From Lentibacillus halodurans (lineage in GTDB: Bacteria > Bacillota > Bacilli > Bacillales > Amphibacillaceae), in contig NZ_FOJW01000001.1 of assembly GCF_900112045.1 (NCBI RefSeq), positions 1-64,000 of the forward strand: a stretch of DNA of 64,000 nt, written 5' to 3'. Position numbers and translations under genes: made by a program. A model generated the notes under the pieces. That model was not told the DNA's origin. It saw nothing but the letters and a program-made list of their open reading frames with translations, and did no database searches. This document shows positions 1 to 64,000 of the stretch, piece by piece; within the stretch, counting starts at the first letter, position 1; every line of letters begins with the position of its first letter.

Positions 1-81
1 GTTAACTGTCTGTAAATGTCCGATTCTGTTCAACTAACATATAGCGGAGAAGACCGCTCCGCTATATGAAGTTTCACTTTA
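1..81 (-). repeat. Stop-codon-anchored hairpin repeat, copy a
   Basis: Full-length copy of an about 80-bp intergenic repeat found several times in this window, here read on the minus strand from TAAAGTGAAACTTC (81 down) to GTTAAC (6 down to 1). The central stem is CATATAGCGGA paired with TCCGCTATATG. The first three bases of the repeat (81-79) are the stop codon of the minus-strand membrane protein gene. The stem sequence differs from other copies on both arms together. The window begins at position 1, so the outer end may extend further. Confidence 0.8.
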
Positions 82-561
82 TTTTTTCTTTTTGAGCCAA
101 TATATTCCGATTCCGATCAATATGAGCGGCCAAAACCGTTCCAGCAATGCAGTTAAGTCATAAACCCAATCAAACGCTGCTGGTAATCTGATCGAAAAAA
201 TCAGAAGTATGGAGACTGCACTGATGATGATTCCGGTAAAGCCCCCCCGTTTTGTTCTCAGTCCGCGTACGATGAAGGCAATACCGACAATCAGCGGATA
301 AACGGCCCAGTGATCAATCCAGAATGTATAGTGGCTCAAACCGTGAAAATGGATGCCGAGTCCCAAAACAACTGTTCCGCTTAACAAATGCTGGTAATCC
401 CTTGATGTATAACTATGTATAAGTAATGCGATTCCAATTATAATAAGCAGTGTAGGCCAGGAAAAAAAATCGGTTATGATTGGAATCTTTAGCTCTCGTA
501 ATAAAAAGTAAACACCAATACCGATTAGTATATATGCAGCAAATGAATGTTGACGCTTCAA
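79..561 (-). CDS. LiaI/LiaF-like polytopic membrane protein
   Basis: Small integral membrane protein of about 160 residues with five to six hydrophobic segments and almost no soluble domain. Glycine-rich hydrophobic blocks such as LIGIGVYFLL at the N terminus and LILIGIGIYWL at the C terminus resemble the membrane region shared by LiaI/LiaF-like and DUF5668-type proteins; there is no C-terminal LiaF sensory domain. The TTG at 561 is preferred over the GTG at 570 because the GAAGG ribosome binding site directly abuts the GTG and is well spaced from the TTG. It is divergent from hemA. Its TAA stop coincides with the end of a dispersed hairpin repeat. Its function is unknown; a role in envelope stress sensing is only a family-based guess. 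Confidence 0.75.
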   Translation of the reverse strand: MKRQHSFAAYILIGIGVYFLLRELKIPIITDFFSWPTLLIIIGIALLIHSYTSRDYQHLLSGTVVLGLGIHFHGLSHYTFWIDHWAVYPLIVGIAFIVRGLRTKRGGFTGIIISAVSILLIFSIRLPAAFDWVYDLTALLERFWPLILIGIGIYWLKKKK

Positions 562-818
562 ACTGCTCACCTTCTTTCATTATTTTGATTAAATAGCAAG
601 TTTCAAATCGGTGAACGCGCTGATTTTCGCAACTCAGCCTCCGGACTTTCGGAAAAATGAGGCGTGTCCAGAATTTTCGTCAATAGCAGATTTCTTGCGT
701 CTGACATAAGCGTATGATAGAGTACATACGGGTTCACACATAGTATATTACGGTTCACGCTTGGGTTTTGTTTCAAAATCTGTTCACATTTTAAGATAAA
801 TCCTACTGCGTGTCCATG

Positions 819-833
819 TTATAATAATGATTA
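819..833 (+). promoter_or_regulatory. PerR-box-like operator over the hemA promoter
   Basis: The sequence TTATAAT-A-ATGATTA matches 12 of 14 positions of the PerR consensus TTATAATnATTATAA. It overlaps a good -10 hexamer TATAAT at 820-825, about 40 bases before the hemA start. The hem operon of Bacillus subtilis is known to be PerR-controlled, so peroxide-responsive repression is a reasonable inference. No clear -35 hexamer is visible. Confidence 0.55.
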
Positions 834-865
834 ACTGATGTTTTAAGATGTTGGGGGTAATTCTC

Positions 866-2236
866 GTGCATTTACTCAAAGTTGGATTCAATTACAAATC
901 AGCCCCGCTGGAAATCAGGGAACGATTTATGATTTCTGAAGGCAACATTGATCAAGCTATGGTACAACTGAAGGAACAAAAAAGCATTCTGGAAAATGTG
1001 ATTGTCTCCACTTGTAACCGGACAGAAGTTTATGCTGTTGTCGATCAGATTCATACGGGGCGTTACTATATCAAACAATTTCTTGCCGATTGGTTTCAGG
1101 TTGATAAAGAAGATATTTCACCATACTTACGCATAACCGAAAGTGATGGAGCAGTTGAACATTTACTCCGGGTGGCTTCCGGACTTGATTCGATGGTTCT
1201 GGGTGAAACACAGATTTTAGGGCAGGTAAAAGACGTATTTATGACTGCCCAGGAACATCAAACGACCGGAACGATTTTTAATGAATTGTTTAAGCAAGCC
1301 ATTACATTTGCCAAAAAAGCACATAAAGAAACGGCTATTGGCGAACATGCCGTGTCAATCAGTTATACAGCGGTGGAACTGGCCAAGAAAATATTTGGGG
1401 ATTTACAGAAAAAGCATGTTGTCATATATGGTGCCGGCAAGATGGGGGAATTGACAGCCAAAAACCTTCATGGTTCCGGTGTATCGAATATTACGGTTGT
1501 CAACCGTACGTTTGCAAATGCCCAGTCACTGGCGGAAACGTTCCAAGGAGAGGCAAAACCTGCTGAACAATTGCAAGAAGTGCTGCAGGATGCAGATATT
1601 TTGATCAGTTCAACAGGGTCCGAATCAGTTGTATTATCGAAAGAATCGGTGGAATCCATTCAAAAAAGCCGTAAGGGCAAGCCATTATTCCTTGTAGATA
1701 TTGCTGTTCCAAGAGATTTGGATTCGGAAATCAGCGAACTGGATAATGTATTTCTATATGATATTGATGATCTTCAGCATATCGTTGATGAAAATCTCGC
1801 CGCTCGAAAAGCAGCCGCCGAAAATATTGAAATCATGCTTGAAGCAGAAATCGCCGCTTTTAATGAGTGGGTACAGACACTGGGCGTTGTACCGGTTATA
1901 TCGGCCCTCCGCCAAAAGGCATTGTCCATTCAGGCGGAAACAATGAAGAGCATTGAACGAAAAATGCCGGATTTGACGGCACGCGAGAAGAAAGTGCTGA
2001 ACAAACATACGAAAAGTATTGTGAATCAGCTGTTAAAACAACCGGTTACACAGGCAAAGGAACTGGCCGCGAACGATAACAAAGAAGAAGCACTCAAATT
2101 GTTTGTTGATATTTTTGGCATTGAAGACGATGTGAAAGAGGAATTGCAGAAGCAGATGGAAAAGAATCATACAAAACTAGAAGAAACAGACGAAAAAGTA
2201 TCCTTTCCCATTATGAAAAACGTGTCAACACAGTAA
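866..2236 (+). CDS. hemA: Glutamyl-tRNA reductase
   Basis: First committed enzyme of C5-pathway tetrapyrrole synthesis: NADPH-dependent reduction of glutamyl-tRNA to glutamate-1-semialdehyde. About 456 residues, usual family length. The catalytic cysteine lies in STCNRTE (about residue 50), the substrate-recognition stretch [15 protein letters not shown] follows, then a Rossmann NADPH site GAGKMGEL (about residue 195) and a C-terminal dimerisation helix region. GTG at 866 is chosen because GGGGG at 853-857 is correctly spaced and [14 protein letters not shown] matches the family N terminus; the ATG at 848 lies before this ribosome binding site. First gene of hemAXCDBL, with a PerR-box-like site at its promoter. 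Confidence 0.97.
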
Positions 2237-2254
2237 CATGAAAGGATTTCCACT

Positions 2255-3076
2255 ATGGATGGAGCAAAATGGCTTTACGAAATTATATTGATCATTTATG
2301 GATTAAGCCTGGTGGGATACTTTATTGATTTTATCCAACATAACCGGAGGGCGAATAAGACAGCCTTCTGGTTACTTAGTATGGTTTGGCTTTTACAAAC
2401 CGTTTTTTTATTACAGCAAGTATTGATTGAGAAAAACTTTCCGGTATTAACGTTATATGATGGGCTGTCTTTTTATGCCTGGGTGCTCATTTCCTTGTCG
2501 CTTTTGTTCAGCAAGTTTTTTCGAGTTCAATTGATGCTATTTTTTATTAATTTGCTAGGCTTTTTCATTCTTTTGCTGTTCATTTCAACCAGAGCAGCAG
2601 AACATATGCAGGCACAGGGAGTTGAATTGGTTCATGAAATGCTGATTGCCCATATAACATTGGCATTTGTCGCTTATGGGTTTTTTACTGTTTCGTTTAT
2701 TTTCTCGCTTATGTACCTCATTCAGTACCGCTTTTTAAAGAAAAAAAGAGGATTCCGCTGGGTATGGCGGATTGGTGATTTGAAACAGCTTGATGCTTTC
2801 TCGTTTAAAGCAGTGACAATAGGAGTGCCGCTCCTGACCATTGCCATTATTCTGGGAGTTGCCTGGGCATATGCCGCAAATGCTGAATTTTACTGGTTTG
2901 ATTTGAAGACAATTGGATCGTTGCTTGTACTCGCTGTTTATGGGCTATATTTACTGTTACGCTTGGGGAAAGGCTATCAAGGAAAAGCCATATCCGTGTA
3001 TAACTCTGCAGCATTCCTTATTTTATTAATTAATTTCTTTCTGTTCAGCAATTTATCCAATTTTCATTTACAATAG
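2255..3076 (+). CDS. hemX: HemX, CcsA-family membrane protein
   Basis: Polytopic membrane protein of 273 residues with about eight transmembrane segments, belonging to the HemX/CcsA (cytochrome c assembly) family. In Bacillus subtilis HemX lies in the same operon position and lowers the cellular amount of HemA; a similar role is inferred here from position and family. Typical features are a histidine-bearing loop and helix region (HEMLIAHITLAFVAYG, about residues 127-142) and charged cytoplasmic loops. The start follows an AAAGGA ribosome binding site 18 bases after hemA, so it is co-transcribed. It lacks the WWD haem-handling motif expected for a true cytochrome c synthetase subunit, so a direct haem-ligation role is unlikely. 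Confidence 0.88.
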   Translation: MDGAKWLYEIILIIYGLSLVGYFIDFIQHNRRANKTAFWLLSMVWLLQTVFLLQQVLIEKNFPVLTLYDGLSFYAWVLISLSLLFSKFFRVQLMLFFINLLGFFILLLFISTRAAEHMQAQGVELVHEMLIAHITLAFVAYGFFTVSFIFSLMYLIQYRFLKKKRGFRWVWRIGDLKQLDAFSFKAVTIGVPLLTIAIILGVAWAYAANAEFYWFDLKTIGSLLVLAVYGLYLLLRLGKGYQGKAISVYNSAAFLILLINFFLFSNLSNFHLQ

Positions 3077-3103
3077 AAATAGATCCCATAAGGAGGAATC
3101 CGG

Positions 3104-4033
3104 ATGCGTCGAATTGTTGTTGGGACACGAAGAAGCAACTTGGCATTAACCCAGACAGAGTGGGTGATTGATCAGCTTAAAGAGGCCGGTATTACCCATG
3201 ACTTTGAAGTGAAAAAAATTGTAACCAAGGGCGATCAGATTCTTGATGTCACGTTGTCAAAAGTTGGCGGCAAGGCGCTCTTCGTTAAAGAGATCGAGAA
3301 AGCGATGTATGAGAAGGAAATCGATCTTGCCGTCCACAGCATGAAAGACATGCCTTCTGACATGCCTGAGGGTCTTGTCATTACATCGATCCCGGTCAGG
3401 GAAGATCATCGCGACGCTTATATTGCCAAACATCATATACCTTTAAAAGACCTACCAGCAGGTGCTATTGTCGGTACCAGCAGTTTAAGAAGGAAAGCAC
3501 AAATTCTTGCAGAGCGGCCTGATGTTGAGATTAAGTGGATTCGCGGTAATATTGAATCACGAATCCGGAAATTGCATGAAGACAATTATGATGCGATTAT
3601 ATTGGCGGTATCCGGTTTGAAACGTGTCGGGTTAAGTGAAGAGCTTATTACGGAGTATCTGGAGCCAGATATCTGCGTACCTTCAGCCGGACAAGGTGCA
3701 CTGGCAATTGAGTGCCGTGAAGATGATCATGAGCTGCGTAATCTGCTGGATCGTATCAGTGATCCTCATACAACTAAAACCGTAACAGCTGAACGAACAT
3801 TTCTGAATTTACTGGAAGGCAGCTGTTCAGTACCGATAGGTGGCTATGCCGCGCTTGAAGGTCATGAGATTGTTCTGACTGCATTTGTCGGGACAACGGA
3901 CGGACAGACAATGCTAAGGGAAATTGTGCGCGGAACCGATCCGAAAACAGTCGGAACAGAGGCAGCGGAAAAACTGATCGCCCGTGGTGCTAAAGATATT
4001 GTTGAGGCAGTCAAAGAGGAGATTGACAGCTAA
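3104..4033 (+). CDS. hemC: Hydroxymethylbilane synthase (porphobilinogen deaminase)
   Basis: Polymerises four porphobilinogen molecules into hydroxymethylbilane in the cytosol. 309 residues, standard length. The catalytic region AVHSMKDMP (about residues 78-86) contains the key aspartate, basic substrate-binding residues lie in [10 protein letters not shown], and the cysteine that carries the dipyrromethane cofactor is in [14 protein letters not shown] (about residue 242). An AGGAGG ribosome binding site precedes the ATG. The last base of its TAA stop is the first base of the hemD ATG, giving tight translational coupling. Confidence 0.97.
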
Positions 4034-4803
4034 TGGTCTACACGCTGGATGGAAAAAGAATTTTAATCACACGGGAGGAAAGTCAGGCAAAGGAATTTTC
4101 AAGACAAGTCTCGCAGCATGGCGGAATCCCTGTTGAAGTACCCCTTTTAAACATTTTCTGTAAATGTAACAAGGACAACATATGGATGATTCAGAATCTG
4201 GAGCGGTATCAATGGATATTTTTCACGAGCGCTAATGGTGTTCATTGTTTTTTTCAACTTCTGAATGAATACAGCATGCATCCTTTATTATCAAAAAGCA
4301 AATTCGCTGTCGTTGGTCGGAAAACAGCACATGTTCTGGAAAAATTCGGTTATCGGGCGGAATTTATTCCGACAACGTATAGTGCAGAAGCAATGACAAA
4401 AGAATTTTTCACAATGTATTCCAGTATGGAAGAACCGGTTTTGCTTGTTCAAGGCAACTGGTCGCGAAATATACTTCCGGACTGGTTCCAGGAACAGGGG
4501 ATCTGTTTTCAGGCGTTGGAAGTCTATGAAACAAGCTATCATTTTACAGTGAGCGGTCAGCTAAATCAATTGTTGTCTCAAAATCATATTGATGTTGTGA
4601 CATTTACAAGCCCATCTTCGGTTGATGCATTTATGGAAATGAAAGAAGTGTGGTGTCATCATGATTTGCCTATTGCCTGCATAGGCACCACTACCGAACA
4701 ACGGGCATCTGCATATGGGTTAACCAATCTAATCGTTCCCGATGAGTTTACGATTGAAGGAATGCTGGCCCGAATTGGAGAATACTTTGAACGGAAAGGA
4801 TAG
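4033..4803 (+). CDS. hemD: Uroporphyrinogen-III synthase
   Basis: Cyclises hydroxymethylbilane with inversion of ring D to give uroporphyrinogen III. 256 residues, near the usual length. The family is poorly conserved in sequence; supporting features are [27 protein letters not shown] and [14 protein letters not shown], which correspond to the conserved Ser/Thr-rich turns of the two-domain fold, and the position directly after hemC. The start codon overlaps the hemC stop by one base. Identification rests on motifs plus operon position and is secure. Confidence 0.94.
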
Positions 4804-4808
4804 ATAGC

Positions 4809-5789
4809 ATGACAAATGAATGGGAATTTAAGCGACACCGCCGTTTACGCTCTTCATCAGCAATGCGGTCGCTTGTCCGTGAGAATCATTTGAAAATGGA
4901 TGATTTCATTTATCCGCTTTTCATCATTGAAGGGGAAAACATAAAACATGAAGTGCCATCCATGCCAGGTGTTTACCAAATTTCACTTGACCATGTTAAA
5001 GCGGAGATGGAAGAACTGCAATCACTCGGAATTAAAGCGGTCATGCTGTTTGGTGTCCCGAATGAGAAAGACGAACAGGGTACCGGTGCATTTATTGAAA
5101 GCGGGATTGTACAGCAGGCAACGCGTCTTATCAAACAGGAAATTCCGGAAATGCTTGTAGTTGCAGATACATGCCTGTGTGAATATACATCACACGGTCA
5201 TTGCGGCGTTATTCACCATCATGATGTCGATAATGACGAGTCACTGAAATTGCTCGCTAAAACAGCCGTATCACAGGCGGAAGCTGGAGCAGATATCATT
5301 GCGCCTTCGAATATGATGGACGGATTTGTCAAGGTCATTCGCCAGGCATTGGATGAAGCAGGGTTTCATAACATTCCAATCATGTCCTATGCAGTCAAAT
5401 ATGCATCGGCATTCTTCGGTCCATTCCGGGATGCTGCAGACAGTACACCACAGTTTGGCGACCGTAAAACCTATCAGATGGATCCGTCAAACCGCCTGGA
5501 AGCATTGCGGGAGGCAGAAACAGATATTGAAGAGGGTGCAGACTTCCTGATTGTCAAACCGGCCCTATCATTTTTGGACATTGTCCGTGATGTACGCAAC
5601 AATTCTAATGCACCAGTGGTAGCGTATAATGTAAGCGGGGAGTATGCCATGGTAAAAGCCGCTGCCTTGAACGGCTGGATCGATGAAAAGGAACTAGTGC
5701 TGGAAAAACTGACCTCCATGAAACGGGCAGGTGCAGATTTAATCATTTCCTATTTTGCTAAAGACGTTGCAAAATGGCTTCAGGAATAA
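4809..5789 (+). CDS. hemB: Porphobilinogen synthase (5-aminolevulinate dehydratase)
   Basis: Condenses two 5-aminolevulinate molecules to porphobilinogen. 326 residues. The zinc-binding cysteine cluster is present in [14 protein letters not shown] (about residues 120-133), marking the zinc-dependent type. The two active-site lysines are in [11 protein letters not shown] (about residue 197) and [13 protein letters not shown] (about residue 250; Schiff-base lysine). It starts five bases after hemD. Its TAA stop is also the first triplet of a decayed copy of the hairpin repeat that fills the gap to hemL. Confidence 0.97.
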
Positions 5790-5866
5790 AGTGAATCTTC
5801 ACTCAGCGAAGGCATTCCTTATCCCTGTTGTTTCATAGTTTGAGTCGGGTGTGACTGACAGTTGAT
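5787..5866 (+). repeat. Decayed copy h of the hairpin repeat
   Basis: Diverged full-length copy beginning with TAAAGTGAATCTTCACTCAG at the hemB stop codon and ending in GACAGTTGAT, matching both ends and the AGTTTGAGTCGGG block of the intact copies (which read AGTTGAACCGAATCGG). The right stem arm is no longer complementary to the left, so the hairpin is probably lost. The rest of the hemB-hemL gap, to 5960, shows only the hemL ribosome binding site. Confidence 0.6.
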
Positions 5867-5960
5867 TTCGATTATCATCCCGAATATACCCCGGGGGGAA
5901 AAGAAGGGTCTCTTACTGCCACTTTATATGCGGGATAAAATTTTCAAATTGAGGTGATGT

Positions 5961-7253
5961 ATGGTGCGAAATTTTGATAAGTCACAGGATGCGTATAAGG
6001 AAGCGGTCGATTTGATGCCTGGTGGTGTCAATTCACCCGTTCGAGCGTTTAAATCTGTCGGTTTGTCACCGATTTTTATGGAAGAAGGAAAAGGCTCCAA
6101 AATAACCGACATTGACGGCAACCAGTACATTGATTATGTATTGAGCTGGGGACCTTTAATTCTGGGACATGCTGACGAACGTGTTGTTTCCAGCCTGAAA
6201 GAAGTCACAGAAAAAGGTACAAGCTTTGGTACACCGACGATCCAGGAAAATAAACTGGCGCAGCTTGTGATAGACCGTGTACCGTCGATTGAAATGGTCC
6301 GTATGGTTAATTCGGGAACAGAAGCCACCATGAGTGCTTTGCGTATCGCCCGCGGTTTTACAGGACGCAGCAAGATACTGAAATTTGAAGGCAATTATCA
6401 TGGTCATGGTGATTCCCTACTGATTAAAGCAGGATCGGGTGTTGCAACCCTTGGCCTGCCTGACAGTCCCGGGGTTCCAAAATCAATTGCCGAAAACACG
6501 ATTACTGTTCCTTATAATGACGTGGAAAGTGTTCGCTATGCATTTTCAGAATATGGTGATGACATTGCTGCTGTGATTGTCGAGCCTGTTTCCGGGAATA
6601 TGGGGGTTGTCCCGCCGATGGAAGACTTCTTGCAGGAACTAAGGAATATAACCAACGATAATGGATCCCTGCTGATTTTTGATGAAGTGATGACAGGTTT
6701 TCGGGTCGGGTATCATTGTGCACAAGGGTATTTTGGTGTGACACCAGATATGACTTGTCTTGGAAAGGTAATCGGCGGCGGTTTGCCTGTTGGTGCATAT
6801 GGCGGTAAACGGGAAATCATTGAAAGTGTTGCGCCGACTGGTTCGATTTATCAGGCTGGTACGTTATCAGGTAATCCGCTTGCAATGACAGCTGGCTATG
6901 AAACATTAAGCGCACTGGACGAATCGTCTTATGAAGAAATCAATCGAAAAGTAGACAAGTTAGCAGAAGGCTATAAACAGGCATCGATTGATTACGATAT
7001 TCCGCTTCAGGTTAATCGGGCAGGATCGATGGTAGGCTTTTTCTTCACGAACGAACCTGTATATAATTATGAGACAGCACAAAATGCGAATGTGGATCAT
7101 TTTGCTCAATACTACAGGACGATGATTGAAAAGGGCATCTTTTTGCCTCCATCACAATTTGAAGGTGTTTTTTTATCAACTGCTCATACAGATGAAGATA
7201 TCGATAAAACCATCGAGGCAGCACGCATAGCATTTTCAAAAATAGAAAAATAA
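5961..7253 (+). CDS. hemL: Glutamate-1-semialdehyde 2,1-aminomutase
   Basis: PLP enzyme that converts glutamate-1-semialdehyde to 5-aminolevulinate, the step after HemA. 430 residues, class-III aminotransferase fold. Visible motifs are [14 protein letters not shown] near the N terminus, [20 protein letters not shown] (cofactor phosphate region), [14 protein letters not shown] with the PLP-contacting aspartate, and the Schiff-base lysine in [17 protein letters not shown] (about residue 269). A GAGGTGAT ribosome binding site precedes ATG 5961; GTG 5964 is an alternative start. Last gene of the heme cluster, followed by a hairpin terminator. Confidence 0.97.
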
Positions 7254-7258
7254 GTATT

Positions 7259-7290
7259 TAAGGCTATCTCGTTTTTTAGGGATAGCCTTA
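7259..7290 (+). terminator. Stem-loop after hemL
   Basis: Ten-base perfect inverted repeat TAAGGCTATC / GATAGCCTTA with a 12-base loop containing TTTTTT, starting five bases after the hemL stop. The downstream side is only modestly T-rich, so termination efficiency is uncertain. Confidence 0.65.
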
Positions 7291-7429
7291 TTAAATATCA
7301 GAAAAGTGTAGTTCAATGCCGCAATCAGCTGAGTCGATTGCTCTTACTGCTCCGAATTTTGGCTTTTACTTCCGCAAAGACAAAGGAAGCTAAGTTTTTC
7401 TTAATAAAGCATATCCGTTCAATGTTTGA

Positions 7430-7455
7430 CATATAGTTGAACTGAGACATATAAG
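7430..7455 (+). promoter_or_regulatory. Possible sigma-E-type promoter of spoVID
   Basis: CATATA at 7430-7435 and CATATAAG at 7448-7455 resemble the -35 and -10 elements of sporulation sigma-E promoters and lie about 35 bases before the spoVID start. spoVID is a known mother-cell gene under sigma-E in Bacillus subtilis. The spacing is slightly short, so this is a weak call. Confidence 0.35.
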
Positions 7456-7488
7456 TATATGGAATATATGTTGAAGGGAGGAAATCAT

Positions 7489-8541
7489 TTGGACAACAAT
7501 AAGGAAATATTTCGTTTTGATCTGGAAGAATCGCTTTATTTTGAAAAAGGACAGGAAGTTGGTGAAATCACAGGAATTTCGCTGGATCCGGATATTTCCA
7601 TACAACCATTCCATGAGTATATATCGATCAGGGGAGTGATTGAACTCCGTGGTTCTTACCGCAAAGAACCGGTCTCCCAGGAAGAGGATGAGGGTATAGT
7701 TGATATTGATGACTATCAATCAAGAAGATATGTTGAAAAGGTAGTCGAGCTTGATCATGATCAGGCAGAATTTACGCATCGTTTTCCTGTTGAAATTTCT
7801 GTTCCGGCATACCGTGTGGCCGATATGGAAGATGTAACGGTCAGTATAGAGTCTTTTGACTACGAGGTGCCCAATCAACATCAGCTGAAGTTAAGTTCTA
7901 CTGTAGAAATCCATGGAATCAGTGATGAAAATGCGAATACGTCTGGAGGGGATGAGGAGTCAGCAGAATCCGTATTTCCGCATCGGGATGAAGAGACATT
8001 TGCATTTGATATAAAAATGGATGAAGAAAAGTTGGAAGCAGACGAAAATGAATATCCGGAGCAACCTCCTGTTTTACCTCAGGCGGGCGAACAGGATACA
8101 GGCCAAGTGACGGAACAGGACACATCTTCTGAAAAAGATCGGTGGAAAGGTAAAAAGTCACAGACACTCGCTGAATTTTTCGGCAAGGATCAACCGGAAA
8201 GTACGGAACACGAGGCATCAATGCCGGAAGGGGAGCCCCTGGAAAGTTCAGCAGAATCCTCAACATTAGTGGAATTCACAGAAACAGCGTACCAGAATGA
8301 AAACGATGAAAGTTCGGCCTCACCGGAAGATGTGCGTTATTTGGCGGATATGTTCAGCAGAGAAGAAGAAGAAACTTATGCCAAAATGCGGTTATGTATT
8401 GTTCAGGGGAACGATACGGTGGAGTCCATTGCTGAACGGTATAAAATCTCTGCACTCCAGCTATTAAAACAAAATCGCCTGACTGAGGACGGTTTAGAAG
8501 AAGGTCAACTACTATATATTCCATATAAGAAAAATTCATAA
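7489..8541 (+). CDS. spoVID: Stage VI sporulation protein D (spore coat morphogenesis)
   Basis: Coat-assembly protein that drives encasement of the forespore and recruits SafA. About 350 residues, shorter than the roughly 575 of Bacillus subtilis because the acidic middle region (about residues 140-290) is reduced. The N-terminal region FRFDLEESLYFEKGQEV and the start of the C-terminal part YLADMFSREEEETYAKMR match SpoVID, and the last 50 residues form a LysM domain (CIVQGNDTVESIAERYKI to YIP). TTG 7489 is chosen because GGGAGGAAA lies just before it; the ATG at 7459 lies upstream of that ribosome binding site. Next to ysxE, as in Bacillus subtilis. Confidence 0.92.
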   Translation: MDNNKEIFRFDLEESLYFEKGQEVGEITGISLDPDISIQPFHEYISIRGVIELRGSYRKEPVSQEEDEGIVDIDDYQSRRYVEKVVELDHDQAEFTHRFPVEISVPAYRVADMEDVTVSIESFDYEVPNQHQLKLSSTVEIHGISDENANTSGGDEESAESVFPHRDEETFAFDIKMDEEKLEADENEYPEQPPVLPQAGEQDTGQVTEQDTSSEKDRWKGKKSQTLAEFFGKDQPESTEHEASMPEGEPLESSAESSTLVEFTETAYQNENDESSASPEDVRYLADMFSREEEETYAKMRLCIVQGNDTVESIAERYKISALQLLKQNRLTEDGLEEGQLLYIPYKKNS

Positions 8542-8550
8542 AAAGTGAAC

Positions 8551-8582
8551 ACCCCTTGCTCTTTCAGTAAGGGGTCGTGCTT
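8551..8582 (+). terminator. Terminator after spoVID
   Basis: Stem ACCCCTT / AAGGGGT (8551-8557 and 8569-8575) with an 11-base loop, followed by CGTGCTTCTTTTT. It starts ten bases after the spoVID stop codon. Confidence 0.65.
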
Positions 8583-8668
8583 CTTTTTAAAGGCGATAAT
8601 CTCCAGTTCTGGCTTAGGGATCTGGAAAGACAGCGCAGTCCTGAGCTTTTTAAGGTGGTGAACTGCAG

Positions 8669-9679
8669 TTGGGATCGGTAAAGGACGTATTAAAAAAATA
8701 TGGCGTGTATCCACATCAGATCAGGAAAATTTCAGAGAGGCTATATCAGGTGAGTGATGGACAACATGTCTATGCACTAAAACAAAGCAGACTTACAAAA
8801 AATACAGTTCAAAAATGGGAACAGATTTATCATCAGGCTTACGCATTGAATTTACCAAACATATTGCCGGTCTATTTAACGCGTCAATCCGATTTATACG
8901 TGAAAATGGATGATTCATACTATTACGTAACACCTTGGATATTTGAATATCAGCAAAGTCGTGAGCAGGCAATCACCAATGGGTTTGAAACGATTGGCAA
9001 TATTCATGCCAAAACGAAACAATCAATATCGATTGACACTGATTCAATTTTAGGAAACTTCAGACAGTATCGGCAAAAAAATGCAGAACTGCAAAACATA
9101 TTACTGGATTATGTTTCACGATTTGAACAAAATCGTTTCATGTCACCATTTGAGTTGCAAGTTTGTACACATTATCATGTACTGACAAGGCTTTTACCAG
9201 AACTTGACGACCATACAGTCCGTTTTATGAATGAGCTGGAAAGTGATCAGAAATGGACTTACTGCCTGTGTCATGGTCATTTAACGTTATCCCATTTTCT
9301 TCATCACCGACATACGTATCTGATTAATTGGGAACAGGCAGCATATGATCATGCGGTTTTTGATCTGACCACGCTACTGCACGGGCAAGTACGTCATTAC
9401 GATCTGTCGCCGGAACAATTGGTAGAGCTGTTTTCAGCATATAACCGTAAAAATCCGCTGAACACAAGTGAAAAGCATTTATTGACGATTTATTTACTGG
9501 ATCCTGCTCATTACATGTCGCTTATTGACAACTATGTGGAACATCCTGAACAGCAAACGATGATTAAGCGGACACAATTGCTGCAATCTGCTTTCCATCA
9601 GTTGGAACTCGGTCTTAAATGGTCTACGCTCACCCAATATGATGATATTCCTGAATCAGAAAGTGAATCTGAAGCTTAA
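8669..9679 (+). CDS. ysxE: YsxE/CotS-type spore coat protein, kinase-like fold
   Basis: 336-residue protein of the CotS/YsxE family with an aminoglycoside-phosphotransferase-like fold. The catalytic-loop position reads HGHLTLSHFL where active members have HGDxxxxNx, and the metal-binding Asp position reads INWEQ in place of a DxD/DFE motif, so it looks like a pseudokinase (inference). TTG at 8669 follows an AAGGTGGTG ribosome binding site. It lies directly after spoVID, the Bacillus subtilis arrangement, supporting a mother-cell coat role. Its stop overlaps by four bases the stop of a convergent small gene. Confidence 0.85.
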   Translation: MGSVKDVLKKYGVYPHQIRKISERLYQVSDGQHVYALKQSRLTKNTVQKWEQIYHQAYALNLPNILPVYLTRQSDLYVKMDDSYYYVTPWIFEYQQSREQAITNGFETIGNIHAKTKQSISIDTDSILGNFRQYRQKNAELQNILLDYVSRFEQNRFMSPFELQVCTHYHVLTRLLPELDDHTVRFMNELESDQKWTYCLCHGHLTLSHFLHHRHTYLINWEQAAYDHAVFDLTTLLHGQVRHYDLSPEQLVELFSAYNRKNPLNTSEKHLLTIYLLDPAHYMSLIDNYVEHPEQQTMIKRTQLLQSAFHQLELGLKWSTLTQYDDIPESESESEA

Positions 9680-9864
9680 ATCCATTCCAAATAAAATGCA
9701 ATAAACAAACCAACCAGTGCCCCAAGCAAAAAGACATCCAGTGAAGTCGGAAACAATAAGGTTCGGATTAATTGAAAAATGAGTATCGGTAAAGTCACTT
9801 TCTCAATGATGATGATGCAATTTCTTGCCCATGGCGGCAGCCGGTAACGATAATAACGAGCCAT
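9676..9864 (-). CDS. Small membrane protein of unknown function
   Basis: 62-residue protein starting MARYYRYRLPPWARN, then two hydrophobic segments (about residues 16-34 and 42-60). The ATG at 9864 is preceded by a GAGGTGAAC ribosome binding site; a longer reading from 9924 lacks one. Its stop triplet overlaps the ysxE stop by four bases on the opposite strand, so the two transcripts converge with no intergenic space. I do not recognise the family. The basic N terminus and two-helix hairpin suggest a small inner-membrane protein. Confidence 0.6.
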   Translation of the reverse strand: MARYYRYRLPPWARNCIIIIEKVTLPILIFQLIRTLLFPTSLDVFLLGALVGLFIAFYLEWI

Positions 9865-9939
9865 TTTTTGTTCACCTCTTCCATTTTGTACTATACTATG
9901 TATAAACAGGTGCCATTTGTGCAATCCATATACTAATAG

Positions 9940-9967
9940 TTGATTTTCTCCGGAAAAATGATAAAAT
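9940..9967 (+). promoter_or_regulatory. Sigma-A promoter of the valS leader
   Basis: TTGATT at 9940-9945 and TAAAAT at 9962-9967 with a 16-base spacer predict transcription from about 9974, just before the T-box RNA. Confidence 0.6.
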
Positions 9968-9995
9968 GAAATATAATATTTAAATAGCCTGTAAA

Positions 9996-10238
9996 TGCAA
10001 TGATTGGGAAGAGTACAGAGTGAATTGCCCTAAAAGAGAGGGAATGTATGGTGGAAATTTCCCGGGATGAATGATTCTGGAAGGTCGCCCATGATGCTGC
10101 ATCTTTGAACTCAGTAGAAGAGTGCCGGTCACTGTCCGTTAACACGTCAAGAGTGCATAGGCTCCTATTGTCTATGAATAAAGGTGGTACCACGGAATCA
10201 AATCCTTTTCGTCCTTGTCGGATGGAAGGGTTTTTTTA
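9996..10238 (+). promoter_or_regulatory. T-box riboswitch, valine type, upstream of valS
   Basis: Full T-box leader. The base of stem I pairs GCAATGATTGGG with CCCATGATGC. The loop-E bases AGTA (10012-10015) face GAAG, followed by the specifier triplet GTC (10084-10086), a valine codon. The AG-rich bulge AAGAGAGGG is present. The T-box sequence AAAGGTGGTACCACGG occupies 10180-10195 and is followed by a terminator (AATCCTTTTCGTCC paired with GGATGGAAGGGTT, then seven T) at 10201-10237. Uncharged tRNA-Val should stabilise the antiterminator and turn on valS. Confidence 0.93.
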
Positions 10239-10273
10239 TTGCAATGAAAACTTCATAAAGGGAGGAATCTGTG

Positions 10274-12916
10274 ATGGGTGAGGAAAACAAAACGATGTCA
10301 TCAAAGTATAATCCGCGTGAAATTGAGAAGGATCGATACAGATTTTGGGTCGATGGCAAATTTTTTGAAGCGACAGATGACGAAAGAAAAGAACCGTTTA
10401 CAATCGTTATTCCACCACCGAATGTAACCGGGAGATTGCATTTGGGTCATGCATGGGATACAACGATGCAGGACACAATTGCTCGGATGAAACGGATGCA
10501 GGGCTATGATGTGTTATGGTTGCCGGGTATGGACCATGCAGGAATTGCGACACAGGCGAAAGTGGAAGCAAGGCTGAAAGAACAAGGTAAAAATCGACAC
10601 GATATGGGCAGGGAAAAGTTTTTGGATGTTTCCTGGGATTGGAAGGAAGAATATGCTGATTTTATCAGGTCCCAGTGGGAAAAGCTTGGTCTTGGTCTCG
10701 ATTATTCCCGAGAGCGTTTTACGCTAGATGAGGGTTTGTCTGACGCCGTTCGGGAAGTATTCGTCAGTCTGTATGAAAAAGGGTTGATTTATCGCGGGGA
10801 GTATATCATCAATTGGGACCCTGATACGCAGACAGCTCTTTCTGATATAGAGGTTATTTATCATGAAGTACAGGGCAAATTTTATCATATGCGTTATCCG
10901 ATTAAAGACAGTGATAAAACGATTGAAATTGCGACAACCCGTCCGGAAACGATGCTTGGGGACACAGCAGTAGCGGTTCATCCGGATGATGAGCGTTATC
11001 AGCATTTGATCGGCAAAACGGTTGTCCTGCCGATTGTCGGAAGGGAAATTGAAATTGTTGCTGATTCATATGTAGATATGGAAATGGGATCGGGTGCAGT
11101 TAAGATAACTCCTGCCCATGATCCGAATGATTTTGAAATTGGAAATCGGCACAATCTTGAACGTGTGCTCGTTATGAATGAAAACGGTTCGATGAATAAT
11201 AATGCTGGCAGCTATCAGGGTTTGGACCGCTTTGAGTGCCGAAAACAAATTGTGAATGATCTCCAGAATCAAGGTATTCTGTTTGAAATTGAAGATCATG
11301 TTCATCAAGTAGGGCACTCTGAACGCAGTGGTGCGGTTGTGGAGCCGTATTTATCGACACAATGGTTTGTCAATATGGAGCCGCTTGCGGATGCAGCCAT
11401 TGACCTTCAAAACGGTGACGGGAAAGTTCATTTTGTTCCTGATCGGTTTGAGCAGACGTATTTGCATTGGATGGAAAATATACGCGACTGGTGTATTTCC
11501 CGTCAGCTTTGGTGGGGGCACCGCATCCCGGCGTGGTATCATAAAGAAACAGGTGAGCTCTATGTCGGCAAAGAACCCCCTGTAGATCTCGAAAACTGGG
11601 AACAGGATGAGGATGTGCTTGATACATGGTTTTCTTCTGCATTATGGCCGTTTTCGACAATGGGCTGGCCTGATGAGAATGTAGAAGACTTCAAACGGTA
11701 TTTCCCGACAGATGTGCTTGTGACTGGATATGATATTATCTTTTTCTGGGTGGCCCGGATGATTTTCCAATCGAAGCAATTCACCGGCAAACGGCCGTTC
11801 AAAGATGTATTGATCCATGGTCTGATCCGGGATGCAGAAGGCCGGAAAATGAGCAAGTCACTCGGCAATGGTGTCGATCCAATGGATGTTATCGATCAGT
11901 ATGGGGCTGACTCACTGCGATACTTCCTACTGACAGGCTCGACCCCTGGCCAGGATTTGCGTTTCCACTGGGAAAAAGTTGAAGCGACATGGAACTTTGC
12001 CAATAAAGTTTGGAATGCTTCCCGTTTTTCTCTGATGAACATGGAAAACTTTACGTATCAAGATATTGATTTAAGCAGGGAAAAATCACTGGCAGATAAA
12101 TGGATTCTGACCCGCTTGAATGAAACGATCGAACAGGTGACTAGGAATACCAACAAATATGAATTCGGTGAAGCTGGACGCCATTTATACAATTTTATCT
12201 GGGATGATCTGTGTGACTGGTATATCGAGATGGCAAAACTCCCGTTATACGGTGATGATGAAGAGCAAAGGCAGACAACAAGGTCAGTGTTGGCCTATGT
12301 ACTGGACCAGACGATGCGCATGCTGCATCCGTATATGCCGTTTATCACCGAGGAAATATGGCAGCAGCTCCCGCATCAGGGTGAATCGATTACCGTTGCC
12401 CAATGGCCTCAAGCAAAACCGGCATTTCATGATGAAAAAGCTTCAAATGAAATGAAGCGACTTGTTTCCATTATCAAGTCAGTACGGAATATCCGGGCTG
12501 AGGTGGATACGCCAATGTCCAAACAGATCAGGCTATTAATCAAAGCTGAAAGTGAAGACATTGCTGCCGAGCTGGAAAATAACCGCAGCTATTTGGAACG
12601 TTTCTGCAATCCAAGTGAATTAATCATTGCAATTGATGTTGAAGCGCCGGAAAAAGCCATGTCAGCGGTTGTCACCGGAGCAGAGCTTTTTCTTCCGCTT
12701 GAAGGCCTGATTGATTTTGATCAGGAAATGGAACGGCTGAAAAAGGAATTGGACAAATGGACAAAAGAAGTGGAACGTGTCCAAAAGAAACTGGCAAACG
12801 AAGGTTTTGTCAATAAGGCACCACAGCATGTCGTTGAAGAAGAAAGACAGAAAGAAAAGGATTACCTGGAAAAACAGGCGAAAGTGAAAGCACGTCTTGA
12901 CGAATTAAAAGCATAG
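10274..12916 (+). CDS. valS: Valyl-tRNA synthetase
   Basis: Charges tRNA-Val; class Ia synthetase, about 880 residues. The HIGH-type motif is RLHLGHAW (about residue 58), the editing (CP1) domain occupies roughly residues 190-370 and contains [12 protein letters not shown], the KMSKS motif is [10 protein letters not shown] (about residue 525), and the C terminus has the coiled-coil arm (about residues 812-880) typical of ValRS. ATG 10274 has GGAGG eight bases upstream; the preceding GTG is less likely. Controlled by the T-box leader. The transcript ends at a hairpin shared with the convergent ATP-grasp gene. Confidence 0.98.
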
Positions 12917-12925
12917 AAAGAAAAG

Positions 12926-12962
12926 AAAGCGGGAGTTCATAAGCAGCATGAACTTCCGCTTT
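12926..12962. terminator. Bidirectional terminator between valS and the ATP-grasp pair
   Basis: Inverted repeat AAAGCGGGAGTTCAT (12926-12940) / ATGAACTTCCGCTTT (12948-12962), fifteen base pairs with one G-T wobble. The T run after the right arm serves valS. On the minus strand the last seven codons of the convergent gene lie inside the hairpin. Confidence 0.8.
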
Positions 12963-13803
12963 TAATGTATGAGACGTATTTTTTTAAAATATTCATATCA
13001 CTTACGGCACTTAGTGTGCGGGAACCGACCACATCTTCTATTTCATTAAAAATAAAACGGCCATCTGTATCAAGCAGAAAGTCAATTCCAGCCATCCCGA
13101 ACCGGAAATAGTCACTGATTTGTTTGACCAGTTCCATTTCATCCGTTTTAAGAGGGTACCAGGAAGCGGAACCGCCAAGTTTATAATTAGCGCGAAAGTC
13201 ATGTTTGTTTTCGCGCAGGACGGCCCCGATTACTTCTGTGCCGATGACAAATACGCGCACATCTTTCCCGAACTGGATATTGTTTGCAGATTGGATAATC
13301 AGATCGCCAACTGATGTATGATGCTGCAACTTGCGCCATTCGTTGATGTCGGTTATTAAGTAAATCTGTCTGCCGCCCCTGGCACTTACTTCCTTGACCA
13401 CAAGCGGAAAGGCAAGAGGAGGTGACATCGGCATGCTGGTTCTTGCCGACACAAACACTGTCTCTGCCATCGGGATGGATAGCTTGCTCATATGAAAATG
13501 CGTCAGTGCTTTGTTGTTACAAATGGCAGCTGTTTCCGATGGATTGTAAACTGTTATACCAAGCGATTCAAGCTGCAGATTTAATAGGGGTTCAATCGTT
13601 CGGACTACAGCAAAGTCCGGCAGTGTCACCGGGTTGTCATGATGCATAATTGTACGCCTGTTATCGATAACCCCAATGGTTAAATCTTCACGCAAAATAA
13701 ATCGCAGAGATATGTTCTGCAGCTGTGCTTCTTCCTTAAACCATTTGATATAGGATTTGTTTTGTTCTGCATCTGTTTTGTTATAGATCAGCCAGCCTTT
13801 CAT
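12937..13803 (-). CDS. RimK-like ATP-grasp protein, member 1
   Basis: 288-residue protein with the ATP-grasp fold: N-terminal pre-ATP-grasp part (residues 1-100), lysine-bearing FPLVVKEVSARGGRQIYLI (ATP binding), GKDVRVFVIGTEVIGAVLR, DFRANYKLGGSA, and GIDFLLDTDGRFIFNEIED. The last segment normally ends in ExN, which binds magnesium; here it reads NEIED, so the metal ligand is altered and activity is uncertain. The start has GAGGG upstream. Paralog of the next gene upstream (10-base gap). Likely a peptide or amino acid ligase by family; the substrate is unknown. The C-terminal SGSSCCL is encoded within the shared terminator. Confidence 0.8.
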   Translation of the reverse strand: MKGWLIYNKTDAEQNKSYIKWFKEEAQLQNISLRFILREDLTIGVIDNRRTIMHHDNPVTLPDFAVVRTIEPLLNLQLESLGITVYNPSETAAICNNKALTHFHMSKLSIPMAETVFVSARTSMPMSPPLAFPLVVKEVSARGGRQIYLITDINEWRKLQHHTSVGDLIIQSANNIQFGKDVRVFVIGTEVIGAVLRENKHDFRANYKLGGSASWYPLKTDEMELVKQISDYFRFGMAGIDFLLDTDGRFIFNEIEDVVGSRTLSAVSDMNILKKYVSYIKSGSSCCL

Positions 13804-13813
13804 TGCCGTTCCC

Positions 13814-14707
13814 TCACTTTAAAGTTTTCTTGATATAAGCCACTATAAAATCAGCGACATTGATCCCGGTGCAGTCAAACATATTGCGGATGTGCGCATT
13901 GGAGTTAATTTCACAAATAATCGGTGTGCTGCCAGATCCGAATAATAAATCCACACCGGCAAAATCCGCCCCCATTGCATTTGTCGCAGCGATTGCAATG
14001 TTTTTCTCTTCAGAAGTCGGATGATATTCCTTCATTGTGCCTCCAGCAGTGATATTAGACCGAAAATCGTCCTGTGCATGTCGAGCCATAGCAGCAACAA
14101 CCTTATCGCCAACAACATGCAGGCGTATATCTTGTCCGAAACTTGCGGCAATGAATTCCTGAAGCATAAACGGGCGTCCTTGAAGCTGGTTCACTTTTTC
14201 AGCCAGTTCTTCCTTTGTTTGAATGAGATAAACCTGTTCACCAAAGGACCCAAACGCTTCTTTAACAATCATGGGAAAACCTAATATTTCTATCGCGCTA
14301 TGATAGTCATTGATATGATCATCCTGTGTATTGTAGAAGGCTTTTGGCGCAATAATCGTTTTGGGGATAGGTAAATGATTGGATGCCAATAGCTGATAGG
14401 AAGCGATTTTATCATCACTTGCCGCAATTGCATCTGCACTGTTGAAAACGCGAAATCCCAATATTTCGAGCTGTTTCGCCAAGTAAATATCTTTATCGGC
14501 AAAAACGACAAAATCAGGTTTTTTGGTTATGCTGCTTCTTACCAAATCCATGGATTCAGAAGTTAATAAACCCAGTAGTTCGTTGTTCTGATAAATCGTT
14601 GTTTGGATATGATGCGCTGCTGCAGCCTGCTGAATCCATTCCGCAAAATCAAGAAATTTATTGCCAGGTAAGTAGCCGTTATAAATAATCCAGCCGTACA
14701 AACTCAA
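13814..14707 (-). CDS. RimK-like ATP-grasp protein, member 2
   Basis: 297-residue ATP-grasp ligase of the RimK/LysX type. Visible are FPMIVKEAFGSFGEQVYLI (ATP-binding lysine and glycine-rich loop, about residues 143-161), LQEFIAASFGQDIRLHVVGD, DDFRSNITAGGT, and the intact magnesium motif GVDLLF...CEINSNAHIRN near residue 265. TTG 14707 is the only in-frame start after a GAGAGG ribosome binding site. First gene of a two-gene minus-strand unit with member 1, transcribed away from folC. RimK-family enzymes add glutamate or other amino acids to peptides or small molecules; the substrate here is unknown. Confidence 0.83.
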   Translation of the reverse strand: MSLYGWIIYNGYLPGNKFLDFAEWIQQAAAAHHIQTTIYQNNELLGLLTSESMDLVRSSITKKPDFVVFADKDIYLAKQLEILGFRVFNSADAIAASDDKIASYQLLASNHLPIPKTIIAPKAFYNTQDDHINDYHSAIEILGFPMIVKEAFGSFGEQVYLIQTKEELAEKVNQLQGRPFMLQEFIAASFGQDIRLHVVGDKVVAAMARHAQDDFRSNITAGGTMKEYHPTSEEKNIAIAATNAMGADFAGVDLLFGSGSTPIICEINSNAHIRNMFDCTGINVADFIVAYIKKTLK

Positions 14708-14813
14708 TTCATATCTGCCTCTCTTCGTTCAAATTATGATTGTTTATTGCTATAATAATGATGCTGTTCAGATAATACGATATTGAAAACTAAACAGAAA
14801 AGCGGTGTACACG

Positions 14814-16112
14814 ATGTTTGAACATTTCTGCCAAATCGAAACTTTTTTTCAGGATCGGAAGCAATATGGCATCAAACCAGGCCTGGAAAGGATACATAAA
14901 CTATTGCATTTACTTGATCAACCACAGGAAAAAGTGAATGCCATCCACGTAGCTGGAACGAATGGCAAAGGATCGACCATTCATTATTTGAAAAGCGCAC
15001 TTATGTCAAGCGGTTACCGGGTTGGTGTATTCACTTCCCCGAGTATCCAAGGATTAACTGGGCACATATTCGTAAATGATTCCCCGATACCGGATAAGAC
15101 AATGATACACTATGTAAATATCATTCATCCACTTATTCAGCAGCTTGATGAAGAGTATAACCATCCGACAGAATTTGAAATCATGACGGCCGTCGCCTTT
15201 TTATATTTTGCCGAAAGTACTGATATTGCCCTGATTGAAACCGGCATGGGAGGCCGGGAGGATACCACCAATTGTTTTCAGCCCATCTTGTCCATTATAA
15301 CAAATGTGGCATGGGATCATACGGATTACCTGGGTAAAACCATCGAATCCATTGCTTATCATAAAGCCGGCATCATCAAAGCAAACAGGCCTGTCATTGC
15401 CGGAGAACTGGATAAGGAAGCAGTATCAGTCATAATGGATGAAGCCTCTGAAAAAAACGCCCCGCTATACTTGTCTAGTGAGTCTTTTCAATATGAAATA
15501 GCTGGCATAACAACAACGTCACACCAAACATTTCAATGGAAATCTGCTTCCGGTATCAGTATGGAAATAGCATTACAGACACCAGGGATCCATCAAATAA
15601 GAAATGTCTCCTTAGCCATCATGGCACTTGTCATACTTGAAAGAAAAGGTCTCAGTCTTGATTGGAAAAAATGTGTGAACAGCCTGGCAGCAGTCCGCAT
15701 GCCAGCGAGGTTTGAACAGGTTCACAGCAAACCGGCCATTATATTGGACGGGGCCCATAACCCAGCAGGCGTGCGAGCTTTTATTGAAACACTGACATCA
15801 TACTATAGTGATATGGAAAAACACCTTATTTTTGCCGCATTTAAAGATAAGGATTTAGAGCGTATGCTCGGTGATTTGGAGTCTCATTTTTCTTCGGTTA
15901 CATTGACGACATTTCCACATTCGCGGGCTGCCGGGATTGAACAACTTAAAAAATTCAGCCATCATCCACATGTGCTGTTTCAGAGTGATTGGCGGCAAGC
16001 TATTGAACAAATGAGCTTTCAGCGGGAAAATGCTTGTTATTGTATAACCGGATCATTACACTTTATTGCTATTGTGAGGAAATATTTTGAAGAAACGTTT
16101 GACTTAAAGTAA
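14814..16112 (+). CDS. folC: Folylpolyglutamate/dihydrofolate synthase
   Basis: Mur-ligase-family enzyme that adds glutamate residues to folates (and forms dihydrofolate). About 432 residues. The ATP-binding P-loop is HVAGTNGKGST (about residues 43-53), followed by VGVFTSPSIQ, ALIETGMGGREDTTN (residues 142-156) and LDGAHNPAG in the C-terminal domain. ATG 14814 gives MFEHFCQIETFF; a GTG three codons earlier is possible, and the ribosome binding site is weak. In Bacillus subtilis folC follows valS directly; here the ATP-grasp pair is inserted between them. Confidence 0.95.
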   Translation: MFEHFCQIETFFQDRKQYGIKPGLERIHKLLHLLDQPQEKVNAIHVAGTNGKGSTIHYLKSALMSSGYRVGVFTSPSIQGLTGHIFVNDSPIPDKTMIHYVNIIHPLIQQLDEEYNHPTEFEIMTAVAFLYFAESTDIALIETGMGGREDTTNCFQPILSIITNVAWDHTDYLGKTIESIAYHKAGIIKANRPVIAGELDKEAVSVIMDEASEKNAPLYLSSESFQYEIAGITTTSHQTFQWKSASGISMEIALQTPGIHQIRNVSLAIMALVILERKGLSLDWKKCVNSLAAVRMPARFEQVHSKPAIILDGAHNPAGVRAFIETLTSYYSDMEKHLIFAAFKDKDLERMLGDLESHFSSVTLTTFPHSRAAGIEQLKKFSHHPHVLFQSDWRQAIEQMSFQRENACYCITGSLHFIAIVRKYFEETFDLK

Positions 16113-16556
16113 AATGTAATGATTCGAAAATTTTAAATCTATGATTCTTAAATCAAGTATAGTTTAGCATGCAGAAAAGCTATACGAGTGATCCAATGGG
16201 CAGGGAAAATGATATCGGAAAGAAAGGTTATCTTTATATGGCTGTTGTGGCTGATCGTTTGGCCAAATATTTGATGGCTCCTATCATTACGATTATATGA
16301 ATCGAGAATCAAATCATTGATATATTCCGTTTTGCGTTCTTTATGGGAATAGCACCCTGGTTCCCGATCAAGATCAGGGACACGCCCGTGTTGCGGTATA
16401 TCCCGCATATAACTGGCAGTAGTTCCCCGCTTAACCGGGTTCTTCCGCTTTTGTTGTATTATGTTGAAAGTTTTTTTGGAAGATAGACAATAATCGTCTT
16501 ACTTTTTATTGGCCATATGCTAGAGTTGAACAAACTGGCATATGGAGGGAAAATAG
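16113..16556. other. Gene-free stretch between folC and spoIIB
   Basis: No convincing gene. A minus-strand frame is open for about 116 codons (16499 to 16148) but has no start with a ribosome binding site and no recognisable motif. In Bacillus subtilis comC occupies this position; I see no remnant of it. The last 20 bases carry the spoIIB ribosome binding site GGAGGG at 16544-16549. Confidence 0.5.
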
Positions 16557-17510
16557 TTGGGTAAAGGCAAAAAAATAGTTGTATGGATGAACGGTACAAA
16601 AACAAAGCTGACACGATATGACGAAGCCCCGGATGAGCAATATTCTATTAAAGAATTTAATAAAGAACAGGCTGCTGCTGTAGAAGATTCCGACATACCT
16701 GAACTCATCAGGCAGGATAGTGATGAGCCTGACAGTGAGGTCTATTTCACCCGAAAATCCAGGTTCAGAGCGTTTAAACCATTTTTGATTGCTGCATTAT
16801 CCGCGATTGTTATTGGCTCTGTTTTAGGTTTTTTTATGCTGAATATGTTTGTCGATATCAACGATGATATAGGCCGGCAGGGAGATGCCCCTCCTCTCGC
16901 TGCAGCCGGTGATGAAGATGGTGATGAGGGGAGTAGCAACAGTGATAAAGGGGACAATGCAGGTTCAGGAAGTGACGATGCAGCGTCATCTGCGGCAATT
17001 GACGCCGTCAACGTATTTGTGCTGCAGGCCGGCAAGTTTGGTGAACAGGCGAATGCTGATGAAATGGCAGCGACATTTCAGGAATCGGGTTATCCTGCGA
17101 TGGTTTGGGAAAAGGGGGAGTTCTTTTTTGTTTTATCGGGGATTACTGATTCAAAACAGCAGGCAGCCCAATTGGCAAATGAGCTTTCTGATGAGAACTT
17201 GGAAGTTTATGTGAAAGAATGGGGAACTGAGTCAGGTGAAATGGACCTGCCGGATGAAGAAAAAGAATGGCTGCAAACGTATGAGCAGCAATGGAATGAT
17301 GCATTAGACTCCGTGAACGATGGGAATCAGCTATCACAGGACGCATGGGCAGATGTTATTGATGAAATTCCTGAGAACACGGAGCGTATTACTGAATTTG
17401 CTGACTTTTTAAGGGAGCAGCACCAACAGATGGGGCAGGCGGATAAATGGCAGGATCAGGTGATTTTGTTAAGTCTGTGGGAACAGTTTAATCAGCTGGT
17501 TGTACAATAA
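16557..17510 (+). CDS. spoIIB: SpoIIB-like SPOR-domain sporulation protein
   Basis: 317-residue single-pass membrane protein: cytoplasmic basic/acidic N terminus (MGKGKKIVVWMNG), one transmembrane helix at about residues 76-99, an acidic Gly/Ser linker (about residues 110-142), then a SPOR peptidoglycan-binding domain (VFVLQAGKFGEQANADEMA to VYVKEW, about residues 147-222) and a helical C terminus. This architecture and the position between folC and radC match SpoIIB, which aids septal peptidoglycan thinning during engulfment. TTG 16557 is seven bases after GGAGGG. The maf gene normally found after spoIIB is absent. Confidence 0.85.
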   Translation: MGKGKKIVVWMNGTKTKLTRYDEAPDEQYSIKEFNKEQAAAVEDSDIPELIRQDSDEPDSEVYFTRKSRFRAFKPFLIAALSAIVIGSVLGFFMLNMFVDINDDIGRQGDAPPLAAAGDEDGDEGSSNSDKGDNAGSGSDDAASSAAIDAVNVFVLQAGKFGEQANADEMAATFQESGYPAMVWEKGEFFFVLSGITDSKQQAAQLANELSDENLEVYVKEWGTESGEMDLPDEEKEWLQTYEQQWNDALDSVNDGNQLSQDAWADVIDEIPENTERITEFADFLREQHQQMGQADKWQDQVILLSLWEQFNQLVVQ

Positions 17511-17707
17511 TTATACAAGGCGCAGGATAAAAAGAAAAAAGACCATTTTTGTGTTTTGGCAGGACAAACCTGATGAAAATTAAATTTTCGCACGGGAATC
17601 TTTTAAAAATACAAATGTGTTCGTCGGTGAAAGTGCTTTTTTATAAAGTTGTTCAATCAAAAAGAGACAGATACGATAAATGTATCTTATCTTAGGGAGG
17701 ACTGAAA

Positions 17708-18397
17708 ATGAGCTCACCGACCATTATGATCAAAGATGTACCGAAAGAAGACCGTCCCCGTGAGCGGCTGCTGAAGCTTGGATCAAGCCATTTATCCAAC
17801 CAGGAATTGCTTGCCCTTCTGATTGGCAGCGGAACGAAGGATGAATCAGTGATGGCCTTATCAAACCGGGTTTTAATGCATTTTGAAGGATTAAACTTAT
17901 TGAAGGATGCTACCATCGAAGAATTAACGGCTATTAAAGGCATAGGAGCGGCCAAAGGCGTATTGTTGTTGTCGGCTTTGGAATTGGGAAGACGATTGAA
18001 TCAGCATAAGCCGCATGACCGATATGTGATTCGTTCACCGGAAGACGGGGCAGACTATGTGATGGAAGAGATGCGAAATTTGAATCAGGAGCATTTTGTT
18101 GTTTTATTCTTGAATACGAAAAACCAGATTATCCACAGACAAACCATTTTTATCGGAAGTCTCAATTCATCGATTGTACATCCACGTGAAATTTACCGGG
18201 AAGCTGTCAAACGGTCAGCAGCTTCCATCATCTGCGCACATAACCATCCTTCCGGAGATCCGGCACCTTCCCAGGAAGATATTCATGTGACAAGACGTTT
18301 GGCTGAATCAGGAAAAATGATTGGTATTGAACTATTGGATCATTTGGTAATCGGCGATCGGAAATTTATTTCATTAAAAGAAAAAGGATACTTATAA
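17708..18397 (+). CDS. radC: RadC family JAB/MPN-domain protein
   Basis: 229 residues. The N-terminal helix-hairpin-helix part (LTAIKGIGAAKGVLLLSALELG) precedes the C-terminal JAB/MPN metalloprotease-like domain with the zinc motif HNHPSGDPAPSQED (about residues 177-190). Despite the historical DNA-repair name, the biochemical role of RadC is not settled. It starts after a TTAGGGAGG ribosome binding site. Position upstream of mreB is conserved in Bacillus. Confidence 0.95.
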   Translation: MSSPTIMIKDVPKEDRPRERLLKLGSSHLSNQELLALLIGSGTKDESVMALSNRVLMHFEGLNLLKDATIEELTAIKGIGAAKGVLLLSALELGRRLNQHKPHDRYVIRSPEDGADYVMEEMRNLNQEHFVVLFLNTKNQIIHRQTIFIGSLNSSIVHPREIYREAVKRSAASIICAHNHPSGDPAPSQEDIHVTRRLAESGKMIGIELLDHLVIGDRKFISLKEKGYL

Positions 18398-18450
18398 AAC
18401 ACTATCTATTTTATAAATTTTTTCGTATAATTGAATAGACGTAACCTATT

Positions 18451-18486
18451 AGCGCCAGTTTCTAATTTTAACTTGAGATTGGCGCT
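18451..18486 (+). terminator. Hairpin between radC and mreB
   Basis: Arms AGCGCCA (18451-18457) and TGGCGCT (18480-18486) are joined by an AT-rich stretch with further partial pairing. There is no T run after it, so it may be a weak terminator or a 3-prime stabilising hairpin. The rest of the gap to 18633 shows only the mreB ribosome binding site AAAGGAAG. Confidence 0.45.
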
Positions 18487-18633
18487 TAACGTGCTTTACG
18501 ATACATACAGTTATTTACTTTCCAATAAAACATGTTTAAAATGGAGCATTGAAGTTAAGTGTTGATGGCAAAATTTTATAAATGGAAACTGCATACAACA
18601 ATAGTGTTTGTTGATTGAGAAAGGAAGATTTTT

Positions 18634-19674
18634 TTGGGAAGATTCAGTTTATCACAGGATCTGGGTATAGATTTGGGGACTGCCAACACACTCGTTTTTG
18701 TCAAAGGCAAGGGTGTTGTTGTACGTGAACCGACTGTCGTTGCCAAAAATATTGAAACAGGGGAAATTGAAGCAGTCGGAAACCCGGCCAGGAATATGAT
18801 TGGCCGGACTCCCGGAAACATTTCTGTTGTCCGGCCGATGAAAGATGGCGTAATTGCTGATTATGATACAACGGCCGTTATGATGAAATATTTTATTAAA
18901 AAAGCAATGAGCAGCCGATCTCTTTTTGCAAAAAAACCAAATGTGATGATATGTGTACCATCAGGGATTACCATGGTGGAAGAACGTGCTGTCGTCGATG
19001 CAACTAAACAGGCTGGCGCAAAGGATGCTTTTCCGATTGCCGAACCGTTTGCAGCAGCTATTGGGGCCGGTCTGCCGGTATGGGAGCCGACGGGCAGCAT
19101 GATTGTGGATATCGGCGGCGGTACAACCGAGGTTGCAGTTATTTCACTCGGCGGCATTGTGACAAGCCGTTCCATTCGTATTGCAGGCGATAATATGGAT
19201 GAATCGATTACGAACTATATACGCAAACATTATAACCTGATGATTGGTGAACGATCTGCTGAGTCGATTAAGCTGGATATCGGTGTTGCAGGAGAAGTGA
19301 CAGAAAATGTCGAAATGGATATTCGGGGGCGTGATTTGCTGACCGGTTTGCCTAAGACAATTACCATTACTTCCAGGGAGATAGCTATTTCATTGAAAGA
19401 GACTGTTGAAAGTATTGTTGAGGCGGTAAAAGATACGCTGGAAAAAACACCACCGGAGCTGGCTGCTGATATTATGGACCGCGGAATAGTCCTTTCCGGC
19501 GGGGGAGCCCTTCTAGGGAATTTGGATAAAATTATTAGCGATGAGACAAAAATGCCTGTATTTGTTACCGAAGACCCTCTGGAAAGTGTAGCAATCGGAA
19601 CAGGTAAATCTTTGGAATACATTCAACATTTCCGTTCCCATCCGAATGTATCTTCCCGTCCTACCGTTGAGTAA
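18634..19674 (+). CDS. mreB: Rod-shape determining protein MreB
   Basis: Actin-like ATPase that guides sidewall peptidoglycan synthesis beneath the membrane. 346 residues. Actin-fold motifs: phosphate 1 [17 protein letters not shown] (about residues 10-26), phosphate 2 [14 protein letters not shown] (about residues 156-169), adenosine motif [15 protein letters not shown] near residue 290. TTG 18634 follows AAAGGAAG. First gene of mreBCD-minCD, spaced 12 bases from mreC. Confidence 0.97.
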
Positions 19675-19686
19675 GCAGGTGTTGAC

Positions 19687-20571
19687 ATGAGGCTTTTACA
19701 AAAAAAAAGACTTTTTATCCTTTTGATAGGTATTATCATGCTTGTAGCACTGATCGGTTATTCATTACAGGATAGGGATCAGGAGACGACAGTCGAACAA
19801 TTCATTAAAGATACAGTTGGATGGGCACAGAACTTAATACACACGCCGGTTGAGTATGTAACAGGCATTTTTAAGAACATTGATGATATCAAGAACACTT
19901 ATGAAGAAAATCAGATATTGCGGGAAAAAGTAGCTGAGTATAGAAATCTCCAGTATGAGGTACAGGAATTAAAAGAAGATAATGCCGAACTGCGGGAAAC
20001 ATTGGATAAGACTGAATCCATTCATGAGTATAACCCAATTCAGGCAACAGTGATGTCCAGGTCACCTGAACGATGGATTGAACAGGTAACCATAAACAAG
20101 GGGACACAGGATGGTATTGAGGAAAATATGGCTGTGATTACCGCTGAAGGGATGATTGGTAAGGTAGAGTCCGAGTCAAAATTCACATCAACGGTAAAAC
20201 TGTTGACCGGATTCGATCAATTTAACCGGATATCGGCGACTATTTCCCGGGAAGAAAGCGATGATATTTACGGTATGATTGAAGGGTATGATCAGGAGTC
20301 AGATCATTTGTTGTTTCGAATCATAGAAGAGTCTGATGACGACCTGGAGGAAGGGGAATTAGTCTTATCTTCAGGTATGGGCGGTGTTTTCCCGTCTGGC
20401 TTACCGATTGGAGAAGTGAAAGAGGTTAAACCGGATCAGTATGGGTTGACACGTACTGCATTTGTTGAACCTATAGCTGATATGTATGATATCAATAATG
20501 TTATTGTAGTCGAGCGTCAGCAGACCAGTGATGATTCCTCAGAGGAAACCAGGGAGGATGAATCGTCATGA
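19687..20571 (+). CDS. mreC: Rod-shape determining protein MreC
   Basis: Elongasome scaffold linking MreB to the extracytoplasmic synthesis machinery. 294 residues: short basic N terminus, transmembrane helix about residues 9-26, coiled coil about residues 65-108 (rich in Glu/Leu), then the beta-barrel domain (YNPIQATVMSRSPERWIEQ onwards) and an acidic C-terminal tail. Its TGA stop overlaps the mreD ATG by four bases (ATGA), indicating coupling. Confidence 0.96.
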   Translation: MRLLQKKRLFILLIGIIMLVALIGYSLQDRDQETTVEQFIKDTVGWAQNLIHTPVEYVTGIFKNIDDIKNTYEENQILREKVAEYRNLQYEVQELKEDNAELRETLDKTESIHEYNPIQATVMSRSPERWIEQVTINKGTQDGIEENMAVITAEGMIGKVESESKFTSTVKLLTGFDQFNRISATISREESDDIYGMIEGYDQESDHLLFRIIEESDDDLEEGELVLSSGMGGVFPSGLPIGEVKEVKPDQYGLTRTAFVEPIADMYDINNVIVVERQQTSDDSSEETREDESS

Positions 20572-21107
20572 AACGATTACTGATTCCCCTTATACTTTTC
20601 CTTTTGCTGATTATGGAAGGTGTTGCCCTGGATATCTTGCCGGTTTCTCTTGTGAGTGGTGATCTGAGGTTCGTGTCCCATTGGGTTTTCATGTTTCTCG
20701 TTTTCCTGGCCATTTTTTATGACAGGGAGGACACGTATTTTTCCGTATTTTATGGCCTGTTATTCGGACTCTTGACAGATATTGTTTATACAGGCGTTTT
20801 AGGTGTATACATGTTCAGCTATGCGCTAAGCATTTATCTGATACATGGGATGACAAAAATTCTGCACGCTAATTTTTTAGTAACGATATTGCTTGGGGCT
20901 GCAGGTTTGGTATTGGTTGAAGTCTTTATCAATCTCATTTTTTCCGTTACAGGAATTTCGGAACTAATCTGGCCGGATTATTGGGTTTATAGGTTGATAC
21001 CTACTGTTATAGCCAATATTTTATTTTTGCTTGCTTTATATCCAATCATGATGAAGCGGCTTGTCAGATGGAAAGAGGAACAATTATCGGGCAGCAGGGG
21101 ATTTTAA
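20568..21107 (+). CDS. mreD: Rod-shape determining protein MreD
   Basis: 179-residue membrane protein with about five transmembrane segments; the family signature region is FYDREDTYFSVFYGLLFGLLTDIVYTG split over helices 2 and 3. Partner of MreC in the elongation complex. Start overlaps the mreC stop by four bases; ends 39 bases before minC. Confidence 0.95.
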   Translation: MKRLLIPLILFLLLIMEGVALDILPVSLVSGDLRFVSHWVFMFLVFLAIFYDREDTYFSVFYGLLFGLLTDIVYTGVLGVYMFSYALSIYLIHGMTKILHANFLVTILLGAAGLVLVEVFINLIFSVTGISELIWPDYWVYRLIPTVIANILFLLALYPIMMKRLVRWKEEQLSGSRGF

Positions 21108-21146
21108 TCGTGGACAATGTCAAGGTGAAATATAGAGGTGAACGTA

Positions 21147-21833
21147 GTGCTTGAGGAGAACCAAACGATTACTATTAAAGGTACAAAAGACGGGCTGACG
21201 CTAGTCATTGATGACCGCGGACCGTTTGAGGATGTAATCGATGAGCTCACTGATAAGTTTTCGGAGTATAGCCCAAAAAAGGATGAACCGGTAGTTCCGG
21301 TTACTGTCAAATTAGGGAACCGGTATATAAATGACCGGCAAAAACAACAGTTGCGCGAGCTCATCGGAAATGAAAATTGTTTTAAGATTGAATTTTTTGA
21401 TTCCAATGTAATACATCGTGATGAAGCGTTAACTTGGAAAGAAGATAGTGACGTTAAAGTGATTAATAGAATTGTACGGTCAGGTCAAATACTTGAAAAT
21501 GTCGGGGATTTGTTGTTGATTGGCGACGTAAATCCCGGTGGAAAGGTTATCACAAGCGGAAACGTATTTGTTATGGGCAATCTGCTCGGTATTGCACATG
21601 CTGGGGCAAATGGTGATCGTGATGCAGTTATTGCTGCATCGTACATGAAACCGAGTCAGCTCAGAATAGCAGATTATATCAGCCGTGCACCTGACTATGA
21701 ATCGGAAGGCGTTTATATGGAATGTGGGTTCGTTGATGAAAAGCAGGATAAGATCGTCATTGACCGGTTGCAGGTTCTTTCCCATAAACGAAAAGATATA
21801 AGCGGGTTTGAAAGGAGAATGCTGAATGGGTGA
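21147..21833 (+). CDS. minC: Septum site-determining protein MinC
   Basis: FtsZ-assembly inhibitor that blocks division near the poles with MinD. About 228 residues: N-terminal FtsZ-interacting domain (residues 1-95), linker, C-terminal beta-helix domain (about residues 112-215) with the repeated glycine turns GDVNPGGKVITSGNVFVMG typical of MinC. GTG 21147 is selected because GAGGTG at 21135-21140 is correctly spaced; the GTG at 21138 lies inside that ribosome binding site. Overlaps minD by eight bases. Confidence 0.96.
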   Translation: MLEENQTITIKGTKDGLTLVIDDRGPFEDVIDELTDKFSEYSPKKDEPVVPVTVKLGNRYINDRQKQQLRELIGNENCFKIEFFDSNVIHRDEALTWKEDSDVKVINRIVRSGQILENVGDLLLIGDVNPGGKVITSGNVFVMGNLLGIAHAGANGDRDAVIAASYMKPSQLRIADYISRAPDYESEGVYMECGFVDEKQDKIVIDRLQVLSHKRKDISGFERRMLNG

Positions 21834-22623
21834 AGCAATAGTAGTTACTTCCGGTAAAGGCGGGGTAGGTAAAACGACTACAACTGCAAATATTGGTACT
21901 GCCCTGGCTCTGATGGAGAAAAAAGTCTGCCTGATTGATACGGATATTGGCTTGCGAAATCTTGATGTCATCATGGGTCTGGAAAATCGAATTATTTACG
22001 ATATCGTTGATGTCATAGAAGAACGCTGTAAACTCGGACAAGCCCTGATCAAAGATAAAAGATTCGATGATTTGACTCTTCTTCCCGCAGCACAGACAAG
22101 TGATAAATCAGCCGTTACAACGGATGGTATGCAAAAAATCATTCAGGAATTGAAGCAAACCTATGATTATATTATCATCGACTGTCCGGCAGGTATAGAA
22201 CAAGGGTTTCAAAATGCAATTGCGGGAGCTGACAAGGCAATTGTGATCACCACGCCTGAAAAATCCAGTGTCAGGGATGCTGATCGCATTGTCGGTTTGT
22301 TGGAAAATGAAGATATGGACCCGCCAAAATTGATCATTAATCGTATACGGAATCACATGATGAAAAATGGTGATATGCTGGATATAGACGATATTATCCA
22401 AATACTGTCAATAGATCTTACAGGAATTGTCCTTGATGATGATGACGTCATAAAAGCTTCCAACAGCGGTGAACCTGTTTCACTTCAGGGAAAATCGAAA
22501 GCGTCTGTAGCGTATCGTAATATTGCCCGGCGAATACTGGGGGAGACAGTTCCCCTTCAATCCTTGGAAGATGAAAAAGGTATGTTTAAAAAAATGAAAA
22601 AGTTTTTCGGGATACGTTCCTGA
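21826..22623 (+). CDS. minD: Septum site-determining ATPase MinD
   Basis: Membrane-associated ATPase that recruits MinC. 265 residues. Deviant Walker A SGKGGVGKTTTTANIG (about residues 9-24), switch I DTDIGLRNLD, switch II IDCPAGIEQGF (about residue 119), and a C-terminal amphipathic membrane-targeting helix (KGMFKKMKKFFGIRS). Start overlaps minC. Followed by a clear terminator that ends the mre-min unit. Confidence 0.97.
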   Translation: MGEAIVVTSGKGGVGKTTTTANIGTALALMEKKVCLIDTDIGLRNLDVIMGLENRIIYDIVDVIEERCKLGQALIKDKRFDDLTLLPAAQTSDKSAVTTDGMQKIIQELKQTYDYIIIDCPAGIEQGFQNAIAGADKAIVITTPEKSSVRDADRIVGLLENEDMDPPKLIINRIRNHMMKNGDMLDIDDIIQILSIDLTGIVLDDDDVIKASNSGEPVSLQGKSKASVAYRNIARRILGETVPLQSLEDEKGMFKKMKKFFGIRS

Positions 22624-22630
22624 TCCATTA

Positions 22631-22676
22631 AACACATGCGATAAAGGCTTATCTAGCTTCATGCATGTGTTTTTTA
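22631..22676 (+). terminator. Terminator after minD
   Basis: Arms AACACATGC and GCATGTGTT (22631-22639, 22663-22671), with a nested GATAA/TTATC hairpin, followed by a T run. It ends the mreBCD-minCD transcript. Confidence 0.8.
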
Positions 22677-22763
22677 TACCGTTTGATCATGCGATACCCT
22701 GGCATAACTTCGCCTTTTGTGTCATAGACTTGTACAAAAGTATCGCAAGGGTTGTGAGCCAGA

Positions 22764-23525
22764 ATGAATAAAGGGGTAAAAAAGGTAAGGAAATCAATTA
22801 ATCAGCGAAAAAAAATGCGTGGTATTGCGTCTGAGCAGACATCGGCCAAACGAATCATGCCATCGTCATTTCCACAGGAGGAAGAAAAACATGGCTATTT
22901 TCCTGTTTTCACTGACCACACTGTTTCATCAAAGCACTCAAATCGGCGGATTTCCGGCTTTGCAGTCAAAGGAATTTTATCGGCTATGCTTTTCTTTGCG
23001 GCAGCGCTGTTATTTCAGACTGATTCGGAGCTCTTCACTGAGCCAAAAAAATGGACTGCTAATGCGTTGACAGAGGAGTTCCCGTTTGCGCGCGTCAATC
23101 AGTGGTATCAGGAAACGTTTGGTACACCGATGGCTTTATCATCCCAATCTGCAGATGATGGACAGGCTTTGGCATTTCCGGTTAACGGGACAGTCTCTGA
23201 ATCGTTCCAAGCCAATGGTAAAGGGATTATGCTTACACCGGAAGAAGAAACAGATGTTTCAGCTTTACAGGGGGGCGTCGTCACATTTGCAGGAAATGAT
23301 CAGGAATTGGGCAAGACTGTCATTGTTCAGCATGCTGATAATAGTGAAACCGTCTACGGCAATTTAAGTTCCATTGATGTTCATTTGTATCAGTTTGTTG
23401 ATAGCAGTCAAAAACTAGGGGTGTTCAGTCCTGATGCTGATAATAAAAACGTCTATTTCGCTATTGAACAAAATGATTCATATGTGGATCCTGTACAGGT
23501 GATTCAAGTTGATGACACGCCATAA
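22764..23525 (+). CDS. spoIVFA: Stage IV sporulation protein FA (SpoIVFB regulator)
   Basis: 253-residue membrane protein: basic cytoplasmic N terminus, one transmembrane helix at about residues 67-86, then a forespore-space domain with a LytM (M23) fold (about residues 140-248). The zinc ligands of active M23 peptidases are missing: the positions read GKGIMLTPEEETD and VQHADN with no H-x-H motif, so it is non-catalytic, as expected of SpoIVFA, which holds SpoIVFB inactive with BofA until SpoIVB cleaves it. Start has AAGGG upstream. It overlaps spoIVFB by 14 bases. Confidence 0.9.
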   Translation: MNKGVKKVRKSINQRKKMRGIASEQTSAKRIMPSSFPQEEEKHGYFPVFTDHTVSSKHSNRRISGFAVKGILSAMLFFAAALLFQTDSELFTEPKKWTANALTEEFPFARVNQWYQETFGTPMALSSQSADDGQALAFPVNGTVSESFQANGKGIMLTPEEETDVSALQGGVVTFAGNDQELGKTVIVQHADNSETVYGNLSSIDVHLYQFVDSSQKLGVFSPDADNKNVYFAIEQNDSYVDPVQVIQVDDTP

Positions 23526-24375
23526 ATGGTTGCCGCCTGTCCATATACACCCGATTCTCTTCATATTTATCATCATTTCTTTTTTGACTGGTACGTTTAT
23601 TGAGTTGATGACGATACTAGTGATTGTATTCATTCATGAATTGGGGCATTTTACAGCAGCAAAGTGGTTTGGCTGGCGGATCCGCGGCGTTATGTTATGG
23701 GTGTTTGGCGGCGTTATGGAGACAGATGAACATGGGACAAGGCCATTCTATGAAGAAGTCTTGGTTACACTTGCAGGACCGTTTCAGCATGTGTTCATTT
23801 ATATGATATTACTTTTATTATCCGAAAGTCAGACTGTAATGCCATCCATTATAGATATGGCTTACTTTTATAATACCGTGATTCTGTTGTTTAATTTACT
23901 TCCCATTTGGCCACTGGATGGCGGTAAATTAACATTTTTGATTTTTTCGGAAGTATTTCCATATCGTAAAGCGTACTATTATGTTATCATTTTCTCATTA
24001 TGTATGAATATGGTCTCAATGCTCGTATTGCTGTTCCTGGTTCCATTCACGCTCAGTGCATTTCTGTTATTCTCATTTTTGCTGATGGAAAATAGAAAGG
24101 ATTGGAAGCAGCGCTATTATGTATTTATACGCTTTCTGCTGCGGCGCTATCAGGGCAAAGCTCATTTCAAGCGTGTTTTGCCAATTGAAGTGTCACATCA
24201 TCATACTTTGATGGACGTATTTAATGGTTTTTACCGTGACAAAACACATACCATATATGTTAAACTCCCAGGAGATATCCGTCAGTCCATCAATGAAATG
24301 GAATGCCTGCACAATTATTTTCATGAACGGAATCACCACGTATCAATGGGTGAGCTTGTCAGTTATGTATCATAA
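23512..24375 (+). CDS. spoIVFB: Stage IV sporulation intramembrane metalloprotease FB
   Basis: Site-2-type (M50) protease that cleaves pro-sigma-K in the outer forespore membrane. About 287 residues; six transmembrane segments in the first 200, then a CBS-like C-terminal domain. The zinc motif HELGH is in VFIHELGHFTAAKWFG (about residue 43) and the third ligand aspartate is in LPIWPLDGGKL (about residue 137). ATG 23512 follows AGGTG; a TTG one codon upstream is possible. Reads through from spoIVFA. Confidence 0.95.
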   Translation: MTRHKWLPPVHIHPILFIFIIISFLTGTFIELMTILVIVFIHELGHFTAAKWFGWRIRGVMLWVFGGVMETDEHGTRPFYEEVLVTLAGPFQHVFIYMILLLLSESQTVMPSIIDMAYFYNTVILLFNLLPIWPLDGGKLTFLIFSEVFPYRKAYYYVIIFSLCMNMVSMLVLLFLVPFTLSAFLLFSFLLMENRKDWKQRYYVFIRFLLRRYQGKAHFKRVLPIEVSHHHTLMDVFNGFYRDKTHTIYVKLPGDIRQSINEMECLHNYFHERNHHVSMGELVSYVS

Positions 24376-24390
24376 AGCGATGATCAAGTC

Positions 24391-24420
24391 TTGACAAGCG
24401 ATTTCGTATCATGGTAATAT
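24391..24420 (+). promoter_or_regulatory. Sigma-A promoter of rplU
   Basis: Perfect -35 TTGACA (24391-24396), 18-base spacer, -10 TAATAT (24415-24420). Transcription should begin near 24427, at the start of the L21 leader. Confidence 0.75.
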
Positions 24421-24426
24421 TTATAC

Positions 24427-24575
24427 GTTATTCATTGTAGCACCAGTGCTACAACCGCTCAGAACAGGTTTGTAAATTCCTTTTGGTGTATGCTAAAAAA
24501 AAGAGAATGAAACTGCACTTTTTGAATAATCCCCACGGGAATACCTGCATGGCGAGTCTTGGTAATATAGGGAGG
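24427..24575 (+). promoter_or_regulatory. Ribosomal protein L21 leader RNA
   Basis: The untranslated leader of rplU contains the hairpin TGTAGCAC-cag-TGCTACA and further paired blocks up to GGGAGGTGC, the rplU ribosome binding site. Bacillaceae rplU leaders are a described RNA family thought to give autogenous control by L21. The match here is by position and general structure, not by a profile search. Confidence 0.6.
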
Positions 24576-24582
24576 TGCAAGC

Positions 24583-24891
24583 ATGTACGCAATTATTGAA
24601 ACAGGCGGTAAACAGATTAAAGTTACTGAGGGACAAGAAGTTTATGTAGAAAAATTGACAGCTGATACAGATGAGTCTGTTAAATTTGATAAAGTCTTGT
24701 TCGTTGGTGGAGACGACGTAAAAGTCGGTGCTCCATATGTTGAAGGTGCGACCGTAACGGCAAAAGTTGAAAAACAGGGCCGTCAGAAAAAGATAAATGT
24801 TTTCAAATACAAGCCGAAGAAAAACTATCACCGTAAACAAGGTCATCGTCAGCCTTATACAAAATTAATCATTGATAAAATCAATGCATAG
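24583..24891 (+). CDS. rplU: 50S ribosomal protein L21
   Basis: 102 residues, full length. Begins [18 protein letters not shown] and ends with the basic [19 protein letters not shown] segment, both diagnostic of L21, a 23S rRNA-binding protein that contacts L20. Very good GGGAGG ribosome binding site. First gene of the rplU-prp-rpmA unit, preceded by a strong promoter and a structured leader. Confidence 0.98.
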
Positions 24892-24902
24892 AAGGTCATG
24901 AT

Positions 24903-25232
24903 ATGATTCATGTCAATGTATATCGGCAAAATAATCAAATTAAACAGTTCGAATTGTCAGGGCATGCTGAAAGCGGACCATATGGGTATGACTTAGTATG
25001 TGCAGGCGTTTCGGCTGTATCATTTGGTTCCGTAAATGCGGTTTTGACATTAAGCGATGTGGATTTGGAAATTGAACAGGGAGACGAGGGCGGATTCCTT
25101 CGGGTGACGGTTCCTGATAACATACCGGATGAAACGATGGATAGAGTCCAGCTCTTGCTTGATGGCATGCTTGTTTCCCTGCAAACAATTGAACAGGAAT
25201 ATAGTGAATTTATGAATATAAAAGATCAATAA
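24903..25232 (+). CDS. prp: Ribosomal processing cysteine protease Prp
   Basis: 109-residue cysteine protease (YsxB family) that removes the N-terminal extension of L27. The catalytic pair is visible: histidine in [13 protein letters not shown] (about residue 22) and cysteine in [12 protein letters not shown] (about residue 34). It lies between rplU and rpmA, the conserved Firmicutes order, and the downstream L27 carries the matching cleavage sequence. Starts 11 bases after rplU. Confidence 0.95.
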
Positions 25233-25246
25233 GGAGGTGCAGCATA

Positions 25247-25537
25247 ATGCTACGTTTGGATTTACAATTTTTCTCACAGAAAAAAGGTGCCGGCAGTACA
25301 AAAAACGGCCGTGACTCAGAATCAAAACGCCTTGGTGCGAAATGTGGCGATGGTCAAATCGTAAACGGCGGATGCATCCTGTTCCGTCAGCGCGGTACGA
25401 AAATCCATCCGGGTGTAAACGTAGGCCGTGGCGGAGACGATACGTTGTTCTCCAAAATTGACGGTGTTGTCAAGTATGAACGCGTGGGTCGTAACCGTAA
25501 AAAAGTCAGCGTTTACCCGGTTGCTCAGGAAGCATAG
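25247..25537 (+). CDS. rpmA: 50S ribosomal protein L27 with Prp-cleaved N terminus
   Basis: 96 residues. The N-terminal [20 protein letters not shown] contains the Prp recognition sequence; cleavage after FF is expected and exposes the tail that reaches the peptidyl transferase centre. The rest ([24 protein letters not shown]) is canonical L27. Unusual: two cysteines in [12 protein letters not shown] (spacing of nine) where related L27 proteins generally have Arg and Ser. Followed by a strong terminator. Confidence 0.98.
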
Positions 25538-25558
25538 TCTCATTTGAATAATGAAACA

Positions 25559-25590
25559 AACTCCAGTCAGTTTTTGGCTGGGGTTTTTTT
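25559..25590 (+). terminator. Terminator after rpmA
   Basis: Stem ACTCCAGTCA / TTGGCTGGGGT with a short T loop followed by a run of seven T, 22 bases after the rpmA stop. Strong intrinsic terminator. Confidence 0.88.
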
Positions 25591-25618
25591 GGTACAATTC
25601 GTCATTTTTTGCTATACT
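25589..25618 (+). promoter_or_regulatory. Possible sigma-A promoter of spo0B
   Basis: TTGGTA (25589-25594), 18-base spacer and TATACT (25613-25618), located between the rpmA terminator and the spo0B ribosome binding site. It would separate spo0B-obg from the ribosomal unit. Confidence 0.4.
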
Positions 25619-25642
25619 TTTCTTACTATTGGGGGGAGAAAA

Positions 25643-26170
25643 ATGGAGGAGAAGGACGTTATACAGCTACTCCGTCATTACCGGCACGATCTGATGAATC
25701 ATCTGCAGATTGTACAGGGATATTTAAGTATGGGCAAAACAGATAAAGTTCAAAAGAAGGTAAAAAATTACTTACAGCAGCTGCAGGAAGAAAGCAAGCT
25801 CGTCAATTTAAATGCACCGTTTTTTGCTTTATATTTATTGCAATTCGGTTCCTTACATATGAATTTTCGATTAACATATCATATACACACTGAAAACAAG
25901 AATTTGCAGTCAGTGGACCAGCTGCTGACAGATTACTGTAAACAAGTGATGGAAAAGATCAAAAATGCGACGGATGAGACGGAATTATATGAATTGGATG
26001 TACGGCTATCTGACGTATCTCCTGTTATGATCGAATTGGAATTCACGGTCAATGGCCATTTTCCGGATGTTTCATCATTTAGACAGAATATGGAAGACAA
26101 TGATCAAGAAATTGCAATATTTCGGCAGAAAAATGAATTAAAGTGTATTGCCAGGGTTACATACAAATGA
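25643..26170 (+). CDS. spo0B: Sporulation initiation phosphotransferase Spo0B
   Basis: Relays phosphate from Spo0F to Spo0A in the sporulation phosphorelay. About 175 residues: N-terminal helical hairpin for dimerisation, with the phosphorylatable histidine in [20 protein letters not shown] (H of RHDLMN, about residue 15), then a degenerate histidine-kinase-like C-terminal domain with no ATP-binding N/G boxes. The start is ATG 25643, after GGGGGGAG; upstream in-frame codons overlap the terminator and promoter. It precedes obg by 13 bases, as in Bacillus subtilis. Confidence 0.93.
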
Positions 26171-26183
26171 GGTGAAAAAAGGA

Positions 26184-27464
26184 ATGTTTGTTGATCAGGT
26201 TAGTGTTTATGTAAAGGCTGGAGATGGCGGAAACGGGATTGTTGCCTACCGGAGAGAAATATATGTACCTAAAGGCGGTCCTGCCGGTGGTGATGGCGGC
26301 AATGGCGGAGATGTTATTTTCAAGGTTGATGAGGGACTGAATACGCTGATGGATTTTCGCTACAACCGTCATTACAAAGCGAAGCGTGGCGAAAATGGTA
26401 TGAGTAAAAATAAACATGGCCGGAATGCGGATTCGTTAATTGTGGAGGTTCCGCCTGGTACGACAGTGATTGATGAAGATACAGATGAAGTTTTAGCTGA
26501 TTTGACAGAACACGAGCAAGAAGCGGTGATTGCCAAAGGTGGACGCGGCGGGCGAGGCAATACCCGTTTTGCAACACCAAGAAATCCTGCACCGGAACTT
26601 GCTGAAAATGGCGAACCGGGTCAGGAACGCCATATTAAAGTTGAATTGAAACTGCTTGCTGATGTTGGATTGGTCGGTTTCCCAAGTGCAGGAAAGTCCA
26701 CGTTGCTCTCAGTCATAAGTGCTGCAAAGCCCAAAACGGCTGAATATCATTTCACAACATTGACGCCAAATCTTGGTGTAGTTGACACAGGGGATCAGCG
26801 AAGCTTTGTCATGGCAGATCTGCCTGGACTGATTGAGGGTGCCCATGAAGGCGTCGGACTGGGACATCAATTTTTGCGGCATATTGAACGGACACGCGTT
26901 ATGCTGCATGTCATCGATATGGCAGGAATCGAAGGCAGAAATCCGTATAAAGATTTTGTAAAAATAAACCAGGAATTAAAGGAATATGACCCGAATTTAA
27001 TGGAACGTCCACAGATTATTGCAGCCAACAAAATGGACATGCCGGGTGCGGAAAAGAATCTTCGTGCATTTAAAGCTGAAATAAACGATGAATATCCAAT
27101 TTATTCAATTTCAGCATTAACAAAGGAAGGACTGCGGGAAGTCGTGTTCGGAGTTGCAGACATGCTGGATCAGATTCCAAAACATACACAGGAGATAGAA
27201 CAAACAAATGAAAAAGTTGTTTACCGTCATCAAAAAGAAGAAGCTTCTTTTACAATAACGAGAGATTCGGATGGTGCGTATGTATTGTCAGGATCCAAAC
27301 TTGAGAAGCTGTTCAAAATGACGGATTTTACGAAAGATGAAGCAGTACAGCGTTTCTCCCGGCAGCTTCGGGGGATGGGGGTAGACGATGCATTGCGTGA
27401 GCGGGGAGCTAAAGATGGTGATACCATCAGATTAATGGATTTTGAATTCGAATTTATTGAGTAA
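26184..27464 (+). CDS. obg: GTPase ObgE/CgtA (Obg)
   Basis: Essential GTPase linked to 50S assembly, the stringent response and, in Bacillus, sporulation. About 426 residues: glycine-rich Obg fold (residues 1-158, e.g. [16 protein letters not shown]), G domain with G1 [10 protein letters not shown]3 [16 protein letters not shown] and G4 NKMD, and C-terminal OCT domain (about residues 345-426). ATG 26184 follows GAGGTGAAAAAAGG. Part of the spo0B-obg-pheA run. Confidence 0.97.
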
Positions 27465-27507
27465 ATATATCTGCACAAGTGGTATGAACGATAGGGGGAA
27501 ATGTATA

Positions 27508-28359
27508 ATGGTGAAAATAGGTTATTTGGGGCCGCGGGGAACATTTACTAAACTCGCGGTGGATACAGCATTTAATGGGGAAGACAAGCAAAGTTTTACA
27601 ACCATTCCAGAATGTATTGATGCTGTTCATGATGAGCAAGTTGATATTGGCGTTGTACCGCTGGAAAATGCTATTGAAGGTACGGTGCAGTTAACAGTTG
27701 ATTATCTGGTTCATCAGGTGAGATTGCCGATCATAGCGGAAATAGTTGTTCCGATCCAGCAGCATTTGCTGGTAGCTCGAGAATTTTCGAGTGATTTATC
27801 CGAAGTGACCGATGTTTATTCGCACAGTCATGCCATTGCACAGTGCCATCAATTTTTGCACAAGTATATGCCGGATGCGAAACTGTATTTTACATCGTCT
27901 ACCGGGAAAGCAGCCGAAATGGTCAGTAACAGTGGGGAAAAAATAGCTGCTATTGGCAATAGGCTCGCAGCAAGTGAATATGGACTGACTATTTACCAGG
28001 AAAACATTCACGATTATCCGAATAATCACACCAGATTTGCTGTACTGGCCAAAGATAAACAAATTGTCCAAATCAGCCATGAAACTCAAGCTGAGAAAAC
28101 AAGCCTTCTGATTACACTGCCTAGTGATTATGCTGGTGCTTTGTATCAGGTGCTGGCTGCTTTTGCCTGGCGTAAAATGAACCTTTCTAAAATTGAATCA
28201 AGGCCGATGAAAACCGGATTAGGGAATTATTTTTTCATTGTTGATGTCAATCAGCCGTATGATGATGTTTTATTTCCGGGTGTCAAAGCCGAATTGGAAG
28301 CTTTGGGCTGTAATGTTACGATTCTTGGTACATATCCTGTACACCAAATGCAGTTGTAA
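27508..28359 (+). CDS. pheA: Prephenate dehydratase
   Basis: Converts prephenate to phenylpyruvate in phenylalanine synthesis. 283 residues: catalytic PDT domain (residues 1-180; GYLGPRGTFT at the start, STGKAAEMV and NHTRFAVLAKD), then a regulatory ACT domain (about residues 195-275) with the Phe-binding ESRP motif in KIESRPMKTGLGNYFF. ATG 27508 follows AGGGGGAA. The ACT-domain gene pheB that separates obg from pheA in Bacillus subtilis is missing. Confidence 0.96.
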   Translation: MVKIGYLGPRGTFTKLAVDTAFNGEDKQSFTTIPECIDAVHDEQVDIGVVPLENAIEGTVQLTVDYLVHQVRLPIIAEIVVPIQQHLLVAREFSSDLSEVTDVYSHSHAIAQCHQFLHKYMPDAKLYFTSSTGKAAEMVSNSGEKIAAIGNRLAASEYGLTIYQENIHDYPNNHTRFAVLAKDKQIVQISHETQAEKTSLLITLPSDYAGALYQVLAAFAWRKMNLSKIESRPMKTGLGNYFFIVDVNQPYDDVLFPGVKAELEALGCNVTILGTYPVHQMQL

Positions 28360-28367
28360 ATTGAGAT

Positions 28368-28400
28368 CGCCCGCTCTTAAACAGAGCGGGCGTTTTTTTT
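28368..28400 (+). terminator. Terminator after pheA
   Basis: Nine-base perfect stem CGCCCGCTC / GAGCGGGCG with a TTAAACA loop followed by eight T. Strong intrinsic terminator. Confidence 0.92.
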
Positions 28401-28491
28401 CTTTTTAGTTCAACATTTATCATTCCTTTGCATATGTTGGTAATGAGTGATTAGCCCAGTTTGAAACCGGAATGAAAGGAGTCGTTTATAG

Positions 28492-29466
28492 TTGAAAATT
28501 CATGTTGTTCAAAAAGGCGATACATTATGGGAAATAGCGCAGCAATATGGTGCGGATTTTGAACAGGTTAAACAGCTTAATCCGCAATTATCCAGCCCGG
28601 ATATGATTCTGCCGGGTATGAAAATCAAAATACCTGCCACGTCCAAACCGGTCAAGAAAGAAGAAGCGCAACAACAGGAAATTCAAAAAGAAATGCAAAA
28701 GCCGGCTGCTGAAAAACCGTATAAAGACACATCACCAAAACCGATGCCGGTCGTAAAGGAGGATGATGTTAAACAACCAAAGGAAATCAAGCCGCAAATG
28801 CCGATGCAACCGAAGATGCCATCAGTAGAGCAAGAAATGAACCACTACTATACAACCATCAATCTACCGCAAATTCCGAAGTACACACAACCGGAAGACG
28901 AATCATCCGAAAAACAGAAAGAGATGCACTACCAACAACATCCAAAAGAGGTGCACTATCAGCCACATCCCAAAGAAATGCATTACCAGCCACATCCAAT
29001 GCCCGTGATGCCGCTACAACATCATATGCCATGTCCTCCGCAGCCAATGCCACAAGTGAGTCCCTACGCGATGGGCAAAAAGGATTGCGGCTGTGGAGGG
29101 CCAAAACCAATGCAAATGCCAGTGTATCAACCGATGATGCAGATGCCTATGCACCATCAGCAGATGATGCACCAGCCAATGCATCAGCAACCGATGAACT
29201 TTCACCACTATCCGTATGATGGCAATATGATGGAATCAGTTGAATCATCATCATATAATATGGAATTACCGCAAAAGCCAATGATGAAAGGTTCCGGATC
29301 ATATCCTCAGCCACAGGCACCAAATACGATGGGAATACAGCAGGGATTTCACTACCCACAAATGCCGCCAACAACCAATCCACATTTCTCAGACAACTAT
29401 ATGCCAATGCCGCCCGGATTCCATAAAAAACACCGAGATGAAGAGGAAGAGTCTACAAGTGAGTGA
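28492..29466 (+). CDS. safA: SafA-like spore coat morphogenetic protein
   Basis: 324 residues: N-terminal LysM domain (KIHVVQKGDTLWEIAQQYG to MKIKIP, residues 2-48), a Lys/Glu/Gln/Pro linker, then a long Met/His/Pro/Gln-rich low-complexity region. It contains a threefold tandem nonapeptide repeat KE[MV]HYQ[PQ]HP at 28918-28998 and a KKDCGCGGPKP cysteine cluster. LysM at the N terminus plus a proline-rich coat domain and synteny after pheA identify SafA, the partner of SpoVID in inner-coat assembly; LysM would bind cortex peptidoglycan. TTG 28492 follows AAAGGAG. Confidence 0.88.
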   Translation: MKIHVVQKGDTLWEIAQQYGADFEQVKQLNPQLSSPDMILPGMKIKIPATSKPVKKEEAQQQEIQKEMQKPAAEKPYKDTSPKPMPVVKEDDVKQPKEIKPQMPMQPKMPSVEQEMNHYYTTINLPQIPKYTQPEDESSEKQKEMHYQQHPKEVHYQPHPKEMHYQPHPMPVMPLQHHMPCPPQPMPQVSPYAMGKKDCGCGGPKPMQMPVYQPMMQMPMHHQQMMHQPMHQQPMNFHHYPYDGNMMESVESSSYNMELPQKPMMKGSGSYPQPQAPNTMGIQQGFHYPQMPPTTNPHFSDNYMPMPPGFHKKHRDEEEESTSE

Positions 29467-29470
29467 TCTG

Positions 29471-29514
29471 AAGAAAGGAGACGAGATGAGTATTAATCGT
29501 CTCTCTTCTTTTTT
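29471..29514 (+). terminator. Terminator-like hairpin over the start of the next gene
   Basis: Left arm 29471-29484 (AAGAAAGGAGACGA) and right arm 29497-29510 (TCGTCTCTCTTCTT) pair at 12 of 14 positions, with a 12-base loop and a following T run (TTTTTT to 29514). The left arm contains the AAGGAG ribosome binding site and the loop contains the ATG (29486) of the downstream gene. It could end safA transcripts, mask the start site, or both. Confidence 0.6.
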
Positions 29515-30415
29515 GCAGAAAAAAGGGATGCTGCAACCACGTCATATGACGTCTGTCAACAAGCATGTTTTTTACGTTGAAACAAACCATCGAGAACGAT
29601 TAATTTTGAAACGTCATCATAATCATTCGCGTGTTGAGCAGCAGTGGAATTTTTTTGAACAGCAGTCATCTTACATTCCTGTTCCATTTCAGCGGTTCCC
29701 GAATCAAAAACCATTTTTGTATGATAACGGCATGTATTGGACCATATCTCCGTATATTCCAGGACAAAAATTAAATTATATGGCTGAGAGGGACCGAGTA
29801 GAGGCTTTAAAATCAATACAAACGTTTCATAACGAAACAGAAGGAATCAAGCTCAGGTACCCATTGAAAAAGGAGATATTTTATATTCGGTGGTATAAAA
29901 GGCTTCAAAATTTCCGAAATACAGAGTCTATATTCAAGGAATATGGTTTTCTCGGGTTATACAAAGATATGGTTCAAACCGCTGAGAAACACTTGCAGTA
30001 TGTATCTGCTTATAACTGGTTTGAATTGGAACGTGCTGCCAGAAAATCCGGTACCTGGTCTCACGGCGATGTTGCTTCACATAATTTTATCCGTTATTCC
30101 GGTCGAATTTATCTGATTGATTTTGATTTACTTTCATGTGCCCCTCCGCTGTATGATTATATACAGCTGGGTCAGCGTTTTTTACCTTATTTAAACTGGA
30201 ATGCCGAACGCCTTTTATCATACAAAATAGTACAGAACAAATATTTAAAACCGTGGCTGCACGCTTTATTTATCCCGAGTGATGTTATGCGAGAATGGCT
30301 GTATTATATACACAGCAGTCCCGGCAGGCTTATGTATGGCTATTTAGCCAGGATGAAAGAAGATTGGGTCAAAAGACAATCTTTTGTTAAAAATGCTCAA
30401 AACATGCTAAACTGA
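29486..30415 (+). CDS. CotS-family spore kinase-like protein
   Basis: About 309 residues with an aminoglycoside-phosphotransferase/CotS-type fold. Unlike YsxE in this window, the catalytic motifs are intact: WSHGDVASHNFI (about residues 188-199) and YLIDFDLLSC (about residues 206-215), so phosphotransfer is possible. Early residues ERLILKRH carry the candidate ATP-binding lysine. ATG 29486 sits after AAAGGAG, with both inside a terminator-like hairpin. Placement directly after safA suggests a sporulation role; CotS-family kinases occur in coats of Bacillus. The substrate is unknown. Confidence 0.78.
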   Translation: MSINRLSSFLQKKGMLQPRHMTSVNKHVFYVETNHRERLILKRHHNHSRVEQQWNFFEQQSSYIPVPFQRFPNQKPFLYDNGMYWTISPYIPGQKLNYMAERDRVEALKSIQTFHNETEGIKLRYPLKKEIFYIRWYKRLQNFRNTESIFKEYGFLGLYKDMVQTAEKHLQYVSAYNWFELERAARKSGTWSHGDVASHNFIRYSGRIYLIDFDLLSCAPPLYDYIQLGQRFLPYLNWNAERLLSYKIVQNKYLKPWLHALFIPSDVMREWLYYIHSSPGRLMYGYLARMKEDWVKRQSFVKNAQNMLN

Positions 30416-30446
30416 AAAGAGAAAATCTGAACAAAGCAGGGTGATA

Positions 30447-31196
30447 ATGGTGAAAAAAACAATAGAAAACATCGTGCAATGGCTACAGCAAAGTGCACAT
30501 GAGGCTGGTGTCAACGGTTTAATAGTTGGGGTCAGCGGTGGAGTGGATTCAGCGGTTGTTGCACACCTTATTCAGCGGGCTTTTCCCGATCATTCATTGG
30601 GTGTCATGATGCCGCTAAACAGCAATCCGGACGATATGAAACATGCAGCAAAAGTCATCGAAAGTTCCGGGATCAATGAACTTACTGTGGATTTAACTGA
30701 AACACATCAACTCATGTATACGACCATTTGTGAGCAATTAAAACAGCAAAATGCCTTTAACGAAAATAATGATCAGCTCGCCGGGGCAAATCTCAGGGCA
30801 CGCCTGCGAATGAGCACACTTTATACGATTGCTGCACATTATCATTATTTAGTTGTCGGGACAGATAATGCTGCCGAATGGTATACAGGCTATTTCACCA
30901 AGTATGGTGATGGCGGTGTCGACATATTGCCATTGGTGGAATTCACAAAACACGAAGTAAGGGAACTGGGAAGGTATTTAGGTGTCCCTGATGAGATTTT
31001 GTCCAAGAAACCGAGTGCAGGTCTTTGGGAAGGACAAACAGATGAATCAGAGATGGGAACGACCTATGATAAAATTGATGCTTATCTGAAAGGTGAAAAA
31101 ATTCCTGAAAGCGATAAAGAAATAATTGAAAAAATGCACGGGCGTACGGCTCATAAACGTGACCCGCTGAAGCAATTCCATCGTTCGGGAAAATAA
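30447..31196 (+). CDS. nadE: NAD+ synthetase, ammonia-dependent
   Basis: Final step of NAD synthesis: amidation of nicotinate adenine dinucleotide. 249 residues, the short ammonia-using form without a glutaminase domain. The PP-loop is VGVSGGVDSAVVAHL (about residues 26-40), NLRARLRMSTLY is the NaAD-binding helix, GTDNAAEWYTGYFTKYGDGG the second nucleotide region, and KRDPLKQFH ends the C-terminal loop. ATG 30447 follows CAGGGTGAT. In Bacillus subtilis this neighbourhood holds nadB-nadA-nadC; here a different NAD gene occupies it. Confidence 0.95.
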   Translation: MVKKTIENIVQWLQQSAHEAGVNGLIVGVSGGVDSAVVAHLIQRAFPDHSLGVMMPLNSNPDDMKHAAKVIESSGINELTVDLTETHQLMYTTICEQLKQQNAFNENNDQLAGANLRARLRMSTLYTIAAHYHYLVVGTDNAAEWYTGYFTKYGDGGVDILPLVEFTKHEVRELGRYLGVPDEILSKKPSAGLWEGQTDESEMGTTYDKIDAYLKGEKIPESDKEIIEKMHGRTAHKRDPLKQFHRSGK

Positions 31197-31259
31197 TTCC
31201 TTCATTTACTGATAAAAATGGCCTTTCCTATCCATGCTAATGGTTAGGGAGGTTGTTTT

Positions 31260-31817
31260 ATGAAGATAAATAAATGGATGATCATACCAATCTTTTTGTT
31301 TGCACTTGTCGGTTGTGCAGAATATAAAACAGGTGAACAAAATACCGAGGATAATATGAACTCCCAGCCGATTAATTACGAAACAGAAGAAGAAGAGAAT
31401 GAACGGCATGGAGCAGAAAATAATAACACCAATGGACAGGAAGGTTATCGCGGAAATGCGCAGGAAAAACTGAATGAAGGCGATGAGAATGCCCAGAATG
31501 ATCTGTTTACGAATGAGATGTCCCAATCCATCTCAAGTCATTTAAAACAGCACAATGATGTCAGACAAGCGCAAGTTGCGGTATCGGAAGAGAGAGTTGT
31601 AGTTGGCGTAATGCTGAGTGACAATGCGCCGCCGGATATGCGTGAACTCGTTGAACAGGAAGTGCAGGAGATGGTTACAAGCAAAGAGGTTTATGTCTAT
31701 ACAGATGATATTTATTGGGATCGGATGCGAAACAAAGATGCACGCCTGGATCAGTTAAATGGTGATATGAGAGAGTTTCTTCGGGAATTTTTTAATCGTG
31801 ACAGAGAAAATTTTTAG
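31260..31817 (+). CDS. YhcN/YlaJ-family sporulation lipoprotein, CoxA-like
   Basis: 185-residue lipoprotein: signal peptide with lipobox LVGC (Cys at about residue 18), an acidic Asn/Glu/Gln-rich linker (residues 20-85), then a YhcN/YlaJ domain (about residues 88-170; DVRQAQVAVSEERVVVGV). Bacillus subtilis coxA (yrbB), a spore cortex protein, lies after safA at this locus, so CoxA equivalence is likely but not proven. The ribosome binding site is GGGAGG. Followed by an uninterrupted 14-base-pair hairpin. Confidence 0.8.
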   Translation: MKINKWMIIPIFLFALVGCAEYKTGEQNTEDNMNSQPINYETEEEENERHGAENNNTNGQEGYRGNAQEKLNEGDENAQNDLFTNEMSQSISSHLKQHNDVRQAQVAVSEERVVVGVMLSDNAPPDMRELVEQEVQEMVTSKEVYVYTDDIYWDRMRNKDARLDQLNGDMREFLREFFNRDRENF

Positions 31818-31887
31818 TATATGTTAATCGCGGATATTTGGCTTCTTCGCATAAACTTCTCGACATTTCTATAACCGCTCCGGATGC

Positions 31888-31925
31888 AACAAAGTGTCAT
31901 ATTGATTGAATGTATGACACTTTGT
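31888..31925 (+). terminator. Long hairpin downstream of the CoxA-like gene
   Basis: Perfect 14-base inverted repeat AACAAAGTGTCATA / TATGACACTTTGTT with a 10-base loop, 70 bases after the stop codon. It is followed by AATTCAG rather than a T run, so it may be a terminator or part of a decayed mobile repeat. Confidence 0.5.
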
Positions 31926-31973
31926 TAATTCAGAAATGGGATAAGGCGCCCCACTGAATGAAGTTTCACTTTT
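31924..31973 (-). repeat. Partly decayed copy b of the hairpin repeat
   Basis: On the minus strand it reads AAAGTGAAACTTCATTCAGTGG, identical in its left half to other copies. The partner arm is partly lost (TTCAG-aaat-GGG opposite CCC-a-CTGAA), so the stem is imperfect. It lies 70 bases from a nearly intact copy in the same orientation. Confidence 0.6.
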
Positions 31974-32042
31974 CCCCGGTGCAATCGTCCGTAGACTCCC
32001 GTCTTCAAATCATGCAGTAAAATGAATATGATCTGATCGGTA

Positions 32043-32124
32043 GTTAACGGAGGCTAACACCCCGATTCTGTTCAACTAACATTCAGCGGGGGCAAAACAT
32101 CCCGCTGAATGAAGTTTCACTTTA
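32043..32124 (-). repeat. Stop-codon-anchored hairpin repeat, copy c
   Basis: Full-length 82-base copy running on the minus strand from TAAAGTGAAAC (32124 down) to GTTAAC (32048 down to 32043). The stem is CATTCAGCGGG / CCCGCTGAATG. Unlike other copies it is not next to a stop codon: both neighbouring genes are on the plus strand. The 31818-32188 gap otherwise holds copy b, the 14-bp hairpin and the yebC ribosome binding site. Confidence 0.8.
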
Positions 32125-32188
32125 TTGATTGTGTCTTTTTTGATATAGTTAATAAGGGAATTTTTGCGGAGTGAGAGGAGAATGTCTT

Positions 32189-32920
32189 ATGGCTGGCCAT
32201 TCCAAATGGAAAAATATTCAGCGCAGAAAAAATGCACAGGACGCTAAAAAAGGTAAGATCTTTATGCGTCACGCAAAAGATATATATACCGCTGCCAAGG
32301 AAGGCGGAGGTGATCTCGATACCAATGCATCACTGCGACTGGCGGTTGACAAGGCAAAAGCAGACAATATGCCGAATGATAACATTGAACGTGCCATCAA
32401 AAAAGCCACAGGAGGTTTAGATGGCGCAAATTATGAAGAAATCACCTATGAAGGCTATGGGCCAGGCGGTATTGCGGTCATTGTCAATGTCTTGACGGAT
32501 AACAAAAATAGGACTGCAGCGGAAATTAGACACGCATTCAAGAAAAATGGCGGTAATCTTGGGGAAAATGGCAGTGTAACGTTTATGTTTGACCGCAAAG
32601 GATATATTGTGATTGAAAATCGTGATGGATCCATTGACGAGGATGACATCAGTCTGGAAGCAATTGAAGCGGGGGCTGATGATATCACAGCCGAGGAAGG
32701 CATATATGAAATTTATACGGATCCGGAAAGTTTTCACGATGTCCGCGATCATTTACGCGAAAGCGGTTATGAACCAGCCGAGTCGGAAGTAACCATGATC
32801 CCTCAAAATTATACGACCCCCTCCGAAGAAGACGAGCAAAAAATGTTAAATTTAATCGATATGCTGGAAGACAGTGAAGATACACAGGATGTCCATCACA
32901 ACATGGAAATATCGGAGTAA
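32189..32920 (+). CDS. yebC: YebC/TACO1-family protein
   Basis: 243 residues. Begins [21 protein letters not shown], the diagnostic N terminus of YebC, followed by [24 protein letters not shown] and the [13 protein letters not shown] motif. YebC proteins were called transcriptional regulators; newer work on the family links them to translation of difficult peptide sequences. ATG 32189 follows GAGAGGAGAA; an upstream TTG is not needed. Upstream of ruvAB as in Bacillus; the bofC gene often found between is absent. Confidence 0.95.
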
Positions 32921-32990
32921 TCAAAGTGAAACTTCTATTCTGCTTTTCTGAGGATGGAAGTTTTCTTTCTTCCGTCAAAGTTCAGTTATG
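32918..32990 (+). repeat. Doubtful remnant of the hairpin repeat after yebC
   Basis: After the yebC TAA stop the sequence reads TCAAAGTGAAACTTCTATTC and, some 70 bases on, CAGTTATGTT, matching both ends of the repeat loosely. GAAACTTC and GAAGTTTTC can pair and could act as a weak terminator. Similarity is too low to be certain. Confidence 0.3.
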
Positions 32991-33026
32991 TTAGAATGGG
33001 TACAGGGAGATAAAGGAGAAGGTCGC

Positions 33027-33626
33027 ATGATAGCTTATATAAAAGGAATATTGGTTCACATAGATGATAATGCAATAATTGTTGACGTGAACGGGGTTGG
33101 ATATGAAATTATCTGTGCCAATCCATTTGCGTTTCAGTCATTGCTGGATCATCAAGTTACGGTCAATACATATCACTATGTCCGTGAAGATATACAGGTT
33201 CTTTACGGGTTTCAGAATGAAGATGAAAAATTGTTATTCACAAAACTTATTTCTGTTTCGGGCATTGGCCCTAAAGGTGCGCTAGCTATTTTGGCCGGTG
33301 TCGATATCGATGGATTTGTTGAAGCGATTGAACTGGAAGATGATAAATTTCTGACCGGTTTCCCTGGAATCGGCAAAAAAACAGCGAGACAAATTATACT
33401 TGATTTGAAAGGGAATTTATCTTCCATGATTTCGGTATCTGCACAGTCTTCTGTTAATAAAGCGCAGGATTCAGAAGGCATCAAGGAAGCACAGGAAGCA
33501 TTAAAAACACTCGGGTATACCGAACGCGAGATTAAAGCGATCGTTCCAGAACTGCAGCAGGAGAATAGCAGCAGCACTGACGAAATTGTACGAAAAGCAC
33601 TCGCGTTATTAATGAAAAAATCATAA
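33027..33626 (+). CDS. ruvA: Holliday junction branch migration subunit RuvA
   Basis: DNA-binding subunit that holds the four-way junction for RuvB. 199 residues: OB-fold domain I (MIAYIKGILVHIDDNAIIVD), tandem helix-hairpin-helix domain II with ISVSGIGPKGALAIL and LTGFPGIGKKTARQI, acidic linker, and C-terminal domain III (EAQEALKTLGYTEREIKAI) that contacts RuvB. ATG 33027 follows AAAGGAGAAGG. Twelve bases separate it from ruvB. Confidence 0.97.
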   Translation: MIAYIKGILVHIDDNAIIVDVNGVGYEIICANPFAFQSLLDHQVTVNTYHYVREDIQVLYGFQNEDEKLLFTKLISVSGIGPKGALAILAGVDIDGFVEAIELEDDKFLTGFPGIGKKTARQIILDLKGNLSSMISVSAQSSVNKAQDSEGIKEAQEALKTLGYTEREIKAIVPELQQENSSSTDEIVRKALALLMKKS

Positions 33627-33638
33627 GGTGGGATACTG

Positions 33639-34640
33639 ATGGAAGAGCGTATGGTCACAGGTGAATTGCAAAATGAAGATTCTACTGTTGAACTGAGTCT
33701 CCGCCCCACAAATCTGAATCAATATATTGGTCAGCAAAAAGTAAAAGAAAATTTAAGTATATTTATCAAAGCAGCAAAAATGCGTGAGGAAGCGCTTGAT
33801 CATGTGTTATTATATGGTCCGCCCGGGCTTGGTAAAACAACATTGGCAGCCATTATCGCCAATGAAATGGGGGGCCAATTCCGGTCTACCTCAGGTCCGG
33901 CGATTGAACGTTCTGGTGATTTGGCGGCAATCCTGTCATCACTTGAGCCTGGCGATGTTTTGTTTATTGATGAAGTGCACCGTTTGCCAAAGTCTGTAGA
34001 GGAGATTTTGTATCCGGCAATGGAGGATTTTTTCCTTGATATTGTGATTGGCAGCGGGCCAAGCGCCCGATCTGTTCAAATTGATTTGCCTCCGTTCACA
34101 CTGGTAGGTGCCACGACAAGAGCAGGGTTGCTGTCGGCACCGTTGCGGGATCGTTTTGGTGTCTTGAGCAGGCTGGAGTTTTACGGTACAAATGAATTGT
34201 GTGATATTGTCGAACGAACGTCCGAGATCTTTGAAACAACGATTACACATGAAGCAGCGATTGAGATTGCACGCCGTTCAAGAGGGACGCCCCGGATTGC
34301 CAACAGACTTTTAAAGCGGATCCGTGATATTTCACAGGTTAAAGGAGAAGTCGAAATCAGCCTGCAAACGACAGAACAGGCATTAGACATGCTGCAGGTT
34401 GATGACGCCGGACTTGACCACATTGATCATAAACTGCTGACAAGCATCATCGACGGTTTTCAGGGCGGGCCGGCAGGGCTGGATACGATAGCAGCGACAA
34501 TCGGTGAAGAACCACAGACAATTGAAGATGTGTATGAGCCATTTTTACTGCAAATCGGCTTTATTCAGCGGACGCCAAGAGGACGTGTTGTAACGCCGAA
34601 AGCATACCAGCATTTTGGCAAAAGGAAAGAAGACGGATGA
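33639..34640 (+). CDS. ruvB: Holliday junction branch migration ATPase RuvB
   Basis: Hexameric AAA+ motor that drives branch migration with RuvA. 333 residues: Walker [12 protein letters not shown] (about residues 61-71), Walker [12 protein letters not shown], sensor/arginine-finger region [19 protein letters not shown], and a C-terminal winged helix ([19 protein letters not shown]). ATG 33639 follows AGGTGGG. The stop overlaps the start of the next small gene. Confidence 0.98.
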
Positions 34641-34834
34641 ATATGGGAAAAATGTTTATTACCCTCGGAATCATTTTTGTCGTGATCGGCATCATTTGGT
34701 CATTGATCGGCAAACTGCCTGGGGATATTACGATTAAACGCGATAACATTACGTTTCATTTTCCGATCATGACATCCATTGTCGTGAGCGTAGTATTAAC
34801 GCTTATCTTTTTCATTATAGGAAAATTCCGGTAA
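34637..34834 (+). CDS. DUF2905 small membrane protein
   Basis: 65-residue protein with two transmembrane segments (about residues 5-23 and 44-61) separated by [18 protein letters not shown], the signature of the DUF2905 family. The ATG overlaps the ruvB TGA by four bases, so it is translated by coupling. The family is common next to ruvB in Firmicutes; its function is unknown. Confidence 0.85.
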
Positions 34835-34852
34835 TATAGATAGGAGAGCATC

Positions 34853-35881
34853 ATGAAACCAGAAGAATTTGATTTTGATCTGCCAGATGAATTAATTGCC
34901 CAAACACCGTTGAAAAACCGGACAGCATCCCGGTTGCTGGTTTTACACCGAGATACGCAAGAAGTGAAGCATAAACAGTTTTCAGATATCAAAAGCTATT
35001 TGAAAAAAGGTGATTGCCTTGTACTGAATGATACCCGTGTGCTCCCGGCCAGGCTATATGGGATAAAGGATGACACTGGGGCAAAAGTGGAGGTGCTGCT
35101 GCTTCATCAGCAGGAAAAGGATACATGGGAAGTGCTTGTAAAACCAGCCAAAAAAGTTAAAATTGGTACAGTCATCGTCTTTGGCGACGGGAAGATTCGT
35201 GCAACATGCACTGGTCTTAAAGAGCATGGCGGTCGCATTTTACAATTGGAATATGAAGGTATCTTTTATGAATTGCTTGAAGAATTGGGTGAAATGCCGC
35301 TCCCACCCTATATAAAGGAACAACTGCCTGAAAAGGAAAGGTACCAGACAGTGTATGCTAAAGAGGAAGGATCTGCGGCTGCCCCAACTGCCGGCTTACA
35401 TTTCACGAATGAACTGCTGGATGAGATCCGGGCAATGGGCGTGACAATCGAGTTTATTACATTGCATGTTGGTCTTGGCACATTCAGACCAGTAAGTGTG
35501 GAAAAAATTGAAGAGCATAAAATGCATGCCGAGTTTTATCAAATGTCTAAAAAAACGGCAGATACACTTTCATCGGTCAAAGAAAACGGCGGCCGGATTA
35601 TTTCTGTCGGTACCACATCGACACGGACACTGGAGACCATTGTCAGGGATAACAATGGCAAATTTACCGAATCCAGCGGCTGGACGGATATTTTTATTTA
35701 TCCGCCGTATGAATTCCAGGCCGTTGACGGGCTGATTACCAATTTCCATCTGCCCAAATCAACATTAATCATGATGGTAAGTGCATTTGCCGGCAGGGAA
35801 AATATTATGAATGCCTATCAGGAAGCGGTTGATAAACGGTACCGGTTCTTTAGCTTTGGAGATGCGATGTTAATCTTATAA
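34853..35881 (+). CDS. queA: S-adenosylmethionine:tRNA ribosyltransferase-isomerase
   Basis: Transfers the ribosyl moiety of S-adenosylmethionine to preQ1 in tRNA to form epoxyqueuosine. 342 residues. Family signatures are [13 protein letters not shown] at the N terminus, [14 protein letters not shown] (about residues 55-68), PTAGLHFT (about residue 180) and [14 protein letters not shown]. Ribosome binding site AGGAGAG. Together with tgt downstream it supplies queuosine-pathway steps. Confidence 0.97.
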
Positions 35882-35974
35882 AAACCGTTTTCAAGAGTGT
35901 TGTTATTTAACCTACAGTCTGAGCGCTCGTCGCTTTCTGCGGGTGACCCGTGATCCCATTCTGGCTTATACGAT

Positions 35975-36075
35975 GTTGGTCACAAAGGTGTTGCCATATG
36001 ATAAGGAATGCTGCGGCAGTAACACATCGCACGAAGAAAATTGCGTATGCATTTTCGAGGGATCTATGTATTCAG
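35975..36075. repeat. Repeat family B, copy 1
   Basis: Block containing GGCAGTAACACATCGCACG, AAGAAAA and TTTTCGAGGGA. It aligns with 51125-51241, which has GGCAGCGTTACTTCGCACG, AAGAAAA and TTTTTCGAGGA in the same order. The AAGAAAA and TTTTCG arms can form a hairpin. It lies in the 282-base queA-tgt gap, which shows no gene. Confidence 0.6.
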
Positions 36076-36133
36076 GATGCTAGGAGCTTTCTAAATTGTT
36101 TTTCCGACTTATGTTAACGAAATATACTTTTAA

Positions 36134-37303
<1,170 letters not shown>

Positions 37304-37322
37304 TGAAGGAGGGGATATGTAA

Positions 37323-37592
37323 ATGGAGATGCTAGCATCGTTGTTACCGATTATTTTAATGTTTGTCATTTTTTACTTCCTGCTTATCCGTCCGCAGCAA
37401 AAGCGGCAAAAGCAAGTTAAACAAATGCAGTCAGATTTGCAAAAGGGCGATCAAGTAGTGACAATCGGTGGTTTTCATGCTGAAATTCATGCGCTTGACG
37501 AAGATACAGTTGTACTCCAGTCAGGTGACGGTCCGAAATTAACGTATGACCGTTCAGCCATCCGGGAAATCAAACATGACAATACACAATAA
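37323..37592 (+). CDS. yajC: Preprotein translocase accessory subunit YajC
   Basis: 89-residue single-pass membrane protein with helix at about residues 5-23 ending in the invariant FYFLLIRPQQKRQKQ, then a small cytoplasmic domain (GDQVVTIGGFHAEI). Associates with SecDF in other bacteria; secDF itself lies 5 kb downstream. AGGAGGGG ribosome binding site. Followed by a strong terminator. Confidence 0.95.
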   Translation: MEMLASLLPIILMFVIFYFLLIRPQQKRQKQVKQMQSDLQKGDQVVTIGGFHAEIHALDEDTVVLQSGDGPKLTYDRSAIREIKHDNTQ

Positions 37593-37628
37593 AAACACTT
37601 TATGATTGATACATAAAGGTAGAAGTAC

Positions 37629-37665
37629 AAGAAGTCAGTTCCTATTAGGACTGACTTCTTTTTTT
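37629..37665 (+). terminator. Terminator after yajC
   Basis: Stem AAGAAGTCAGT (37629-37639) / ACTGACTTCTT (37650-37660) followed by a run of T to 37665. It ends the ruvAB-queA-tgt-yajC region. Confidence 0.9.
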
Positions 37666-37668
37666 CAG

Positions 37669-38046
37669 TCAGTTTTCAGATTTGATTATATTAACGCCAA
37701 TGGCTCCGCCTAGAAGTGCTGCTAGTATAAATCCTACGTGATGGAGTGACTGTTCCAGTGAGAATCCTTGCTGATAACCGAGATATTGGACAAGAAATGT
37801 AAAAAGCGTAAATCCACCCCCTGTTATGATACCGATAACCCAGCCTTTCTGTTTCCCTTTAATACCAGCAACAAGACCACCAATAAATAAACTGGTTAAT
37901 CCGACTGCTAATGTGATCCATGATAATGTTGTTTCATTCATTCCGGTAAATTGAAGTAAGAATGCGAGAATAATACTTGTCAGTAAAATTAGACCGAGTA
38001 CGATGATCCACCCATATAATAAGGCAATAAATTGTTGTTTACGCAA
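37669..38046 (-). CDS. YrzE/TIGR04086-family membrane protein
   Basis: 125-residue protein with four transmembrane segments (about residues 9-32, 40-60, 68-88, 99-118) and a KGKQKGW cytoplasmic loop. Size, topology and placement between yajC and spoVB match the YrzE (TIGR04086) family. TTG 38046 follows AAAGGGGG with eight bases between. Its stop is only four bases from the end of the yajC terminator. Function unknown. Confidence 0.8.
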   Translation of the reverse strand: MRKQQFIALLYGWIIVLGLILLTSIILAFLLQFTGMNETTLSWITLAVGLTSLFIGGLVAGIKGKQKGWVIGIITGGGFTLFTFLVQYLGYQQGFSLEQSLHHVGFILAALLGGAIGVNIIKSEN

Positions 38047-38183
38047 GCTGTTCGCCCCCTTTCCAGTGATTGTCCATGTAATACCATCCTATTCGTCCAA
38101 ACGAAAAATAGACTGAAAATATTTTGCTTTTTTAAACATATATTTGTAGAAGGACAACCAATTACATTGAAAGAGGATGCTTT

Positions 38184-39476
38184 ATGGACGTAATTCTGGC
38201 GGGTATTATTTTTATTGTCAGTTATACTTTTATCATGACTGAAAAAATAAATCGGGCAGTTGTGGCTATGGCGGGTGGAGCATTGCTGCTATTGACAGGA
38301 ATTTATAGTGTTAATGACATGTTTACCGATTATATTGACTGGAACACGATTGCATTACTATTCGCTATGATGGTACTTATCTCGATTACCGAGAAAACAG
38401 GGTTGTTTTCGTTTATCGCTGTCCGGTTTGCCCAGCAAGTGCGGGGATCGCCCATTCCGCTGCTCATTGGTGTCAGCATTCTGACAGCTATCGGATCGGC
38501 ATTACTGGACAATGTTACGACTGTACTGATATTGGTTCCGATTGTGCTAAAGATCACAAAACAATTAAATCTTCCCTCGTTTCCATATTTGCTGATGATT
38601 ATTTTCAGTTCCAATATTGGCGGTACTGCGACGCTAATTGGAGATCCTCCGAATATCATGATTGGACAGGCTGTTGATCATCTGACATTTTTATCGTTTA
38701 TCAATCATCTGGCACCAGTGGCCATTATGATGTTTGTGATCATGCTGGGTGTGATGCTTCCTTTGTTCAGGCGGACATTACGCTCTGGAAAAAGCAATGT
38801 AGATGAGTTAATGAACACAGATGCATCTGCTTATCTCGTACGCACTCCCATGCTATATCAGTCAGTGGCTGTTTTGACCATGACCCTGTTTGGTTTTTTA
38901 TTGCATGCATTCCTTCATATTGATCTGACTGTTATTGCATTAAGTGGGGCCATTTTATTACTCCTGGTGACAGAAAAAGAATTGGATGCGGAACAGGTTT
39001 TTTCACAAGTTGAATGGGTTACCCTGTTTTTCTTTATCGGACTTTTTGCGCTGGTGGGTGGTCTTGAATCGGCAGGAATTATTGATGAACTGGCAAGAGC
39101 AATTGTACTTTGGACAGATGGTGATTTTGCTGCAACAGCTATTTTGATCTTATGGATTTCCGGGTTGTTTTCCGGAATTGTTGATAATATTCCGTTTGTG
39201 GCAGCCATGATCCCAGTTGTTGAAGAATTTGCAGGCTACGGCATGGTTTATCTGGATCCGATTTGGTGGTCACTGGCATTAGGAGCTTGTCTGGGAGGGA
39301 ATGCTACCTTGGTAGGCGCTTCCGCTAATGTTGTAGTGGCAGGACTTGCAGAAGGATCAGGCCGTAAGTTATCGTTTATACGCTTCATGCTTTATGGGAT
39401 ACCATTTGTTATATTATCACTTGTGATCGCAACCATTTATATTTACATCCGATATTTGATTCCATATACGTCTTGA
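38184..39476 (+). CDS. ArsB/NhaD-family anion or sodium/proton transporter
   Basis: 430-residue transporter with about eleven to twelve membrane segments, ion-transporter superfamily. Each half carries its re-entrant signature: LLDNVTTVLILVPI and NIGGTATLIGDPPNIMIG (about residues 110-160), then GIVDNIPFVAAMIPV and GACLGGNATLVGASANVVV (about residues 330-392). NhaD-type sodium/proton antiport would suit a halotolerant host; arsenite or organic anion transport cannot be excluded. AAAGAGGATG ribosome binding site. Not part of the Bacillus subtilis order at this locus, so probably a lineage-specific insertion. Confidence 0.82.
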   Translation: MDVILAGIIFIVSYTFIMTEKINRAVVAMAGGALLLLTGIYSVNDMFTDYIDWNTIALLFAMMVLISITEKTGLFSFIAVRFAQQVRGSPIPLLIGVSILTAIGSALLDNVTTVLILVPIVLKITKQLNLPSFPYLLMIIFSSNIGGTATLIGDPPNIMIGQAVDHLTFLSFINHLAPVAIMMFVIMLGVMLPLFRRTLRSGKSNVDELMNTDASAYLVRTPMLYQSVAVLTMTLFGFLLHAFLHIDLTVIALSGAILLLLVTEKELDAEQVFSQVEWVTLFFFIGLFALVGGLESAGIIDELARAIVLWTDGDFAATAILILWISGLFSGIVDNIPFVAAMIPVVEEFAGYGMVYLDPIWWSLALGACLGGNATLVGASANVVVAGLAEGSGRKLSFIRFMLYGIPFVILSLVIATIYIYIRYLIPYTS

Positions 39477-39603
39477 TCCGGATAATTTACAGCTGTCTAT
39501 TATTATAAAAAAACTTAAAAGAGGATCGGACAAAAGTATCTTTCGAGGTATTTTCAAAAAATTGCTTTCTTCTGTGCAGAATTTTGATGAGTAGGGAAAT
39601 GTT

Positions 39604-39690
39604 CCGGCAGAATACGTCGCTTTCCGTGGGCTCTGGCTCGGCTTCAGCTCTCGCTGTCCAACAGGAGTCTCCGTATTCTACGCTAATAAA
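39604..39690 (+). repeat. Repeat family C, short copy (plus orientation)
   Basis: Contains ATACGTCGCTTTCCGTGGGC, then CTTCAGCT, GCTGTC and AGGAGTCTCCGTATTCT. It matches the reverse complement of 39768-39895 but lacks about 40 internal bases. Sequences of this general type (ending in GGAGTCTCCG) recur in intergenic regions of Bacillaceae. Confidence 0.65.
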
Positions 39691-39767
39691 AATGTTCTAT
39701 CTTTTGAAAGTGGATATCCATAGAAATTAATTCCCATGATCATTCTTTCCATAATCAGAACACTACG

Positions 39768-39895
39768 CAAAGCGGAGGCAAGATACGGAGACTCCTCCGG
39801 GAACAGTACGTGTCCGAAGTCCCGCAGACAGCGATCTTTGCTTGTCGAGGAAGCTGAGGTTGTGCCCGTGGAAAGCGATGTATCTTGCAGCAGCA
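39768..39895 (-). repeat. Repeat family C, long copy (minus orientation)
   Basis: On the minus strand it reads CAAGATACATCGCTTTCCAC, then CAGCTTCCTCGAC, CTGTCTGCGGGACTTCGGAC, GTTCCC and GGAGTCTCCGTATCTTG. Its ends are complementary (CAAGATAC with GTATCTTG). With the short copy it makes a large inverted pair in the 643-base gap between the transporter and spoVB, both converging. No gene is seen in the rest of 39477-40119. Confidence 0.7.
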
Positions 39896-40119
39896 TATGC
39901 AAGCACTCAGCAAAAATCAGAATGGAAGAAAGCTTCAATCCGAAAATTTTCACTAGTTCGCAGTCGTTATCAACTATGAATAAGGATGTGACCGTTGAAA
40001 ATGTGACACTTCCTACCCTGTAATCGTTCGTCTCTAGGGAGAAAGTTTTAGTTGTGTCCCAGTCGCTTTAAGTTTTGTCATTGAATCGGGGATTCTTGTC
40101 TGTCAAGTCAGGTGATTGC

Positions 40120-41673
40120 TTATGAAAACCATTTTTGCAACACTGGTATTTGCCGTAATTCTTCTTTGGTTATAAATCTTAACATAAAGAGCAGGATAAT
40201 ATAAATGAACAATAAGACAATGAGCATCAGAATGAACATGAACAGATTCGATTCCATACCACTGAACATATCCCGCAGAAACCTTCCACACACCCACGTT
40301 AAGGTTACTAATAATCCCATTTTAAACAGATCACTGCCAGCTATCATAAATTTAATTTCCTTGTAAAGGCTTGCCAGGTGCAGTAACGTAACGAGAACAA
40401 CACCGACTGCCATGGCAATGGCAACCCCATTTATTCCAAAGTTTGGATTCGATGCCAGTAAAAAGAGCACCGTCAATTTTATGGCTGCCCCAATCAAACT
40501 GTTCCACATGGCGGGTCTCGCCAGGTCCAGGGCCTGTAATGCAGCCTGTAATGGTGACTGAATATAAAGCAAAATGAAAAAAGGCGCCATCAGTACTAGA
40601 AAATTACTTGCATTGGCACTTCCATACATAAAGTTTAATATGGGTGCAGCAAATAAGGTGAGTACAATAGTTGCAATCGCACCGGATGCAAATGAAATTC
40701 TGATTGACTGATGAATCCGGTAATGGATAAGCTGCTTATTCTGATGTGCATCTGCTTCGGATATGGATGGTACAAGAGCAATGGATAACGAATTTGTAAT
40801 AAAGGTAGGCAAAAATAGTAAAGGTAACACATAACCGGTCAGCTCTCCATACTGTTTTGTTGCCAGTGAACTGGAAATACCGGCAATTGCCAGACTTTGT
40901 GCAACAAGGATCGGTTCGAGAAAATGTGATATATTGCCGATCAATCGGCTTCCTGTACTGGGTAGTGAAATAGAAAATAGTTCTTTTAGCGTGCTTTTGC
41001 TGGACTGAATGTAGTGAAAGAATCGATGCCGGACTCGTACAACTTTTTGACGTTTAAATACACCTGCCAAGTACAACATGGATGCAAGCTCGCCTAGAAT
41101 AACACTGAACATCGCACCTGCAGCAGCAAACGCGATCCCATAAGGAAGGAGCACCTTTATAAAAAAGGCGACACAGGCAATCCTTACAAGTTGCTCAATA
41201 ACCAGCGCAAAACTTTGTGGCTTCATGTTTTGTCGTCCTTGAAAATAGCCTTTTAGAACAGAAGATATAGCGATGATCGGTACAATCGGGCTAATGGCAA
41301 TTAAAGGGTATAATGTCCGTTCATCTGTCAGCAAAGTTGTAGCGATGAATGGTGCAGCTATGATCATGCCTATCGTAAAAAAAATACTTAATATGCCGGT
41401 TATGAGTAATGATACAACTAGAATACGCTTGATTTTAGCCCAGTCATTTTTAGCCTCTGCTTCGGATACCCTTTTGGAGATAGCCACAGGGAGTCCGAGC
41501 TGTGTCAGTGTAATTACCAAAAACAATGTTGGAAGTGCCATCATATACAAACCGACACCTTCTTCACCCATGACTCTGGCTATGACCAGCCGGTTAATAA
41601 AGCCGAGCAGTCTCGTTATCATGCCTGCCATGATCAGGATTAGCGTTCCCTGCAAAAATGTTTGTTTGGTCAA
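40120..41673 (-). CDS. spoVB: Stage V sporulation protein B (MOP-family flippase-like)
   Basis: 517-residue protein with about fourteen transmembrane segments of the polysaccharide/lipid-II flippase (MOP, Wzx/MurJ-like) superfamily, needed for spore cortex synthesis. The N terminus TFLQGTLILIMAGMITRLLGF and IARVMGEEGVGLYMMALPTLFLV match SpoVB. TTG 41673 is the likely start, after GAAGGTAGG. Opposite strand to comN-secDF, as in Bacillus subtilis. An alternative would be another MurJ-like paralog, but synteny favours SpoVB. Confidence 0.93.
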   Translation of the reverse strand: MTKQTFLQGTLILIMAGMITRLLGFINRLVIARVMGEEGVGLYMMALPTLFLVITLTQLGLPVAISKRVSEAEAKNDWAKIKRILVVSLLITGILSIFFTIGMIIAAPFIATTLLTDERTLYPLIAISPIVPIIAISSVLKGYFQGRQNMKPQSFALVIEQLVRIACVAFFIKVLLPYGIAFAAAGAMFSVILGELASMLYLAGVFKRQKVVRVRHRFFHYIQSSKSTLKELFSISLPSTGSRLIGNISHFLEPILVAQSLAIAGISSSLATKQYGELTGYVLPLLFLPTFITNSLSIALVPSISEADAHQNKQLIHYRIHQSIRISFASGAIATIVLTLFAAPILNFMYGSANASNFLVLMAPFFILLYIQSPLQAALQALDLARPAMWNSLIGAAIKLTVLFLLASNPNFGINGVAIAMAVGVVLVTLLHLASLYKEIKFMIAGSDLFKMGLLVTLTWVCGRFLRDMFSGMESNLFMFILMLIVLLFIYIILLFMLRFITKEELRQIPVLQKWFS

Positions 41674-41792
41674 TATGGCCGACCTACCTTCTCAAAAAAT
41701 AAAATTTCAGATACAATGATATATATGCAAAGAAGTGGGCCAAGCATGACAAGCATGAAGAAATAAGTGGACAAGGTGAGGGGGGCATTTGC

Positions 41793-42080
41793 ATGGACAT
41801 AACAAAAAATGTATATGAATGGAAAGCAGAAATTGGACCAGCATTGAAAAGTAAAGCAACTGAGTTACGACTGATGGGATATAATGAGGCAACAAGTGAA
41901 GATGTATGGAACTGTTTGAAAGAAAAAGTGTGGAAAGGTAATCCTTCCAAACGTTTATATGAAGTCGTTCAGGATATATTTCATCTATCATCCAATATTT
42001 ATATGAGTTATCTAACGGTCAATGCCCATCAGGATGAAGGCTTAGCCGCATCCATTGCTGCGTTGACTGAAAACGATTAG
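41793..42080 (+). CDS. comN: ComN-type post-transcriptional regulator (YrzD family)
   Basis: 95-residue soluble helical protein (WKAEIGPALKSKATELRLMGYNEATSEDVWNCLKEKVWKG). Size, composition and position between spoVB and secDF match YrzD/ComN, which in Bacillus subtilis interacts with DivIVA and affects comE mRNA localisation. ATG 41793 follows GGTGAGGGGGG. Assignment is by synteny plus family resemblance. Confidence 0.8.
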   Translation: MDITKNVYEWKAEIGPALKSKATELRLMGYNEATSEDVWNCLKEKVWKGNPSKRLYEVVQDIFHLSSNIYMSYLTVNAHQDEGLAASIAALTEND

Positions 42081-42145
42081 ACAGAAGCAAATTAATGGAT
42101 ACATAATGTACGAGTCGTGAAATGTTAAGGGAGGCAAAACGACAG

Positions 42146-44422
42146 ATGAAAACCAGAGGCAGAATTGTTGCCTTTTTTCTGATCGTACTTGTATTGGCAG
42201 GAACGATTGGTTCAACGGTGACAGGAATTGCAAAAGATATTAATTTAGGTCTGGACCTTCAGGGCGGCTTTGAAATTTTGTATGAAGTGGAGCCTGTAGA
42301 GGATGGCCAGGAAACAGACAGGGCATTACTTGAATCAACCGTCCGGATCCTTAATGAACGTGTGAACCGGCTGGGGATCAGTGAAGCAAATATTGATATT
42401 GAAGGCGAAAATAGAATCCGGGTCCAGCTTGCTGGGGTTGAAAACCAGGAAGAAGCTCGTGAGCTGCTATCGACGTCAGCACGTTTATCATTCCGGAATG
42501 TCGATGATGAGAAACTGATGGACGGAAGTGATGTGGTTCAAGGAGGCGCCAGCCAGGACTTTTCCCAGCAGACAAACGAACCAATTGTTACACTGCAGCT
42601 TAAGGATGCATCCAAGTTCCGTGATATTACAAGTGAATTATCTTCCAAATATGATCCGGCTACTCCTTTTCCACAGCGTGAGGATTTACTGGTTATATGG
42701 ATGGACTATCAGGAAGGCGATTCATTTGATGAAGAAGTACAGAAAGAAGATTCAAAATATGTTTCAGCAGCGGGGGTTGATGAAACACTTAATACAACAA
42801 ATGTGATGATCGAAGGAAACTTTACTGTTGAGTCTGCCCAGCGTCTGGCTGACATCATCAATGCCGGGTCGTTACCTGTCAATATGACGGAACTGTATTC
42901 CAACACGGTAGGTGCACAATTCGGTGAGCAAGCACTGGATAAAACAGTGTTTGCGGGAATTGTCGGCATAGGCATTGTATTCCTTTTTATCATGGCCGTT
43001 TACCGTTTTCCAGGAATCATTGCAGCCATCAATTTAAGTGTCTATATCTTTTTGGTTCTGTTAGTGTTTTACTTGATGAATGGCGTTTTGACACTGCAGG
43101 GGATTGCAGCATTGATTCTCGGTGTTGGTATGGCAGTTGATGCGAATGTCATTACTTTTGAACGGATTAAGGAAGAACTTAGGGAAGGCAAATCGGTACA
43201 GGCTGCGTTTAAAACGGGATCCAAAAACTCGCTTCGGGCTATTGTTGATGCCAATATTACGACGTTGCTTGCCGCATCTGTATTATTCATATTCGGTACC
43301 AGTTCTGTCAAAGGCTTTGCAACCATGCTGATTTTAAGTATTGTTGTCAGCTTCCTGACAGCAGTCTATGGTACAAGGTTATTGATGGGATTATGGGTCA
43401 AAAGCAAATTTTTGAAAAACCGTCCGGGCTGGTTCGGTATCAAGCAAAAGGATATTAAAGATATTGCTGATTCAACTGAACGGGAACCGAAAGTCTTTAA
43501 CCAGGAACTTAATGTTACACAGCACCGGAAGAAATTTTTTATGGCATCCGCGTTAATGGTTGTTCTAGGAGGGATTGCCATTGGCCTGTTCCAGCTGAAT
43601 CCAGGCATTGACTTCACCAGCGGGTCAAGAATCCAGCTAGCTGCTGAAGATAGTCTTAATGCGGAGGAAATTGAAAACGGTCTGGAAGAATTAGACTTGG
43701 AAGCCGAGTCAGTTGTTCTTACAGGTGATGATAACGAGGGAGCTATTCTCCGCTATGACCAGGTGATTGATGAAGACCGGATTTCTGAAATTCAAACGTA
43801 TTTTGGAGAAAATTTTAATGCCGATACAAGTGTCAGTGTTGTCTCTCCAATTGTCGGGGAGGAGCTCGTCAAAAATGCGCTTTACGCTGTCGCCATTGCA
43901 TCAATCGGTATGATCATCTACGTTACTCTCCGATTTGAGGTGTTTTTCGGGCTTACGGCAATCATTGCGCTCATTCATGATGCCTTCTTCATCCTGGCGA
44001 TTTTCAGTCTGACCAGAATCGAATTTGATGTGACCATTGTAGCTGCGATACTGACGATCATCGGCTACTCCATCAACGACACAATTGTTACGTTCGACAG
44101 GATCCGTGAAAACCTGAGGAAGAAGAAGCGGATTAGATCGTTTAAAGAGCTTGCCAAAACTGTTAACAGAAGTCTGGTTCAAACCATGACCCGCAGTATT
44201 AATACGACCGTCACAACGATGATTGCCGTACTGGCATTCCTGTTCCTAGGTGCCCAATCCATAACAGGATTTGCGATCGCACTGGCTGTCGGGCTGCTTG
44301 CGGGTACGTATTCATCTTTGTTCCTGGCATCACAACTATGGCTCGTCTGGCGTGGGAAAAATATCAAGGAAAAACCTGTCGTCTTTGCCAAAAAGAAACG
44401 TAGAGAAGGTCCACAGGTTTAA
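42146..44422 (+). CDS. secDF: Protein translocase subunit SecDF (fused)
   Basis: RND-family fusion of SecD and SecF that uses the proton gradient to assist Sec export. About 758 residues and twelve membrane helices. The SecD half has GLDLQGGFEILYEV (about residues 35-48) and IAALILGVGMAVDANVITFERIKEELREG; the SecF half starts near residue 455 and has GIDFTSGSRIQL, IGYSINDTIVTFDRIRENLR and SINTTVTTMIAVLAFLFLG. Start ATG 42146 follows AAGGGAGG; the ATG at 42122 lies upstream of it. Followed by a terminator. Confidence 0.97.
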   Translation: MKTRGRIVAFFLIVLVLAGTIGSTVTGIAKDINLGLDLQGGFEILYEVEPVEDGQETDRALLESTVRILNERVNRLGISEANIDIEGENRIRVQLAGVENQEEARELLSTSARLSFRNVDDEKLMDGSDVVQGGASQDFSQQTNEPIVTLQLKDASKFRDITSELSSKYDPATPFPQREDLLVIWMDYQEGDSFDEEVQKEDSKYVSAAGVDETLNTTNVMIEGNFTVESAQRLADIINAGSLPVNMTELYSNTVGAQFGEQALDKTVFAGIVGIGIVFLFIMAVYRFPGIIAAINLSVYIFLVLLVFYLMNGVLTLQGIAALILGVGMAVDANVITFERIKEELREGKSVQAAFKTGSKNSLRAIVDANITTLLAASVLFIFGTSSVKGFATMLILSIVVSFLTAVYGTRLLMGLWVKSKFLKNRPGWFGIKQKDIKDIADSTEREPKVFNQELNVTQHRKKFFMASALMVVLGGIAIGLFQLNPGIDFTSGSRIQLAAEDSLNAEEIENGLEELDLEAESVVLTGDDNEGAILRYDQVIDEDRISEIQTYFGENFNADTSVSVVSPIVGEELVKNALYAVAIASIGMIIYVTLRFEVFFGLTAIIALIHDAFFILAIFSLTRIEFDVTIVAAILTIIGYSINDTIVTFDRIRENLRKKKRIRSFKELAKTVNRSLVQTMTRSINTTVTTMIAVLAFLFLGAQSITGFAIALAVGLLAGTYSSLFLASQLWLVWRGKNIKEKPVVFAKKKRREGPQV

Positions 44423-44430
44423 TGGAAAAG

Positions 44431-44464
44431 AATCCCTGAGCTTGTTAAGCTTCAGGGATTTTAT
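44431..44464 (+). terminator. Terminator after secDF
   Basis: AATCCCTGAGCTT (44431-44443) pairs with AAGCTTCAGGGATT (44447-44460), one base bulged, then TTTT. Separates secDF from the lapA-like gene. Confidence 0.8.
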
Positions 44465-44529
44465 GGTTAACTTCAGGATGAAAAGGGTAATTTACACAAT
44501 AAAGCTGTTATGTAAAGGAGGAGATTATT

Positions 44530-44862
44530 TTGAGAGGACAAACTTATGTCATTCTGGCCATTTTATTTGTTTTTATTGTTGCAGTATTTGCAGTGATCAA
44601 TGTAGCCCCGGTGGAGATTAATTATTTGTTTGGCAGCGGGGAAGCACCTCTGATTCTGGTGATCCTGCTTTCGGTATTAATGGGAGGCATCATCACAGCT
44701 GCAGCAGGACTTGTGAAGATGATGCAATTACAGCGTGAACGGAATGTACTCATGTCGGAGAATGATCAACTGAAAGAAACGTTGAGAAATCATGATTTAT
44801 TAAATGAACCAAATCTTGTAGATGAAGCAGCTGAGCAGGCTGAAAAAAATGAAGATCAATAA
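44530..44862 (+). CDS. LapA-domain membrane protein (YrvD-like)
   Basis: 110-residue protein with two transmembrane segments (about residues 5-23 and 42-63), the FAVINVAPVEINYLFGSGEAPLIL signature spread between them, and a C-terminal coiled coil (residues 66-90). This is the LapA domain named from lipopolysaccharide assembly, but widespread in Gram-positives where its role is unknown. Position between secDF and recJ matches yrvD of Bacillus subtilis. TTG 44530 follows AAAGGAGGA. Confidence 0.83.
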   Translation: MRGQTYVILAILFVFIVAVFAVINVAPVEINYLFGSGEAPLILVILLSVLMGGIITAAAGLVKMMQLQRERNVLMSENDQLKETLRNHDLLNEPNLVDEAAEQAEKNEDQ

Positions 44863-44918
44863 ACCTGATTGCTCCCCGTGACTATCTCTTGTATACTGGA
44901 TTAGTCAGGGGTGAGTTT

Positions 44919-47246
44919 ATGTTAGAGAGTAAAATGAAATGGAAGTTTGCCGGAAATCAAAACAATATACCACATTGGAATTCCAAAAGATTCTCACCGC
45001 TTATCAAAGAATTGTTATTACAGCGGGGTATTACATCAGATGAAGAAGCAGAAATGTTTTTATCTCCTGATTTAGCACATTTAGACAGTGTACAGTTAAT
45101 GTCGGATATTGATAAAGCAACGGAACGTATACATAAAGGGGTTGCAGCAGGTGAAAAAATTCTCGTCTTTGGTGATTATGATGCAGATGGTGTCAGTTCA
45201 ACAGCCATCATGATCAAAGCGTTGCGGGAGCTTGGTGCGGATTGTGATTACTATATACCAAACCGGTTTACAGAAGGTTACGGTCCTAATGAGGAAGCAT
45301 TCAGAACGGTCTATGAAAATGGATATCAACTAATCATAACCGTTGATACGGGGATAGCAGCTGTTCATGAAGCAGCTGTTGCGGATGAGCTTGGAATCGA
45401 TCTAATTATTACCGATCATCATGAGCCACAGGAACAGTTACCGGATGCCTATGCGATTATCCATCCAAAATGTTCTCCTGATTATAAGTTTAAGGAACTT
45501 GCAGGTGCAGGTGTCGCATTGAAGTTTGCCGAAAGCCTGCTCGGCTATTTTCCAAAACAATTTCTCGACTTGGCAGCCATTGGGACGATTGCTGACCTTG
45601 TTCCATTAGTCGATGAAAACCGGATCTTTGCCTATTATGGATTAAAATCTGTGTCTGCTACCAATAATCCAGGTTTGAATGCCTTAAAAAAAGTATGTGG
45701 TATTACAGGGAATGTCAGTGAAGAAGATATCGGTTTTTCAATTGGTCCCAGATTAAATGCAGTCGGCCGATTACAGGATGCTGATCTGGCGGTTCAGCTG
45801 CTACTGAGTAATGATAAGGATGAAGCTGAGCAAATTGCAGAGATGGTCCAATCGATCAATCAGGAACGGCAGAAGATTGTCAGTGATATTGTGAAAGAGG
45901 CAGAAGAAATGGCGGAGCCGGCTGATGATCAAGGTGTAATTGTTGTGGCCAAAGAAGGCTGGAATCAGGGGGTGCTCGGTATTGTGGCATCAAACCTGGT
46001 GCGGAAATATGACCGTCCGGCAATTGTACTGTCTATTTTGCCGGAAGAGGGAATCATGAAGGGATCGGCCCGAAGTATTCCCGCCTTTGATTTATTTGCA
46101 AATTGTATGGATATAAGGGATCTCTTTACGCACTTTGGTGGTCATACTCAGGCTGCGGGGATGACGTTGCCGATGGACAACCTGCAACCATTGCAAACAC
46201 AACTTAATGATATGATTTTTCAGCAGCTGACAAAGGAAGATTTCACCCAGGAGATTGAGATTACCAAGACAATTGCTGTGCCCGAAATCAATGAAGAACT
46301 GGTCGAGGAAATCAGGCAGCTGGCACCATTTGGCATGGCCAATCCAAAGCCTGTATTTCATGTGAAGGATGTACCTGTTGATATAAGACAAATCGGAAAA
46401 GCACAAAAGCATTTAAAAATGCAATTCCGGGACCAAAACAAAACACTTGATGGAATCGGTTTTGGATTCGGGAATGTATATGATCATCTGTCACCAAATA
46501 CACCAATATCCGTTGTTGGTGAGCTCAGCATTAATGAGTGGAATAGTTTTCGAAAAGTACAGATTGTTATGCAGGATATGAAAATTGATGAGAAACAGCT
46601 ATTTGATCACCGAGGAAAGCGTGATTTTAATATGACGCCGTATATACGTCCATATTCCGACCATATAGCAGTTCATCAAACTTTACCGGATGAGAATGCT
46701 TTTCCTGATAACGTTTTATGTGTTACATATGATACAGACATAAGCAGCCTGAAGGAAGTTCATACGCTATTTTTGTTTGATTTGCCAACAGATCTTAAGG
46801 GACTAAAAATACTGCTGCAGCAACTTAATCCAATTAATATTCATGTATGTTTTCGGCTGGAAGACAGTACTTTTATGAAAGCTTTTCCTTCAAGAGAGGA
46901 TTTCAAATGGCTGTATGCACATCTTGCCAAACGAAAACAGATCAATATGGATAAGGAATTATCCATGATCATGGATGCTAAGGCATGGACAAAAGACCGG
47001 ATTAAGTTTATGGCAAACGTTTTTTTTGATCTTGGTTTTGTTAAAATAGATAATGGTATGATTCAATTAAACCTAAATCCTGTGAAAAAAGATTTAACAG
47101 AATCAGCTATCTATCAAGAACGGCTGAACAGGGCTGAAATTGAAAAAACACTGTACTATTCAACATATGATGAGCTAAGATCGTGGTTGTCGGAATGCAT
47201 GAAGGATAGGCTAACGCCTAAGGAGGAACCAATTTATGGATTATAA
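44919..47246 (+). CDS. recJ: Single-stranded-DNA-specific exonuclease RecJ
   Basis: 5-prime to 3-prime exonuclease of recombination and mismatch repair. About 775 residues. DHH-phosphoesterase motifs: [13 protein letters not shown] (about residues 76-88), [15 protein letters not shown] (about residue 165), then DHHA1 GGHTQAAGM (about residue 408), an OB domain and the Gram-positive C-terminal extension (about residues 565-775). ATG 44919 follows AGGGGTGAG. Overlaps apt by 11 bases, whose AAGGAGG ribosome binding site lies in the recJ coding end. Confidence 0.96.
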
Positions 47247-47748
47247 AAAACATGTACAAATTGTTGAAGATTGGCCAAAAAAAGGTGTACAATTTAAAGA
47301 TATAACACCATTAATGGATAATGGAAAAGTTTTTAAATCAGCTGTTGATGAAATTGTAGAGTTTGCCCGCAAAAAAGATATTGATATAGTTGTTGGTCCG
47401 GAAGCAAGAGGGTTCATTATTGGGTGTCCTGTTTCCTATGCACTTGAAGTAGGTTTTGCACCGGTAAGGAAAGAAGGAAAACTGCCACGTGAAGTGATCA
47501 AAGTTGATTATGGTCTTGAATACGGCAAGAACGTGCTGACAATTCATAAGGATGCCATCAAACCTGGTCAGCGTGTATTGATTACTGATGATTTGCTGGC
47601 AACGGGCGGAACAATCGATGCGACCATTCAATTAGTTGAAGAATTGGGTGGAATTGTCGTCGGGTGTGCTTTTCTGATTGAACTGTCTTATTTGAACGGA
47701 CTGGAAAAACTCGAAGGCTATGACGTACTGACATTAATGCATTATTAG
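47236..47748 (+). CDS. apt: Adenine phosphoribosyltransferase
   Basis: Purine salvage enzyme: adenine plus PRPP to AMP. 170 residues. The PRPP loop is [14 protein letters not shown] (about residues 115-128), and the substrate region [19 protein letters not shown] and the flexible loop [12 protein letters not shown] are present. Translationally coupled to recJ. Followed by a hairpin and then relA, the conserved recJ-apt-relA order. Confidence 0.97.
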
Positions 47749-47768
47749 TTTTGAGATGTGATCGTATC

Positions 47769-47796
47769 AGGTCTGATTGAATCATTCATCAGACCT
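47769..47796 (+). terminator. Hairpin after apt
   Basis: Perfect nine-base stem AGGTCTGAT / ATCAGACCT with a ten-base loop, followed by ATTCTTATT. Likely intrinsic terminator with a weak T tract. Remaining bases to 48007 show only the relA ribosome binding site. Confidence 0.65.
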
Positions 47797-48007
47797 ATTC
47801 TTATTCGCAGTAAGGGTGAAATGATGAAACGACTTGAACCTGAATGCGAACAGTTTTTCCTTTACATTTCTTCAATATTTTTTAATACTATACACAATAG
47901 AAGTGGCTGTCTCTTTCTTTTCTTTGAATTAGGTGAAATAAACTATACAAGCTGGTAAACCGGATACTGTCAATAAAACGCATTGCTAAGTGAATTCAGG
48001 TGATTTT

Positions 48008-50215
48008 ATGGCTAAAGAAGAAACGTTAACAAGTGAAGAAGTGATTGATAAAGCCCGGCGGTATCTATCAGAAGAGGATGCGGATTATCTTCGTCGTGCA
48101 TATGAATTTGCCGCGGATGCTCACAGAGATCAATTCAGGAAATCAGGTGAACCTTATATTGTTCATCCGATTCAGGTCGCCGGGATTCTGGTTGATCTTG
48201 AAATGGATCCGGTAACGATAGCAGGCGGTTTCTTACATGATGTTGTCGAGGATACGGATGTAACACTGGAGATATTGGAAGATTCATTTAACCATGAACT
48301 GGCAATGCTCGTCGATGGTGTTACCAAACTTGGCAAAATAAAATATAAATCGAAGGAAGCACTCCAGGCAGAGAATCACCGTAAAATGTTTGTTGCGATG
48401 GCCAGGGATATCCGGGTTATTTTGATTAAGCTTGCTGACCGGCTGCATAATATGCGCACTTTAAAACATTTACCGTCTGAAAAACAGCGCAGAATTTCCA
48501 ATGAAACATTAGAAATATTTGCGCCATTAGCTCACCGGCTGGGAATATCGACGATTAAATGGGAACTGGAAGATACTGCATTACGCTACCTGAATCCCCA
48601 ACAGTATTACAGAATTGTTCAGCTGATGAAACAAAAACGGGAAGAACGGGAATCTTATATCGTTGAAGTTATTGATGAATTGAAGCATCAATTGAACGAT
48701 GTCAATATTGAGGCAGATATTTCGGGAAGACCGAAGCATTTATACAGTATTTATCGCAAAATGGCCAAGCAAAATAAGCAGTTTAATGAAATTTATGACC
48801 TGCTGGCAGTACGGATTCTCGTTCATAGTATAAAAGACTGTTACGCCGTTCTTGGGATCATTCATACATGCTGGAAACCGATGCCGGGCAGATTCAAAGA
48901 TTATATCGCTATGCCCAAGCCAAATCTTTATCAGTCATTGCATACAACTGTCATTGGCCCAAAAGGTGATCCGCTGGAAGTTCAAATCCGTACAAAAGAA
49001 ATGCATGAAATTGCGGAATATGGAATTGCAGCACATTGGGCTTATAAGGAAGGAAAGCACTTATCGAAGGAAAATAAATCGTTTGAGGACAAATTAACCT
49101 GGTTCCGTGAAATTCTTGACTGGCAAAGTGAGACACATGATGCGGAAGAGTTTATGGAAACATTGAAAGTGGATTTATTTTCCGATATGGTTTATGTTTT
49201 TACCCCCAAAGGTGATGTTGTTGAGCTTCCGTCCGGTTCAGTGCCACTCGATTTTGCCTACCGGATTCATACGGAAGTCGGCAATAAGACAATTGGCGCA
49301 AAAGTGAATGGAAAAATGGAACCGCTCGACTATCAGCTGAAAAATGGGGACATTGTGGAAGTCATGACCTCAAAACATTCCTATGGACCCTCACAAGACT
49401 GGCTGTCGATCACCCAGACGTCACAGGCGAAAAATAAAATTAAACAATTTTTTAAAAAGCAGCGTCGTGATGAAAATATCAGCAAAGGCAAAGAGGCTGT
49501 CGACAAAGAGATCCGGGCACTTGGAATCGAGCCTAAGGAAGTATTGACACAAGACAATTTAAACCGTGTATTTGAAAAATTTAACTTTTCCAATGAAGAA
49601 GACATGTATGCTGCAGTCGGATATCAGGGCATTACAGCTGCATTGATCGCAACACGTTTGACAGATAAGGTGCGTCAGGCCAGACAAAAAGAGCAAAACC
49701 TTGAAGATACCATTGAAGAGGTCAAAAATGATACAAATACAGTAACGAAAAAAGTGCAAAAAAGGGATTCGGGTGTGAAAGTTGAAGGTGTCGATAATTT
49801 ATTAGTACGCCTGTCCAAATGCTGCAACCCGGTACCCGGTGATCCGATTGTCGGTTATATTACGAAAGGCAGAGGTGTATCGGTTCACCGTACGGATTGC
49901 CCCAATGTCCAGACAGAAGATGTTAGACAGCGTCTGCTTCATGTTGAATGGGAAAATAGCCCTACAGACAAAAAACAGTACCATGTTGATTTGGAAATAT
50001 CTGGATATGATCGTCGAGGGCTTGTAAATGAAGTATTACAGGCGGTAAATGAAACAAAAACAAATATTACGTATGTGAACGGCCGCTCCGATCGAAATAG
50101 AATGGCTGTTATTCACATCACGATTCTGATTCATAATACTGGGCATTTAAAACGGATCGTCGACAGAATTAAGCAGATAAAAGATGTTTACACTGTAACA
50201 CGTACTACACAATAA
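48008..50215 (+). CDS. relA: Bifunctional (p)ppGpp synthetase/hydrolase Rel
   Basis: Stringent-response enzyme that makes and degrades (p)ppGpp. About 735 residues: HD hydrolase domain (about residues 25-190, with [13 protein letters not shown]), synthetase domain (about residues 235-345, with [20 protein letters not shown]), TGS ([20 protein letters not shown], about residues 390-450), zinc-finger region ([20 protein letters not shown]) and C-terminal ACT domain. Both catalytic motifs look intact, so it is the bifunctional Rel type. ATG 48008 follows AGGTGAT. Its TAA stop is the first triplet of a hairpin repeat. Confidence 0.97.
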
Positions 50216-50291
50216 AGTGAAACTTCATTCAGCGGACGTTTTTCCCGCTGAATGTTAGTTGAACCGAATCGGACCAATACAGGCAGTTGTT
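50213..50291 (+). repeat. Stop-codon-anchored hairpin repeat, copy d
   Basis: Starts at the relA TAA stop (TAAAGTGAAACTTC), stem ATTCAGCGG / CCGCTGAAT around the loop ACGTTTTTC, then TTAGTTGAACCGAATCGG and ends CAGGCAGTTGTT. Near-identical to copies e and f. It is the first structure after relA and probably shapes the mRNA 3-prime end. Confidence 0.85.
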
Positions 50292-50293
50292 CC

Positions 50294-50400
50294 AAGGAAC
50301 AAAGGCTAAAAACGCAACATCCCTGTTGCAACGCCTTTGTGACATGCATCTTGCAAGCCCGAACAAAATCGAGCATGCAGGGTCAGTTATCCGTCGTTTT
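50294..50400. repeat. Nested palindromes between relA and dtd
   Basis: ACAAAGGC (50300-50307) pairs with GCCTTTGT, enclosing GCAAC-atccct-GTTGC-type pairing; just after it ATGCAT..ATGCAG repeats occur with GCAAGCCCGAAC between. Directly abuts repeat copy d. No gene is present; it may be an extension of a mobile element or a structured 3-prime region. Confidence 0.45.
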
Positions 50401-50466
50401 TTGGTGGGTTACTGATCATTCAACGGGGATAAGATATTTTGTTTTGGATAAAGGAGTCATGATACC

Positions 50467-50913
50467 ATGAAAGTCGTCATTCAGCGTGCGGAACAAGCCA
50501 GTGTGACAGTGAATGACTCGACGATAGGGGCCATTGATTATGGCCTTGTTGTTCTGCTGGGTGTTACACATGATGATACAGCAGAAGATGCAGACTACCT
50601 GGTTAACAAACTGGTTCATTTGCGGATTTTCGATGATGAAGATGGTAAAATGAATCGGTCATTAAAAGATGTTTCCGGCAAAGTACTGTCCATATCACAG
50701 TTCACGCTGCATGCTGATACACGGAAAGGGCGCTGTCCGAATTATATGAATGCTGCCAAACCGGAATTGGCAAATGAACTTTACGACTATTTTAATCAGC
50801 AGATCAAGCAGCATGATATTCAAGTGGAAACTGGTGAATTCGGACAAATGATGCAAGTTCAGTTAACCAATTCAGGTCCGGTAACACTCATCCTCGACAG
50901 CCACGATAGATAA
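50467..50913 (+). CDS. dtd: D-aminoacyl-tRNA deacylase
   Basis: Hydrolyses D-amino acids wrongly attached to tRNA. 148 residues, full length. The two family signatures are visible: [17 protein letters not shown] (about residues 78-94, SQFTL motif) and [13 protein letters not shown] (about residues 133-145, the cross-subunit Gly-Pro motif). Conserved after relA in Bacillus. Its TAA stop is the first triplet of repeat copy e. Confidence 0.96.
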
Positions 50914-50991
50914 AGTGAAACTTCATTCAGCGGAACGGGTTTCTCCGCTGAATGTTAGTTGAACCGAATCGGGCCAATACAGGCAGTTGTT
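50911..50991 (+). repeat. Stop-codon-anchored hairpin repeat, copy e
   Basis: 81-base copy starting at the dtd TAA stop. Stem CATTCAGCGGA / TCCGCTGAATG, followed by TTAGTTGAACCGAATCGGG and the end CAGGCAGTTGTT. Identical in the stem region to copy f 144 bases downstream. Confidence 0.88.
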
Positions 50992-51054
50992 TCCGTGTGG
51001 TTTAAGTTTTGTACAACATGTTAGTGTGGGAACTTAGTGCCTGTTGTGGCGGGA

Positions 51055-51250
51055 TAAAGTGAAACTTCATTCAGCGGAACGGGTTTCTCCGCTGAATGTT
51101 AGTTGAACCGAATCGGGCCAATACGACGCACAGGACGTGCTAGTGCCGATTATGCGACAGGACAAGGAAAGCTTCGGCAGCGTTACTTCGCACGAAGAAA
51201 AAGTGCTTTCCTTTTTCGAGGACGCCGCGTTATGATCGGTCAGGCAGTTG
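51055..51250 (+). repeat. Hairpin repeat copy f, interrupted
   Basis: Begins TAAAGTGAAACTTC and is identical to copy e up to CGGGCCAATAC (51124). The expected end AGGCAGTTGTT appears only at 51242, so about 117 bases are inserted. The inserted part is the second copy of repeat family B. This copy is not at a stop codon. Confidence 0.75.
51125..51241. repeat. Repeat family B, copy 2, inside repeat copy f
   Basis: Segment with GACAAGGAAAGCTTCGGCAG, ACTTCGCACGAAGAAAA and TTTTTCGAGGA in the same order as at 35975-36075. No clear target duplication is seen at the junctions. The remaining bases to 51341 hold no recognisable feature. Confidence 0.6.
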
Positions 51251-51341
51251 TTCCCTTGGATTTTATTTAGGTTCTTCTATTATCTGGATGTGAGGACCTG
51301 GTGTGGTTACATGCCCGATAACGGACGATGGATCATGATGA

Positions 51342-52412
51342 TCATTTTTCTTTTGTATTCTTCAGGTTGAAATATTGGCTTAGACCGGTAACAATTCCTG
51401 CTACCAGATTTTTTTGATAGCTGTTTGTTTTGAGAAGCTGTTCTTTTTCAGGATTAGAAATAAATCCGAGTTCTACGAGAATGGATGGCTGAAAGTTTTG
51501 CCTAATAACGTAGTAATCTTCATCTTGCACACCACGGTCAGTTGCTCCTGTTTTGCTGACTAACTCCTTTTGAACCAGTTTTGCAAGTTCTTCATACTGT
51601 TCGTGATAATAATAAGTTCCGATTCCTGTTACATCAGATGCTTTAGGAAAGCTGTTGTAATGGATACTTATAAAAGCATCTGCAGTTGTCAGATTGGATA
51701 AGCTTGGTCTGCTGGCAAGCGGAACAAACCGATCTTCTTCCCTCGTCAAAATGACTTCAGCACCAAGAATGCTCAATTCTTTTTCAAGTTCCTGCATCGT
51801 GCGGTATGTAAAATCTTTTTCATATGTTCCGCTAGCCCCGATTGCCCCAACATCACGTCCTCCATGTCCTGCATCTATGACGATTGTTTTATTTTCAAGT
51901 CCTGTTGCAATAGATGTCATTTGATGGTTGACAAAATCTTTAAATACATAACCGGTTATCTGCTCACTTGCAATGTTATACCAGTCACCGCTTTCTGCTA
52001 TGACATCGAATTCTTCTCCTTTTTCAGCATATCCGGCGATTTCATATTCAGTTGAGGGTCCATTTCGCAAATGGGTGTTGTCATGTTGAATCGTAATCGA
52101 TTTGTTGACTGTATCATTATTTGCAGACCTGTTTGCTGGATTTTCATCGGAGTCTCGATGTATGGATACGAACTCATCTGTTATCCAGCCGCTCCCATGC
52201 TCCATCTTGATTTCCACCCAGCCGTTTTCCTGGCTGAGAATCGGAAATGTCTCCCCGGTATGTACCTGGCCAATCTGATCAAAGTCTGTTCCCGGACCTG
52301 TCCGGACATTCAGGTTATCAGTGGCAATGATTGCTTCATCAGCTTGTACCACTGATACAAATGCAAAATAAAAAACAATAGCAAACAATATGGTGGATTT
52401 ATTCCGATGCAC
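51342..52412 (-). CDS. lytH: N-acetylmuramoyl-L-alanine amidase with two SH3b domains (LytH-like)
   Basis: 356 residues: signal peptide (about residues 1-24, ending VVQA), bacterial SH3 domain 1 (residues 28-86; LNVRTGPGTDFDQIG), SH3 domain 2 (residues 100-165; THLRNGPSTEYEIAG), then Amidase_3 (about residues 175-350). Zinc ligands and catalytic residues are visible in IDAGHGGRDVG, the glutamate of TYEKDF, ISIHYNS and ILVELGFISN. Exported cell-wall hydrolase. GTG 52412 follows AGGAGGAAC. Position between dtd and hisS, on the opposite strand, matches yrvJ of Bacillus subtilis; the LytH name is by similarity only. Confidence 0.87.
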   Translation of the reverse strand: MHRNKSTILFAIVFYFAFVSVVQADEAIIATDNLNVRTGPGTDFDQIGQVHTGETFPILSQENGWVEIKMEHGSGWITDEFVSIHRDSDENPANRSANNDTVNKSITIQHDNTHLRNGPSTEYEIAGYAEKGEEFDVIAESGDWYNIASEQITGYVFKDFVNHQMTSIATGLENKTIVIDAGHGGRDVGAIGASGTYEKDFTYRTMQELEKELSILGAEVILTREEDRFVPLASRPSLSNLTTADAFISIHYNSFPKASDVTGIGTYYYHEQYEELAKLVQKELVSKTGATDRGVQDEDYYVIRQNFQPSILVELGFISNPEKEQLLKTNSYQKNLVAGIVTGLSQYFNLKNTKEK

Positions 52413-52503
52413 GCATGTTCCTCCTAAAACTTCTTTGTACTTTTATATTCTAATAAAAAATCATCGATTAGGCAAAGCTAATAACAACAAGGGAGGCGTT
52501 ATG

Positions 52504-52677
52504 ATGCGTGTATATGAAAAACAGTGGATCACACATACTGATAAGGAAATTTATGGCGCTGATTTTCACGGTTTTATGGAAATGGAAGACCGGTTTAATC
52601 ATATGGAAATAGCAACGGAATTAGGCATTTCACTTGGAGAGGTGAAAAGGCTGAAGAAAAAAATAACCCGTACTTGA
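52504..52677 (+). CDS. Small helix-turn-helix protein
   Basis: 57-residue protein. The C-terminal half, MEIATELGISLGEVKRLKKKI, looks like a sigma-region-4 or LuxR-type helix-turn-helix; the N-terminal half is aromatic and acidic (YEKQWITHTDKEIYG). ATG 52504 sits eight bases after GGGAGG; ATG 52501 is also possible. It precedes the hisS T-box leader and is divergent from the amidase. Small proteins of this kind are annotated near hisS in related genera; function unknown. Confidence 0.6.
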   Translation: MRVYEKQWITHTDKEIYGADFHGFMEMEDRFNHMEIATELGISLGEVKRLKKKITRT

Positions 52678-52751
52678 CAACAAAAGTACGAAACATTAAT
52701 ATAGTAATCATTCAACACGATGTAAATAAAAGATGTAAATAAACAAAACCA

Positions 52752-53048
52752 GTGAAGGAAACAGTAATCAGATTGTTTATGCTAAGAGAGAAGATGTCAT
52801 CGGCTGGAAACATTTTTGCATAAGCCCTGATGAACGACATTCCTTAGGTTCTGTATCGAACAGAGGCTGGAAATTTCAGGTGACTTGTCTTGAAATCCGC
52901 TACACCCTCATCTGATCCGGTATGATACAAGTAGGTATAGACGTCTTGCAGGCGTTAACTGTGAAGAGCGGATGTTGGAAAACATCAACTAGGGTGGCAA
53001 CGCGGGCAGACTCCCGTCCCTTATTCAGTAAGGGATGGGAGTCTTTTG
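52752..53048 (+). promoter_or_regulatory. T-box riboswitch upstream of hisS-aspS, Asp specifier
   Basis: Stem I base AAGGAA pairs with TTCCTT; the loop-E bases AGTA (52763-52766) are opposite GAAC, followed by specifier GAC (52836-52838), an aspartate codon. Above it ATCAG pairs with CTGAT, and the AAGAGAG bulge is present. The T-box AACTAGGGTGGCAACGCGGG is at 52987-53006, and the terminator GACTCCC...GGGAGTC with nested TCCCTTA/TAAGGGA and TTTT is at 53009-53047. It should sense uncharged tRNA-Asp and control both synthetase genes. Confidence 0.92.
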
Positions 53049-53162
53049 TATCCTCAGAAAGTATAGATTATGGCTGACCCTGTAAGAAATACTTCAGCAA
53101 ACGCCATAAGAAGAGAGCGAGCCTAGAGTTTTTCTAATATGTAATAATAGGGGGTATTGATG

Positions 53163-54452
53163 ATGAGTATGAAAGCTCCGAGAGGTACGGTCGATATTTT
53201 GCCGGAAGAGGCTGCAAAATGGCAGTTTGTCGAAAATAAAATTAAAGAAGTTTGCAGCAGATATCATTTTGACGAAATACGAACACCTTTATTTGAGCAT
53301 ACAGAAGTATTTCAGCGGGGAGTAGGCGATTCTACCGATATCGTCCAAAAGGAAATGTATACGTTTGAAGACCGTGGCGGCAGAAGTCTGACACTGCGGC
53401 CGGAAGGTACAGCATCGGTTGTACGGTCATTTATTGAACATAAAATGCATGGCAATCCAAGCCAGCCTGTCAAACTGTATTATTTTGCCCAAATGTTCCG
53501 ATATGAACGTCCACAGAAGGGCAGGATGCGTCAATTAAATCAATTCGGCGTTGAGGCTATGGGCAGTGCTGACCCGGCTCTTGATGCAGAAGTGATTGAT
53601 CTAGCCATGTCCTGTTACAGGGAACTCGGACTGAAGTCACTGAAACTGGTGATTAACTCACTGGGTGATCAAGATAGCCGGGAAAATCACCGGCAGGCAC
53701 TCGTCGATCATTTTACACCGCACAAAGATGAACTATGCAGTGACTGCAGGACTCGGCTTACACAAAACCCTCTGCGTATTCTGGATTGCAAAACGGACAG
53801 GGAACATCCTGCGCTGAAGACAGCACCATCCATTCTTGATTATTTGAATGAGGAATCCATTGCATATTTTGAAAAAGTCAAAACCTACCTGACAATGATG
53901 GGGATCGATTATGAAGTTGATCCAAATCTTGTACGCGGACTTGATTATTATAATCATACTGCTTTTGAAATTATGAGTGAAGCAGAAGGGTTTGGTGCGA
54001 TTACGACTCTTGCCGGCGGCGGCAGATATAACGGCCTGGTAGAAGAATTAGGCGGACCTGCCACAACCGGAATCGGATTTGGCATGGGGCTTGAACGTCT
54101 GCTGATGGCGCTGGAGGCTGAACATATTGAAATCCCGGCAGATCAGGACTTGGACTGCTTCCTTGTTGCGGTCGGTGCTGAAGCGGAAAGAACCTCTGTT
54201 CAACTCGTTCATGATTTGCGGAAAAACGGTATCCAGGTTGACAGGGATTACCAGGGCCGTAAGACGAAGGCACAATTTAAAGCAGCAGACCGCTATCGTG
54301 CAAAATATGTATTAGTATTAGGTGATAGTGAAATACAGCAGCAACTGGTGAATGTAAAAGAAATGAATACCGGTAACCAAGAACAAGTACCATTAACGCA
54401 ATTAGTGGAATATTTGCAAGGCAAGCTGTCAGGAGGAAATGTCCATGCGTGA
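53163..54452 (+). CDS. hisS: Histidyl-tRNA synthetase
   Basis: Class II synthetase, about 429 residues. Motif 1 region [19 protein letters not shown], motif 2 [20 protein letters not shown] (about residues 114-133), histidine-specific [15 protein letters not shown] (about residue 257), motif 3 [12 protein letters not shown] (about residue 303), then the anticodon-binding domain. ATG 53163 is eight bases after AGGGGG; 53160 is an alternative. Overlaps aspS by eight bases, sharing the T-box leader. Confidence 0.97.
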
Positions 54453-56211
54453 ACGAATATTGTCTGGTACGTTAGGCCAAAAAGATGTTGAGCAATACGT
54501 ACTATTAAAAGGTTGGGTGCAAAAACGCCGGGATTTAGGCGGATTAATTTTTATCGATTTACGTGATAAATCCGGTCTTGTTCAGGTTGTCTTTAATCCG
54601 GACCATTCCCGGGATGCTTTGGAGACAGCTGAAACGGTCCGGAGCGAATACGTTATAGAAGTTTACGGGAAAGTGGTGGAACGCGATGCAGAAACCGTTA
54701 ACCCGGTTATGGAAACTGGACGTATTGAAGTACTGGCATCGGCATTAACGATTTTAAATAAGGCCAAAACACCACCATTTCTTATCCAGGAGGAATCGGA
54801 TGTTGCAGAGGATCTGCGGTTAAAATACCGCTACATTGACTTGCGCAGAAATTCATTGCAGGAAACGTTCAAAATGCGCCATCAGACTACTCGAGCCATT
54901 CGAAACTTTTTAAATGATGATGGCTTTCTGGAAATGGAAACCCCAATTTTGACAAAAAGTACGCCGGAGGGTGCAAGAGACTATCTAGTGCCAAGCAGGG
55001 TACATCACGGCCAATTTTATGCACTTCCCCAATCGCCACAGCTGTTTAAACAGCTGATCATGATGAGCGGTTTTGAGAAGTATTACCAGATTGCACGCTG
55101 TTTCCGTGATGAAGATTTGCGGGCAGACCGCCAGCCGGAATTCACACAAATTGATATTGAGACCTCATTTATGACCAGTGACGAGATTATGGATATGACC
55201 GAAAATATGATGCAATATGTTCTCAAACAGGTTAAAAATGTAGATATCTCATTGCCATTGCCAAGAATGCCTTACCATGAAGCAATGGAGCGATTTGGTT
55301 CGGATAAACCGGATACGCGATTCGGCATGGAACTGATACATGTGTCGGACATTGTGGCTAATTCATCGTTCAAGGTGTTTCAAGGGGCGATTGAAGCAGG
55401 CGGGAGCGTTTGCTTGTTAAATGTAAAGGGACAAGCGGCAAACTATTCCCGTAAAGATATAGATCAATTAACCGAATTTGTAAAAGTATATGGAGCCAAG
55501 GGGCTGGCATGGCTGAAAGTTGAAGGAAGTGACGTGAATGGCCCAATTGCTAAGTTCCTTACAGATGCAGAAAAAGATAACTTGATTGAGCGGGCCGATG
55601 CTGCAGATGGCGACTTGTTATTGTTTGGTGCCGATAAATCATCAGTTGTTTATGACAGTATGGGGTCATTGCGGCTGAAACTCGGAAAGGAATTGAACCT
55701 GATCGATGAGAATAAGTTCAATTTTCTCTGGGTAACCGATTGGCCGTTGCTGGAATATGACGAAGATCTCCAGCGGTACTTTGCTGCCCATCACCCTTTT
55801 ACAATGCCGGTTGAAGAAGACTTGGACAAGATGGATACAGAACCAGGAAGTGTCCGTGCCAATGCCTATGACCTTGTTTTGAACGGTTATGAACTTGGAG
55901 GAGGTTCATTACGTAATTATAAAAGAGACCAGCAGGATAAACTTTTTGAAGTATTAGGCTTTACGCAGGAAGAGGCGAACGAGCAATTCGGTTTCCTCCT
56001 TGAGGCACTGGAATATGGTGCACCGCCACATGGAGGAATTGCAATGGGATTAGACAGGATTGTCATGCTGCTTTCCGGGAGATCGAACCTAAGGGACACG
56101 ATTTTATTTCCGAAGACAGCTTCAGCATCTGATTTATTAACAGATGCACCAGGCAATGTTCGTGATGAGCAACTGAACGAACTGTTTGTTCAAATCAGAA
56201 GTAAAGAATGA
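54445..56211 (+). CDS. aspS: Aspartyl-tRNA synthetase
   Basis: Class II synthetase of the bacterial type, about 588 residues: N-terminal OB anticodon-binding domain (residues 1-105; [19 protein letters not shown]), motif 2 [18 protein letters not shown] (about residues 215-232), the bacterial GAD insertion domain (about residues 285-415), and motif 3 [13 protein letters not shown] (about residue 530). ATG 54445 is eight bases after AGGAGG; ATG 54439 is too close. Last gene under the T-box leader; no classical terminator precedes the 6S RNA candidate. Confidence 0.97.
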
Positions 56212-56273
56212 GTGATTTGAAAAATTGTTGTAGAAATGTAACATCTGTCATGCATATTTCATATTAGTGAATA

Positions 56274-56305
56274 TTGATTATAAATTATGTATATGTTAAT
56301 ATAAT
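56274..56305 (+). promoter_or_regulatory. Possible promoter of the 6S RNA gene
   Basis: TTGATT (56274-56279) and TATAAT (56300-56305), the spacer (20 bases) being longer than usual. Transcription from about 56312 would give a precursor with a short 5-prime extension before the 6S fold. Confidence 0.45.
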
Positions 56306-56332
56306 TTTACAGTCACAAGGTTAAAAAAGCGT

Positions 56333-56517
56333 TCAATCCTGATGTGTACGTCTGATACATTCGTTTTGACCGAACACTTATATAAACGGGAGCCTGCATA
56401 GGTTTTCATATTGCGTGCATGCCCCTTGGTCGGGGAAGCATAATAAATATGGAACAGGGCACCCACCTGCCAGGAGCGGGATCAAAACTGGAAAGCAGAC
56501 GGCACAATTGGGATTGA
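56333..56517 (+). ncRNA. ssrS: 6S RNA (SsrS/BsrA-type) candidate
   Basis: About 185 nt that fold into one long hairpin with a large central bubble, the 6S shape. Closing stem: TCAATCC pairs with GGATTGA, and GTGTACGTCTG with CAGACGGCAC (one bulge). The central bubble lies between these and the apical arm, where GCCT/AGGGC, CATATT/AATATG and ATGCCCC/GGGGAAGCAT pair in order. Location just after aspS matches bsrA (6S-1 RNA) of Bacillus subtilis. 6S RNA binds the sigma-A RNA polymerase holoenzyme as an open-promoter mimic. No profile search was possible; fold and synteny are the basis. Confidence 0.82.
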
Positions 56518-56564
56518 TAGATACATAAGACAGATGCAGAAAGTCGGAAGCTATCATTCAGAAA

Positions 56565-56595
56565 AAAAGGAATCGGCCATTAGCCGATTCCTTTT
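56565..56595. terminator. Bidirectional terminator between 6S RNA and rsfA
   Basis: Perfect 13-base stem AAAAGGAATCGGC / GCCGATTCCTTTT with a five-base loop. The minus-strand side has a run of seven T and ends the rsfA-type gene; the plus-strand side could end the 6S transcript. Confidence 0.88.
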
Positions 56596-56640
56596 AACTT
56601 TATCAATGGGAGAGGTTGTCCCATTTGAAGACGGGTGTTC

Positions 56641-57288
56641 CTATTGATTGGTTCCATCTGCAACTTGCTGGAGATTTCCGTTTTTATCCATCCGGAACGA
56701 TGGTGCCTGTAAAGAATCCTGATCTTCAAATACTGTCATTTTCCGGGCTCTATCCATGATTTGCATGAATACTTGATAGTCTTCCTGTACGGTTTCAAGT
56801 TGTTTTGTCGTACGGGTCAATTTACTTTCCAGTTCACTTACCTGTTCCCTTAATTTTTCATTCTCTTGTTTCATTTGCTCCAGTGATTGTCTTGATTGAT
56901 TGGAAGCCTGATAGTCTTTTTTTAATTGTTTTAAAAATTGAATAACAGAATCCATTGTTAAGGTTTGCTGTTCCGGCACATTTTCTGCTTCTGCCGACTC
57001 CGCCTGTTTCGTTTGTGCTACCGTGACAACAGGTTGTTTGGCGTTTTTCGCGGCAGCACGTTTTTTCTCTTTTCGTTGCCGTTTTGCAAGTTCTATTGCA
57101 TCATTATATTTATTTCGAACCTCGGCATTCCACCGGAAACCGCAGGCAGCTGAAGTACGATTTAACTTATCGCCTACTTCCTCAAACGCGTGTAATTGTG
57201 TACTTCCTTCTCTGATATGGCGTAATACAGTTTCCGCCAGCAGCAGATCATCTTCGTGTGACCAAGCATCTTGTCTTACTTTAGTCAT
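56641..57288 (-). CDS. rsfA: RsfA-family prespore-type transcription regulator
   Basis: About 215 residues: N-terminal Myb/SANT-like DNA-binding domain (residues 1-75; WSHEDDLLLAETVLRHIREGST and AACGFRWNAEVR), basic segment KRQRKEKKRAAAK, then a long coiled coil (about residues 115-180). This matches the RsfA family of sigma-F-dependent prespore regulators. Start ATG 57288 after AAGGAG. RsfA lies elsewhere in Bacillus subtilis, where tcdA is found between aspS and rarA; here the regulator takes that place. Paralogs exist in this family, so the exact equivalence to RsfA is not certain. Confidence 0.82.
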   Translation of the reverse strand: MTKVRQDAWSHEDDLLLAETVLRHIREGSTQLHAFEEVGDKLNRTSAACGFRWNAEVRNKYNDAIELAKRQRKEKKRAAAKNAKQPVVTVAQTKQAESAEAENVPEQQTLTMDSVIQFLKQLKKDYQASNQSRQSLEQMKQENEKLREQVSELESKLTRTTKQLETVQEDYQVFMQIMDRARKMTVFEDQDSLQAPSFRMDKNGNLQQVADGTNQ

Positions 57289-57389
57289 TTTGTTCAACTC
57301 CTTTTTCAATAACGGTAATCATCATTATTTCTGTCATAGATTTTAGTCTTTATTGTTTAGTTTGACCGCTTGAAAAAGGAATTATACCT

Positions 57390-58676
57390 CTAAAATCTAG
57401 TATTATTTTTTTCTGACTGGATTTTTTCGTGCACCTGTTTTAATTGCTGTTCAAATTTGCCGCTGTTTTTAGGCTTATAGTAGTCTTTATTTTTAATGGT
57501 ATCGGGCAAATATTGCTGATCAACCCAGCCGTTTTCATAGTTGTGGGGATATTTGTAATTAACTCCCCGTCCCATTTTGTGTGCTCCCTGGTAATGGCTG
57601 TCTTTCAAGTGTGCCGGAACATCACCGCTTTTTCCATTGCGAATGTCATCAAGTGCCTGATCAAGTGCCTTATAAGCCGTGTTGGATTTAGGAGACAGGG
57701 AAAGTTCCACGACTGTTACTGCCAGTGGTATGCGCGCTTCGGGGAAACCGAGGCGTTCTGCAGCCTGAACGGCGGACACTGCACGTGGCCCCGCCTGTGG
57801 ATTGGCAAGCCCGATATCCTCATAGGCACAAACGATCATGCGGCGGGCGATACTGTCTAGATCACCAGCTTCAATCAGTCGGCTGAGGTAGTGTAATGCC
57901 GCATTGACATCACTTCCCCGTATTGATTTTTGAAATCCGGATAAAACGTCATAATGGGCATCACCATCTTTATCATGAGAAAAACTTTTTTTCTGCATGC
58001 ATTCCTCGGCGACATCAAGTGAAATAATAATTTTTCCCTCGTCATTTTGCGGTGTTGAAGATACAGCAAGTTCAAGTCCGTTTAAGGCTGACCGCATATC
58101 TCCGTTTGCAGCAAATGCTAAATGTTCCAATGCTTCTTCCATTAATTCAACAGGCTCAGAACCTAAGCCATTCACATTATCTGTTAATGTCCTCTTGATT
58201 GCTGTTTTAATGTGTTCCATCGTTAATGGATGCAGCTCAAATAAATGGCATCTGCTGCGGATGGCAGGGTTAATAGAATGGTAAGGGTTACTTGTTGTAC
58301 AGCCAATCAGCGTCAGGAGATTACGCTCGATATGCGGAAGCAGGAAATCCTGTTTTGCTTTGTCAAGTCTGTGCACTTCATCAAGCACCAATACAACTTG
58401 TCCGCTCATTTTTGCTTCTTCGACTACAATCTCCATATCTTTTTTCTTGTCGGTAACAGCATTAAGCATTTTTACCGGGATATCCAGGCTTTTAGCAAGA
58501 GCATATGCCATCGATGTTTTTCCGGTTCCGGGCGGTCCGAAAAGAATCATTGGTGACAGTCGTTCAGCCTGAATCATACGGTTTATGATTTTCCCTTCGC
58601 TGACCAGGTGTTCCTGACCGATAATATCGTTTATGTGGCCAGGCCGCATGCGAAAAGCAAGTGGTTGTTGTTTCAT
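57390..58676 (-). CDS. rarA: Replication-associated recombination protein RarA
   Basis: AAA+ ATPase (MgsA/WRNIP1 family) acting at stalled replication forks. 428 residues: Walker A ILFGPPGTGKTSMAYA (about residues 45-60), Walker B VLVLDEVHRLDKAKQD, sensor 1 IGCTTSNPYHSINPA, and the C-terminal tetramerisation domain (about residues 255-420) with YEDIGLANPQAGPRAV and YKYPHNYENGWVDQQYLP. ATG 58676 follows AAAGGA. Divergent from cymR, as in Bacillus subtilis. Confidence 0.96.
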   Translation of the reverse strand: MKQQPLAFRMRPGHINDIIGQEHLVSEGKIINRMIQAERLSPMILFGPPGTGKTSMAYALAKSLDIPVKMLNAVTDKKKDMEIVVEEAKMSGQVVLVLDEVHRLDKAKQDFLLPHIERNLLTLIGCTTSNPYHSINPAIRSRCHLFELHPLTMEHIKTAIKRTLTDNVNGLGSEPVELMEEALEHLAFAANGDMRSALNGLELAVSSTPQNDEGKIIISLDVAEECMQKKSFSHDKDGDAHYDVLSGFQKSIRGSDVNAALHYLSRLIEAGDLDSIARRMIVCAYEDIGLANPQAGPRAVSAVQAAERLGFPEARIPLAVTVVELSLSPKSNTAYKALDQALDDIRNGKSGDVPAHLKDSHYQGAHKMGRGVNYKYPHNYENGWVDQQYLPDTIKNKDYYKPKNSGKFEQQLKQVHEKIQSEKNNTRF

Positions 58677-58785
58677 TTTAATCGTCCTTTGTATAAAATA
58701 ATAAGCTGTATATGTAAAAGCGTAATTCTGATTGTGTTAAAATGCAAGAAACAGGTCATTCGTGCTATAATATTTTGTATTGTTA

Positions 58786-58866
58786 TAAAGTGAAACTTCC
58801 ATCAGTGAGGTGCTCTTTCCCACTGATGGTTAGTTGAACAGAATCGGGGTGCTAGCGTCTGTTACT
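58786..58866 (+). repeat. Hairpin repeat copy g, variant stem
   Basis: Starts TAAAGTGAAACTTC, stem CCATCAGTG / CACTGATGG, then TTAGTTGAACAGAATCGGGG and an end GTGCTAGCGTCTGTTAC similar to copies a and c. Both arms of the stem have changed together relative to the CATTCAGCGG copies. It lies in the rarA-cymR divergent region, not next to a stop codon. Confidence 0.85.
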
Positions 58867-58974
58867 TCCACTTATACACATTTGTTTCACTTATTTTTTA
58901 GAAATGGGAGTGTTACGGACGGTTGCACCGGGATAAAGAATGGTGTACGTTTTAGATATCACGAGGTGTTATAA

Positions 58975-59394
58975 ATGAAGATTTCTACAAAAGGACGATA
59001 CGGTTTGACCATTATGCTTGAATTGGCTAGGAAGCATGGCAATGGACCAACATCGCTGAAGACGATTGCACGTGAAAAAGATCTCTCTGAACATTATCTG
59101 GAACAGCTGGCTTCCCCATTACGAAATGCGGGACTGATCAAAAGTGTGCGAGGAGCTTATGGCGGTTATGTACTGGCTAAAGATCCGCGTGACATAAAGG
59201 CAGGCGATATTATTCGCGTGCTTGAGGGGCCGATTTCCCCTGTCGAAGGAATAGAGGATGAGGAACCGGCAAAACAGGCACTGTGGATACGAATCAGAGA
59301 CGCTGTTAAAGAAGTGCTGGATACGACAACGTTGGACGACTTGAAGCGGCACGAAAATGATCATCAGCAGGATGCATATATGTTTTATATTTAG
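58975..59394 (+). CDS. cymR: CymR-like Rrf2-family cysteine metabolism repressor
   Basis: 139 residues: N-terminal winged helix of the Rrf2 family (MKISTKGRYGLTIMLELA, residues 1-18; recognition region LSEHYLEQLASPLRNAGLIKSVRGAYGGYVLA) and a C-terminal dimerisation helix. The three iron-sulfur cysteines of IscR are absent, as in CymR, which represses sulfur-assimilation genes together with CysK. ATG 58975 follows CGAGGTG. Upstream of iscS, the conserved Bacillus order. Confidence 0.92.
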   Translation: MKISTKGRYGLTIMLELARKHGNGPTSLKTIAREKDLSEHYLEQLASPLRNAGLIKSVRGAYGGYVLAKDPRDIKAGDIIRVLEGPISPVEGIEDEEPAKQALWIRIRDAVKEVLDTTTLDDLKRHENDHQQDAYMFYI

Positions 59395-59449
59395 GCTGTT
59401 TTCTAAGACATTATTACTTTTGAATAAAGTGAACAATTGTTTCAGTGCT

Positions 59450-59564
59450 CCGAGCAGCCCGAATACATGGATCCTCCTGTCGGAACAGTCCAATGTGAGA
59501 CCCGGGAGTGAGGTGCGAGCGCTCACGAGTCACTCTGGGAAACTGAAGTGTATTCGGGCTGCGG
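59450..59564 (+). other. Large structured hairpin between cymR and iscS
   Basis: Outer stem CCGaGCAGCCCGAATACA (59450-59467) / TGTATTCGGGCTGCGG (59549-59564), 16 pairs with one bulge. Inner stem CCCGGGAGTGA (59501-59511) / TCACTCTGGG (59530-59539), with one mismatch, and GAGCGCTC at its tip. It is GC-richer than its surroundings and has no T-box sequence and no T tract. It may be a structured leader of iscS-mnmA, a small RNA, or a mobile palindrome. Confidence 0.6.
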
Positions 59565-59636
59565 ACTATATAACAACAATCTATAAGAAAAAGCTTATAT
59601 TTAATTAGATCATGAGCAGGAAAAGGGGTCATCAAC

Positions 59637-60779
59637 ATGGAACGTATTTATCTGGATCATGCAGCCACAACACCGATGGATCCAAGGGTAGTTGAGGCGA
59701 TGAATCCGATCATGACAAATGTTTTCGGCAATCCGTCAAGTGTTCATGCATTTGGACGGAAAGCAAGACAATACCTCGATGGTGCTCGACGGACAATGGC
59801 CAAAAGCATTCAAGCAGATGAAAAGGAGATTGTCTTCACGAGCGGAGGAACAGAAGCGGACAATCTGGCGATGATTGGTACAGCCTTTGCCAACCGGGAC
59901 AAAGGGAATCATATTATTACGACGGTCCAGGAACATCACGCTGCACTGCATACAGCAGAATATCTGGAACAGCAGGGATTTGATGTCACTTATTTGTCAG
60001 TGGATGAAACAGGCAGCGTAAATGTTGATGAGTTAAAGGAAGCATTGACAGAGGAAACCATTCTAGTTTCGGTGATGTATGTCAATAATGAGACAGGCGT
60101 AATCCAGCCGATTGAGTCAATTGGACACGTGTTAAAAGATCATCAGGCGTATTTTCATACAGACGCTGTACAGGCTTTCGGCTTAATGGACATTGATGTC
60201 AAGAAAGCCGGAATTGACCTGCTGACGGCCTCTTCCCATAAAATAAACGGACCAAAAGGGATTGCATTTTTATATGGTGCCAGTCATATAAAAATGAATG
60301 CACTGCAATTTGGAGGCGAACAGGAACGAAAACGCCGGCCGGGCACGGAAAATGTTGCCGGGGTTGTCGGATTCCAGGCTGCTGTCGAATTAGCGATGGA
60401 ACTAAAAGCAGAAAAAAAGCAGATGTACGAGAATTTTAAAGAACAGTTTATGAAACGGTTGTCTCACAATGGGGTAACATATGATGTGAACGGAGTATTG
60501 GATCATACCGTTGCTTCGATTGTCAATATCAGTTTTCCGGGCACAAACGTTGAATCGCTCCTGACAAATTTCGATCTGGAAGGAATAGCTGCCTCAAGCG
60601 GAAGTGCATGTACAGCCGGATCAGTTGAACCGTCTCATGTGCTGGCAGCCATGTATGGGGAAAATGATGAACGGACAACCAATTCGATCCGGTTCAGTTT
60701 TGGTTCGTTCAATACAGAGGAAAATGTAATGGAAGCGGCCAATCGTGTGGCCAAAATCGTCAAACGTTTAACAGAATAA
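59637..60779 (+). CDS. iscS: Cysteine desulfurase (IscS/YrvO)
   Basis: PLP enzyme that takes sulfur from cysteine. 380 residues. N terminus IYLDHAATTPMDPRVVEAM, EHHAALHT with the PLP-stacking histidine (about residue 100), Schiff-base lysine in TASSHKINGPKGIAFLYG (about residue 201), and persulfide cysteine in ASSGSACTAGSVEPSHVL (about residue 325). Adjacent to mnmA, so it most likely serves tRNA 2-thiouridine formation, as YrvO does in Bacillus subtilis. Start follows AAAGGGG. Confidence 0.97.
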   Translation: MERIYLDHAATTPMDPRVVEAMNPIMTNVFGNPSSVHAFGRKARQYLDGARRTMAKSIQADEKEIVFTSGGTEADNLAMIGTAFANRDKGNHIITTVQEHHAALHTAEYLEQQGFDVTYLSVDETGSVNVDELKEALTEETILVSVMYVNNETGVIQPIESIGHVLKDHQAYFHTDAVQAFGLMDIDVKKAGIDLLTASSHKINGPKGIAFLYGASHIKMNALQFGGEQERKRRPGTENVAGVVGFQAAVELAMELKAEKKQMYENFKEQFMKRLSHNGVTYDVNGVLDHTVASIVNISFPGTNVESLLTNFDLEGIAASSGSACTAGSVEPSHVLAAMYGENDERTTNSIRFSFGSFNTEENVMEAANRVAKIVKRLTE

Positions 60780-61907
<1,128 letters not shown>

Positions 61908-61953
61908 CCGGGAATTTTCGCATGCCACTTTTACGACTTGACGAGGTGAAACA

Positions 61954-62622
61954 ATGGATAAAAATCAGCAGGCGATACAGTTGATGAAAGAGCAGAAATA
62001 TGAAGAAGCAGCAAGTCTATTTAATGAAATGATCGAAGCAAACCCTCAGGACCCGATAGGCTATATTAACTTCGGGAATTTATTGCTGCATGTTAATGAT
62101 GCGGAACGCGCGGAACGCTTTTATGAAAGAGCGATTGAACTGGATCATAATGCAGCAACGGCCTATTACGGGCTGGGGAACATGCACTATGAAAAACAGA
62201 ATTATAAGAAAGCACAAGAAAACTTATTAAAAGCGATTGAGATCGGACTGGAAGAGGCTGATGCATACTATCTGCTCGGGATGTCTTTCTTTCATCAGGA
62301 GAAATATAGACTGGCATTGCCATACCTGATGCGTGCAGCTGAACTTAAACCTGATGATACAGATTATTTGTTTCAATACGGACTGTCACTGGCTCAAAGT
62401 GAACATATTAACGATGCGAAGCCGTTATTTCAGCAAGTTCTTGAGCAGGATGATAATCATAGTGATGCCCATTATAATTTGGGTGTCATTGCCTTATATG
62501 AAGAAGATCTTTCCACAGCCCTGGATCATTTCAACCAGGCCCTGGAGATTCAGCCGGAGCATATGCTGGCAGCTAATGCTAAAAAACAAATCATGGAAGT
62601 ATGGAATAATACTGATATGTAA
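61954..62622 (+). CDS. yrrB: Tetratricopeptide repeat protein (YrrB-like)
   Basis: 222-residue soluble protein made almost entirely of six TPR units (34-residue period; e.g. PIGYINFGNLLLHVNDAERAE, ATAYYGLGNMHYEKQNYKKA). A scaffold for protein-protein contacts; partners unknown. Position between mnmA and recD2 matches yrrB of Bacillus subtilis. Start follows ACGAGGTGAAACA. Confidence 0.92.
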   Translation: MDKNQQAIQLMKEQKYEEAASLFNEMIEANPQDPIGYINFGNLLLHVNDAERAERFYERAIELDHNAATAYYGLGNMHYEKQNYKKAQENLLKAIEIGLEEADAYYLLGMSFFHQEKYRLALPYLMRAAELKPDDTDYLFQYGLSLAQSEHINDAKPLFQQVLEQDDNHSDAHYNLGVIALYEEDLSTALDHFNQALEIQPEHMLAANAKKQIMEVWNNTDM

Positions 62623-62640
62623 GATAGCGAGGTTATTCGC

Positions 62641-64000
62641 ATGGCAACGGATAAACAGTCTCATCAGGAGCATGGGTATATCAGAGGAGAATTGCTCTAT
62701 ACCATTTTTCATAATGAGCAGGAAAATTTCTCCATTGCCAAAATAAAAATCCATGGCACGAATGAGGATTATCAAGAAAAAGAAATTGTGGTGAAGGGAT
62801 ATTTTTCTGATCTTCAGGAGGAAGCTTCTTATTATTTTTATGGTCAGTTTGAGCGGCACTCTAAATTTGGGCTGCAATACAAAGTAACTTCCTATCAGAC
62901 ATTTATTCCGGATACCAAGGATGGGTTGATTGCCTATCTTTCCAGTGATTTGTTTCGCGGAATCGGGAAAAAGACAGCTGAGAAGATTGTCGGATCCTTA
63001 GGCGAAAATGCCATTTCCAAAATTTTGAATGATTCGGATGCGCTAGCAAATGTTCCAGGTTTAAAGAAGGATAAGGCGGATCTTCTTGCTAAAACGTTAA
63101 AAGAAAACCAGGGATTCGAGCATATTGCTGTCTATTTGTCCAAATATGGGATTGGTTTGAAGATGGCGCAAAAAATATACAAGCAATATAAGGATGAAGC
63201 GATTAATGTGCTGCAGGAAGACCCCTATCAATATGTGTTTGATATTGAAGGATTTGGTTTTCAGACGGCCGATCAGATTGCACGTGGGAATGGTCTGTCA
63301 TGGACACACCCTAGCCGGATAGGAGCAGGATGTGTTTATGTACTGCAGAAAAATATACAGGACGGTCATGTTTATTTGCCTATCGATGACTGTACAGGTC
63401 AGGTTATCGATTTACTTGTCAACCCGGAGCAGCCGCTCACACACCAAATGGTAACTGACCGTTTGGAGGAGCTTAATCAGGAGAAGGAAGTCATCATGCA
63501 AGACGGGAATGTATACTTGCCGTCTCTTTATTATGCTGAAGACGGATTCGCTTCCAACGTTAAACGCCTTATCACCAAACCTGTTGAACATGATACCCCT
63601 TTAGCAGAATTAATGAAAATTATTGGGGATATTGAAGAGCAGGAAGTACTCAGCTACGGCAAGGAGCAATTTGAGGCAATCCAGCAAGCGTTAAGCGCTA
63701 AACTGATGATCGTAACGGGTGGTCCTGGCACCGGAAAAACAACCGTCATTAAAGGAATTTTGAATGCATATGCAGACATTCATGGCATTTCAACTGATCC
63801 GGATGCATACGACGATGCAACAGATTATCCGTTTATTTTAACAGCGCCAACTGGTAGGGCCGCTAAACGACTAACGGAATCAACCGGTCTTCCGGCGGTA
63901 ACCATTCATCGTCTATTGGGCTGGGATGGGCAAAACGGCTTTGAGAAAAATGAACATGAACCCCTGGCAGGCAAATACTTAATAGTTGATGAGTTTTCCA
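62641..64000 (+). CDS. recD2: ATP-dependent DNA helicase RecD2 (5-prime part)
   Basis: Superfamily 1 helicase; 453 codons are visible and the frame is still open at the window end, so the C-terminal part is cut off. N-terminal extension typical of RecD2 (absent in RecD of RecBCD) with helix-hairpin-helix segments GIGKKTAEKIVG and NVPGLKKDKADLL, a DIEGFGFQTADQIA motif near residue 203, and Walker A VTGGPGTGKTTVIKG at about residue 359. ATG 62641 follows AGCGAGG. Conserved neighbour of yrrB. Confidence 0.95.
   Translation, partial: MATDKQSHQEHGYIRGELLYTIFHNEQENFSIAKIKIHGTNEDYQEKEIVVKGYFSDLQEEASYYFYGQFERHSKFGLQYKVTSYQTFIPDTKDGLIAYLSSDLFRGIGKKTAEKIVGSLGENAISKILNDSDALANVPGLKKDKADLLAKTLKENQGFEHIAVYLSKYGIGLKMAQKIYKQYKDEAINVLQEDPYQYVFDIEGFGFQTADQIARGNGLSWTHPSRIGAGCVYVLQKNIQDGHVYLPIDDCTGQVIDLLVNPEQPLTHQMVTDRLEELNQEKEVIMQDGNVYLPSLYYAEDGFASNVKRLITKPVEHDTPLAELMKIIGDIEEQEVLSYGKEQFEAIQQALSAKLMIVTGGPGTGKTTVIKGILNAYADIHGISTDPDAYDDATDYPFILTAPTGRAAKRLTESTGLPAVTIHRLLGWDGQNGFEKNEHEPLAGKYLIVDEFS

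Follow-up and report, generated by a model that had tools for sequence, protein, structure and literature searches.

The 64,000-nucleotide window of Lentibacillus halodurans DNA that we analyzed (C17:1-64000) contains several copies of a hairpin-rich repeat, and the overall explanation that we favor, with reasonable rather than firm confidence, is a non-autonomous, non-coding mobile DNA of about 150 bp. That the repeat is a mobile DNA element we consider very likely. Its hairpins probably act at the level of DNA, and the chances that it moves by a single-strand, lagging-template route appear to us evenly balanced. The element is present in many genera of Bacillota, and the enzyme that mobilizes it is not obviously a Y1 transposase of the IS200/IS605 or RAYT type.

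Each unit begins with ATAAA, which is followed directly by hairpin 1; after a linker comes hairpin 2, also long and co-varying, and the unit closes with GGG-ATAAA. Measured from ATAAA to ATAAA it is about 115-160 bp long, and the two hairpins occupy almost all of it. A sequence-only reading made earlier had described a repeat of about 80 bp. The repeat is real, but those 80 bp are only the left half of the unit, and CAGTTGTT is only a portion of the 5′ arm of hairpin 2. Among 81 copies outside arrays, 72 start and 77 finish with ATAAA; to be selected, a copy needed an approximate match at its start and had to end in [AG]TAAA. Terminal inverted repeats are absent, as the 5′ end reads ATAAAGTGAAACTTC and the 3′ end GCGGGATAAA in 74 aligned copies. 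Like PATEs, the element has subterminal hairpins and a short target of fixed sequence flanking one end, with no terminal inverted repeats. Like BOX repeats, it has fixed outer modules that enclose interchangeable, sometimes tandem inner hairpin modules; tandem 54-bp modules lie inside elements at loci L222, L209, and L178, for example. The units also form head-to-tail arrays in which each junction is one common ATAAA. Tandem units of this kind can also come from replication slippage rather than transposition.

No gene was seen within the element, in agreement with the earlier statement that no long open frame lies inside. The spacing of ends was counted in loci 2.5 kb or longer. There, a right end lay within 260 bp of 125 left ends and at 265-492 bp from eight, and 160 left ends were not followed by a recognized right end. 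A search by end-to-end distance found no autonomous copy, the maximum in this count being 492 bp, and the longest span elsewhere (495 bp, L242) resembles two copies run together. A longer autonomous copy may nevertheless exist, because those 160 left ends have no recognized right end.

Within the window, the 14-mer end of the element has six exact and three one-mismatch matches. A further one-mismatch match at 32922 was not counted as an element because neither a hairpin nor GTTAG follows it. The copies that had been proposed at 1-81 and 32043-32124 (both minus strand), 50213, 50911, 51055, and 58786 all exist. The first of these (1..82, minus strand; R1 model match 20-82, 84.2 bits) is cut by the contig start and comprises the left half and the start of hairpin 2. 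The second is a full-length element at 31970..32125 on the minus strand (R1 match 32062-32125, 85.0 bits; 3′ end GGGGAAAA) that forms the first unit of a tandem pair. What had been taken for a separate decayed copy at 31924-31973 is the second unit of this pair (31924..31974, minus strand), which comes directly after the first and is truncated within hairpin 1. The copy placed at 5787-5866 is indeed decayed, as had been proposed, but its extent had been underestimated: by its sequence it is a full-length element at 5786..5939 on the plus strand, with the 3′ end TATATGCGGGATAAA at 5925-5939. The ATAAA of this copy gives hemB (ORF 4809-5789; ALAD domain) its TAA stop codon. Another full-length element occupies the interval between mgsA and an Rrf2 gene (58785..58937, plus strand; R1 match 58785-58847, 82.8 bits; 3′ end 58937).

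The remaining copies flank dtd. A composite element in the relA-dtd interval (50212..50433, plus strand; R1 match 50212-50272, 84.9 bits) supplies, through its ATAAA, the TAA stop of relA (ORF 47990-50215), and nested within it is a Bacillaceae-1 (RF01690) cassette at 50290..50357 on the plus strand that scores 61.5 bits against a gathering score of 35. The stop codon of dtd (ORF 50467-50913) is likewise a TAA supplied by the ATAAA of a full-length element, unit A of a second tandem pair (50910..51058, plus strand; R1 match 50910-50972, 86.6 bits; 3′ end 51058). Unit B (51054..51322, plus strand; R1 match 51054-51116, 86.6 bits; end placed by eye) has a left half that is 100% identical to that of unit A over 72 nt, followed by a nested cassette and then by a decayed hairpin 2 and the 3′ end. 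The earlier description of this copy as interrupted was correct, and the interruption can now be specified as that cassette, at 51125..51240 in reverse orientation (minus strand), which carries an insert of its own. We recognized the cassette as an interrupted Bacillaceae-1-like sequence by eye, through comparison with uninterrupted ones at L070, L066, and L005; it is itself below the Rfam threshold. Its insert, a third-level hairpin of 60 nt from repeat family D2 (51163..51222, no strand assigned), is flanked by AGGA and C and interrupts the terminal-loop segment of the cassette.

The element is abundant and widespread. In its own Lentibacillus genome the 14-mer end has 106 matches within one mismatch, versus three for the reversed pattern. 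A model search of relatives had been suggested, and a model of the left half found copies in the family and beyond the order: it matched at least 107 of 159 family genomes, at least 87 of 299 genomes in the order, and at least 17 in a phylum sample of 299 outside the order. Model counts are lower bounds, with at most 33 or 17 candidates scored in each genome, and the end pattern, searched at 0-3 mismatches, undercounts strongly diverged copies. Within one genus the range runs from no model match to more than 50 exact copies. Among individual genomes, G043 has 52 exact copies and G104 has at least 33 model matches, whereas G045 has no model match and is grouped with G048 and G053 as zero-copy. 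At least 10 of the 62 contig ends in the draft have a copy within about 130 nt. Hitch-hiking amplification was also seen, as all eight G399 copies that were read lie in a larger repeat with common flanks. Searches of phages and plasmids with a window copy gave no match, and a second query copy matched four plasmid records, one of them from Klebsiella grimontii. Window copies matched no Rfam family except the nested Bacillaceae-1, and no description of the element was found in the open-licence literature searched; a full-text search for five of its motifs listed two papers on human cancer, each with a single motif. Within that scope, this agrees with the earlier remark that it was not recognized as a named element.

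Evidence for mobility comes from its insertion sites. The target of the element is ATAAA, which reads TTTAT on the opposite strand. At the mgsA-rrf2 interval, G052 and G043 retain an empty site with one ATAAA, and the window has ATAAA-element-ATAAA between like flanks. An ATAAA on both sides of the insert fits a 5-bp target duplication and insertion adjacent to TTTAT alike: the five bases are nearly always the same, which is what a duplication and a fixed target joined to a fixed end would both give. The relA-dtd insert is missing from all 11 Lentibacillus relatives in an intergenic comparison, and three copies in one genome (L370, L371, and L372) are 98-99% identical in flanks that are about 50% identical. 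Exact coincidence with a stop codon was found for 34 of 245 copies. Insertions that persist would be those that are intergenic or fall exactly at stop codons, the latter because ATAAA returns TAA to the interrupted gene.

The TTTAT target also recalls the bcr1-bcr3 repeats of Bacillus cereus, and the element might be related to them or rely on the same mobility system, a possibility to be taken seriously even though we do not expect it to be correct. It is compatible with our preferred explanation except for the route. By description, the two share TTTAT at the ends, which is the reverse complement of the element's ATAAA, a similar length (167 or 147 bp for bcr1; PMC2267715), and the lack of a known recombinase or other enzyme (PMC6542083). 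However, published descriptions confine bcr1 to the B. cereus group, where it also occurs on plasmids (PMC6542083), and the element spans many Bacillales and other Bacillota. Two different copies of the element, compared by blastn with 72,556 plasmid records at E limits of 1e-5 and 0.01, matched nothing in the B. cereus group. Moreover, bcr1 is listed among MITEs with terminal inverted repeats (PMC3733652), whereas the element has none.

The orientation of copies bears on the route. The strand that reads TAAAGTG lies more often against the replication fork, although the bias is moderate: the ratio of copies in this orientation to the opposite one was 51:20 in Peribacillus (p 3e-4), 24:11 in G052 (p 0.04), and 28:21 in G043, which alone is not significant (p 0.39), and 103:52 when the three were pooled (p 5e-5). 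This is the bias expected of a lagging-strand template. The replichore count covered G052, G043, and G163; G161 (20 copies) was omitted because its origin was not settled by six GC-skew samples, the positions in G033, G077, G149, G159, G160, and G162 did not enter the count, and G023 was without positions. When orientation was scored instead by local GC skew, in a set that partly overlaps the three replichore genomes and with the masked count used, we obtained 120:66 (p 9e-5), 131:79 and 99:57 at other thresholds, and 83:44 for the named loci alone. With gene direction as a further term, the logistic coefficient for skew was -1.40 [-2.04, -0.81]. Like orientation biases are known for other classes of element, namely Tn7 and group II introns.

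We infer from these observations that movement proceeds via single-stranded DNA. The strand reading TTTAT-CCC-hairpin 2-hairpin 1-CACTTTAT more often has the direction of the fork and would be presented as lagging-strand template. A trans-acting enzyme would recognize the folded hairpins, cut at TTTAT, and rejoin the ends at another TTTAT.

The hairpins on which such a mechanism would depend are maintained across copies and genera, as the sequence-only reading had proposed. In the own genome, 10 of the 11 pairs of hairpin 1 changed on both sides (55 copies, 48 distinct), with a covariation of 0.273 versus 0.123 for shuffled and at most 0.151 for slid structures. Over both hairpins of 74 elements, double changes occurred in 28 of 36 pairs, and covariation was 0.270 versus 0.118 shuffled and at most 0.089 slid; the covariation exceeds both controls in each dataset. 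Note that the 74-element alignment (A4) was drawn from 80 proposed copies, of which six odd or redundant ones were removed by eye (L113, L015, L049, L059, L063, and one of two from L200), so these counts may be flattered. The lower stem also co-varies (AACT/AGTT, ATCT/AGAT, GACT/AGTC), and in 32 sequences (A5) chosen to include lower-stem variants covariation extends to 13 of the 16 pairs that make up the complete hairpin. Folded as DNA, the minus strands of two window copies beat all 200 shuffles (z -3.1 for the 58785..58937 copy and -5.5 for the other).

Paired change had been said to imply a maintained hairpin. The maintenance stands, but paired change alone is no proof of selection, because hairpin-templated correction can alter both arms. 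It is rather improbable that DNA repair of this kind (quasi-palindrome correction), rather than selection on the hairpin, produced the paired changes, an alternative that concerns the covariation only. The stems are almost perfect, with 98.0% of A5 cells paired, and the stem cores lack a significant mismatch strand asymmetry, both of which would suit it. However, the core and lower stem are kept across the phylum while the pairs beside them vary, and covariation is seen in hairpin 2 even though its arms are tens of bases apart. Templated correction could add to selection, not replace it.

Mobilization in trans by a Y1 (HUH) transposase, either IS200/IS605 or RAYT in type, is the route known for PATEs and REPs, but we consider it unlikely for the element, even if genomes have gained and lost the enzyme over time. 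The missing terminal inverted repeats, subterminal hairpins, fixed short one-sided target, and lagging-template orientation fit such enzymes, Y1_Tnp matches occur in 117 of 156 family genomes, and Y1 matches of 187-341 aa that appear RAYT-like by reading were found in five of eight genomes chosen for high copy number. However, G043 and G104, with the 52 exact copies and at least 33 model matches given above, have no Y1_Tnp match; G045 has an unbroken Y1_Tnp (2e-37) yet no model match; and in the own genome Y1 is reduced to a broken fragment of 47 aa, with no TnpB. The earlier suggestion of an IS200/RAYT-type transposase with related ends was not borne out, as a clear element end was found at the ends of none of 47 Y1 loci in other genomes, comprising the 30 best-scoring (the best locus of each of 30 genomes among the 117 with a match) and 17 further loci. 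None of the 47 was an IS200/IS605 element with matching ends, and no clear case of a RAYT gene flanked by the element was seen among the 17 (10 RAYT-like by reading; six high-copy genomes, flanks up to 1.5 kb). At L259, two copies lie about 0.23 and 1.3 kb from a Y1 match. Y1_Tnp was rejected as a general partner, since its presence does not track the element and the Y1 loci examined bear no clear element ends.

A functional RNA kept by structural selection (a 3′ UTR stabilizer, attenuator, or sRNA precursor) is quite unlikely: the strong covariation of both hairpins, opposed G.A steps in the lower stem, the location at gene ends (including the 34 of 245 copies at a stop codon), and the Rfam RNA nested inside would be in keeping with it, but orientations to flanking genes are equal (45 ++ and 45 -- of 176), copy number runs from none to more than 50 exact copies within one genus, and a terminator scan of 50000-51600 found no such site on the element itself, its one match lying on the minus strand in the nested cassette. 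Nor did mismatches demonstrate the RNA-level selection that had been offered earlier: the lean of G.T over A.C was not significant in the stem cores (31:21, p 0.21) or in an alignment-free count over 232 hairpins (23:13, p 0.13), and the counts were 12:12 in the own genome, 22:27 in the hairpin 2 foot, and 20:21 in its upper part. An RNA role keeps some standing because G.T outnumbers A.C, by a little in the stem cores and clearly at the hairpin 1 tip in the alignment (37:14), although this last ratio may reflect misregister of unequal-length stems.

The cassettes inside the mobile element deserve separate attention. Bacillaceae-1, which is catalogued in Rfam although its host element has no family there, occurs within the element in either orientation and is often a passenger cassette. 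Element parts were near 21 of the 30 RF01690 matches examined in the own genome, which has 36, and all seven matches in 18 loci elsewhere, chosen for insert-bearing elements, lay inside the element; the copy at 50213 is an instance in the window. Tentatively, and against our own expectation, we raise the possibility that Bacillota hold a widespread nested system of single-strand-transposed hairpins, served by an enzyme not yet recognized as a transposase and possibly host-encoded. The element (level 1) would target ATAAA, cassettes including Bacillaceae-1 (level 2) would enter its linker or second hairpin, and further hairpins (level 3) would enter the conserved RUCCU terminal loops of level 2. 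Were this true, the loops conserved in Bacillaceae-1 would serve as sites of DNA insertion, and Bacillaceae-1 would be a mobile DNA cassette and not a regulatory RNA.

A mobile non-coding repeat that reaches about 100 copies in one genome and has carriers across the phylum would leave its mark on gene ends, the spacing of operons, and genome assemblies. A new mobilizing activity can be searched for precisely, given that the target is fixed, the ends fold, the orientation is linked to the fork, and the enzyme is missing. Rfam calls of Bacillaceae-1 need to be re-read, as these are mostly nested cassettes in the loci examined.

Among known systems, REP/BIME-RAYT and PATE-IS200/IS605 repeats are hairpin-based and non-autonomous, lack terminal inverted repeats, and carry a lagging-strand signature, all of which the element shares. 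In contrast to them, it has no GTAG tag, has two large hairpins in place of one short palindrome, has no copy-flanked partner gene among the Y1 loci examined, and resides in genomes without a Y1_Tnp match. The familiar layouts of IS608 and ISDra2 are also unlike the element, whose weak hairpin 2 foot starts 3 nt from TTTAT. The pairing of REPs with RAYTs is covered in PMC3733652. BOX repeats of Streptococcus pneumoniae, boxA-(boxB)n-boxC, are described as having invariant modules at left and right that enclose stem-loops in varying number, high copy number, mutual insertion of repeats, and proposed mobilization in trans (PMC3049150), all of which recall the element. However, by the same description BOX has terminal inverted repeats resembling ISSpn2 (PMC3049150), where the element has ATAAA ends; the hosts differ, and the cassettes nested in the element include Rfam Bacillaceae-1. 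Of the known kinds of repeat, BOX and bcr1 are the closest to the element.

All of the repeat copies named in the sequence-only reading exist in the window sequence, but the 80-bp unit described there proved to cover only the left half of the element and a portion of one hairpin 2 arm. In the window's own genome (3.67 Mb in 31 contigs), where the window spans C17:1-64000, TAAAGTGAAACTTC was matched 106 times within one mismatch, versus 3 times for a reversed control. The true length of the unit is given by arrays on contigs C22, C23, and C25, where units recur every 146 to 149 bases and read ATAAA-GTGAAACTTC-(hairpin 1)-GTTAGTTGAAC..ATCGG-(hairpin 2)-GGG-ATAAA. Ten contig ends carry a copy no more than about 130 nt from the break (the end of C5, the starts of C6 and C8, both ends of C9, the end of C12, the start of C17, the end of C19, the start of C23, and the end of C26), and runs of N adjoin copies on C12 near 8000 and on C17 near 378300. 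Longer arrays of the element are therefore the probable points at which the assembly is broken.

The covariation between hairpin arms noted previously was borne out, as 10 of 11 hairpin 1 pairs exhibit double changes among 55 left halves (48 distinct) from the same genome. An alignment of 74 complete elements drawn from many genera shows covariation in hairpin 1 and in three segments of hairpin 2, affecting 28 of 36 pairs. The covariation score is 0.270, compared with 0.118 for shuffled alignments and a maximum of 0.089 for slid structures, and no score as high arose in 500 shuffles. Of these segments, the foot of hairpin 2 (columns 74–78 with 168–171) is the weakest; it is 73.6% paired, and its matched changes include GCAT/ATGC, CCTT/AAGG, and GGTG/CACC. 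The stem of hairpin 1 extends from its core down to the ATAAA boundary (GT-GA-AACT/AGTT-GA-AC), and tandem G·A mismatches could form where its GA steps face each other. These lower pairs are nearly invariant in the alignment, and the variants ATCT/AGAT and GACT/AGTC restore pairing. In a set of 32 sequences chosen to include such variants, 13 of 16 pairs have double changes and 98.0% of cells are paired.

The sequence-only reading proposed RNA-level selection as one cause of this covariation. If a strand is kept as RNA, G·U should be tolerated above A·C on that strand. RNA-level selection is not demonstrated, because G·T and A·C occur 31:21 in the aligned stem cores (p = 0.21), 12:12 in the window's own genome, and 23:13 in an alignment-free walk along the stems of 232 distinct hairpins (p = 0.13). 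The tip of hairpin 1 yielded 37:14 in the alignment (p = 0.002), possibly because stems that differ in length were aligned out of register. Nevertheless, a lean toward RNA-level selection remains. The minus strands of two copies in the window were also folded as single-stranded DNA, and both gave better folds than all 200 shuffles (z = −5.5 and −3.1).

The element is mobile. The gap between the mgsA and Rrf2 genes reads TTGTTATAAA-(GTGAAAC...CACCGGGATAAA)-GAATGG in the window and TTGTTATAAAGAATATGG in a genome of the same genus (G052); another genome (G043) also carries a single ATAAA there, and a third (G049) retains one lone, inverted hairpin 1 remnant. The insert between relA and dtd is missing from all 11 relatives, where the gap spans about 17 to 66 nt in ten and 142 nt in one. 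In G052 the relA stop falls within an ATAAA, and a decayed hairpin 1 remnant persists at the dtd end; the insertion at the dtd end is therefore probably older. Three copies in a distant genome (G202) are 98 to 99% identical, and their 100-nt flanks on each side are about 50% identical. Among 81 non-array copies, which were extracted with up to two mismatches tolerated at the start and [AG]TAAA required at the end, ATAAA is present at the start of 72 and at the end of 77. The 3′ ATAAA is followed by A in 57% of cases, and other flanking positions lack a strong preference beyond A/T. In genome G399, the eight copies read sit within a larger repeat with common flanks, and thus the element is amplified there as a passenger.

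Gene context was assessed with 245 copies, one per array. A same-direction ORF ends within 400 nt of 115 copies, and in 34 cases this ORF has as its stop codon the TAA within the left ATAAA, as do relA, dtd, and hemB in the window. A further 10 copies have the ORF stop five bases farther along, where GTGA supplies a TGA. Insertion at a stop codon leaves the protein intact, which would explain survival of the element without any host function. The orientations of flanking genes at 176 loci are evenly split (++ 45, −− 45, +− 33, −+ 25; 27 not called and 1 inside an ORF).

Within the family, the left-half model matches 107 of 159 genomes, representing 34 of 46 genera; within the order, it matches 87 of 299, from 48 of 116 genera. 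It also matches 20 of 299 in a phylum sample, 17 of them outside the order and some with weak scores. All 20 regions read from ten of these phylum-sample genomes contain the left end and hairpin 1, about 14 by reading have a GGATAAA- or CGATAAA-like right end, and tandem units occur in two genomes of this sample (G545 and G605). Named carriers, from at least 119 stretches, include Oceanobacillus, Lysinibacillus, Cytobacillus, Neobacillus, Peribacillus, Sporosarcina, and Psychrobacillus. An exact match was also observed in a MAG labeled 'Clostridiales bacterium' (L164), and a left-half match with 81% identity lies in a Klebsiella grimontii plasmid pNY3A record (CP079755.1:221561-221624), which may be mislabeled or mixed.

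Other hairpins are nested within the element. Rfam places Bacillaceae-1 at 50290–50357, within the first composite copy of the window, and finds 36 matches on both strands of the genome, 33 of them above the gathering score. Parts of the element lie within 300 nt of 21 of 30 examined Bacillaceae-1 matches; the same holds for 42 of 600 random same-length control stretches in two relatives and for 100 of 600 in the window, which is itself rich in the element. At 18 loci from other genera, chosen for the inserts in their elements, each of the seven Bacillaceae-1 matches resides inside an element. In other elements, this position is taken by different hairpin modules, in some cases as tandem 54-bp copies (L222, L209, and L178). 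Modules of about 54 bp, with a hairpin around TTTCTAAGGGCT-GAAG-CCCTAAGAAA, fill the linker at these loci and L241, often in tandem, and occur in several Bacillaceae. A third level consists of a 56- to 61-nt hairpin between AGGA and C (51163–51222 in the window), within the segment that forms a terminal loop in uninterrupted cassettes. The loop consensus of Bacillaceae-1 is RUCCU. Among ten loose-pattern matches, this insert is also clear in L091, in L066 (with a decayed flank), and twice in L149, and the other five, including one at window position 35998, are elsewhere or decayed. A degraded third-level insert adjoining a Bacillaceae-1-like fragment occupies 35992–36060. The window also holds ordinary RNA features, namely two T-box leaders, 6S RNA, and an L21 leader (9991–10219, 52743–53024, 56333–56518, and 24443–24569).

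Origins and termini were assigned from GC skew, and on that basis the TAAAGTG strand is oriented against the replication fork at 51 of 71 loci in Peribacillus loiseleuriae, 24 of 35 in G052, and 28 of 49 in G043 (pooled 103 of 155, p = 5e-5). Local GC skew at loci of at least 3 kb gave 120 of 186 (p = 9e-5), a set that partly overlaps those three genomes; the named loci alone gave 83 of 127 (p = 7e-4). The skew effect persists with coding direction in the model (skew −1.40 [−2.04, −0.81]; coding +1.03 [0.43, 1.66]). The complementary strand, which starts with TTTATCCC and ends with CACTTTAT, therefore has a tendency to serve as the lagging-strand template, as is generally known of IS608, ISDra2, and similar single-strand transposons.

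The IS200/RAYT-type transposase with related ends suggested by the sequence-only reading was not recovered, as no clear element end was found at the ends of the 30 best-scoring Y1_Tnp loci or in the flanks of 17 further loci, of which 10 were read as RAYT-like. One locus (L259) is flanked by two element copies, at distances of about 0.23 and 1.3 kb from its Y1 match. Y1_Tnp matches occur in 117 of 156 family genomes, and the window's own genome holds one broken fragment only and no TnpB match. Y1 enzymes were rejected as the general mobilizer because G043 (52 exact element copies) and G104 yield no Y1_Tnp match, G045 has Y1_Tnp without a match to the element model, and the Y1 loci examined lack clear element ends, although a Y1 enzyme may have been lost or have gone undetected. 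Among loci of at least 2.5 kb, which included 160 left ends without a recognized right end next, no gene-bearing copy was found, and the longest 5′–3′ distance was 492 bp.

The element has no Rfam family, and a full-text literature search for five of its motifs returned only two unrelated human papers. It fails the inverted-repeat test for a MITE, and none of the loci examined supplied the partner gene expected of REP/RAYT or PATE. Its architecture is closest to BOX (PMC3049150), and its TTTAT sites resemble those of bcr1 (PMC6542083). On these grounds, we class the element, whose mobilizer was not found, among the known kind of non-autonomous mobile repeats that are modular and built from hairpins.
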